38,113 bases of DNA from Acidobacteriota bacterium. Its GTDB lineage: Bacteria; Acidobacteriota; Polarisedimenticolia; Gp22-AA2. Numbering within the stretch: position 1 is the first letter of the stretch; the number at the start of each line of letters is the position of its first letter. Positions 1 through 38,113 of the stretch are shown piece by piece. The notes under the pieces are model-generated. The model was not told the DNA's origin. It ran no database searches and was given only the letters and a program-made list of their open reading frames with translations. The DNA is taken from assembly GCA_003223165.1 (NCBI GenBank), contig QHXZ01000033.1, positions 1-38,113 of the forward strand, given 5' to 3'. The translations under genes were made by a program, and so were the position numbers.

Positions 1-58
1 GAACTCGGCCGCCCGGGGTCCCCTGACCAGCGACCGAGTCGACAAGGAGGATGACCGC

Positions 59-328
59 ATGCGCAGGTCGGTTCAATTTGCTCTCCGCTTCTTCCTGTTG
101 ATCGCCGTGGTCACGTTCGTCTCCGTGCTTCTCAGCTCTCCGGGCCCCAACCAGAACCCGTACGTGTCGGCTCTTTCGAGCCTCGCCGTGCCGCAGGCCT
201 TCGCCAAGCCGACCTGCAACTTCAAGGCGTGCGGCGGCAGCCGCCACAACGAGGCGTGCAATCCCGTCAACACCGCCTCGCAGTGCACCAACTACAAGGG
301 GTTCTGCATCATCGGCAACTGCACCTAG
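59..328 (+). CDS. Small secreted Cys-rich protein, unknown function
   Basis: An 89-aa protein with a hydrophobic N-terminal segment (about residues 8-27) that looks like an uncleaved or late-cleaved signal sequence, followed by a low-complexity linker and a roughly 40-residue C-terminal module with six cysteines (TCNFKAC, EAC, QC, FC, NC). The cysteine content and export signal suggest a disulfide-stabilised extracytoplasmic mini-domain. The start is supported by AAGGAGG at 44-50, eight bases before the ATG. A perfect hairpin at 411-430 lies downstream and could end the transcript. I do not recognise a family. The upstream neighbour lies outside the window. Reality as a gene is likely (good ribosome binding site, coherent export signal); function is unknown. 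Confidence 0.75.
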   Translation: MRRSVQFALRFFLLIAVVTFVSVLLSSPGPNQNPYVSALSSLAVPQAFAKPTCNFKACGGSRHNEACNPVNTASQCTNYKGFCIIGNCT

Positions 329-410
329 GTTTGGCCGATCGGCCCTGAGGCCAGAGTAGCCGAAGCGCCCCAGGCGGGCGGCGCGCACCATCCGGATCAC
401 CCTCGATTCC

Positions 411-430
411 CGGCCGCCCCCTGGCGGCCG
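411..430 (+). terminator. Perfect 8-bp GC hairpin, possible terminator
   Basis: CGGCCGCC and GGCGGCCG form an 8-bp stem with a 4-nt loop (CCCT) between the Cys-rich ORF and the next promoter. There is no T-tract, so it may be a Rho-independent-like terminator of a GC-rich genome or only an RNA-stabilising structure. Confidence 0.4.
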
Positions 431-452
431 CTCCCTGCCGGCCGTTCCCTGC

Positions 453-481
453 TTGCCCGCGGCCCGGCAGCGCCGTATACT
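453..481 (+). promoter_or_regulatory. Sigma-70-like promoter for the 507-860 gene
   Basis: TTGCCC (453-458), a 17-nt spacer and TATACT (476-481) give a plausible -35/-10 pair. Transcription would start near 488, leaving a leader of about 20 nt that carries the GAGGAGG ribosome binding site of the following gene. The TATACT box stands out against very GC-rich surroundings. Confidence 0.55.
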
Positions 482-506
482 CCCCGCACACCTGAGGAGG
501 TCGAAG

Positions 507-860
507 ATGATCCGTGATGGAACGTCTCGTCCATGCCTTCGCTGGGTGGTGGTGTTCCTGGCAGTCTGGATGGCGGCCTTTTCCGTCATCGCGGCGGTCC
601 ACAACCACGGCCTGCCGGGACCCATCTCCAAGACCGCGTCGATCGAGAGGCCTGGGGCGCCGGCGCTGCAGGTGGGCACTTGCTTCGCCTGCCTCGCCTC
701 GCACGTCCCCGTCCCCGCTCCCGGGGGAACGGTCGTCCTCTCCGTCCCGCTCCGCGTGGCGGAGACCGTGCCGGCCACGTCGTCGTGCCCTTTTGACCCC
801 GGGCCTTCCCGCAGCCGTTCTTCCCGCGCTCCTCCGTCCCGACCGACCCTCGCCGCCTAG
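507..860 (+). CDS. Short membrane-anchored/secreted His-Cys protein, probable metal-related
   Basis: A 117-aa protein. I place the start at ATG 507 rather than the ORF-track start at 453, because GAGGAGG (494-500) sits just upstream and the preceding codons overlap the promoter. One N-terminal hydrophobic segment (about residues 13-30) is followed directly by VHNHG and, further on, CFAC, then a Pro/Arg/Ser-rich tail. Short exported proteins with a His cluster after the signal and a CxxC are often found beside metal-linked TonB receptors; that family resemblance is from memory and is not proven here. It lies upstream of a TonB receptor and a P-type metal ATPase on the same strand, which supports a role in metal sensing or delivery by inference only. 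Confidence 0.65.
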   Translation: MIRDGTSRPCLRWVVVFLAVWMAAFSVIAAVHNHGLPGPISKTASIERPGAPALQVGTCFACLASHVPVPAPGGTVVLSVPLRVAETVPATSSCPFDPGPSRSRSSRAPPSRPTLAA

Positions 861-873
861 GCAGTCCCGGTAT

Positions 874-895
874 GCCGTCACCTGTGCGTGACGGC
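874..895 (+). terminator. 8-bp hairpin between the His-Cys gene and the TonB receptor
   Basis: GCCGTCAC, a 6-nt loop and GTGACGGC form a perfect stem 14 nt after the stop of the 507-860 gene. It has no T-run. It may be a partial terminator or attenuator that sets expression of the receptor downstream. Confidence 0.4.
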
Positions 896-1021
896 GGCAC
901 GGATCTCTAAACAGGCACAAGGCTCCCCAGCCACGTCCTGAGACGCGCGTCTTCCGCCGCACGTCCCGTGACGCCGGCCGGGCGCGCTCGTGCCTTTCAT
1001 GCGGGTCACGGAGGCTTTGCA

Positions 1022-3487
1022 ATGTCTCGATCGGTCAAGCGCGTCCTTCATTCCTTCCTTGTCGGGCTGGTTCTCTTGTTCGGTCAGTTCGCTTCTCCGC
1101 CCGGCGCCGCCGGCGCGGTCGGCTCGATCAAGGGCCGCCTCCTGGGCCCCGACGGTCAAGGCAGGCCGGGAGTCGTGCTGCAGCTCCGCAACGCTCTCAG
1201 CGGCTTTTTCGCCGAGGCGACCACCGGCCCCGACGGCGGTTTCGATTTCCCCAACGTCCCCTTCAACCCCTACCTGCTGCAGGCCGAGGTCCCCTCGTTC
1301 CAGGCGGTGTACCTGCAGGTCGAGGTCCGCTCTCCCATTCCGATGGAGGTGAAGATCGATCTGACACCGTCGCTGACCGAGAAGGTGACGGTGAAGTCGG
1401 ACAAGAACGCCGCTCAGCTCGAGACCGACACCTCGATCAGCCACGTCGACATCGACAAGTCGTTCATCGCCAAGGCGCCGGCGACCAGCGCGACGCGCGC
1501 CATGGAGCAGATCATCACCTCGACCCCGGGCTTCGCCAAGGACGAGAACGGCCGCTTCCACTTCCAGGGGGCGCACAGCCAGAGCGAGTACGTCATCGAC
1601 GGCCAGACGATCTCGGACCAGACCGGAGCCACATTCTCCAACTCCATCGATCCCGGGATCGCCCAGTCGATCGAGGTGATCTACGGCAACGTCCCGGCGG
1701 AGTTCGGCGAGAAGATGGGGGCGGTCATCAACCTCGCCACCAAGTCGGGGCTCGCCTCCGGCCCGCTCAAGGGGGACGTCCTGGCGGGCGCCTCCCGCTT
1801 CGGCACCTACGAGGGCGGCCTCTCGACCACTTACGGCACGGAAAAGTTCGGGATCTTCGCCTCCATCAACGGATCGCAGTCCGATCGCTTCCTCGATCCG
1901 GTGAACCCGGCGAACCTCAACAACCATGGCGATACCTCGCGCGGGTTCGTGCGGCTCGACTGGGCGCCGAGCGCGATCAACAAGTTCCGCCTGACCGCCC
2001 TCCTGGGAGAGACGCGGCGCGGCGTGCCGAACACCTTCACGCAGGAGCTGGCCGGCCAGGACCAGCGCGTCACGACGCGGGACCAGAACTTCAACCTGGG
2101 CTGGCAGCACATCCACTCGGCCAGGAGCTTCCTCGACGTGAGCCTGTTCGGCCGCTTCTCGACCTACCGGCTCGATCCTTCCGCGAACGACACGCCCGTG
2201 ACGGCGTTCTCCGACCGCTCGCTCGACAACTACGGCATCAACCCGTCGATGACCTGGCTCGCCGGGGTCCACGAGCTCAAGGTGGGGGCCGTCATCAAGC
2301 GCGTCCCGATCGAGGAACGCTTCGCCTTCGGCATCACCGACCCGAACCTCAACGATCCTTCCTCGGCCGACCACAACCCTAACCTCGATCCGTACGATCT
2401 GACGCCGTGCGGCGGCGCGCGCGTCACCTCCTGCGGGGGCTCGCAATTCCAGTTCCACGACTCCCGCACGGGGACCTACTACGCCGGCTACGTCCAGGAC
2501 GACATACGCCTGAAGCGCTTCACGGCGAACCTCGGGCTGCGCTACGACCGTAACAACCTGCCGGTCATCGACGCGCAGCTCGAGCCGCGCATCGGTCTCG
2601 CCTACACCCTTCCCGGCAACCGGACGGTGTTCAGGGTGTCCTACAACCGGGTGCTCTACACCCCCGAGTTCGAGAACATCCTCCTCAGCTCCTCGGCATC
2701 GGCGGACGCGCTCGTCCCCCCCGCCGTGCAGGCGTCGCGGGCCCTGGGCGGCGGCGTCCTGCTGGTCCGCTCGGAGCGCCAGAACGCCTACGACGCCGGG
2801 TTCCAGCAGGCCCTCGGGTCGCGCCTGCGGCTGGACGTCGATTTCTGGCAGCGCCAGGGGCAGTTCGCCGGGGATCAGGATCAGTTCCTCAATACGGGGA
2901 TCGTTTTCCCGCTCGCCTTCTCGCACGGACGATTCCACGGCTGGAACATCAGGCTCGACCTGGCCGAGACCGCGGGCGTGAAGGGCTTCGTCTCGGTGGG
3001 CCATACGCGGGCAATCTACGGCGCCCCGCCGGTGGGCGGCCTCTTCCTCGACCAGGGGGCCGTGAACGATCTAACGGCGGGCGAGTTCCTCATCGATCAC
3101 GACCAGGCGCTGCAGATCCAGACCGGCTGGACGTACGATATCGGCAAGAGCGGCTTCTGGGTCGGCACGAACGGCCGCTACGACTCGGGGCTGGTCACCG
3201 ACGCCGACCCGGCCGATCTCGCCGCCGATCCGGACAACGCCTTCGCGGCCCCCTTCGTGCGGGTCCACAGCGGGGAGCGCTTCGACCCGAACCGGATCGC
3301 TCCCCGGACGATCTGGGACTTCTCCGCCGGGATCGACCTGGATCACTACCAGACGCCCCTGACGATCCAGGTGGATCTCCTGAACGCCTTCGACAAGGAA
3401 GGCGTCTACAACATCGAGTCGATCTTCGGAGGCACGCACGTCATCCCGCCGCGCACCCTGGCGGCGCGGGTTCGCTATCGTTTTTGA
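1022..3487 (+). CDS. TonB-dependent outer-membrane receptor with carboxypeptidase-regulatory-like domain
   Basis: An 821-aa outer-membrane receptor. The start at ATG 1022 is chosen because ACGGAGG (1008-1014) lies seven bases upstream and a signal peptide begins there (about residues 1-31, ending near GAAGA); the ORF-track start at 968 would bury it. Domains in order: signal peptide; carboxypeptidase-regulatory-like beta domain (about 34-115, SIKGRLLGPDG onwards); TonB plug (about 130-240, with YVIDGQTI and IEVIYGNVPAEFGE); and a long beta-barrel ending in RVRYRF, with the terminal aromatic typical of barrel proteins. The substrate cannot be read from sequence. The flanking His-Cys protein and P1B-like ATPase suggest a metal or metal chelate (inference). 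This two-domain layout is common in Acidobacteriota. Confidence 0.93.
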   Translation: MSRSVKRVLHSFLVGLVLLFGQFASPPGAAGAVGSIKGRLLGPDGQGRPGVVLQLRNALSGFFAEATTGPDGGFDFPNVPFNPYLLQAEVPSFQAVYLQVEVRSPIPMEVKIDLTPSLTEKVTVKSDKNAAQLETDTSISHVDIDKSFIAKAPATSATRAMEQIITSTPGFAKDENGRFHFQGAHSQSEYVIDGQTISDQTGATFSNSIDPGIAQSIEVIYGNVPAEFGEKMGAVINLATKSGLASGPLKGDVLAGASRFGTYEGGLSTTYGTEKFGIFASINGSQSDRFLDPVNPANLNNHGDTSRGFVRLDWAPSAINKFRLTALLGETRRGVPNTFTQELAGQDQRVTTRDQNFNLGWQHIHSARSFLDVSLFGRFSTYRLDPSANDTPVTAFSDRSLDNYGINPSMTWLAGVHELKVGAVIKRVPIEERFAFGITDPNLNDPSSADHNPNLDPYDLTPCGGARVTSCGGSQFQFHDSRTGTYYAGYVQDDIRLKRFTANLGLRYDRNNLPVIDAQLEPRIGLAYTLPGNRTVFRVSYNRVLYTPEFENILLSSSASADALVPPAVQASRALGGGVLLVRSERQNAYDAGFQQALGSRLRLDVDFWQRQGQFAGDQDQFLNTGIVFPLAFSHGRFHGWNIRLDLAETAGVKGFVSVGHTRAIYGAPPVGGLFLDQGAVNDLTAGEFLIDHDQALQIQTGWTYDIGKSGFWVGTNGRYDSGLVTDADPADLAADPDNAFAAPFVRVHSGERFDPNRIAPRTIWDFSAGIDLDHYQTPLTIQVDLLNAFDKEGVYNIESIFGGTHVIPPRTLAARVRYRF

Positions 3488-3503
3488 ACCGTCCCGGGAG
3501 AGA

Positions 3504-3540
3504 GGAGGTGGCGGGGAGGTCCATTCTCCCCGCCACCTCC
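3504..3540 (+). terminator. Strong 14-bp hairpin after the TonB receptor
   Basis: GGAGGTGGCGGGGA and TCCCCGCCACCTCC are perfect reverse complements separated by 9 nt, beginning 16 nt after the receptor stop. No T-tract follows, but stem length and position argue for a terminator or attenuator separating the receptor from the ATPase gene. Confidence 0.65.
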
Positions 3541-3577
3541 ATCCTCCTGGCTCAAGCCCGTGAACGGAGGCGAAGGT

Positions 3578-5461
3578 ATGGGCACTATCCCGCCGTCTCC
3601 CCTCGATGCCGCCCCGCGAGCGTCCGACGTGGTCCGGATCGGGCTCGTGGCGCTCGCTGCCTTGGCCATCGGGTTCCGGGTCCCGGTGTCATCACCGGTC
3701 CTCGGCCCGATCGGGATCGCCGTCACGCTCCTGGGCGGTTATCCGGTTTTCAAGAAGGCGTTGCAGAACCTGCGCCAGCGGCGGATGACGATGGAGCTCT
3801 CGATGACCATCGCCCTGCTCGCGGCGCTGTCGATCGGGGAATGCGTCACCGCGCTTGCCATCCTCTTCTTCGTCCTCGCCGCGGAGGTCCTCGAGGAGCT
3901 CACGGTCGGCCGGGGCCGGCGGGCCATCAAGGAGCTCCTCGTCCTTGCGCCGCAACGGACGGTGATCCTGCGGGAAGGCCGGCCCCATGACGTGGAGACG
4001 GAGATGGTCCAGGTCGGCGACCGCATCGTCCTGAGGCCCGGCGCCCGGGTACCGGCCGACGGCACCGTCGTCAAGGGACATTCCTTCGTCGATCAGTCGG
4101 CCATCACGGGCGAATCGCTGCCCATCGAGAAGGTGCCGGGATCCGAAGTCCACGCGGGCACGATCAACCAGTCGGGGGCCCTCGAGATCCACGTGACACG
4201 CCTCGGGCGCGACACTTCGTTCGGCAGGATCATCCAGGCCGTCGAGCAGGCGGAGCGCTCACGGGCTCCGATCCAGAAGACGGCCGATCGGCTCGCCGGG
4301 TGGATCGTTTACTTCGCCCTGGCCTGCGCGGCGTTGACGTTCGTCGTCACCCGGGACCTCCGCTCGACGATCTCGGTCGTCATCGTCGCGGGCGCCTGCG
4401 GCGTCGCGACGGGTACGCCGCTTGCCATCCTGGGTGCCGTCGGGCGGGCCGCACGGTACGGTGTCATCGTCAAGGGAGGCATCCACCTTGAGACGCTCGC
4501 CGCCGTCGATACTGTCGTCCTGGACAAGACGGGCACCCTGACGTTCGGACGCCCCGAGGTGGTCGGTGTGCACCCTTGTCCGGGAGAATCGAGGCGGATC
4601 CTTCTTGGCACCGCCCTGATCGCCGAGCGGCCCTCGGAGCATCCGCTCGGCCGCGCCGTCGTCAAGAAGGCGTCCGAGGAGTCCCTGACGACCGTCGAGC
4701 CGGAGCGGTTCACCTCCATTCCCGGGAAGGGGATCGTCTGCTCGGTCGGCGGGGAGGAGATCGTGGTCGGCAACCGGCCCCTCCTGGCCGAGCGCAACGT
4801 CGCGATGGGCGATGTCCCTGGAGACCAGGTCGCCTCCTCGGAGATCCTCGTCGCGCGCGGCGGACGGTTTCTCGGGACACTACGCTTCGAAGACGTCCTG
4901 CGACCCGAGGCCGTGCAGGCCATCCATGCGCTCCAGGACATGGGCCTGCGGACGATTCTCCTGACCGGCGACTCGTACAGCGTCGCCAAGCGCATCGGAC
5001 AAGCCCTCGGCGTCGATGAGATCACGGCGGAGCAGCTTCCCGAAAGGAAGCTGGAGCGTGTGAAGGCGCTCATGGCCGAGGGGCGGCGCGTCGCCATGGT
5101 CGGCGACGGCGTCAACGATGCTCCCGCGATGATGCATGCGAGCGTCGGGGTGGCCATGGGCTCCGGGACCGACGTGGCGCGGGAGAGCGCCGACATCGTG
5201 TTGCTCGGAGACGACCTTCTGAAGCTCGTCGAGACCTTGAGGCTCGCCCGGCGCTGCCGAAGGATCATCATGACGAACTTCGCCGGAACGCTGCTGCTCG
5301 ATTGCGCGGGCGTGGCGCTCGCGGCCTTCGGCATGCTGAACCCCGTGGTGGCGGCGTTCATCCACGTCGCCTCGGAGTCGGCCTTCATCCTGAACTCGGC
5401 GAGGCTCCTGCCCACCCGAAGGAACGGGGCGCTTCGGCTGGAGGGCGCTGTCTCCCGCTGA
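3578..5461 (+). CDS. Heavy-metal P-type (P1B-like) ATPase with atypical membrane motif
   Basis: A 627-aa ion pump in the inner membrane. ATG 3578 is preferred over GTG 3560 because GGAGG (3566-3570) is seven bases upstream. P-type ATPase signatures are clear: TGES near residue 177 (actuator), DKTGTLT with the phosphorylated Asp near 316, SEHPLG as the HP motif of metal pumps, and GDGVND near 510. There is no N-terminal heavy-metal-associated domain. The membrane site that is CPC in classical P1B pumps reads AGACGVATGTP (Cys near 274), and the last TM pair contains HVASESAFILNSARL, so metal specificity may differ from Cu or Zn/Cd pumps. It ends 6 bp from the convergent metalloprotease gene. 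Family is certain; the metal is unknown. Confidence 0.93.
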   Translation: MGTIPPSPLDAAPRASDVVRIGLVALAALAIGFRVPVSSPVLGPIGIAVTLLGGYPVFKKALQNLRQRRMTMELSMTIALLAALSIGECVTALAILFFVLAAEVLEELTVGRGRRAIKELLVLAPQRTVILREGRPHDVETEMVQVGDRIVLRPGARVPADGTVVKGHSFVDQSAITGESLPIEKVPGSEVHAGTINQSGALEIHVTRLGRDTSFGRIIQAVEQAERSRAPIQKTADRLAGWIVYFALACAALTFVVTRDLRSTISVVIVAGACGVATGTPLAILGAVGRAARYGVIVKGGIHLETLAAVDTVVLDKTGTLTFGRPEVVGVHPCPGESRRILLGTALIAERPSEHPLGRAVVKKASEESLTTVEPERFTSIPGKGIVCSVGGEEIVVGNRPLLAERNVAMGDVPGDQVASSEILVARGGRFLGTLRFEDVLRPEAVQAIHALQDMGLRTILLTGDSYSVAKRIGQALGVDEITAEQLPERKLERVKALMAEGRRVAMVGDGVNDAPAMMHASVGVAMGSGTDVARESADIVLLGDDLLKLVETLRLARRCRRIIMTNFAGTLLLDCAGVALAAFGMLNPVVAAFIHVASESAFILNSARLLPTRRNGALRLEGAVSR

Positions 5462-5467
5462 TGCCCG

Positions 5468-7541
5468 TTAGGGGCAGCTGCGCCCCGGCGTCGGGAGCCC
5501 GCTGGACTGCGTGCCGAGCGGCCCCGGCGAGTTGGGGCAGGCGTTTCCGGCCGCGACCAGGTAGAAGAACCCTTGCCCGGAAGCCGGCAGATCCTGGTCG
5601 GTGGTCGTGGTGGGGATGATCCGCGACGCCACGCAGGTGGCGGCCGAGACGAAATCGGACGAGGTGCCGGAGCGGATCACGTTATAGACCTCGGTCGTCC
5701 CACCCAGCGCCGCGGGGGGGGCCCACTGGAAGGTCACCGCATCGGGGACCGTCAGGTCCTGGGCCTCTCCCGGGACCGCCCAGGCGTTGGGGTCGAAGTC
5801 GTTGCAGTCGCCGTTGTTGGCGAGGTAGCCGGGCGGAGGACCGCAGGCCTGGACGCTGACCGAGCCCCCGAACCCGTCGTGGTCGCCGTCCAGGTAGAAC
5901 GTCGAAGTGGGGAGGCCGTCGTCGATGCGCCCGTTGCAGTCGTCATCGAGGCCGTTGCAGACCTCGGGCGCCCCCGGGTGGACCGCGGGCCGGCTGTCGT
6001 CGCAGTCGATGTCGCTGGTGTACCCGTCCAGGTCGTTGTCCGTCGTGGAGCCGTTCGCGTGCACCCGCAGGTCGTACGATCCGTAGATGCCCCAATCCGC
6101 CGCGTGGTAGGAGCGCAGGTAGAGCCGTCCCGAGGCGGGCGGCGTGTAGACGATGAGCGAGGAGGGGTCGAAGGCGCTCCGGTTGTCGTTCGTCGCCACC
6201 AGCGTGGCCCCGTCGGGGCCGAAGAGATCGAGGGCGGTATTGGCGTCCGAAAGGAGGTTGAGGGTCTCGAGCGTATAGCTCGTGCCTCCGACCAGATCGA
6301 GGGCGAAGACGTCCGGGTCGGGCTCGCCCAGCAGGTCGTTGTTGCGATCGGCGAAGTAGGTCTGGTGCATCGCCCAGGGTGTCGTCCGGCTCGTTGGAGT
6401 CCGGGAAGTACTCGACCTCGAGCTCCCTGAAGATCGCGACCATCTCGGGATAGTGGCCGTTGGCGACGGTCGGGTAGAACCAGCCGTCCCAGAAATCCTC
6501 GAGGCTGACGTTGGCGGCGGTCGGCAGATACAGAGTCATCACCTTCCAGTAGGCGGCGTCCTGGTTCTGCAGCAGGTCCCACGGCTCCTCCACCCCCGGG
6601 CTCTCGTCGGTCGTCGCAGGGCCGTCCATCAGATCCCAGAGAGCGGTCTGGACGGTCGTCTCGCTCGTGGCGCCATGGCAGAGGAACGGCTGCTGGGTCT
6701 CGACGTCGAAGTAGAACCAGAGGTTCCCCGGGCCGGGCAGGCCGAACGTCCGGACGTAGAGGCTGCTGTGCGGCAGGTTGAAATGCCGGCGCACGCTGAG
6801 GCCCCAGGCCGTGGCGTGCCCCTCCTCGAACGCCAGCCTGATGTCCTGGTTGCAGTCGCTCAGGTGATGCTCTCCGCCGGGTCCATCGGTCTTCGAGTAG
6901 TTGAACACGACGTAGTGGCCCATCTCGTGCAGGGCCACCGTGTCGTCGTACCCGGCGCTGTTGCCCATGATGATGGTGTTGCCGGTGTCGGTGGAGAGGT
7001 TCGGGTTGGAGGCGTTGAAGATGATGAGGAGCAGCGGCCCCGGCCCGGGGCCTCGGAGGAACTGCAGATAATCGGCCCCCATCTCGGCCACGTCCAGAAG
7101 GTTGAAGGCCTCGCCCCCTGTTCCCGGCACCGCCACGAGCGTGCCGACGGCGACATTTTGGTTCGGAGCGTGCGCGGTATAGATCTGGCTGGCGATCGAC
7201 CAGATGGTGCCCGACTGGTTGCCCGAGCGGACGTCGATCGGCACGCCGGTCGTCGTCTGGTGGCGGGCGAGGCAGCGCACGTAAATATCGCGGGTCAGGT
7301 TGTCCTGCACCGTGAAGGAGAAGAGGCCCTGGCCGTCCGTGGCGGAGGCCGCCATGATCTTGTTGCCCGAGACGACCTGGACGTCGGCGAAGCGGATCGG
7401 GACCTGCGGCTCGACTCCCGTGAAGCCGTTGCTGTCGAATTCGCGGTCGACGTACAGGAAGCGCCCGCTGACGTTGTAATCGGCGAAGACCGGCGCCGCG
7501 CCGCTGGCCGCGAGGCACAGGGCCAGGAGGATCCGCTTCAC
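5468..7541 (-). CDS. Secreted HExxH metalloprotease with PPC and MopE-type domains, frameshifted
   Basis: Two minus-strand ORFs (5943-7541 and 5468-6370) are parts of one gene in different frames. The first starts at GTG 7541, overlapping the upstream gene as GTGA, with signal peptide MKRILLALCLAASGAAPVFA. It carries a zincin motif HEMGH, followed by FEEGHATAW, which may give the third ligand. Near 6370 the reading should pass to the second frame: NEPDDTLGDA in one frame continues as HQTYFADRNND in the other, together forming a pre-peptidase C-terminal (PPC) domain that ends at YGSYDLRV. Then come MopE-type putative metal-binding repeats (DCDD, VCNGLDDDCNG) and a C-terminal beta domain. A 1-nt (mod 3) indel explains the break: a true mutation or an assembly error. 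If real, the protein is truncated after the catalytic domain. Confidence 0.75.
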
Positions 7542-8140
7542 CGCTGCAGGTCCTCGAGGGGGACGCCCCTGAACTCGTAGGCGCCCGCGTTGAAGCGGCC
7601 CTCCGGCGGGCGGGTGCCGAGGTGCAGGGTCGCCCCTTGGCCGGCCCGGAACGACCGGCCGTCGGCCAGCCGGAACGACACCTCGGCCCGGATCGGGAAG
7701 GCACCGTTGCGATCGGCCGCCAGCGCCGCCGCGTAGAGCCTCGGCTGATGCGCCCTCAGGGCCGTCCTCCAGCCGTGAGTGGGCGTCCCGTCCTCGACGC
7801 GCAGCCCCTCCGGCAACTGGAGGTCCAGGGTCAGCTCCTCGACGTCGGCGTCGGCCGCCAGCGATATCTCGAGGCGGGCCGTGCCGCCGCGCGCCGCCGC
7901 GCTCACCGAGACCAGCCGCGCCTCGAGGGCCACGGGAAGGGTCGGCTCGATGGTCGTGTGAGGCTTCCGGCGGGAGGCGCCTGGCGCATCAATCTGCCGG
8001 GCGGCCGGACCGAGGGCAGGATGTGCGGCCGGGCGGATGGCCAGGGTGCAAACGGTCGCCACGCAGGCCGCCGCCAGGCCCATGACGGCCAAGCGGAGAA
8101 CCGCCGGGGCGCCCGCTCTCACGCGGAATCTCATTCGCAT
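7538..8140 (-). CDS. Exported/anchored beta-rich protein of unknown function, partner of the metalloprotease
   Basis: About 200 aa. It starts with basic MRMRFRVRAG, then a hydrophobic segment (about 14-33), an Ala/Pro-rich linker, and a beta-rich domain (EARLVSVSAAARG, LDLQLPEGLRVEDG) that resembles an Ig-like or adhesion fold; no family is recognised. The ORF-track start at 8215 is unlikely because it lies at or before the predicted transcription start of the promoter at 8217-8245. The internal ATG 8140 has no clear ribosome binding site, so the start is uncertain. It ends in a GTGA overlap with the metalloprotease gene, implying translational coupling and perhaps joint export or assembly. 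Confidence 0.65.
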   Translation of the reverse strand: MRMRFRVRAGAPAVLRLAVMGLAAACVATVCTLAIRPAAHPALGPAARQIDAPGASRRKPHTTIEPTLPVALEARLVSVSAAARGGTARLEISLAADADVEELTLDLQLPEGLRVEDGTPTHGWRTALRAHQPRLYAAALAADRNGAFPIRAEVSFRLADGRSFRAGQGATLHLGTRPPEGRFNAGAYEFRGVPLEDLQR

Positions 8141-8216
8141 GAAGTAAGCCCGAACCGCGCGGCGTCCTGACACGTTTCCTGCGAGGGGCTGGTACCTATC
8201 CACCTGGACCTGCATC

Positions 8217-8245
8217 TAGATACTGCGGTCTACGCATCCAGTCAA
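8217..8245 (-). promoter_or_regulatory. Promoter for the 7.5-8.1 kb minus-strand operon
   Basis: On the minus strand TTGACT, a 17-nt spacer and TATCTA. The -35 matches five of six consensus bases. Transcription would begin near 8210, which argues against the ORF-track start at 8215. Confidence 0.5.
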
Positions 8246-8323
8246 GCAGAATCATGGCTCGCGGGGTATCGAGGAGCCCGCCCGGGGACCCGGCCCTTAC
8301 GACTGCCGGCCCGCCCGCCGGGC

Positions 8324-8332
8324 TGGTACAAT
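8324..8332 (+). promoter_or_regulatory. Extended -10 promoter for the RND operon
   Basis: TGGTACAAT is an extended -10 element (TGn followed by TACAAT). There is no good -35, as is usual for extended -10 promoters. The predicted leader of about 33 nt contains the GGAGG used by the adaptor gene. Confidence 0.5.
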
Positions 8333-8371
8333 GTCGGCCGCAAAGAACATTCCGGTCGGAGGTTCGTGCAG

Positions 8372-9499
8372 ATGGCAAAGCGAATGGTCATCATGTTGCT
8401 GGCGCTGGCCGCCTTCGTCGGCACCGTCGGTTTCCTGAAGTTCCGGAAGATCCAGGCCTCGGCGGCGCAATCGTCGTCGTTCCAGCCTCCTCCCGAGGCG
8501 GTCACCACGATCATCGCCCGGCAGGAGGTGTGGCAAGGCAGCCTGGGCGCCATCGGCACGGTTGCGGCCGTCAACGGGGTGGTGGTCAGCGCCGATCTGC
8601 CGGGCATCGTCCAGAAGATCCTGTTCGCGTCGGGGGACGAGGTCGCGTCGGGCGATGTGCTGGTGCAGCTCGATACGCGCCAGGAGCAGGCGCAGCTGGC
8701 TGCCGCGGAGGCCCGGCTGCAGCTGACACACCTCAACCTGGAGCGCTTTCGGGGGCTCAGGGAGCAGGGCATCAGCAGCCAGGCCGACTATGACACGGCC
8801 GACGCGGAGCAGAAGCAGGCGGAGGGAAGCGCCGGCGAGATCCGCGCCAGCATCGAGCGCAAGACGGTCCGCGCCCCCTTCGCCGGGATCCTCGGCCTGC
8901 GGCAGGTCAATCTCGGCCAGTACCTGAAGAGCGGCGATCCGGTCGCGCCCCTGCAGTCGCTCGATCCGATCTACGTCAACTTCGACGTCCCGCAGCAGGA
9001 GCTGGCCCGGATGCGCTCCGGCGCGCAGGTGCGCGTGTCGGCCGAGGGCCTCCCCGGCGTGGAGTTCGCCGGCCGCATCACGGCCGTCGACACGGTCGTC
9101 GACGCCTCGACCCGCAACGTGCGGGTCCAGGCCACGCTCGAGAACCCCAAGGGCCGGCTGCGGCCCGGAATGTTCGTCACGGCGCGCGTGATTCTCGACA
9201 CCAGGGACCGGGTCGTCGCGCTGCCGGCCTCGGCGATCGCCTACGCGCCGTACGGCGACTCGGTCTTCATCGTCGAGGACCTGAAGGGGCAGAACGGCGG
9301 GACCTACCGCGGCGTGCGCCAGCAGTTCGTGAAGATCGGCAGCGCGCGGGGCGACCAGGTCGCCGTGCTCTCCGGCATCGATCCCGGGGCCGAGGTGGTG
9401 ACCTCGGGCGCCTTCAAGCTGCGAAACGGCGCGGCCGTCGAGGTGGACAACAACATCCAGCCCGCCAACGACCCGAAGCCCGCGCCCGAGGACAACTGA
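8372..9499 (+). CDS. RND efflux periplasmic adaptor (membrane fusion protein)
   Basis: A 375-aa AcrA/MexE/MdtA-type adaptor linking an inner-membrane RND pump to an outer-membrane channel. The start at ATG 8372 is set by GGAGG (8358-8362) nine bases upstream; the GTG at 8366 is too close. An N-terminal membrane anchor (about 6-21) is followed by the biotinyl/lipoyl-like half-motif (GIVQKILFASGDEVASGDVLVQLD), an alpha-helical hairpin (about 95-145), the second lipoyl half (KTVRAPFAGILG), a beta-barrel (PIYVNFDVPQQEL) and a membrane-proximal domain (LPASAIAY). The stop overlaps the permease start as TGATG, so the two are translationally coupled. No TolC-like gene is in the window. Substrate unknown. 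Confidence 0.95.
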   Translation: MAKRMVIMLLALAAFVGTVGFLKFRKIQASAAQSSSFQPPPEAVTTIIARQEVWQGSLGAIGTVAAVNGVVVSADLPGIVQKILFASGDEVASGDVLVQLDTRQEQAQLAAAEARLQLTHLNLERFRGLREQGISSQADYDTADAEQKQAEGSAGEIRASIERKTVRAPFAGILGLRQVNLGQYLKSGDPVAPLQSLDPIYVNFDVPQQELARMRSGAQVRVSAEGLPGVEFAGRITAVDTVVDASTRNVRVQATLENPKGRLRPGMFVTARVILDTRDRVVALPASAIAYAPYGDSVFIVEDLKGQNGGTYRGVRQQFVKIGSARGDQVAVLSGIDPGAEVVTSGAFKLRNGAAVEVDNNIQPANDPKPAPEDN

Positions 9500-12400
9500 T
9501 GAGGCTGACCGACCTCTTCATCAGGCGCCCGGTCCTGGCGATCGTCGTCAACCTGATCATCCTGATCGCCGGCCTGCAATCGATCCGCACGCTGGCCGTG
9601 CGGCAATACCCGCGCAGCGACATCGCGGTCATAAGGGTCTCGACCGTCTACGTGGGCGCCAGCGCCGATCTCGTGCGCGGCTTCATCACCACGCAGATCG
9701 AGCGCGTCATCGCCAGCGCCGACGGCATCGACTACGTCGAGTCCTCGAGCGCCCAGGGCCTGAGCACCATCACCGTGCACCTGAGGCTGAACTACGACAC
9801 GAACGACGCGCTCACCCAGATTCAGACCAAGGTCGCCCAGGTGCGCAACGACCTTCCGCCGGAGGCCCAGGCGCCGATCATCGAGCTCGAGACGGCGGAC
9901 AACCAGTTCGCCGCGATGTACATCGGCTTCTCCTCCGACGCGCTCGATCAGAACCAGATCACCGACTACCTGACGCGGGTCGTGCAGCCGAAGCTGACCG
10001 CCGTCAGCGGCGTGCAGCGCGCCGACATACTGGGCGGCCGCACGTTCGCCATGCGCGTCTGGCTCAAGCCGGACAAAATGGCCGCGCTGCACATCTCTCC
10101 CTCCGAGGTCCGCGACGCCCTGGCGCGCAACAACTACCTGTCGGCGCTCGGCCGCACCAAGGGGTCGATGGTGTCGGTGAACCTCATCGCCAACACCGAC
10201 CTCAAGACGGCCGAGGACTTCCGCCGGCTGGTCGTCAAGGAGGAGAACGGCGTCATCGTCAGGCTGGGTGAGATCGCCGACGTCGTGCTCGGAGCGGAGA
10301 ACTACGACGTGGACGTGCGCTTCAGCGGCCAGACCGCCACGTTCATGGGCCTCTGGGTGCTCCCGACCGCCAACTCGCTGGATGTGATCAGGCGCGTGCG
10401 CGAGACCCTGCCCGAGATCCGCGAGCAGCTGCCCGCGGGGATCAAGGCCGGCGTCGCCTACGACTCCACGGCCTACATCGAGAACGCCATCGACGAGGTC
10501 CTCAAGACCCTGTCCGAGACCCTGGTCATCGTCATCGTGGTCATCTTCCTCTTCCTCGGCTCGGTGCGCGCGGTGATCATCCCGGTCGTCGCCATCCCGA
10601 TCTCCCTGGTCGGCGCCGTCTTCCTGATGCTGATCGCGGGCTTCTCGATCAACCTGCTCACCCTGCTCGCCATCGTCCTCTCGGTCGGCCTGGTCGTCGA
10701 CGACGCCATCGTCATGGTCGAGAACGTGGAGCGGCACCTGCGCTCGGGCACCCCCCCCTTCGACGCCGCCATCCACGCCGCCCGCGAGCTCGTCGGACCC
10801 ATCATCGCCATGACCATCACCCTCGCCGCCGTGTACACGCCCGTCGGCCTGCAGGGCGGGCTGACCGGGGCCTTGTTCCGCGAATTCGCGTTCACGCTCG
10901 CCGGCGCGGTGATCGTGTCCGGCGTGGTGGCGCTCACGCTGTCGCCCATGATGGGCTCGAAGCTCCTGCACGCCGGCGACACCGAGCGCGGCTTCGCCGG
11001 CTTCGTCGATCGGCGGTTCGAGGCCGTCCGCCGTCTCTACACGCGCCTCCTGTCCCGGACGCTTCAGTTCCGGCCGGTCGTCCTCGTCCTGTGGGTCCTC
11101 GTGGTGGCGCTCATGGCGCCCTTCTACCTCTTCTCGCAGCGGGAGCTGGCGCCGTCCGAGGACCAGGGTGTGGTCTTCGCGATCATCCAGTCGGCCGCCA
11201 ACGCGACGCTCGATCAGACCCGGCTCTTCGCGTCCAAGATCGGCGACGTGTTCCTGTCGTTCCCGGAGAGCGACGTTACCTTCCAGATCACCACGCCCAC
11301 CGGCGGCTTCGGCGGCATGGTCACCAAACCGTGGAGCGAGAGGCGCAAGACGACCGAGCAGCTCCACCTCGAGGCGGCCGCGGCGCTGTCGAAGATCCCC
11401 GGGGTGCGCACCATCCCCCTGACGCCGCCGCCCTTGCCCGGCGGCGGGGACTTCCCGGTGGAGTTCATCATCCTGTCCACGGCCGAGCCGGCGCAGATGG
11501 CCGAGCTCGCGGGCGGCATCGTGCAGAAGGCGTTCGGCAGCGGGTTGTTCCTCTACGCCGACACGGACGTGAAGTTCGACCAGCCCCAGGCGGAAGTGGT
11601 GTTCAACCGCGACAAGGTCCGCTCCGAGGGCGTCGACATGAGCCAGGCCGGCGCCGATCTCTCGACGCTGCTCGGAGGCAACTTCGTCAACCGCTTCAGC
11701 ATCCAGGGACGGAGCTACAAGGTCATCCCGCAGATGAAACGGTCGGAGCGCCTGACGCCCGAGCAGCTGCAGAGCGTCTACGTCACGGGGCCCGGCGGCC
11801 GGCTCGTGCCGCTGTCGACGTTCGCCACGCTGCGCACCACCACCGAGCCCCGCGAGCTCAAGCGGTTCCAGCAGCTCAACGCCGTGCGCATCCAGGGGGT
11901 CATCCCGCCGCAGACGTCGCTCGATCAGGCGCTCGGCTTTCTCGAGAAGGAGGCGAAGGCCAGCCTGCCGCAGGGATACACCGTCGACTACGCCGGGGAG
12001 TCGCGGCAGCTCCGCACCGAGGGCAGCCGGTTCCTCGGCATCTTCGTGCTCTCGGCCATCCTGATCTACCTGGTCCTCGCCGCCCAGTTCGAGAGTTTCC
12101 GCGATCCGTTCATCATCCTGGCCGGCTCGGTGCCCCTCGCCCTGTCGGGCGCCCTGCTCTTCTCGTTCCTCGGCCTGACGACCCTGAACATCTACAGCCA
12201 GGTGGGCCTCATCACCCTGGTCGGGCTGATCTCGAAGAACGGCATTTTGATCGTCGAGTTCGCGAACCGCCTGCAGGAGCAGGGGCGCGATCGGCTGCGG
12301 GCCATCATCGAAGCCGCGGGCACGCGCCTGCGCCCGGTCCTCATGACCACGGCGGCCACCGTCGTCGGCCACCTGCCGCTCGTCTTCGCCACCGGTCCCG

Positions 12401-12582
12401 GCGCCGGGGCCCGCAACAGCATCGGCATCATGCTGGTCACCGGCATGATCATCGGCACAGCCTTCACGCTGTTCGTCGTCCCGTCGATCTACCTGCTCGT
12501 GGCGCGCACGCACGCGCTCGCCTCCTCCCAGCGGCCCGGCGAGCCGGAGCCCGCCGCCGACCTGGCCGCCGCCGCGGTCTAG
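9499..12582 (+). CDS. RND multidrug efflux permease (HAE1 type)
   Basis: A 1027-aa inner-membrane proton antiporter of the AcrB/MexF/MdtB class, expected as a trimer with about 12 TM helices and two large periplasmic loops. It begins MRLTDLFIRRPVLA, typical of the family. The TM4 proton-relay pair is present in VGLVVDDAIVMVENVE, and the second half repeats the pattern (LVGLISKNGILIVEFAN). Length is normal. It is coupled to the adaptor by a 1-nt overlap. Its stop TAG (12580-12582) shares the palindrome CTAG with the stop of the convergent decarboxylase gene. The substrate range cannot be inferred. A 1347-aa antisense ORF over this gene is a codon-bias shadow. Confidence 0.96.
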   Translation: MRLTDLFIRRPVLAIVVNLIILIAGLQSIRTLAVRQYPRSDIAVIRVSTVYVGASADLVRGFITTQIERVIASADGIDYVESSSAQGLSTITVHLRLNYDTNDALTQIQTKVAQVRNDLPPEAQAPIIELETADNQFAAMYIGFSSDALDQNQITDYLTRVVQPKLTAVSGVQRADILGGRTFAMRVWLKPDKMAALHISPSEVRDALARNNYLSALGRTKGSMVSVNLIANTDLKTAEDFRRLVVKEENGVIVRLGEIADVVLGAENYDVDVRFSGQTATFMGLWVLPTANSLDVIRRVRETLPEIREQLPAGIKAGVAYDSTAYIENAIDEVLKTLSETLVIVIVVIFLFLGSVRAVIIPVVAIPISLVGAVFLMLIAGFSINLLTLLAIVLSVGLVVDDAIVMVENVERHLRSGTPPFDAAIHAARELVGPIIAMTITLAAVYTPVGLQGGLTGALFREFAFTLAGAVIVSGVVALTLSPMMGSKLLHAGDTERGFAGFVDRRFEAVRRLYTRLLSRTLQFRPVVLVLWVLVVALMAPFYLFSQRELAPSEDQGVVFAIIQSAANATLDQTRLFASKIGDVFLSFPESDVTFQITTPTGGFGGMVTKPWSERRKTTEQLHLEAAAALSKIPGVRTIPLTPPPLPGGGDFPVEFIILSTAEPAQMAELAGGIVQKAFGSGLFLYADTDVKFDQPQAEVVFNRDKVRSEGVDMSQAGADLSTLLGGNFVNRFSIQGRSYKVIPQMKRSERLTPEQLQSVYVTGPGGRLVPLSTFATLRTTTEPRELKRFQQLNAVRIQGVIPPQTSLDQALGFLEKEAKASLPQGYTVDYAGESRQLRTEGSRFLGIFVLSAILIYLVLAAQFESFRDPFIILAGSVPLALSGALLFSFLGLTTLNIYSQVGLITLVGLISKNGILIVEFANRLQEQGRDRLRAIIEAAGTRLRPVLMTTAATVVGHLPLVFATGPGAGARNSIGIMLVTGMIIGTAFTLFVVPSIYLLVARTHALASSQRPGEPEPAADLAAAAV

Positions 12583-14087
12583 CCGAGTCGCTCCGTCGCC
12601 AGCCCGCTCCCGATCCGCCGCACCGCCGCGACCAGCGTGTCGAAGTCCTCGCGCCGGCTGCGGTGGTTCGCGATGGCGACCCGGATCGCGGTGGCGCCCC
12701 GGACCACGGCGCTCGACGGCACGGCGACCCCGGTCTCTTGAAGCCGCAGGAGCAGCTCTCTGTTGAGGGCCTCCAACCCTTCCGGCGGGATCCCCGGGCC
12801 CGCGTAACGGAAGCAGACGATGTTCAGCACGACGGGGGCCAGGAGCTCGAGGTCGGGGGCGGCCTCCACGAGGTCCGCCAGGTAGCGCGCCTGCGCGACG
12901 TTGCGCTCGATCAGGCGCGCGTACCGCTCCACCCCGTGCGTCTTGAGGCTCATCCACACCTTGAGCGCCCGGAAGCCGCGCGACAGCTCGAGCCCTTGCT
13001 CGCCGAAGCGATGGGGGCCGGCGCTCACGCCGCGCCGCTGGGGCGCGAGGTAGCTGGCCGGTGCCGCGAAGGTCCGGGCCTGCGCCTCGCGGTCGCGGAC
13101 GATCACGCACCCCACGTCGTACGGCATGCAAAGCCACTTGTGCAGGTCGAACGCCAGGGAGTGCGCGCGCTCCATGCCGCGCAGCAGCGGGCGCAGCGCG
13201 GGCGAGAGCGCGGCCAGCGACCCGAAGGCCCCATCCACGTGAAGCCACAGCTTCTCGCGCTCGCAAAGGTCGGCGAGCGCGTCGAGCGGGTCGAGCGCGC
13301 CGGTGGCGACGGCGCCCGCGTTGCCGACGACGCAGAACGGGGCGCACCCGGCGTCCCGATCGGCGGCGATCATGCGCTCGAGCTCCGGCACATCGATGCG
13401 GAAGCCGTCATCGACCCTCACCTTGCGCAGGGCCGTCGTGCCCAGGCCGAGCAGCGCGACCACCTTGTCGACCGAGTTGTGCACCTCCGCCGAGGCATAC
13501 ACCGTCGGGCGCGCGGCCAGGGAGCGCAGGCCCCCTTCGCGCGCCCCGGCCAGCCGCGCGTCGCGCGCCACGGCGAGGCCGATCAGGTTGGCGGCCGAGC
13601 CCCCCGTGACCAAGAGCCCGCCGGCCTCCGCGGGGAAGCCCAGGAGCGACTTGAACCAGTCCACCACCTGGGCTTCGACGTAGGCCGCCGCCTGCTCCCC
13701 CCCGAACAGGTTCGAGTTGAGGCCGGACGCGAGCAGGTCGGCGAGCATGCCAATCGGCGTCCCCGTGCCGATGACCCAGCCCCAGAAGCGCGGATGCACG
13801 TTGCCCAGGCCGTAAGGGAGGATGGTCCTCTTGAACTCCTCGTACACGCGCGCGGCGTCGGTGCCGCTGCGTGGCGCCTCGCTTCCGAAGGCCGCCTTCG
13901 CCTCGGGCGGGATGGGGCGCCACGCCGGCCTGTCCCTCACGGAGCGCAGGAAGCCGAGCATGTCATCGACCATGCGATGCCCCAGCCGCCGCGCCTCCTC
14001 CCAGTCCGGGGGATCGAGCGACCCGCCGCCCTCCGGCCCTTCTTCGATCCCGCCGGCGCGGGCGTCCCGCGCCTTTTCGTCATGCAT
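12579..14087 (-). CDS. PLP-dependent group II amino-acid decarboxylase family protein
   Basis: A 502-aa cytoplasmic enzyme of the aromatic-L-amino-acid/glutamate/histidine decarboxylase fold. Motifs: HPRFWGWVIGTG near 115, the substrate/PLP segment GGSAANLIGLAVAR, HVDGAFGSLAAL with the Asp that binds the PLP ring nitrogen, and the Schiff-base lysine in DLHKW (about Lys317). It carries out decarboxylation or decarboxylation-dependent chemistry on an amino acid; the substrate is not evident. The start overlaps the stop of the GNAT gene by 8 nt, and the GNAT and cupin genes precede it, so the three form one operon facing a MocR-type PLP regulator. The shared CTAG stop with the RND permease is notable. 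Confidence 0.9.
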   Translation of the reverse strand: MHDEKARDARAGGIEEGPEGGGSLDPPDWEEARRLGHRMVDDMLGFLRSVRDRPAWRPIPPEAKAAFGSEAPRSGTDAARVYEEFKRTILPYGLGNVHPRFWGWVIGTGTPIGMLADLLASGLNSNLFGGEQAAAYVEAQVVDWFKSLLGFPAEAGGLLVTGGSAANLIGLAVARDARLAGAREGGLRSLAARPTVYASAEVHNSVDKVVALLGLGTTALRKVRVDDGFRIDVPELERMIAADRDAGCAPFCVVGNAGAVATGALDPLDALADLCEREKLWLHVDGAFGSLAALSPALRPLLRGMERAHSLAFDLHKWLCMPYDVGCVIVRDREAQARTFAAPASYLAPQRRGVSAGPHRFGEQGLELSRGFRALKVWMSLKTHGVERYARLIERNVAQARYLADLVEAAPDLELLAPVVLNIVCFRYAGPGIPPEGLEALNRELLLRLQETGVAVPSSAVVRGATAIRVAIANHRSRREDFDTLVAAVRRIGSGLATERLG

Positions 14088-14601
14088 GCAGGTCGCCCTG
14101 GTAGCGCATCTCGTTGGTCGGCGCGAAGCCCAGCCGCTCGTACAGGCGCCGGCCCTCCGCCGAGGCGTGCAGCACCAGCGTGTCGAGGCCGGCGCCGGCG
14201 GCCCAGTCGATCACCCGCCGCATCAGCAGGCCCGCCAGGCCCTTCCGGCGCCAGGCCCGCTCGGTGAAGACGTTGAGGACCAGCCCCTGCCGGCCGCCCG
14301 CCAGGAGGACCCCGCCGGGGCCGCGGAGAGGGTGAGGCAGCATCCGGCGCATCTGCATCCCGGCGCCGGCGACGATCTGCCGCGGCGCCCCGCGCGGCGC
14401 GGCGAGCCAGCCGACATAGTCCTCGGCGCGGATGGCGGCCTCCAGATCGCGCGTCGACGCCGCCAGCAGCGGGTCGTACAGCGCGGGCGGCAGCTCGCCC
14501 ATGTCCGTGAACATCTGCGCGCGGTGCCGCGCGATGACGGGGGCGTCCGCGGCCGTGGCGCGGCGGACCTCGAAAGCCGCAGGCGGGGTGTCGTTTCGCA
14601 T
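14080..14601 (-). CDS. GNAT-family N-acetyltransferase
   Basis: A 173-aa acetyl-CoA-dependent acetyltransferase. The N-terminal strand is VRRATAADAPVIARHRAQMF, and the acetyl-CoA binding motif A is seen as VLNVFTERAWRRKGLAGLLMRRVIDWA, with R-x-x-G-x-A in the pyrophosphate loop. The C-terminal segment LHASAEGRRLYERLGF is the usual motif B region. Substrate unknown. It is second in the minus-strand operon after the cupin gene (24-nt gap) and overlaps the decarboxylase by 8 nt. Amine acetylation following decarboxylation is a possible joint pathway, by inference only. Confidence 0.9.
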   Translation of the reverse strand: MRNDTPPAAFEVRRATAADAPVIARHRAQMFTDMGELPPALYDPLLAASTRDLEAAIRAEDYVGWLAAPRGAPRQIVAGAGMQMRRMLPHPLRGPGGVLLAGGRQGLVLNVFTERAWRRKGLAGLLMRRVIDWAAGAGLDTLVLHASAEGRRLYERLGFAPTNEMRYQGDLHA

Positions 14602-14625
14602 GAGCGATTCTCGCTTTGGAAGGCC

Positions 14626-15177
14626 CTAGCGCGCGGTTTCGCCGACGTACCGGCGGCGCTCGTACGCCCGCCGGCCGTCGGAGCGCGGACGCTCTTCGAC
14701 GAGCTCCTCCACCGGGACCGTGTGGAACGACACCACCACCCAGTCGGCCTTTTTTCCGACCACCACCTGATGCCAGGTGTTCGGCGGGATCGACGCCCAT
14801 CTCTTCACGAGGGACGCCGACGGGGCGCTCGTCAGGACGCCCCGGCGCCAGAGGGGCCCTTCCAGGATCTGCAGGTCGCCGCGGCCGCGGTACGACAACG
14901 TCCGCTGGTGGCTGTTCGGGTGGCGCTCCGCCCCGGTGATCGCCCCGGCGCGCAGGATGAACACCCAGCCCGAGCGGATGCCGGCCGGCAGGCCAGGGTC
15001 ATCCAGAGAACACGGCAGCGTCTCCCAGGCCATCGGCGCGGCGCTGTCCGAGGCGAGCCGCCGCTCGAGTCTGAGGATGGCCGCATCGATCTCCGCCTTC
15101 ACGGCCCGGCGCCGGACGATGGCGTCGAGGGCCGATAGGATCTCCTTCTCGCTCGGGGTGAAGGTCCGGGTGCTCAT
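14626..15177 (-). CDS. Cupin-like protein
   Basis: A 183-aa protein. The start at 15177 (MSTRTFTPSE) is chosen because AGGAG lies six bases upstream; the ORF-track start at 15204 is nine codons longer. A helical N-terminus (about 5-45) precedes a beta-rich core with cupin-like signatures: ERHPNSHQRTLSYRGRGDLQI as motif 1 and IPPNTWHQVVVG as motif 2, which would supply His and Glu metal ligands. The precise reaction is unknown; cupins include dioxygenases, isomerases and sensors. It is the first gene of the operon opposite the MocR regulator, so its promoter lies in the shared 105-bp spacer. Confidence 0.75.
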   Translation of the reverse strand: MSTRTFTPSEKEILSALDAIVRRRAVKAEIDAAILRLERRLASDSAAPMAWETLPCSLDDPGLPAGIRSGWVFILRAGAITGAERHPNSHQRTLSYRGRGDLQILEGPLWRRGVLTSAPSASLVKRWASIPPNTWHQVVVGKKADWVVVSFHTVPVEELVEERPRSDGRRAYERRRYVGETAR

Positions 15178-15190
15178 GGCGGGCTCCTGA

Positions 15191-15266
15191 ATGAATCGAT
15201 ACAATTGCCTCGGTGATCGATCGAATGATTCGATACATAAAGTACTTGACTCGATTCAAATGTCAA
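15191..15266. promoter_or_regulatory. Divergent control region with three related operator-like sites
   Basis: An AT-rich island in GC-rich DNA between the cupin and MocR genes. Sites: ATGAATCGATACAAT (15191-15205), ATGATTCGATACATA (15225-15239; 12 of 15 identical, same orientation, 34 bp apart) and, inverted, TGAATCGAGTCAA (15246-15258 on the minus strand; 11 of 13 identical to site 1). MocR regulators usually bind direct repeats near their own promoter, so self-regulation and control of the cupin operon are likely. TTGAC and GTCAA at 15246-15250 and 15262-15266 also supply -35 elements in both directions (TTGACT plus, TTGACA minus). Confidence 0.65.
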
Positions 15267-15274
15267 CGTAAATA
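15246..15274 (+). promoter_or_regulatory. Possible promoter of the MocR gene, leaderless
   Basis: TTGACT (15246-15251), 17 nt, then TAAATA (15269-15274). The start codon at 15283 lies 8 nt beyond the -10, and no Shine-Dalgarno sequence precedes it, so the mRNA may be leaderless. The -35 is inside operator-like site 3, consistent with autoregulation. Confidence 0.4.
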
Positions 15275-15282
15275 TTGTCACC

Positions 15283-16677
15283 ATGACAAGCTGGACTCCC
15301 GACCTCACCCGGCGGAGCGGCCCTCGCTACCGCGCCCTCGCCGACGCCCTGGCCGACGACGTGGCGGGCGGCCGTCTGGCGGCCGGGGCCCGCCTGCCGA
15401 CGCACCGCGACATGGCCGCCTCGCTGGGGGTCACGGTCGGGACCGTGAGCCGCGGCTACGCCGAGGCGCAGCGGCGCGGCCTGATTTCAGGGGAGGTCGG
15501 GCGCGGCACCTTCGTGCGGCGCGCCGACGACGATCGGATCGAATTCGGGATGCCGGCCATCAGGGAGGCGTCGCTCATCGACCTGAGCCTCAATTTCCCG
15601 ATCAGCGAGACGGAGGACCGCGAGGTCGCGAGGGCGCTCCTGGACCTGTCGCGGCGCAAAGACCTGGCGGGCCTCCTGAGCTATCTCCCGCACGCCGGGC
15701 TGCCAGCCCATCGCGACGCCGGGGCCGCCTGGGCCGCCCGCGCGGGTTTCGAGGCCCGGCCGGATCAGATCCTGATCACGAACGGCGCGCAGCAGGCGCT
15801 GTCGATCGCGCTCGCCGCCCTCGCCGCGCCGGGCGACCTGGTCCTCACCGAAGCGCTCACCTACCCGTTGTTCCGGACCCTCGCGGGCCTGCTGCACCTC
15901 AAGATCCAGGGGCTGCCGATGGACGACCAGGGGCTCAAGCCGGAGGCGTTCGAGGCGGCGTGCAGGGCGGGCGCTCCCCGGTTTCTCTACTGCATCCCGA
16001 CGATCCAGAACCCGACCGTCAGCATCATGCCGGAGGCCCGCCGTAGGAGGATCGCGGCCATCGCCCAGGCCCATGGCGTCACGATCCTCGAGGACGACAT
16101 CTACGGCATCCTGCCGGAGGAGCGTCCCGCCCCGATCGCGCTTCACGCTCCCGACCACGTCATCTACGTCACCAGCCTCTCGAAGACGCTCACGCCGGGG
16201 CTGCGGATCGGCTATCTCCTGGCTCCCCGCCGTCTGCTCGATCGCATCGTGCCGGCGATGGGAGCGACCACCTGGATGGCCTCGCCGCTCATGGCGGAGC
16301 TGGCGACGCGCTTCATCGGGGACGGGACCGCCGACCTCATCCTGAAGCGCAGGCGCAAGGAGACGGCGGCCCGGCTGGAGATGGCGGCGCGCATCCTGCG
16401 GCCGGCGCGGGCGGGGGCCCACCCGCACAGCTACCACTTCTGGCTGCCTCTCCCGGAGCCGTGGAAGAGCGACGAATTCGCCTCCCGCCTGCGCGAGCGG
16501 GGCGTGGCCGTCACCCCCGCGGAGGCGTTCCTGGCGGCCGCCGGAAAGCCACCGGCCGCGATTCGGATCTGCCTCGGCGCGGCGCGCACGAGGGACCAGC
16601 TCGAGCGCGGCCTGCGGATCATCGCGGACACCCTGGCGGGCGCCCCGGGCCCTCCCGGAGAGGCCGCCATCATCTGA
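15283..16677 (+). CDS. MocR-family regulator (GntR wHTH fused to PLP aminotransferase domain)
   Basis: A 464-aa fusion of an N-terminal GntR winged helix (about 10-80: LADALADDVAGGRLAAGARLPTHRDMAASLGVTVGTVSRGYAEA) and a class I aminotransferase-like domain. The PLP lysine is in YVTSLSKTLTPGLRIGYL, and the substrate/PLP contact IPTIQNPTVSIM is present. Such proteins are transcription factors that sense PLP or amino compounds and rarely act as enzymes. It is divergent from a cupin-GNAT-decarboxylase operon, its likely target. No ribosome binding site precedes the ATG, and a promoter just upstream suggests leaderless translation. Its 3' end overlaps the convergent membrane-protein gene by 8 nt. 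Confidence 0.92.
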   Translation: MTSWTPDLTRRSGPRYRALADALADDVAGGRLAAGARLPTHRDMAASLGVTVGTVSRGYAEAQRRGLISGEVGRGTFVRRADDDRIEFGMPAIREASLIDLSLNFPISETEDREVARALLDLSRRKDLAGLLSYLPHAGLPAHRDAGAAWAARAGFEARPDQILITNGAQQALSIALAALAAPGDLVLTEALTYPLFRTLAGLLHLKIQGLPMDDQGLKPEAFEAACRAGAPRFLYCIPTIQNPTVSIMPEARRRRIAAIAQAHGVTILEDDIYGILPEERPAPIALHAPDHVIYVTSLSKTLTPGLRIGYLLAPRRLLDRIVPAMGATTWMASPLMAELATRFIGDGTADLILKRRRKETAARLEMAARILRPARAGAHPHSYHFWLPLPEPWKSDEFASRLRERGVAVTPAEAFLAAAGKPPAAIRICLGAARTRDQLERGLRIIADTLAGAPGPPGEAAII

Positions 16678-17209
16678 CCTGCCGCGCCGCGAGCACCGGC
16701 GCGGCCCCCGCCAGAAGCCCGAGGACCATCCCGCCGAGACCGATGAGGCCGTAGAGAAGGCAGCCGACCGATCCGGCGAGGCCGGCGATGAGGCTGGCGC
16801 TGACCAGGGGGATGCCGTGCGCGTCGCGGGGCCGGGGCGCGAGGAGCCCGAGGGCGACGCCTCCCGCCGCGCCCGCCAGGATGCAGACCGAGGGCACCAG
16901 GAGGCAGCGGCCGGCGTCGCACAGGTGGCCGCCCGCCTGGGCGGCGAGGGGGACGGCGAGCGGGACGATGCCGGCGAGGAGGCCCGGGCGGACGCCGCGG
17001 CCGTACGCCTGGCCGCGCCACAGGCAGAAGGTCACCGCGGCCAGGAGGCACAGACCGCTGATCAGGATCCGGGCCGGGTCGGAGCAGCAGAAAAGCGCCA
17101 GGGCGACGATCGGCAGGAGCAGGAGGCTGCGGCCCACGGCCGCCTCGAGGCGGCCCGCCTCGTAGGCGCGTTTGGCGCGCCTGGCGAGGGCCCCGTCAGG
17201 GACGCTCAT
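16670..17209 (-). CDS. Six-TM Cys-containing membrane protein, putative anti-sigma
   Basis: A 179-aa protein. The start at 17209 (MSVPDGALARRAKRAYEAGRLE) overlaps the sigma gene by 14 nt; the ORF-track start at 17299 runs far into that gene. A short basic cytoplasmic N-terminus is followed by about six hydrophobic helices. Cysteines occur at FCCSD, GLC, TFCLW and in the loop HLCDAGRCLLVPSVC. Six-TM proteins encoded directly after an ECF sigma gene (for example NrsF/DUF1109) act as anti-sigma factors. The topology and overlap fit, but I cannot show homology. The cysteines could sense metal or redox state (inference). Confidence 0.75.
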   Translation of the reverse strand: MSVPDGALARRAKRAYEAGRLEAAVGRSLLLLPIVALALFCCSDPARILISGLCLLAAVTFCLWRGQAYGRGVRPGLLAGIVPLAVPLAAQAGGHLCDAGRCLLVPSVCILAGAAGGVALGLLAPRPRDAHGIPLVSASLIAGLAGSVGCLLYGLIGLGGMVLGLLAGAAPVLAARQVR

Positions 17210-17738
17210 CGGTCGTCCTCCAGACGGCGCGCAGGCGCCGGAGCGCTCGCTCGACCCTCTTCCTGAAGGTCGCCGCCGCCACCGCCGCACGCTCGCCACG
17301 GGCGAAGAGCCGCAACGTCTCGGCGTCCTCCGGGCGCAGCGCGCCCAGCGCCTCGCGCAGCATCGCCTCCAGGTCGCGCGTGAGCGCCGCCTCCTCGGGG
17401 GTCGGGTCCGGATGGCGCTGCGACTCGAAGGCGTCCTCGGGCGGCGGCTCCTCGCGCCGCCGCTGCCGCCGGCGTCGCGCCGTCCTGATCTCGAAGGCCG
17501 CGATGCCCAGCGCCCAGGCGAGGGCGGGACGCGACGGCTCGAACTCCGCCGCGCGGCGGAAGATCTTCAGCAAGGCCTCCTGGGCCGCGTCCTCGCACTC
17601 CTCCGGCCGCAGGTGCCGGGACGTGAAGCGGCGCAGAAAGGGCCAGAGCGACTCGAAGAGCGGATGGAACGCTTCGCGGTCGCCATCGGCGAGCCGCTCC
17701 ATCAGCCGTTGCAGGTCCGGGGGTGGCAGACGCTCCAT
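17196..17738 (-). CDS. ECF-like RNA polymerase sigma factor
   Basis: A 180-aa sigma-70 family protein with region 2 at about residues 18-90 (DREAFHPLFESLWPFLRRF, then ECEDAAQEALLKIFRRAAEF, the core-binding and -10 reading part) and a region 4 helix-turn-helix at about 130-175 (LRPEDAETLRLFARGE, then TFRKRVERALRRLRAVW). The linker is rich in Arg and Glu/Pro. The length is normal for ECF factors. It sits between a small Cys-rich peptide gene upstream and a six-TM protein with a 14-nt overlap downstream. This layout suggests a signal peptide or target, sigma, anti-sigma unit. A hairpin precedes the gene. The inducing signal is unknown. Confidence 0.88.
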   Translation of the reverse strand: MERLPPPDLQRLMERLADGDREAFHPLFESLWPFLRRFTSRHLRPEECEDAAQEALLKIFRRAAEFEPSRPALAWALGIAAFEIRTARRRRQRRREEPPPEDAFESQRHPDPTPEEAALTRDLEAMLREALGALRPEDAETLRLFARGERAAVAAATFRKRVERALRRLRAVWRTTDERP

Positions 17739-17750
17739 CCGCTCTTCGTT

Positions 17751-17788
17751 CCGGGGGCCTCAGGACAGGCTCCTGGCAAGGCCCCCGG
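17751..17788 (-). terminator. Long hairpin between the Cys-peptide and sigma genes
   Basis: CCGGGGGCCT and AGGCCCCCGG are perfect 10-bp arms. Inside the loop CAGG and CCTG extend the stem further with a 3-nt bulge. It starts 4 nt after the peptide stop codon. It could be a partial terminator or a 3'-stabilising structure that makes peptide mRNA far more abundant than sigma mRNA. No T-tract. Confidence 0.55.
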
Positions 17789-17791
17789 GGA

Positions 17792-17914
17792 TCAGGGACA
17801 GCAAAGCGGGCAGCAGCAACAGGCCGCTTCGGCCGCCTTGCCGGCCGCCAGGGCGACCGCGGGCAGCGCCATCAGGACGGCGACGGGAACGAGACGATTC
17901 ACGAACCGCATCAT
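17792..17914 (-). CDS. 40-aa secreted cysteine-cluster peptide
   Basis: Found by reading the tail of a longer ORF in the same frame (17792-18841); the track does not list it separately. A very strong GAGGAGGTGA (17919-17928, minus strand) precedes ATG 17914. The product has a textbook signal peptide (MMRFVNRL, a hydrophobic core, then ALA), leaving a mature peptide of about 16 residues that ends ACCCCPLCCP, with six cysteines in nine residues. This could bind soft metals such as Cu, Zn, Cd or Hg, or form a dense disulfide knot; neither is shown. It is first in an operon with an ECF sigma factor and a six-TM Cys-containing protein, followed by a strong hairpin. I know of no named family. Confidence 0.75.
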   Translation of the reverse strand: MMRFVNRLVPVAVLMALPAVALAAGKAAEAACCCCPLCCP

Positions 17915-18052
17915 GATCTCACCTCCTCGCCAGGGATAGGCGCCAGGACGCCCGGGCGTGACAGGGCCCCGCCCGCTCCTTGACGCCGTCACGAGGGTGG
18001 CGGTAGCCTGCCGCCATTCGGCGTCCACCTCGCGCCGACCCCGGGGGGATCC

Positions 18053-21000
18053 ATGAAACGTCTCGTTCTCGCGATCCTGATCGGTCTGGCCGTCCTCACG
18101 ATCGCCTCCGCGGATCCTATCTCGAAGGAAAGGATCCCCGAGCCGTTGCGCCCCTGGATCGACTGGGTGCTGCTCGGCCACGAGGAGGAGCTCTGCCCGT
18201 TCTTCCAGGGGGACGCCGAGCGGCGCGAGTGCGCCTGGCCCTCGCGCCTGGTCCTCGACCTGGGGGATCGCGGCGGCCGGTTCACGCAGCAGTGGATCGT
18301 GGAACATGACCAGTGGGTGCCGCTCCCGGGAGACGCGAAGAACTGGCCCCAGGAAGTGCGCGTCGACGGACGCCCGGCCGGCGTCACGGCGCAGCAGGGC
18401 GCGCCGACGGTCCGGCTGCCGGCGGGGCGGCATGCGCTCGGCGGCGCGTTCGAATGGGACTCCCTCCCCTCGCTCCTGCAGGTCCCCGTCAGGACCGGCC
18501 TCGTCGGCCTGGCGATCCACGGTCGCGCCGTGCCCTTCGCGTCCCGCGACGAGCAGGGGCGCCTCTGGCTGCAGAAGACTCCGGGCGGCGAGCAGGCGGA
18601 GGATCGCCTCGAGATGACGGTGAGCCGGAAGGTCACCGACGACATCCCGCTCGTCCTGACCACCCGCCTCGATCTCCAGGTTTCGGGGAAGAGCCGCGAG
18701 GTCGTCCTGGGAAGGCCGCTCGCGCCCGGTTTCATCGCCATGTCTCTCTCCAGCCCGTTGCCGGCCCGGCTCGATCCGGACGGCGGCCTGCGCGTCCAGG
18801 CGCGGCCGGGGCGCTTCGTGATCGAGGTCAAGGCGCGGCACGATGGGCCGGTCGCTTCACTGCAACCGCCTCCCGCGGGCGGGAACTGGCCTCCCCAGGA
18901 GGTCTGGGTCTTCGAGGCGCGGCCCGCCTTGAGGCTCATCCAGGTCGAGGGTGTTCAGGCCGTCGACCCGCAACAGACCACGCTGCCGGAAGATTGGAAA
19001 GGACTGCCGACGTATCTGATGCTGCCCGGCAAGACCATGACCCTCACGGAGAAACGGCGCGGCGATTCCGACCCCGCGCCGGATCAGCTGTCCCTGCAGC
19101 GCACCATCTGGCTGGACTTCGACGGCGGCGGCTACACGATCCACGACGCGATCGCCGGCACCATGCGGCGCGGCTGGAGGCTGGAGATGCCGCCGCCGGC
19201 GCAGCTCGGCCGCGTGGCCATCGACGGTCGGGATCAATTCATCACCCGCCTCGGCCCCGGCCGCAGCGCGGGAGTCGAGCTGCGGCAGGAGAGCGTCCAT
19301 CTCGAGGCCGACAGCCGCCTCGAGCGCGGCGCCTCGGTGCTGCCCGCGGTCGCCTGGGACCACGACTTCACGCAGGTGACCGCCTGGCTGTACCTCCCGC
19401 CCGCCTGGCGGCTGTTCAGCGCCACCGGCGTGGACGACGTCTCGGCGACCTGGATCTCCTCCTGGACGCTTCTCGACCTGTTCCTGGTCTTGATCGGCGC
19501 CATGTCGGTGGCCCGTCTGTGGGGCCGCCGCTGGGGAGCGCTGGCCCTCGTGGCCTTCGGCCTGACCTGGATCGAGCCGGGCGCGCCGGCCTGGTCGCCG
19601 CTCGCCGTCCTGGCCTTCGAGGCGCTGCGGCGCGCGCTCCCCGACGGAAGGATCCGCAAGGTCGTGACCCTGGCCCACCGTCTCGCCCTGGTGGTCCTCG
19701 TCTGTGTCGCCGCCCCCTTCCTGGTCCAGCAGGTGCGCGCGGCGATCTACCCGGCCCTGGAGCAGACGCTCTACGCCGGAGAGAGCGTGGTGGGGTTCGC
19801 CAGGGGCGGCAGGGCCTTTCCGTACTCCCAGCAGGAGGCCGAGGGGGGCGGGGTCGCGGGGACAGGCATGGAGGACAAAGACGAGATCAGCCGCTCGAAG
19901 ATGCAGGCGTTGGGGTACATCGGCTCGAACGTGCCGGCCGGGAAGTTGCCGGAGTCGAGGCCCTCGGCGCAGATCGCCGCGAAGCTCTCCCTCTACGCGC
20001 CCGACCCGAAGGCGGTGGTGCAGACGGGGCCCGGTCTCCCGGACTGGACGTGGAGAACGGCGACCCTGGAATGGCGCGGGCCGGTCACGAGCGCGCAGCG
20101 CCTGCGCCTCATCCTGATTCCACCGACGCTGAACCGCCTGCTGAATCTCCTGCGCGTCGCGCTCATAGCGCTTCTGGCGCTCTGCCTGTTCGGCTTCGGC
20201 GCGCTATCCTGGCCCGTCGCCTTCCTCGGGCGATGGGGTTTAAGGCGCGGCTTCGTCCCGGCGCTCCTCGCCGGCGCGCTCGCCGCCGCCGCGACGCGCC
20301 CGTCTCTCGCGGCGGAGATCCCGCCGCCCGACCTGTTGAACGATCTGCGCGCCCGCCTTCTGTCGCCACCCGGCTGCCGGCCGGACTGCGCCTCCAGCCC
20401 GCGGCTCGCCCTTGACGCCAGGCCGGCGTTCCTCAGCGCCCGCCTCGAGATGGACGTCGCGGCGGCGACCGCGGTGCCCCTCCCCGGCGGCGCCGACCAG
20501 TGGCTCCCCGAACGCGTGCTGGTCGACGGCGACGCCGCGGCGGGGCTCGTCCGCACTCCCGACGGGCGCCTCTGGCTGCGGCTGGCGCCCGGCACCCACC
20601 AGGTCCTGATGGAGGGAGCGCTTCCCGACCGCGACACGGTGCAGATTCCCCTGCCGCTCAAGCCGCACCGGGTGACGGCGCGCGCCGAGGGCTGGCGCAT
20701 CGAAGGGCTGCACGAGGACGGCCTGGCCGAGGACTCGTTGCAGCTGGTGCAGCTGCGGGGCCGCCCGCGCGGGCCGGCCGGCAGCCTGGAGCCCGGCGCG
20801 CTGCCACCCTTCGTGCGCATCGAGCGCGAGCTGACGCTCGGCCTCACGTGGCAGGTGGAGACCCGCGTGGTGCGCGTGACGCCTCCCGGCGCGGCGGTCC
20901 TCCTCGAAGTCCCGCTCCTGCCGGGCGAGTCGGTGACCACGCCCGACGTCCGCGTGCAGGGTGGACGGGCCCTGGCGAGCCTGGGCCCGCAGGTCTCGCA

Positions 21001-22162
21001 GGCCGGATGGACGTCGACGCTGGCGCAGGCCGAGGCGATCAAGCTGCGCGCGCCCGGCGCGGTCTCCTGGGTCGAAGTCTGGCTGGTGGCGATCTCTCCG
21101 ATCTGGCACGCCGAGGCACAGGGGATCCCGCTCATCAACCGCCCCGACCAGCCCGGCGCCAGGATGCTGGAGTGGCGCCCGTGGCCCGGGGAGACGGTCT
21201 CCCTGGCCGTGAGCCGGCCGGAGGGATTGCCCGGCCAGACCCTGACCATCGACCAAAGCTCCCTGGCGTTCTCACCCGGGTTGCGCGCCACCGACGCCAC
21301 GCTCGACTTCACCCTGCGCAGCAGCCGCGGCGGGCAGCACATGATCACGCTTCCCGACGACGTCGAGCTGCAGTCGGTGAAGATCAACCAGGCCGTCCTG
21401 CCGATCCGGCAGGAGGGGCGCGTGGTCACCCTGCCCGTCGTCCCCGGGATGCAGCAGATCGCTCTTTCCTGGCGGCAGGGCGACGGCATCCGGGTCCTCT
21501 TCAGGACGTCCGAGGTGCGCCTCGGGGCGGCCAGCGTGAATGCGCGCACCGCGATCGCCATGCCGGCGGACCGCTGGACATTGTTCCTGGGCGGACCACG
21601 CCTCGGCCCGGCGGTGCTCTTCTGGGGCCTCCTGACCGTCAGCGGGCTCGCGTCGCTGGCGCTCGGGCGCGTCCGTCTCACGCCGCTGCGCGGGCGGGAC
21701 TGGTTCCTCCTCAGCATGGGGCTGACGCAGGCGCCTCTCTGGATCGCCATCGCCATCGCCGGCTGGCTCTTCGCCCTCGGCTGGCGCAGGCAGAAAGGGG
21801 CGGCGGCGTCCAACCTCGGCTTCAACCTCTTCCAGGTCCTGATCGTCGCGGCGACCGCCGCGGCTCTCTCGGGGCTCTTCTGGTCGATCACGGACGGCCT
21901 GCTCGGGCTCCCCGAGATGCAGGTCTCCGGCAACGGTTCGTCCGCGCGGGACCTGCGCTGGTACCTCGATCGGGCGGGGGACACCCTGCCCCGCGCCTGG
22001 GTGGTCTCGCTGCCGCTGTACTTCTATCGGCTCGCGATGCTGGCCTGGGCGCTCTGGCTCGCCCAGGCGCTTCTGCGCTGGGTGAAGTGGGGCTGGATCT
22101 GCTTCACCGAGGGAGGCCTCTGGCGGCCGCGCGCCAGGAAGGCAGCGGTGCCCCGGCCCTGA
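18053..22162 (+). CDS. Large multi-domain membrane protein, unknown function, internally duplicated
   Basis: A 1369-aa protein with a signal peptide (1-20), a long extracytoplasmic beta-rich region (about 21-470), TM segments near 474-562, another pair near 700-757, a second extracytoplasmic region (about 758-1180) and four C-terminal TMs (about 1185-1348). The two outside regions appear related: SRLVLDLGDRGGRF, VPLPGDAKNWPQEVRVDG and VRLPAGRHAL in the first match SPRLALDARPAF, VPLPGGADQWLPERVLVDG and LRLAPGTHQVL in the second, each preceded by a Cys pair (CPFFQGDAERREC; CRPDC). I recall similar conserved hypothetical proteins but no function. It is divergent from the Cys-peptide/sigma operon. 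A start at ATG 18053 behind GGGGGATCC is acceptable. Confidence 0.85.
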   Translation: MKRLVLAILIGLAVLTIASADPISKERIPEPLRPWIDWVLLGHEEELCPFFQGDAERRECAWPSRLVLDLGDRGGRFTQQWIVEHDQWVPLPGDAKNWPQEVRVDGRPAGVTAQQGAPTVRLPAGRHALGGAFEWDSLPSLLQVPVRTGLVGLAIHGRAVPFASRDEQGRLWLQKTPGGEQAEDRLEMTVSRKVTDDIPLVLTTRLDLQVSGKSREVVLGRPLAPGFIAMSLSSPLPARLDPDGGLRVQARPGRFVIEVKARHDGPVASLQPPPAGGNWPPQEVWVFEARPALRLIQVEGVQAVDPQQTTLPEDWKGLPTYLMLPGKTMTLTEKRRGDSDPAPDQLSLQRTIWLDFDGGGYTIHDAIAGTMRRGWRLEMPPPAQLGRVAIDGRDQFITRLGPGRSAGVELRQESVHLEADSRLERGASVLPAVAWDHDFTQVTAWLYLPPAWRLFSATGVDDVSATWISSWTLLDLFLVLIGAMSVARLWGRRWGALALVAFGLTWIEPGAPAWSPLAVLAFEALRRALPDGRIRKVVTLAHRLALVVLVCVAAPFLVQQVRAAIYPALEQTLYAGESVVGFARGGRAFPYSQQEAEGGGVAGTGMEDKDEISRSKMQALGYIGSNVPAGKLPESRPSAQIAAKLSLYAPDPKAVVQTGPGLPDWTWRTATLEWRGPVTSAQRLRLILIPPTLNRLLNLLRVALIALLALCLFGFGALSWPVAFLGRWGLRRGFVPALLAGALAAAATRPSLAAEIPPPDLLNDLRARLLSPPGCRPDCASSPRLALDARPAFLSARLEMDVAAATAVPLPGGADQWLPERVLVDGDAAAGLVRTPDGRLWLRLAPGTHQVLMEGALPDRDTVQIPLPLKPHRVTARAEGWRIEGLHEDGLAEDSLQLVQLRGRPRGPAGSLEPGALPPFVRIERELTLGLTWQVETRVVRVTPPGAAVLLEVPLLPGESVTTPDVRVQGGRALASLGPQVSQAGWTSTLAQAEAIKLRAPGAVSWVEVWLVAISPIWHAEAQGIPLINRPDQPGARMLEWRPWPGETVSLAVSRPEGLPGQTLTIDQSSLAFSPGLRATDATLDFTLRSSRGGQHMITLPDDVELQSVKINQAVLPIRQEGRVVTLPVVPGMQQIALSWRQGDGIRVLFRTSEVRLGAASVNARTAIAMPADRWTLFLGGPRLGPAVLFWGLLTVSGLASLALGRVRLTPLRGRDWFLLSMGLTQAPLWIAIAIAGWLFALGWRRQKGAAASNLGFNLFQVLIVAATAAALSGLFWSITDGLLGLPEMQVSGNGSSARDLRWYLDRAGDTLPRAWVVSLPLYFYRLAMLAWALWLAQALLRWVKWGWICFTEGGLWRPRARKAAVPRP

Positions 22163-22165
22163 CGC

Positions 22166-22194
22166 TTGCACGGACCTCTTTTTTGTGGTATCCA
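22166..22194 (+). promoter_or_regulatory. Promoter for the phosphoesterase gene
   Basis: TTGCAC (22166-22171), 17 nt, TATCCA (22189-22194) preceded by TGG, giving an extended -10. The predicted leader of about 45 nt holds the perfect AAAGGAGGT at 22232-22240. Confidence 0.45.
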
Positions 22195-22245
22195 GTCGAG
22201 CATTCCCCGAACCCCCCGGTCGGGCTCAGACAAAGGAGGTCTTCC

Positions 22246-23271
22246 ATGGCATCGATCGGGCGGTCCTGTGTGCTTTTCATGGTTTTCGCGGCGTTCGTAT
22301 CGTCCCTGGCCGTCGCGGCCTCCCCGGCGCAACGCCTCGAGGGGGTGCCCCGTTTCGGGCACGTCTTCATGATCATCGGCGAGAACACGACCTACGACCA
22401 CCTGGACGCGACGAACACCCCCTATCTCATGAACACGCTCAGGCCGCGGGCGGCATGGTTCACCCAGTACTACGCGGCGACGCACTGGTCGCAGGCGAAC
22501 TACGTCGCCTTGGTGTCGGGACAGTTCACCCGCTGCGAGCAGCAGGATTACGGCGCCGCCTGCCACCAGGACGTCGACAACCTGTTCCACCAGCTCGATG
22601 TCACGAACCAGTCGTGGACGACCTGGCTCGAAGGCGGCACCGCCCGTTGCGACACCGGGTCGGGAGGGACCTGCACCGGCGACACCCCCTGCCCGTTGAC
22701 CGGCTTCTACACCACGGGGAACCCGGCCATCCTCTTCGATGACATCGAGGGGCCGAACGGCGTCTGGTCCGCGACCGACCCGTCGAAGGAGTGCCTGCAG
22801 AACGACATCCCGGCGGGAGATCAGGCCGACCCGATGGGTTTCTTCAACCAGGCGCTCGCCAGCGGCAAGATCGCGGACTTTAACCTCATCCTGCCGAATG
22901 GCTGCGAGGACGGCGAGGGGAACTGCGCGCCCATCAACAACCGCTACACCCAGTTCGACGCCTTCCTGGCGCGCGAGGTGCCGCTGATCGAGGCCTCGCC
23001 GGCGTTCGGGTCGGACGGGGTGATCATCATCGTCTACGACGAGGACCAGCGGGCGGGAGGCATGGCGGCGAGGAGCGGCCTGCTGGCCCAGGGGGGCCAG
23101 GTGCCTTGCGCCATCCTGAGCCCGCTCGTCGTTCCCGGCTCGTACGACGAGACCTTCTACCACTACAGCGTGCTGCGGACGCTCGAGGACGGATTCGGGA
23201 TCCCGTACTACCTCGGCAGCGCCGGCGACGTGACCCCGATCAGCGCCATCTGGCGGCCGGCCACCCAGTAA
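22246..23271 (+). CDS. Secreted phosphoesterase-family protein (acid phosphatase/phospholipase C-like)
   Basis: A 341-aa protein in the 3' part of a longer ORF on the track. The true start at ATG 22246 has AAAGGAGGT five bases upstream and opens a signal peptide (about 1-26, ending AVAAS). Family motifs of the PF04185-type phosphoesterases are visible: MIIGENTTYDHL with the metal-binding Glu/Asn, THWSQANYVALVSGQ, VDNLFHQLD, and IIVYDED near the C-terminus. Several Cys pairs probably form disulfides. It is expected to hydrolyse phosphate esters or phospholipids in the periplasm or outside the cell; the exact substrate is unknown. It lies between a large membrane protein and a histidine kinase, with a hairpin after the stop. 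Confidence 0.88.
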   Translation: MASIGRSCVLFMVFAAFVSSLAVAASPAQRLEGVPRFGHVFMIIGENTTYDHLDATNTPYLMNTLRPRAAWFTQYYAATHWSQANYVALVSGQFTRCEQQDYGAACHQDVDNLFHQLDVTNQSWTTWLEGGTARCDTGSGGTCTGDTPCPLTGFYTTGNPAILFDDIEGPNGVWSATDPSKECLQNDIPAGDQADPMGFFNQALASGKIADFNLILPNGCEDGEGNCAPINNRYTQFDAFLAREVPLIEASPAFGSDGVIIIVYDEDQRAGGMAARSGLLAQGGQVPCAILSPLVVPGSYDETFYHYSVLRTLEDGFGIPYYLGSAGDVTPISAIWRPATQ

Positions 23272-23287
23272 GGCCCCCCGCCGTCCG

Positions 23288-23325
23288 CCCCCTGTTAAAT
23301 CCAGCACCGGCCTTGATTTAGGGGG
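23288..23325 (+). terminator. Bulged 11-bp hairpin after the phosphoesterase gene
   Basis: CCCCC-TGT-TAAATC pairs with GATTTA-GGGGG (outer 5 bp, inner 6 bp, 3-nt bulge on the left arm, 13-nt loop), starting 16 nt after the stop. It is unusually AT-rich for this DNA. Probable terminator. Confidence 0.5.
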
Positions 23326-23340
23326 CCGGGACATTGCCCT

Positions 23341-23377
23341 CTCCGGCGCCAGAACTCATATTGCCTGGGCGCCGGAG
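23341..23377 (+). promoter_or_regulatory. Inverted repeat that would mask the kinase ribosome binding site
   Basis: CTCCGGCGCC (23341-23350) and GGCGCCGGAG (23368-23377) are perfect 10-bp arms. The last four bases of the right arm, GGAG, are the Shine-Dalgarno sequence for ATG 23385. If both arms are transcribed, the RNA would hide the ribosome binding site. Confidence 0.45.
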
Positions 23378-23384
23378 TCTCTCA

Positions 23385-25400
23385 ATGTCTCAGTGGCTGA
23401 AGGCGGCACTGGCTGGAACCCTGGTCGCAGGCGTCTGCCTGGGCGCCGCGGCCTGGTCCGGCGCCAGGGAACTGACGGGCCGCCGCGAGGAGCTGCAACG
23501 TGACGCCCGGGTCGTCGCCCGCCTCGTCTCGACGCGGATACAGGGCGGCCTCGAGAAGCACATGACCGCCATGCGGCAGATGGCGAACTTCTACGTCAGC
23601 AGCCGCAAGGTCGGCGAGAAACAGTTCCTCACCTACGCCGCGAACACCCTCAAGATGAGCCCGGCCTGCCTCAACATCGCCTATGTCGATCGATCCCTGC
23701 GGATCCTGAGGAGCTACCCTCCCGACGCCGACCGTTGGAGCATGGTCTTCGACGCGCGCACCCACCAGCCCGGCTACGAGACGCTGGTCCGGGCCAACCG
23801 GGCCCTCAGGCCGATGCTTTCGCCGCCGATGCGGCTGTTCGGCGGGACCTGGGGATTCGTCCTGGTGGAGCCGGTCGTCGCCAACGGCCGACTGCTCGGG
23901 ACGCTCGTCGGGGCCTGCCGCGGCCAGGAGTACTTCGATTCGATGGTCCTGCCCGAGGTGACCGAGCGTTACGAGCAGGTCCTGCTCGACTCCGGCACCG
24001 GGATCTTCGCCAGCGACGTGGGCGGCTCCTCCGACCTCTCCGTCCCTGCCGTCTCGGAGTCCTTCGACTTCGGAGGCGCCGACTGGGAGGTGCGTATCAA
24101 GCCGCAGGATCATGTGGTGCACGCCCGCCTGGCGGCAGGCCGCACCCTCTTCTGGGCCATGGCCTGCCTCTTCTCGCTGGCGTTCGGCGCCCTGGCGTCC
24201 GCGGCGACCCTGTGGGCCATCGGCATGTCCGCCCGCCTGCAGTCCCAGGGCGCGGCCCTCGTGGAGGTCAGGACCCGCCTCGACGGCGCCAAGGAGCAGC
24301 TCCTCCACGCGGAGAGGATGTCCGCCCTCGGAGAGCTGGTGGCCGGCGTGGCGCACGAGATCAACAACCCTCTCGCCGGGATCGTGGGGTACACCCAGCT
24401 GCTGATGAAGCGCAGGTTCTCGGCCCCGGTGCAGAAGAAGCTGGAGACGATCGCGGCGGAAGGCGGCCGGATGGCGAAGATCGTCAGGAACCTCCTGACC
24501 TTCGCGCGCAAGCACGCCTCCGAGAAGAGCCTCACCGACCTGAACAGCGTCGTGCGCAGCACCCTCGAGATCAAGGCCTATCACCTGCGGGCCAATCAGA
24601 TCAAGGTCGTCGAGGAGCTCGATCCCGGCCTGCCGGCCACCCTGCTGGACTTCCACCAGATGCAGCAGGTCCTGCTCAACCTGCTCAACAACGCCGAGCA
24701 GGCGATGCTCGAGGCGCGCCACGGGCACACAATCCGGCTCACGACGCGCATCGTGGGGGACCGCATCCAGATGCGCGTCGCGGACGACGGCCCCGGCATC
24801 CCGCCGGAGATCCGCGAGCGCGTCCTGGAGCCGTTCTTCACCACGAAGAAAGAGGGACACGGGACCGGGCTCGGCCTGTCGCTCTGCAACGGCATCGTCC
24901 AGGAGCACGGCGGCAGGCTGAGCGTCGAGAGCCCGCCGGGCGAGGGCGCCACCTTCATCATCGACCTGCCGATCCGGCAGGAGGCCGTGGAGGCCGATGA
25001 GGCGGCGAAGCCGTTCCCGGCGCCCGCGATCGATCCCCTGAAAGTGCTGGTGATCGACGATGAGACGAGCATGCAGGATTTCCTGGTGGACCTGCTCGAG
25101 CTGGGCGGACACGCTGTCGACACCGCGTCCGACGTGCCCGAGGCGGTGGCGAAGATCGCGGCCGGCGACCACGACCTGATCATCACCGACCTGAAGATGC
25201 CGGGCGGCACGGGGCGCGACGTCTACGCCGCGGTCCTCGAGTCCCGGCCCCACCTGGCACGGCGCATCGTCTTCACCACCGGGCAGATCGCCGGCGACGA
25301 GATGGTCGACTTCCTGAAGATGACCGGCAACGAGCTGGTCCTGAAGCCCTGCAACATCGACGAGATGGAGAGCGCCATCGCGCGCGCCGCCAGAAACTAG
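23385..25400 (+). CDS. Hybrid sensor histidine kinase/response regulator
   Basis: A 671-aa membrane protein. ATG 23385 is preferred (GGAG seven bases upstream; a TM helix begins at once). Domains: TM1 (about 5-22); an extracytoplasmic sensor of about 220 residues, probably Cache/PAS-like; TM2 (about 250-275); a dimerisation helix with the phospho-accepting His in GVAHEINNPL (about His324); an ATPase domain with N box NNAEQAM, G1 DDGPGIPPE and G2 GTGLGLSLCNG; a linker; and a C-terminal receiver with acidic DDE, phospho-acceptor Asp in ITDLKMPG (about Asp602) and Lys in LKPCN. It may act as a phosphorelay; no HPt or output regulator lies next to it. Its stop shares CTAG with the convergent treT-like gene. 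Signal unknown. Confidence 0.94.
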   Translation: MSQWLKAALAGTLVAGVCLGAAAWSGARELTGRREELQRDARVVARLVSTRIQGGLEKHMTAMRQMANFYVSSRKVGEKQFLTYAANTLKMSPACLNIAYVDRSLRILRSYPPDADRWSMVFDARTHQPGYETLVRANRALRPMLSPPMRLFGGTWGFVLVEPVVANGRLLGTLVGACRGQEYFDSMVLPEVTERYEQVLLDSGTGIFASDVGGSSDLSVPAVSESFDFGGADWEVRIKPQDHVVHARLAAGRTLFWAMACLFSLAFGALASAATLWAIGMSARLQSQGAALVEVRTRLDGAKEQLLHAERMSALGELVAGVAHEINNPLAGIVGYTQLLMKRRFSAPVQKKLETIAAEGGRMAKIVRNLLTFARKHASEKSLTDLNSVVRSTLEIKAYHLRANQIKVVEELDPGLPATLLDFHQMQQVLLNLLNNAEQAMLEARHGHTIRLTTRIVGDRIQMRVADDGPGIPPEIRERVLEPFFTTKKEGHGTGLGLSLCNGIVQEHGGRLSVESPPGEGATFIIDLPIRQEAVEADEAAKPFPAPAIDPLKVLVIDDETSMQDFLVDLLELGGHAVDTASDVPEAVAKIAAGDHDLIITDLKMPGGTGRDVYAAVLESRPHLARRIVFTTGQIAGDEMVDFLKMTGNELVLKPCNIDEMESAIARAARN

Positions 25401-26650
25401 CGCGTTCCCTTGTGCACGGCCTCGCCGGCGAGGTGGATGAAATCGCGCTCTCCGCTCTCGAGAAACGCGAACAGCAGAAGGTAATCCCGCAGCTGCCTCG
25501 TGAGCAGGAAGTGTTGCCTCACTCCCTCCCGTCCGTTCGCCCCGAGCCATGCCGCGTAGGCAGGCTCGTTCAAGAGGTGCCTGAGCCAGTAGGCGGTGCC
25601 CTCGATCGAATGCGTCAGCACCCCCGAGCACTTGTGGCTGATCTGGAGGGGCAGGCCGCCGACGGCCCCCGCGATCACCGGCTTCCCCTTCCAGAGCGCC
25701 TCGGTCACGGTGAGCCCGAACCCTTCCCTCAACGACTTTTGCAAGATGATTGTCGACGCCCGCTGGATGGCGTTGATCTCCAGATGGCTCGTCGGCGGCA
25801 AGCAGAGCACCAGGATGTCCTCGTCGCCTTTCGTGCGCTCCTGGACCTCGGCGAGCACCTGGGCTCCCTCGGGGTCATCATCCGCCGGCCCGCCGACGAG
25901 CAGGAGGCGCGCCGAGGCCGATGCGTTCGCCATCCGGAAGGCCTCGATCACTCCCGCGGGATCCTTCAGGCGGTCGAAGCGCGATACCTGGGTCACGATT
26001 GGTTTGTCGGTCGGTATGCGGAGGCGCTCCAGGATCGCCCCGGTCTCCTCGGGCGTGAGCTCCCGGTTCTTGTCGGAGAGAGGATCGATCGAGGGCGCGA
26101 TCAGCATCTGCGGGACCTCGAGGCTGCGCGCGAACGACGGCGCGGAGAAGACGCATGCGTCGTATTGCTTGACGTAGGCCCGGAAGAACTCCCAGACCTC
26201 CGGGTCGGGGCGGGAGAGGTCGATGTGGCAGCGCCAGATCCACTTGTTGCCGAGCGCCTTCCTCTCCCTCACGAGGCCCGCGGGCTGCGGGTCGTGGATG
26301 AAGACGATCCCGGCCTCCAGGCTCAGCGCGGCGAGGTTCTCCTGGAGCGTCACCTCGTAGACCTCGTAGTCCCTGGGTGTCACCGTCGCGGCGGCTCCGT
26401 GCAGCGCGTTGTGGAAGCGCTTGGTGGCCGCGTGGAAGTCCTCTCCTCCCTTGATCACCTCCCACCGGGCATCCACTCCAAGCTGCCGCAGGAGCGGGAC
26501 CATCCGGCTCAGGATCTCCGCCACGCCGCCCCCGACCGCCGTCGCATTCACGTTCAGGACCGATTTCCCCTCGAGCCGACGTCCGAGCAGGTGGAGCTCC
26601 TCGACGGTGTCCGCCCCGACCAAGTCGCGATAATCTTCAAGAGTCGGCAC
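25397..26650 (-). CDS. treT: Trehalose glycosyltransferring synthase (TreT-like GT4)
   Basis: A 417-aa cytoplasmic glycosyltransferase resembling TreT, which makes trehalose from a nucleotide-activated glucose and glucose, reversibly. Family-like segments: the N-terminal SVLNVNATAVGGGVAEILSRMVPLL, the glycogen-phosphorylase/GT4-type RFDRLKDPAGVIEAF, and EGFGLTVTEALWKGKPVIAGAVGG, which holds the conserved nucleotide-sugar site. It starts at GTG 26650 behind GAGGAG and overlaps the DUF5752 gene by 14 nt. Last in a four-gene operon with OtsA and OtsB, it gives the cell a second trehalose route. A trehalose phosphorylase activity is an alternative. The stop shares CTAG with the kinase gene. Confidence 0.85.
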   Translation of the reverse strand: MPTLEDYRDLVGADTVEELHLLGRRLEGKSVLNVNATAVGGGVAEILSRMVPLLRQLGVDARWEVIKGGEDFHAATKRFHNALHGAAATVTPRDYEVYEVTLQENLAALSLEAGIVFIHDPQPAGLVRERKALGNKWIWRCHIDLSRPDPEVWEFFRAYVKQYDACVFSAPSFARSLEVPQMLIAPSIDPLSDKNRELTPEETGAILERLRIPTDKPIVTQVSRFDRLKDPAGVIEAFRMANASASARLLLVGGPADDDPEGAQVLAEVQERTKGDEDILVLCLPPTSHLEINAIQRASTIILQKSLREGFGLTVTEALWKGKPVIAGAVGGLPLQISHKCSGVLTHSIEGTAYWLRHLLNEPAYAAWLGANGREGVRQHFLLTRQLRDYLLLFAFLESGERDFIHLAGEAVHKGTR

Positions 26651-27317
26651 GCGAGATCTCCTCGAGGCGCCGCTCCACCATCCCGACGAGCGCCGAGCGC
26701 AGGCCTTCCAGGGTGTGGGTGTAGGGATCCAGGCCCGACACCCTCCTGGCGAGCGCCTTCTCGTCGAGCTGGGTGACGAGCCAGGTCGCGAAGTCGTTGA
26801 GACCCAAGGGGGGGCTCAGCAGGGCCTCGAAAAGGTGCAGGTAGAGGCTCGAGATGCCGACCCGCCTCAGGCACCCCGCGAAGCCCGCGAGGTCCTGGGC
26901 TTCGTACCACGTGGGGAGGGAGAACCGTATCGCCTCCATGAAGTGGAACTCCTTGCCCTCGGGGACGTCACGGCCCTTCGCGTGCTGCTCGAGATGCGCC
27001 CCGATGGCCCCGATGAGAGCCCGCTTCAGCTCCTCCAGGGAGCTGAAGCGCAGCGTGTCGATCGCGGCGAGCCGTTCCGCCAGCCTCTCGTCCACCAGGA
27101 CATTGCCGACCCAGTAGGCGAAATCGTTCGGAGGCTCGGGCACGAGGTACTGGTGCTGCCGAAGGAAGCGGTGCGTGTGCTGGTAGATGACCGTATCGGG
27201 CGCCGCCTCGAGATGGTCCAGCAGCTCCCTCAGGTTTCTGGCCTTGAGCCCGGTCAGGCGCGTCAGGCAGAGGCGGGTGAAGAAGCGAAACGGTTCCCGC
27301 GCGCGCACGAGCTTCAT
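26637..27317 (-). CDS. DUF5752 family protein
   Basis: A 226-aa, mostly helical protein with no signal peptide or TM. Segments such as FRFFTRLCLTRLTGLKARNLRELL, YQHTHRFLRQHQY, PNDFAYWVGNVLVDERLAERLA and a second similar unit LGLNDFATWLVTQLDEKALARRV suggest two related halves. I assign it to DUF5752, a family I recall from trehalose/TreT clusters; its biochemical role is unknown. It is coupled on both sides: ATGA overlap with otsB upstream and a 14-nt overlap with treT downstream. A regulatory or scaffolding role in trehalose or glucan metabolism is inference. Confidence 0.8.
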   Translation of the reverse strand: MKLVRAREPFRFFTRLCLTRLTGLKARNLRELLDHLEAAPDTVIYQHTHRFLRQHQYLVPEPPNDFAYWVGNVLVDERLAERLAAIDTLRFSSLEELKRALIGAIGAHLEQHAKGRDVPEGKEFHFMEAIRFSLPTWYEAQDLAGFAGCLRRVGISSLYLHLFEALLSPPLGLNDFATWLVTQLDEKALARRVSGLDPYTHTLEGLRSALVGMVERRLEEISRADS

Positions 27318-28099
27318 ACCGCCTCATCCAGGGCGGCCCCGGCCTCGCGCAGGAACCTCGCGACCTGGGCCTGGGACCCGAGGTAGTAGTCGGCCTTGGA
27401 TGCCCGCGGGCGGCCGATCCGGATGGCGACTCCCTTCCCTCCAAGGGCGGCGAAGACGTCCTCGTCGGTCGTGTCGTCGCCGAGCGCGATCGGGAACGGA
27501 TCCCGAAGGCACCGCATCAGGTACCTCGACGCGGCGCCTTTGTGCCACGGCACCTCCGGGACGAGCTCCCAGACCTTGCGCCCGGCGCCCCAGCGGATCG
27601 GCCGGGCGGAGGTCTCGATCTGCAGGCGGGCACGAAGCTTCCTCAGGGGACCCAGGGCGGCGCGCGGCACGCGCCGGTAATGCACGCTGAGGGTCAGCTC
27701 CTTGTTCTCGAGGACCGCCCCGGGAACGCGCGCCAGGTCTCCTGCGATCCTGACCGCCGCGCCTTGCATGACCGGCTTCAGCGAAAGGGCCTCGACGTGG
27801 CGGAAGGATATTCCCGGCCCCTCGATCTCCAGCCCGTGGTTCCCGCAGTAATAGAGCGCGGGGAGGCCGATCCGCGATCGAAGGTCCGAGAGCGAGCGGC
27901 CGCTGAGGATGGCCACTCCGGCGCGCGGCCGGCCCTGGAGCGAGGAGAGGAGCGACCGGATCGCCTCGGGTAGGACGGCCTCGTCGTGCCTGCCGGCCAG
28001 GGGGGCCAGGGTTCCGTCGAAGTCGAGCAGAAAGAGGACCCTCCTTTGAGTCGCGATCAGGCTTCGGACGCGCGGCCATTCGGGCCACAGGTTGCGCAC
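27314..28099 (-). CDS. otsB: Trehalose-6-phosphate phosphatase
   Basis: A 261-aa HAD-superfamily enzyme that removes phosphate from trehalose 6-phosphate. HAD motif I is LFLLDFDGTLAP, with the nucleophile and acid/base Asp; the motif II region is AILSGRSLSDL; YYCGNHGLEIEG is typical of the OtsB cap; HKGAASRYLM supplies the motif III Lys; and the motif IV region is GDDTTDEDVF. Start is GTG 28099, 4 nt after the otsA stop, with GAGTGAGGG serving as ribosome binding site. The stop overlaps the DUF5752 gene as ATGA. It works directly with the upstream OtsA. Confidence 0.93.
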   Translation of the reverse strand: MRNLWPEWPRVRSLIATQRRVLFLLDFDGTLAPLAGRHDEAVLPEAIRSLLSSLQGRPRAGVAILSGRSLSDLRSRIGLPALYYCGNHGLEIEGPGISFRHVEALSLKPVMQGAAVRIAGDLARVPGAVLENKELTLSVHYRRVPRAALGPLRKLRARLQIETSARPIRWGAGRKVWELVPEVPWHKGAASRYLMRCLRDPFPIALGDDTTDEDVFAALGGKGVAIRIGRPRASKADYYLGSQAQVARFLREAGAALDEAV

Positions 28100-28103
28100 G
28101 CCC

Positions 28104-30005
28104 TCACTCGTTCCCGGCGGCCCTCTGGTCGAGCCTGACCCGCGACAGCGCCTCGACCAGGTTGCCCGCCCAGCGGTAGATGTTGTGCTCCCGTACCGTC
28201 GCCCGCATCTTCGTCATGCGAGAGGCCTTCTCCTCCTGATCCATCTGCAGGGCCTGGCGCATGGCTTCGGTCATCTCCTCCACATCGTAGGGATTGACGA
28301 TCAAGGCGTCCCTCAGCTCCCGCGAGGCCCCGGTGAAACGGCTCAGGATCAGGACGCCGCCGTTGTCGTCGCGCGAGGCGACGAACTCCTTGGCGACGAG
28401 GTTCATCCCGTCGTGCAGGGACGTGACCATGCAGAAATCGGCGTGCCGGTAGAAGGGCAGGATCTCCCGATGGCTGTGGTGCCGCTTCAGGAACAGGATG
28501 GGCCTCCACACCCCGTCCTTGAATCTCCCGTTGATCCGCTCCGCCTCGGACTCCACCTCCGCCAGGAAGTCGTGGTAACGCTTGATGTGGGTGCGGCTGG
28601 GAGCCCCGACCTGGACGAAGGTCATCTCCTTGCGGTAGGCGGGGTATTTCTCCAGGAAGCGCTCGATGGCCCGGAAGCGCTCCAGGACGCCCTTGGTGTA
28701 ATCCATCCTCTCGACGCCGACGCCCAGGTGCCGCCCGGTCATCCCCAGCCCCTTGAGGAACGCCTCTCGATCCGGCTCCGGGGGGTGCTCGGAGCGGACG
28801 TCCTGAAAGGCATTGGGGAAGGCGACGCTGATCGGGAAGGGCGCGACGACCGTCGCGTGGCCCCCTCGCTGGACCTCGAACCGCTCCCAGTCCACGCGGG
28901 ATTCCAGCGTGCGGTCGACGGTCTCGAGGAAGTTGTTGCAGTGGAACTGGGTATGAAACCCGATGAGGTCCGCTCCCAGCATCCCGAGGAGGAGCTCCCG
29001 CCTCCAGGGGCAGATTCCGAAGGCCTCCGGGTTCGGCCAGGGAATGTGCCAGAAAATCGCGATCCTCGCGTCGGGCCGCCTCCGCTTGAGGAGAGCGGGC
29101 AGCAGGGCCAGGTGGTAATCCTGGATCAGGACGCACGGCTCCCCGAGCCGCTCCAGTTCGCTCAGCGTGGCCTCTGCGAACGTCCGGTTGGCCTGTTCGT
29201 AGTGGGCCCAGTCCTCCGGCCTGAACAGGGGCCTGGTGTGGGCGATGTGGCAGAGGGGCCAGAGCCCCTCGTTCGCAAACCCATAGTAGTAGCCCTCCTC
29301 CTCGTCCTTCGCGAGGGCCACCCTCTTGAGCGTGTAGAGAGGATCCTCGGGGGGGACCTTGATCCGGTTCCCTTCCTCGACGACGTCCCAATCGGCATCC
29401 CCGGCACCGTGCGCGATCCAGGTCCCGCCGCTGGCCCTCAGGACCGGGTCGAGCGCCGTGACCAGGCCGCCGGCCGGTACGATGCACTCCAGCCCGAGAC
29501 CGCGGCGGACGTGCATGTAGGGCTCCCGGTTGGACACCACGATGAGCGGCTTCCCCTGGAGCCTCTGGCGCACGTGCTCGCTCAGCCGGTCGGGCGTCCA
29601 CTGGGCTTCCGCCGCCTGCCTGAGCCTGGCTTCCTCCTCGGCCGCGGCCCTGGCGCGGGAGAGCTGCCTGGAGAACCTCTCGACCTCCCGTGCCAGCGGG
29701 TCGAAGAGTCGGACATTCGGAAGATCCGGGCGCACGTGCTCCTCGCCCGTGCGCAGTTGTCTCATCCATAGCGCCATCTGGGCGATGGGACCCGCGATGC
29801 TCCAGCGCAGGACCAGGAGCGTCACGAAGACGATCGCGACCGCCTCGGCGAGAGCCTTGAAGAAAGCCGCGCGCCATGCCGTCCAGTCGGGGGCCGCGAT
29901 CGCGGCCGGGCCCTGTCCGCCTCCCTCTTGAAAATGGGCCGCCAGGAAGGCCGCCGCCAGGGCCACGACGGCCAGCGAGATGACGAGCCTGCGCGTGATT
30001 CGCAT
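28104..30005 (-). CDS. otsA: Membrane-anchored trehalose-6-phosphate synthase with HAMP-like region
   Basis: A 633-aa protein. An N-terminal helix (about 7-23) and a second TM (about 48-68) flank a short loop; then follow a HAMP-like segment (SIAGPIAQMALWMRQLRTGEE to LAREVERFSRQL), a coiled coil rich in Ala/Glu/Arg (about 118-145) and a full GT20 domain: PLIVVSNREPY, GGLVTALDPVL, IQDYHLALLP, FWHIPWPNPE, DLIGFHTQFH, RMDYTKGVLERF and DGMNLVAKEF. It makes trehalose 6-phosphate from UDP- or ADP-glucose and glucose 6-phosphate. The usual enzyme is soluble and about 470 aa, so the anchor is an added module. An in-frame TGA lies just upstream of the ATG; no ribosome binding site is evident, and tandem hairpins precede it. 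First gene of the trehalose operon. Confidence 0.93.
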   Translation of the reverse strand: MRITRRLVISLAVVALAAAFLAAHFQEGGGQGPAAIAAPDWTAWRAAFFKALAEAVAIVFVTLLVLRWSIAGPIAQMALWMRQLRTGEEHVRPDLPNVRLFDPLAREVERFSRQLSRARAAAEEEARLRQAAEAQWTPDRLSEHVRQRLQGKPLIVVSNREPYMHVRRGLGLECIVPAGGLVTALDPVLRASGGTWIAHGAGDADWDVVEEGNRIKVPPEDPLYTLKRVALAKDEEEGYYYGFANEGLWPLCHIAHTRPLFRPEDWAHYEQANRTFAEATLSELERLGEPCVLIQDYHLALLPALLKRRRPDARIAIFWHIPWPNPEAFGICPWRRELLLGMLGADLIGFHTQFHCNNFLETVDRTLESRVDWERFEVQRGGHATVVAPFPISVAFPNAFQDVRSEHPPEPDREAFLKGLGMTGRHLGVGVERMDYTKGVLERFRAIERFLEKYPAYRKEMTFVQVGAPSRTHIKRYHDFLAEVESEAERINGRFKDGVWRPILFLKRHHSHREILPFYRHADFCMVTSLHDGMNLVAKEFVASRDDNGGVLILSRFTGASRELRDALIVNPYDVEEMTEAMRQALQMDQEEKASRMTKMRATVREHNIYRWAGNLVEALSRVRLDQRAAGNE

Positions 30006-30022
30006 GGAGGGAAGCCCCCGCT

Positions 30023-30068
30023 GTCACGGGCGGGCCCCGGAATCTCGGGGGCCGGGCCCGCCCGTGAC
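30023..30068 (-). terminator. 15-bp perfect hairpin upstream of otsA
   Basis: GTCACGGGCGGGCCC and GGGCCCGCCCGTGAC are perfect arms with a 16-nt GC-rich loop. It is the second of two tandem hairpins after the beta-barrel gene and ends 18 nt before otsA. Terminator, or attenuator for the trehalose operon. No T-tract. Confidence 0.55.
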
Positions 30069-30072
30069 GCTT

Positions 30073-30101
30073 GCGCCGGATCGTTAGGGGCGATCCGGCG
30101 C
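30073..30101 (-). terminator. 11-bp perfect hairpin after the beta-barrel gene
   Basis: GCGCCGGATCG and CGATCCGGCGC form a perfect stem with a 7-nt loop, 12 nt after the stop at 30114. First of the tandem pair; best read as terminator of the outer-membrane protein transcript. Confidence 0.55.
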
Positions 30102-30113
30102 CAGGCACCGATC

Positions 30114-30608
30114 TCAGAACCGGACGCCGACGCCCAGCACCGCCTCGGAGTCATCGGCCAGGACGACCTTCATCTGGCCGTAGGGACGTACGTCCCCCTT
30201 CCTGGCGCCGATGCCGAGCACCAGGTTGACGCCAGGGTCGGTATCGTGGGCCGTTCCGGGAGAGGTCCTGTCCCTGAAGATCAGGGTCGGCCCGGCGCCG
30301 GCCCAGAACGTGTACGGCTCACCGCTGGGGAAGTCGTAGTGGAAATCGAAGCTCACCGCCGTCCGATCGCCCGAGTCGGCGGCGAAGGCGTGCTCGAGGT
30401 TGGGGTTCCCGAACCAGCGGTTCGTGGTCCCGACGCCGAACAGCGCCTCGGCGCCCAGGAAGGGCTCGTCGACATCGCTGTAGGTACCACCCCGCACGCC
30501 GAAATCGGTCTTCGCGTGGCCGGGTGCGATCGAAAGGAGACCGGTGAGAGCGCCGGCGCTTGCGAGCAACAGACCACGGACAAAGCGCGACCTGCGAGTC
30601 TTCGTCAT
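30114..30608 (-). CDS. Small outer-membrane beta-barrel-like protein
   Basis: A 164-aa exported protein. The start at 30608 (MTKTRRSRF) is chosen for AAGGAGGT just upstream, instead of the ORF-track start at 30647. The signal peptide (about 1-33) ends near GHA. The mature part has alternating strands (FGVRGGTYSD, EALFGVG, AVSFDFHYDF, YTFWAGAGPTLIF, NLVLGIGA, PYGQMKVVL) and ends LGVGVRF, with the terminal Phe typical of barrel proteins. The size suggests an eight-stranded barrel. Function unknown. It follows the double-BON lipoprotein gene on the same strand, so an envelope-stress context is plausible. Confidence 0.78.
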   Translation of the reverse strand: MTKTRRSRFVRGLLLASAGALTGLLSIAPGHAKTDFGVRGGTYSDVDEPFLGAEALFGVGTTNRWFGNPNLEHAFAADSGDRTAVSFDFHYDFPSGEPYTFWAGAGPTLIFRDRTSPGTAHDTDPGVNLVLGIGARKGDVRPYGQMKVVLADDSEAVLGVGVRF

Positions 30609-30660
30609 CCTGACCTCCTTGCGGCAGGCAGACACTGCGCCGCTCAAAAGGTGTGATCCC

Positions 30661-30676
30661 TCCCGCAGACGCGGGA
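30661..30676 (-). terminator. Small hairpin after the BON gene
   Basis: TCCCGC and GCGGGA form a 6-bp stem with a 4-nt loop, 12 nt after the BON-protein stop. Weak terminator candidate. Confidence 0.35.
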
Positions 30677-30688
30677 AGCTCGTTCGTA

Positions 30689-31273
30689 TCAGCCGCGGAC
30701 CTGCAGCCGGTTCACGACATCCTTGACGCCGTCGGCGTCACGGGCGACCCGGGTGGCGAGCTGGCGCTCGGCCTCCGAGGCGACCTCGCCGGTCAGCGTC
30801 ACCGTGCCGCGCTCGGTGTGGACGGTGATGTGGGAGCCCTTCACGCCCCGCTGGAAGGCCAGCGCCATCTTGACCGTGGCGGTCGTCGAGGCATCGTGCA
30901 CCGCTTCGCCGAAGCTCTTCTCCGCCTCGTCCGGTCCCTCCCCGCTGTCCGAGGCCACCAGCAGATCGTCACGGACCTCCGTGACTCCGTCGGCGTTCCG
31001 GGCGATCTCGACGGCGAGATCACGGTGGATGTCGCTCGGGACGGATCCGTGCAGCGTCACGACGCCGTCACGGGTGTCGACGTTGATGCGGAACGGGTTG
31101 AGGTGCCGGCTGAACAGGTAGGTCGTCTTGATGCGCATCGTGATCGACGCGTCGTGAATCGCGTCGCCCGCGGTGCGCCGCCCGACACTCTGGGACGAAG
31201 AGAGCGAGCAACCCGAAGAGAGCGCCGCGACGACCAGAAGTGTCATGATCGTGTGAGCGATTCGGCGATCCAT
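30689..31273 (-). CDS. Double-BON-domain envelope protein (OsmY-like, probable lipoprotein)
   Basis: A 194-aa protein with an N-terminal hydrophobic signal ending LSSGC, a lipobox-like site. Two BON domains follow: about 35-105 (DAIHDASITMRIKTTYL, INVDTRDGVVTLHGSVPS, ARNADGVTEVRDDL) and about 115-193 (EAVHDASTTATVKMALAF, ITVHTERGTVTLTGEVAS, ARDADGVKDVVNRLQV). BON domains bind membrane surfaces or phospholipids and are typical of osmotic and envelope stress proteins such as OsmY. The start has AAGGAGG five bases upstream. The nearby trehalose operon would fit an osmotic-stress theme, but shared control is not shown. Confidence 0.9.
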   Translation of the reverse strand: MDRRIAHTIMTLLVVAALSSGCSLSSSQSVGRRTAGDAIHDASITMRIKTTYLFSRHLNPFRINVDTRDGVVTLHGSVPSDIHRDLAVEIARNADGVTEVRDDLLVASDSGEGPDEAEKSFGEAVHDASTTATVKMALAFQRGVKGSHITVHTERGTVTLTGEVASEAERQLATRVARDADGVKDVVNRLQVRG

Positions 31274-31467
31274 CGTTCCCTCCTTTTCGGCCCCGATCGA
31301 CGTGTGAGGCGTGGGTCCAGAGGGGAACGATCGGAGGCCGGCGGATTGGATTGGCTGAGCGCCGCGGTCATGCCAGCAAGCCCGATGCCAGATGGGCCGG
31401 CGCGCAGGGATCGGAGTGCTAAGTCGTGCGGGTTCAGTCGGCTGGCGGCGACGGCCTCGGGAGCGGG

Positions 31468-31489
31468 CCTGTCCCGTCCCGGGAACAGG
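31468..31489 (-). terminator. Bulged hairpin after the vWA lipoprotein gene
   Basis: CCTGT-CCC pairs with GGG-A-ACAGG around a 5-nt loop. It lies 54 nt after the stop at 31543 in a 269-bp gap in which I see no gene. Weak candidate. Confidence 0.3.
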
Positions 31490-31542
31490 ATGTCCTCTCG
31501 CGTGGAATCAGATCTCGCCTCGGGGTGGGGGCGTGCGGAGGC

Positions 31543-32322
31543 TCAAGTGCCGATCGAACGCACCCGGTAGTCCACGTTGTGCTGCACCCAGGCCCACAGC
31601 CGCTCCTGGCTCTCCAGCGCGCTGCCCGGCTGCATTTGGGCCTTCCAGCCCTTCATGATTTCTGCGTCGACGGTCCAGAGCCTCACGCGCTGGTGCGGCA
31701 CCAGCTCGCGCCAGTTCTTCCCTACCTGGGGCGAGACGTAGGCGAGCCGCACGGTCATGCGCCGGGACAGGTACTCCAGAGGCGTCAGGTCGATCCGCTT
31801 GTAGAGGGCCTGGGGACCGGCCTTCGCCCGCGCCACGGTGACGTCGGGAATACCGTCCGTGACCACCGTCAGGGTGATCGGGGCGAGGACGAGGTTGCGC
31901 TCCTTCACGATCCGGGCCACCTGCTGGAAGAAGGGGTTGTAGTCGGTCAGGGAGTCGCTGGTGGGAAACCACTTCCTCAGGCTGTGCTCGATCTCCTGGA
32001 CACTTTTGCCCGTGAAGTCCTGGATCGGATGGAAGGCCTTCGGCTCGTTGGGATCCTTGCCGCCGATCGCCCCGACGAACAGCTCCCGCGGCTTGTCGAG
32101 GCCCCCGAGCTCGTGGAGATGGCCGTAGATGTAGTACGCCAGGAAGGTCATGGCGTCGTTGTAAGACCCTCCGCGTTGAAAGGAGCCGCTGGTGTCGACG
32201 CCCACGAACAGGGTCGTGCGCGGCTTCCGCTCGCTCGATTCGAGGCCGCAGCCGGTTGCAAGGAGGGCGATGACGGCGACGGCAGCCGCGAAGCCGCGGG
32301 CACTCCTCGGTGTGCGCATCAT
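31543..32322 (-). CDS. vWA-domain lipoprotein, unknown function
   Basis: A 259-aa protein embedded at the end of a long ORF on the track. The start at 32322 (MMRTPRSARG) overlaps the stop of the upstream gene as ATGA. The lipoprotein signal ends ALLATGC. The body is a von Willebrand A-like domain: strand 1 with MIDAS motif FVGVDTSGSF, then LVLAPITLTVVTDGIPD supplying the later metal-site residues. vWA domains mediate metal-dependent protein contacts. It is translationally coupled to a multi-TM protein, so the two probably form an envelope complex. The C-terminal region (about 200-259, with RLWAWVQHNVDYRV) is not recognised. Confidence 0.82.
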   Translation of the reverse strand: MMRTPRSARGFAAAVAVIALLATGCGLESSERKPRTTLFVGVDTSGSFQRGGSYNDAMTFLAYYIYGHLHELGGLDKPRELFVGAIGGKDPNEPKAFHPIQDFTGKSVQEIEHSLRKWFPTSDSLTDYNPFFQQVARIVKERNLVLAPITLTVVTDGIPDVTVARAKAGPQALYKRIDLTPLEYLSRRMTVRLAYVSPQVGKNWRELVPHQRVRLWTVDAEIMKGWKAQMQPGSALESQERLWAWVQHNVDYRVRSIGT

Positions 32323-33557
32323 TGACTCTCCGCCCCCTTGGGCTGCAGCCGGATGACGTTGGCGATCTCCCTGGATTCCATGATGTCGTTCAGGCTCTTC
32401 AACGGAAGGTTGATGACCGGCTTCGACGCCACCAGGATCATGGCGAAGTTCAAGGCCGCCGCCAGGACGTGCAGGAAGGGAAGCGCGAGGTACTCCAGGA
32501 TCTCGTGCGACTTGGCGTGCAGCCAGTCGGTCTCCGCCTTGAAATCCTGGATCAGCTGGTGCCAGCAGCTCACCCGCTCCTCCTCTCGCGGCTCGGGTGC
32601 CCGACGCTCCCCCTGGGGCATCGGCTGGCGGGAGATGAAGGCCAGGAGCGACGGCGTGCCGAACTGCCCGAACAGGAACCAGGTCATGCCGCGGATGCCG
32701 ATCCATCCGAACGTCGCCACCGTAAGGGTGAAGCCGATTCCCAGGCGGAAGCGCTCGCCGGTCTGCTGCGCGATCCAGGGCGTGATCGCGTCCACCAGCT
32801 CGCGATAGAGGAACATCACCTCGAAGAACATCACGAACAGCTCGACCAGGACCATCTGGACGATCAGCTTGAAATCCCGCTTCTTGAAGCTGTCCAGGAG
32901 GGCCTGGATGCAGGCGAAGCTGCCCATGATCAGCATGAGCAGGAACAGGAACAGGACCGGCGCGGCGAAGCGCGGCGCCTCCATGCCGACCAGGTCGGCC
33001 AGGACCTCCGACACCGTCGGGAACAAGGTGTAGGTGAAGATCGTGCCCTCGAGCAGCGACCAGAACAGCAGCATCACGAAGGCGATCCAGGGCACCCCGG
33101 GCTGGAAGTAGCTCCTGGAGAGCCTGCCGGTCAGCGTGAACGGCGCGATCAGGATCTGCCGGAACGCTTCCATCACCAGTCGCAGGGCGAAGCGCGCCAG
33201 CGTCAGGACCCAGCCGATGGCGACCACCACCAGCCGGAAGAGGCCCACCCAGTAGAACCAGACCGCCCTGGCCGCGTCCCACCAGCTCAGCACCACCATT
33301 CCGATGAACCTGACGCGGGTCGAACGGAAGGGAACCGTGTAGAGCGACAGGAGCGTGCACCAGATGGCGGCGACGAAGAGCATGGCCGGCAGGAGGAGAA
33401 GGGTGCACTTCCATACGGCGGCCCAGTCGGAGGTCGACGTGAGGAAAAAGTCCATGAACGCCCGCTGCATCGCCGGTATCCAGGCGATGGGCGCAAGGAG
33501 CATCCGGAGGACAGCCTGCAAGCGGTCGGCGTCCGCGGCAACAGCAATATTCAGCAT
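32319..33557 (-). CDS. Multi-TM conserved membrane protein, unknown function
   Basis: A 412-aa inner-membrane protein with about seven to nine hydrophobic segments: LLLLPAMLFVAAIWCTLLSLY near 55, FRLVVVAIGWVLTLARFALRLV near 110, WIAFVMLLFWSLLEGTIF near 160, VLFLFLLMLIMGSFACI near 200, VLVELFVMFFEVMFLY near 235, FGWIGIRGMTWFLF near 275, and LHVLAAALNFAMILVAS near 370. A polar stretch (about 300-350) is probably cytoplasmic. I recognise no family. GGGAGGGG precedes ATG 33557, and a promoter lies at 33603-33630. It overlaps the vWA lipoprotein gene by 4 nt; the pair looks like a dedicated two-gene envelope system. Confidence 0.82.
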   Translation of the reverse strand: MLNIAVAADADRLQAVLRMLLAPIAWIPAMQRAFMDFFLTSTSDWAAVWKCTLLLLPAMLFVAAIWCTLLSLYTVPFRSTRVRFIGMVVLSWWDAARAVWFYWVGLFRLVVVAIGWVLTLARFALRLVMEAFRQILIAPFTLTGRLSRSYFQPGVPWIAFVMLLFWSLLEGTIFTYTLFPTVSEVLADLVGMEAPRFAAPVLFLFLLMLIMGSFACIQALLDSFKKRDFKLIVQMVLVELFVMFFEVMFLYRELVDAITPWIAQQTGERFRLGIGFTLTVATFGWIGIRGMTWFLFGQFGTPSLLAFISRQPMPQGERRAPEPREEERVSCWHQLIQDFKAETDWLHAKSHEILEYLALPFLHVLAAALNFAMILVASKPVINLPLKSLNDIMESREIANVIRLQPKGAESQ

Positions 33558-33602
33558 CGGCCCCTCCCTGGGCTCGGATCCAAAACTTGGACTTACGAGC
33601 AG

Positions 33603-33630
33603 AAGATAGTTTTCGTGGCGGCAGAGTCAA
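33603..33630 (-). promoter_or_regulatory. Promoter for the membrane protein/vWA operon
   Basis: Minus strand TTGACT (33625-33630), 16 nt, TATCTT (33603-33608). The -35 matches five of six consensus bases and the -10 four of six. The predicted leader is about 38 nt. Confidence 0.5.
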
Positions 33631-33751
33631 GGGGAGAAGGCGTGGCATTACCAAATTGCAATCCATCCTGGCGCCCTCGGTCACCTATACTTAGTGGTGA
33701 GGTGCAGTCCGGGACCGCCGTGGGCCCGGGCCAATCGTTCCGGAGGTCACC

Positions 33752-34204
33752 ATGCATCCAGCTCACCGGTACCTGACGGTCGCGGCGCTCATCCTGGCGC
33801 TCCCCCTCCCGTTTGCCATCGGGGCGCAGGCCCGCGCCGCCGAGAAGAAAGAGGAGAAGCCCGAAGCGGAGCCGTTCGGGCGGTTCACGGTGGACCAGGT
33901 GGAGCGGCGCCTCGGCAAGCCCAACGTCTACGTCTTCGACGGCAACGACCCCACGACCTACGAGGCGAACCACCTGCCGGGCGCCGTGCGCCTGAATCAT
34001 GAGGAGATCAAGGAAGGGGTCCTGCCCAAGGACAAGGCCGCCACCCTCATCTTCTATTGTATGAACCTGCTCTGAATGGAGTGCCACCACGCGGCCCGGA
34101 GGGCCGTTGACCTGGGGTACGGCGACGTGTTCATCATGCCGTCGGGGATCATGGGGTGGGTCAAGGCGGGGAAGCCGATCGTGAAGGGGGGATCTCCGAG
34201 CTAG
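33752..34204 (+). CDS. Periplasmic rhodanese-domain protein with in-frame TGA, candidate selenoprotein
   Basis: Read through, this is a 150-residue protein: signal peptide (about 1-29), a charged linker, and a rhodanese domain (about 43-147). The ORF track stops at TGA 34073-34075, yet the same frame continues with MECHHAARRAVDLGYGDVF and IMGWVKAGKP, the ordinary second half of the domain, to TAG 34202-34204. The TGA (residue 108) falls in C-x-N-x-x-[TGA]-x-x-C-H-H, where related proteins, as I recall, carry Cys. A hairpin at 34092-34106 meets the bacterial SECIS rule. The extended stop forms CTAG with the convergent gene, as in two other pairs here. Alternatives: a nonsense mutation, a sequencing error, or reinitiation at the adjacent ATG. 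GGAGG precedes the start; TATACT at 33686-33691 may be its -10. Confidence 0.75.
34092..34106 (+). promoter_or_regulatory. Candidate bacterial SECIS hairpin
   Basis: CGGCCC-GGA-GGGCCG: a perfect 6-bp stem, plus one possible G-U pair, with a 3-nt loop that starts with G. There are 22 nt between the TGA and the loop. The published bacterial SECIS model, as I remember it, asks for roughly 16-37 nt, a small apical loop and a G in its first two positions. GC-rich DNA makes chance stems common, so this is support and not proof. Confidence 0.55.
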
Positions 34205-34923
34205 CGGGCCGCGGCGCTCGCGCCGCCGGGCTCGAGGTCGCTGAAGGAGGTGCTCGACTGGACTCCCGTCCAGGGCCTACCGTCGAGCTCGGCGTAAGGA
34301 TAGACGAAGTAGTTCAGCGCGTCGCCCTGCTGCGCCGGGTCGAGGCGGATGTCGCGTCCGCGGGTGAACAGGACCCGGTTCGCGTCATGGGCGCCGAAGA
34401 AGTAGTCGCGGCGCGCGGGATCTTTCCAGCCTTCCGAAGCATCCACCGGCACCCACCCCAGACCGTCGACCCAGAACCGCGCCCAGCAGTGATAACCGGC
34501 GATCTCGCCGCTCTTCCGGTCGCGCGGCAGCGGGAAGCCGATCTCGAACCGGGCGGGGATGCCGGCGGCACGCGCCATGCCGATGAAGAGCGCATGGAAG
34601 TCGGTGCAGTTCCCCTTCTTGACGTTGCAGGCGTAGATCGCGTCTCCCCGGCCCCAGCCCTCCCCCGTTTCTTCATGCATCTCGTAAGGCGCGGGGCTCT
34701 TGAGGGCGAGATCGGAGATGTCCTGCTGGGCGTCCGACGCCGGGACGGGAATCCAGATACGCAGCCGCCTGGCGTCCTTGGGAAGCTCTTTGGAACGGAC
34801 CGTGTACTTGAACTCGAAGGTGCGCGACGAAACCGGCTTCGATGCGTCGGCGGACATGGCGGCGGCCAGGGCGACCGATGCCGCCAACGCCATCGCCGCC
34901 AGGGGAACCCCTCGTCCTCGCAT
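34201..34923 (-). CDS. Exported transglutaminase-like protein, shorter than usual
   Basis: A 240-aa protein with a signal peptide (about 1-27) and a transglutaminase/papain-like core: catalytic Cys in KKGNCTDFHALFIGMARAAGIPARFE (about Cys106), His in AGYHCWARFW (about His145) and Asp in WVPVDASEGW (about Asp161). It may cleave or crosslink peptides in the envelope. Relatives I recall have some 80-100 more residues between the N-terminal RIWIPVPASD strand and GWGRGDAIYAC; here SPAPYE runs straight into MHEETGEGWGRG, suggesting an in-frame internal deletion. A perfect TATAAT ends 9 nt before the ATG with no ribosome binding site, so translation may be leaderless. Its stop shares CTAG with the rhodanese gene. 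Confidence 0.85.
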   Translation of the reverse strand: MRGRGVPLAAMALAASVALAAAMSADASKPVSSRTFEFKYTVRSKELPKDARRLRIWIPVPASDAQQDISDLALKSPAPYEMHEETGEGWGRGDAIYACNVKKGNCTDFHALFIGMARAAGIPARFEIGFPLPRDRKSGEIAGYHCWARFWVDGLGWVPVDASEGWKDPARRDYFFGAHDANRVLFTRGRDIRLDPAQQGDALNYFVYPYAELDGRPWTGVQSSTSFSDLEPGGASAAAR

Positions 34924-34931
34924 GCGGCGGG

Positions 34932-34962
34932 ATTATAGTCTCTACCAGCTCCGCCTTCTCAA
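34932..34962 (-). promoter_or_regulatory. Promoter for the transglutaminase-like gene, probably leaderless
   Basis: Minus strand TTGAGA, 19-nt spacer, TATAAT, then 8 nt to ATG 34923. The perfect -10 box is striking in this GC-rich DNA and overlaps the end region of the TIR-like gene. The start codon would coincide with the first transcribed bases. Confidence 0.55.
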
Positions 34963-35409
34963 GGCGTCCGACCTCTTTCCGGCAGCTTCGATCTCCTTCG
35001 TGAGGCGCTCGAGGTCGCGATCCCAGCTGTAGGCGGGGAACTCGACTCCGGGCGGGACCATCGGCTTCAGGCCCTGGGTGGGAGTGCGCCCATCCTCCCC
35101 CCTCATGTGGCCGATGTAGATGCCAAGCAGGCCGTTCTTCTGCGCGATCGACTGTTCGATCTCGTACTTGACCCATGGACGGTTCGCCGTCTCGGCGCCG
35201 ATCAGGACCACCGTCACCGAGGTGTTCTTGAGGTGCCTCTGGATCAAGCGTTCCATCCCTTCCCGCCCCTGCTTCTTCGCCTCCTCATGCTCGCCAGGAT
35301 CGAAGAACCCCGCCACCTCCCTCCCTGCAACACCGTCCGAGTTGCGGACCTGGCTCGCCCTCCAGAGATCGCCGTCGTGGTCAAAGCTGAAGAAAATCCG
35401 TCGTGCCAT
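34942..35409 (-). CDS. TIR-like (MTH538/DUF1863, ThsB-type) domain protein
   Basis: A 155-aa cytoplasmic protein that is almost entirely one TIR-like domain: strand A RRIFFSFDHDGDLWRASQVRN, an intervening FFDPGEHEEAKKQG, then NTSVTVVLIGAETANRPWVKYEIEQSIAQKNGLLGIYIGHM, where the Glu of WVKYEIE is the expected catalytic residue of NAD-consuming TIR enzymes. The Thoeris defence protein ThsB belongs to this family and makes a cyclic ADP-ribose-type signal. No ThsA (SIR2/SLOG or other effector) gene is next to it, so a defence role is unproven. GAGGGG lies upstream of ATG 35409. Neighbours are envelope and secreted proteins. Confidence 0.85.
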   Translation of the reverse strand: MARRIFFSFDHDGDLWRASQVRNSDGVAGREVAGFFDPGEHEEAKKQGREGMERLIQRHLKNTSVTVVLIGAETANRPWVKYEIEQSIAQKNGLLGIYIGHMRGEDGRTPTQGLKPMVPPGVEFPAYSWDRDLERLTKEIEAAGKRSDALRRRSW

Positions 35410-35566
35410 GATTCATCCCCTCGACCGACCGCCGCCTCGGCGATCGGGAGCCTCCGGAACCGGAAGGTATGTACGCCCTCGCAGGAGAGGACTCCATCCG
35501 GGAAACACCCGAATCGAGCGGCGGGGAAACCCTGGCAGATCTCGATCGTCAGGGGGGGCATGCAGT

Positions 35567-37141
35567 TTAAGGAGAGCTCTTGCTCTGCGCGGACGTCTCG
35601 CAGGCGTCGCCGACGCCATCCTTGCTGACATCGCTCTGGTCGGTGTTGGGGACGGTCGGGCAGTTGTCGCACGCATCGCCGACGAGATCGCCATCGGCGT
35701 CGATCTGGTCGGGATTGGGAACCCCGGGACAGTTGTCGTCGCAGTGTGCCGTCGAGCCGCCGGTGCAACGGTGGGCGGCGAACTGACCGTCGCCATCGCC
35801 ATCGTTGAGCACCCCGTCCTCGTCGAAGTCGGCGAGATCGACGTTGCGCGTGAAGACGTCCGCGTCACCGTTGCGCTGGTCGGTCCAGATGGCGTGCATC
35901 CTGCCTCCGGCGATGGTGCCCTGATCGTAATCACCGAAGCTCAGGCGGCCGCCCGGGAACACTCCATCCGATATCCGGATGTTGGGACCGAAGAAGACGC
36001 CCCCGTTGGTCGAGGTGGCCATGTAGACCGCGTAGCAACACCCATCGGGGCTGAGCCGGCGGTCCTTGAAGGTGACGTGGACGTGCCCCTCGTCGTCAGC
36101 GCTCACCGACGGCTGGTTCTGCCTGGCCTTCGTGCCCAAGGCGTCGTCGTTCACGCGCACGGGGGCGCTCCAATGATCGCCGCGATCGTCGGACCAGGCC
36201 AGCAGGATGTCGGGGTCCGCCAACCAGAAATACGACCACACGACGTAGATCCGGCCGCGATAGGGGCCGCGGCTCCGATCGACCGCGACGGGCGGGAAGA
36301 GAAAGCGCCCGTTCTGGCCTTTGAGCTCTACGGCCGGTTTGTTGATCGGGCCGTTGACCAGCCTGTGGCGTGAGAGCCAGGTCTCACCACCATCGAGGGA
36401 TCGGTCGAGGAAGACCTTTCCGTAGACCCCACCCCAGACAACATAGATTTCCCCGTCGGGGCCGACCATCGGCACGGTGCCCAATCCGTCGGCCGCGGGG
36501 CTCGAGATCGTCTTCGGCGCCGAAAAGGTCGCTCCATGATCGCGGCTCCTCGCGAAGACGAGGTGCGATCCCAGAGGAATCAAGGTGAAGTCGGCCCACG
36601 TGAGGTAGAGATCGTCGGAGGCCGGATCGACGCCGAGGAAGGGCTTGTCAGCCACGATAAGCGCGGGCAGGTCCGCGGTCTGCGAGAAGGTCTCGCCCTT
36701 GTCCGCCGAGCGGAAGACCAACAGGTGATCCTCCTCCTCAAATGTCACTGCATCCGTTCGGGTGAATAGAGCATTGATGTAGAAGGACCCGCCGCGATCG
36801 GCGACCACAGAAGGATCGCAGCTGTCGTCGAATCCCCCTTCGTTCGGAAGCGGCAGGCTGTGCCAGCTGGCCCCGCCATCGTGCGACCACCCGTACTCGA
36901 TCACGACGGACGTCGTGGTCGAGTCCCGGGTCACCTCGCACCAGACCGCGACGAGGTTGCGCGGATCGCCCGGATCGGCCGCCATGCTCGTCTCGACCTG
37001 CGGGTTACCCGAATGGTCCTGATTGATCCTCACATCGGCGGGCGGAGATGGCGAGCCGGCGGCAACGACGAACGCGGGTGCATGAGCGAGCGCCACAGCA
37101 AGAAGGACGATGAGCGCGAGGCCCACCTTCGAACGTGACAT
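35567..37141 (-). CDS. Secreted Asp-box (sialidase/BNR-like) protein with thrombospondin type 3 repeats
   Basis: A 524-aa exported protein. The start at 37141 ([11 protein letters not shown]) is chosen for AAGGAGG just upstream and an immediate signal peptide (about 1-28). The body is a beta-propeller with at least five Asp-box motifs: [32 protein letters not shown] and SDDRGDHW. The tail (about 440-515) has calcium-binding thrombospondin type 3 repeats ([42 protein letters not shown]). Sialidase catalytic residues are not evident, so an enzymatic role cannot be claimed; adhesion or glycan binding outside the cell is possible. It is divergent from the Ig-repeat protein across a 362-bp gap. 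Confidence 0.87.
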
Positions 37142-37503
37142 GGCGGTCCTCCTTCCGTGATGAGGCGGCCTGATGTCGAGCCTGCCGGCCATATACGCTC
37201 AAAGAGGCCATCCGGCAAGTTCGATCGCCGCCCGGTGTCGACCGCCCCCCGGGATCGCGCGCAAGGCGGGAGCGAGCGACGCGGAGATCGGCGAGGTGAC
37301 CGCCGCGCTCGATACCCCCGCCGACCCTCGCCCGGGGCGGCCGCCGCAATTCGCCTCTGTCCGAGTTGTGCGGCAAGGTGCGGCCACCGGAGAACCCCGG
37401 AGCGCCCGATCAGGCCTCTCCTCTTCGTCGCTTGCGGGATTCACCTGAATGCACCGAGGTCTCGATAGGGCCAATCTTGGCGGCGCAGCGGGAGGGGATG
37501 CGC
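37142..37503. other. 362-bp divergent intergenic region, no confident gene
   Basis: It holds the ribosome binding sites of both flanking genes. ORFs 37157-37468 and 37173-37448 look like composition artefacts. The second contains ARKAGASDAEIGEVTAALD, which faintly recalls the C-terminal part of carboxymuconolactone decarboxylase/AhpD-like domains and may be a gene remnant. No convincing promoter, tRNA or repeat is seen. Confidence 0.5.
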
Positions 37504-38113
37504 ATGCGACTTCATCCGAGCCGTGTCCGGTGGCACCACGTCGTGGCTCTCTTGACGATCCTGGGGGGGTGGTGGATCTCGCCGCACCACGCTTTGGCGC
37601 AGCTGCCCGGCGATCTGATCGTCACCATCACGTCTCCGACCTCCGGCTCGACTGTCGCCGCGACGATCACCGTCAGCGCCAGCGTGAGCCCGGTGGGAGT
37701 GGTGGTCGGAGGTGTCCAGTTCAAGCTGGACGGCGGCAACCTGGGCGCGGAGGACACGTCGGCGCCCTATGCGGTCTCCTGGAACACCACCGGCGCCAGC
37801 AATGGATCGCACACCCTCGTTGCGATCGCGCGCGACGCGCTCGGTCTCACGTACGCTTCCAGCCCCGTCTCGGTGACCGTCTCCAATGCTCCGCCGCCCG
37901 ATACGACTCCGCCGACCGTGAGCATCACTTCCCCCGCCGGCGGCGCCACCGTCTCGGGCACCACTGCGGTCAGTGCGTCCGCTTCGGACAACGTCGGCGT
38001 TGTCGGTGTGCAGTTCCTGCTCGACGGCGCGGCCTTGGGCGCGGAGGACACGACTTCGCCCTACTCGGTCTCCTGGAACACCGCCAACACGAGCAATGGC
38101 TCCCACACCCTGA
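37504..38113 (+). CDS. Secreted protein with tandem Ig-like repeats, 3' end cut by the window
   Basis: An open frame with no stop before the window end, so absent from the ORF track. ATG 37504 is preferred to 37498 because GGAGG (37491-37495) is eight bases upstream. About 203 codons are visible. A long signal peptide (about 1-33, ending ALAQ) is followed by two bacterial Ig-like repeats of about 98 residues. Each starts with a TITSPxSGxTV or SITSPAGGATV strand and contains VGVQFxLDG, LGAEDT and PYxVSWNT, then NGSHTL. Such repeats usually form extended surface stalks. The C-terminal effector or anchor lies outside the window. Confidence 0.85.
   Translation, partial: MRLHPSRVRWHHVVALLTILGGWWISPHHALAQLPGDLIVTITSPTSGSTVAATITVSASVSPVGVVVGGVQFKLDGGNLGAEDTSAPYAVSWNTTGASNGSHTLVAIARDALGLTYASSPVSVTVSNAPPPDTTPPTVSITSPAGGATVSGTTAVSASASDNVGVVGVQFLLDGAALGAEDTTSPYSVSWNTANTSNGSHTL
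37747..38113 (+). repeat. Tandem coding repeat, 294-bp period
   Basis: GCGGAGGACACG at 37747 recurs at 38041 (294 bp = 98 codons), with close similarity continuing through the GTCTCCTGGAACACC segment. Reflects recent duplication of Ig-like domain units. Confidence 0.7.

Follow-up and report, generated by a model that had tools for sequence, protein, structure and literature searches.

The window, that is, the whole 38,113-nucleotide stretch of Acidobacteriota DNA that we analysed, carries on its forward strand an open reading frame (ORF; 18053-22162) that translates into a two-half membrane protein of 1369 amino acids. The strong bias of its GC content by codon position (0.73/0.53/0.92) and the presence of full-length homologs in many phyla mark this ORF as a genuine gene; the reading frame, motifs and cysteine pairs reported in the initial annotation were all recovered.

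Just upstream, on the opposite strand, is a 40-aa ORF (17792-17914) that starts like a signal peptide and has a CCCCPLCCP motif in its C-terminal part (MMRFVNRLVPVAVLMALPAVALAAGKAAEAACCCCPLCCP), followed by a divergently oriented ECF sigma factor gene (17196-17738, reverse strand; PF04542) and an overlapping gene for a 209-aa protein (16670-17299, reverse strand) that has several hydrophobic stretches and no Pfam match. A MocR-like regulator (15283-16677, forward strand), the score of which exceeds the NCBIfam cut-off for EhuR (ectoine utilization), lies beyond. Directly 3' of the focal gene is a Phosphoesterase-family protein (PF04185; 22360-23268, forward strand), and a trehalose-type cluster on the reverse strand (25397-31273) comprises a TreT-like glycosyltransferase, a DUF5752 protein, a trehalose phosphatase and a GT20 synthase, and then a BON-domain protein.

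The focal protein matches no Pfam, NCBIfam or PADLOC family; the sole PHROG row (E 0.86 over 40 residues, to a family of unknown function) is not significant, and neither is any match in PDB sequence searches. Scanning 12 homologs against Pfam returned scattered weak matches only. The earlier statement that the protein has no recognisable family of known function therefore stands: the family is real and widespread, but unnamed.

Predicted architecture and topology

All features described here are on the forward strand. Hydropathy across 92 homologs places a signal peptide or N-terminal anchor, MKRLVLAILIGLAVLTIASA, at aa 1-21 (18053-18115). This is followed by an all-beta N-terminal periplasmic arm (aa 22-465, 18116-19447), transmembrane (TM) helices 1-4 (aa 473-565, 19469-19747), a disordered linker with pLDDT below 50 (aa 570-645, 19760-19987) that varies between 32 and 124 aa in relatives, and a conserved beta-hairpin (DPxAVVQTGPGxPxWxW) with TM5 (aa 646-712, 19988-20188). 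The second half is headed by the signal-peptide-like TM6 (aa 734-752, 20252-20308) and repeats the order: an all-beta C-terminal periplasmic arm (aa 755-1185, 20315-21607), TM7-10 (aa 1189-1284, 21617-21904) and a conserved hairpin (LPEMQVSGNGSS..LRWYLDR) with TM11 (aa 1285-1352, 21905-22108). The arms are delimited by AlphaFold2 and by their mutual similarity, TM1-4, TM6 and TM7-10 by hydropathy and AlphaFold2 (with loop charges for TM1-4 and TM7-10), and the hairpins with TM5 and TM11 by AlphaFold2 and conservation.

As the initial annotation had observed, both arms start with a cysteine pair: C48 and C60 (18194-18232) are 97.8% and C775 and C779 (20375-20389) 100% conserved among 92 sequences, and both pairs are likely to form disulfides. 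Likewise present are the VPLPG...W-P-E-V/RVLVDG-type motifs, as WVPLPGDAKNWPQEVRVDG in the N arm (approximately aa 88-106) and AVPLPGGADQWLPERVLVDG in the C arm (approximately aa 807-826), in each case followed by L-x-P/A-G-x-H. W, P, G, R and Cys account for most of the residues conserved in at least 97% of the 92 homologs; conserved polar residues are R192, D196, R215/E216, E409, R411 and N1163.

When the halves were modelled separately by AlphaFold2 from 75-sequence alignments (pLDDT 86.0 for the N half and 88.5 for the C half), the same build was predicted for both: an all-beta arm leads into four helices, after which a periplasmic beta-hairpin precedes the fifth. The predicted topology agrees with the positive-inside rule with the arms outside: across the 92 homologs the mean number of K+R is 1.45, 2.28, 1.80, 1.93, 3.22 and 3.09 in the loops assigned to the inside, and 0.55 and 0.01 in those assigned to the outside.

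In the models, ten TM helices form two parallel five-helix bundles. Together these could constitute a pseudo-dimeric channel through which a lipid, glycan or small molecule passes, with the arms receiving or passing on the substrate. Such a transporter or permease is the main rival to the scaffold or holdase function that we favour below; the TM regions are conserved to the same degree as the arms, and duplicated halves are common in transporters. However, the TM helices contain few charged residues, no transporter-family match was obtained and no ATPase or other energising partner is conserved next to the gene, and we consider this function unlikely.

Duplication of the two halves

The initial annotation suggested that the protein arose through ancient duplication and fusion, a proposal that is supported by the collinearity of the arms, the similar predicted architecture of the halves and the behaviour of the relatives. 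Profile self-alignment gave a significant internal match: when 12-homolog profiles were compared by hhalign, the N arm (22-465) aligned end to end with the C arm (750-1180) with a probability of 98-99% (E 2.6e-14 to 7.8e-19, 376-408 columns), with C60 opposite C779, while ten column-shuffles and one reversal each scored at most 0.5%. Arm profiles built from disjoint species sets still matched at 96%, and profiles enlarged to 75 sequences per half aligned over 489 columns, reaching into the TM region (97%).

The signal is unevenly distributed. In piecewise hhalign comparisons with 92 sequences, the first arm domain scored 98%, the last 67% and the middle 9%; the strongest duplicated unit is thus the first beta module of the N arm (D1; aa 60-130, 18230-18442), the partner of which is the first beta module of the C arm (aa 779-852, 20387-20608). 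The C arm contains a third copy of this smaller module close to its end (aa 1097-1141, 21341-21475; C1 versus C3 90%, N1 versus C3 88%). As for the TM blocks that were said to follow each arm, they are duplicated, and in register, in the predicted architecture, but when compared on their own with 92 sequences they score at the hhalign control level (0.5-0.8%, never above 0.8%). Duplication of the membrane part is therefore a claim that rests on the predicted architecture rather than on sequence scores.

Could the halves instead be alike by convergence, as recurrent beta-sandwich motifs? The unmatched TM blocks would fit this explanation, as would single-sequence BLASTP between the halves, which is weak in several of 12 proteins (E 0.06 in L029 and 0.11 in L030). 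Against it stand the collinear full-span profile match with its clean shuffle and reversal controls, its persistence between disjoint species, and the fact that both halves run in the same order from the arm through four helices and the hairpin to the fifth helix. The arm profile comparisons have already largely refuted convergence, which we regard as highly improbable.

The 91 full-length relatives examined were selected for an ORF length of 1200 aa or more, and every locus searched had such an ORF; all 91 have both halves, which supports a duplication that predates the spread of the family. A search of 297 Acidobacteriota genomes with the C-half profile yielded no convincing one-half protein. 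Two candidates were rejected: L016/P0002 is a weak TM match to an unrelated polytopic membrane protein, glycosyltransferase-like by eye, and G051/L134 has one short module in common with the family (42%) and is not a half.

Distribution and gene neighbourhood

Full-length relatives with 36-69% identity were found in Acidobacteriota, Pseudomonadota, Myxococcota, Thermodesulfobacteriota, Nitrospirota and Elusimicrobiota. A first scan of contigs with a single-protein query gave no match; an alignment-based query did find relatives, with at least 541 confirmed matches, 80 of which were kept (Gammaproteobacteria, Myxococcota, Thermodesulfobacteriota, Nitrospirota, Elusimicrobiota and others). The hosts are diderm environmental bacteria, with cultured carriers including Methylotuvimicrobium buryatense, Nannocystis, Zobellella and Azoarcus sp. 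KH32C, in which a full-length homolog resides on plasmid pAZKH. The distribution is patchy: 14 of 396 Acidobacteriota genomes gave matches, one of the 14 being a chance TM match, and within the window's own family a homolog is present in two of eight genomes. One genome (G012) has its homolog split across two overlapping frames (L024, 5312-8167 and 7842-9431), reflecting either a frameshift or an assembly error, and another (G054) has two family copies (L025 and L031), one of them cut by the contig end.

In a quickly built family tree, many rows of which were flagged for compositional bias, Acidobacteriota sequences fall in three places: with Elusimicrobiota, with Azoarcus, and with Nitrospirota and Syntrophobacteraceae. 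Because they are split in this way, the scatter points to horizontal transfer or deep loss. A phage or defence origin was considered and rejected: in addition to the PADLOC and PHROG results above, no homolog was found in the viral contigs searched.

Analysis of the neighbourhood of homologs, based on gene calls at approximately 90 loci, revealed no neighbour shared across clades and no conserved partner gene; synteny is restricted to the genus level, and an operon or partner gene was discarded as an explanation on these grounds. Examples of such local context, named by eye from sequence, are an Mpl-like ligase upstream of the homolog in methanotrophs and trp genes (trpE/trpG-like) upstream of it in Methylobacter.

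These data also bear on whether the protein is an envelope sensor or regulator, its arms sensing envelope state or a ligand and its TM bundles signalling to a cytoplasmic partner. Periplasmic arms combined with several TM helices would suit such a role, and in the window the divergently encoded ECF sigma factor lies upstream. However, the sigma factor does not recur among the neighbours of homologs, and a cytoplasmic signalling domain is present in 0 of 92 homologs; a search for fusion partners in long homologs uncovered low-complexity tails only. A sensor seems improbable.

Fold likeness and possible function

In Foldseek comparisons with the PDB (probability 1.00 for both halves), the N half is closest to yeast Ost1 (E 8e-7) and the C half to human RPN1 (E 6e-10, 517 columns); both are ribophorin I (PF04597), an accessory subunit of the eukaryotic oligosaccharyltransferase. 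Ribophorin I has tandem luminal beta domains on a membrane anchor, and the focal protein may have a comparable, M1-N-like set in the periplasm. The alignments have global TM-scores of 0.13-0.16 and an rmsd of 16-30 Å, generic multi-beta viral proteins in BFVD score up to E 5e-7, and the likeness could partly reflect a generic string of beta-sandwiches. Ribophorin I has a single TM helix and is not duplicated, neither the window protein (P0001) nor 12 homologs match PF04597 at E ≤ 1, and PDB profile searches matched no RPN1 chain.

Next best among PDB folds are the N-terminal beta domains of M1 aminopeptidases (leukotriene A4 hydrolase, ERAP2, APN), together with an M61 peptidase, which match the local fold over approximately 150-180 residues at an rmsd of 5-7 Å in the best cases (probability 1.00). 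Unlike these enzymes, the focal family has a multi-TM anchor and no catalytic domain: HEXXH occurs in 0 of 92 sequences, and Peptidase_M1 matched neither the window protein nor 12 homologs. In the enzymes themselves the M1-peptidase N-domains do not carry the zinc site. We take the likeness to ribophorin I and the M1 N-domain (M1-N) as a fold-level lead, not as homology; searching the literature for a ribophorin/M1 likeness or for ribophorin homologs in bacteria brought up nothing relevant.

CreD (PF06123) was compared because in it, too, a multi-helix TM block comes after a periplasmic beta domain. It is a single unit of about one third of the focal length, membership of the focal family in it was rejected since profile comparison stayed at background (hhalign 0.1-0.5%), and no CreD was found in the window's genome. 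Separately, five Acidobacteriota loci (L118-L122) have an HMM match to the C-terminal TM part of CreD only, with a profile alignment to CreD over 389 columns for L118-L121, and represent a divergent CreD-like group.

Could the family be a bacterial counterpart of ribophorin I, that is, a fused double OST1-type luminal module that would keep exported proteins at the inner membrane while they mature or are glycosylated? We regard this as very unlikely. The bacterial family has no link to bacterial STT3: a match above cut-off is present in three of eight carriers and absent both from the window's genome (85% complete) and from a 100% complete carrier (G003) with a 68% identical homolog, which led us to reject a tie to bacterial N-glycosylation. 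In 60 genomes checked for co-occurrence, neither STT3 nor exosortase tracks the focal gene.

A broader alternative is a polysaccharide-handling or glycan-binding inner-membrane protein, the arms of which would be carbohydrate-binding sandwiches serving surface-glycan export or modification. The tryptophan-rich conserved motifs of the all-beta arms speak for it, as does the occurrence in diderm environmental hosts; the lack of a carbohydrate-binding module match, of a conserved glycosyltransferase neighbour and of any exosortase linkage speaks against it, and we deem it as improbable as a sensor.

Because there is no M1 catalytic signature and no partner gene, and because two paired beta arms stand at the membrane surface, our best-supported guess, which we offer tentatively, is a non-enzymatic, stand-alone scaffold or holdase of the inner membrane and periplasm with pseudo-twofold symmetry. 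An ancient in-frame duplication would have produced a two-half inner-membrane protein. In each half, an M1-N/ribophorin-I-like beta-sandwich arm with a likely disulfide at its start would sit on five TM helices, the last of which is preceded by a periplasmic beta-hairpin. As the halves share their orientation, the protein would be a built-in dimer, the paired periplasmic arms of which may clasp a client on the periplasmic side of the inner membrane, with the conserved membrane-surface hairpins forming part of the contact site. The client might be a polypeptide, nascent or exported, or else a glycan carrier or another membrane protein acting as partner. Our data show that the gene is real, that its arms are duplicated and that neither an M1 catalytic signature nor a co-inherited neighbouring gene is present; the fold and topology are predicted, and client binding, like the disulfides, is inferred.

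A scaffold is the best reading of the arm duplication, the matching halves, the positive-inside topology, the Ost1/RPN1 and M1-N fold matches, the absence of HEXXH, the W/P/G/R/Cys conservation and the lack of a conserved neighbour. Against it count the low ribophorin TM-scores, the E-values that generic viral beta proteins reach, the lack of a link to bacterial N-glycosylation and the TM blocks without mutual sequence homology, and the conserved polar residues would be compatible with catalysis or transport.

For a protein of nearly 1400 residues that is kept in at least six diderm phyla, the lack of any Pfam or NCBIfam model marks a clear gap in our understanding of the cell envelope. The delimitation of its halves, topology and conserved hairpins makes knockouts and structure determination straightforward, and the ribophorin-I/M1-N likeness provides a concrete, testable hypothesis. 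Were the family truly a ribophorin I counterpart, the eukaryotic OST1 fold would have had bacterial membrane relatives.
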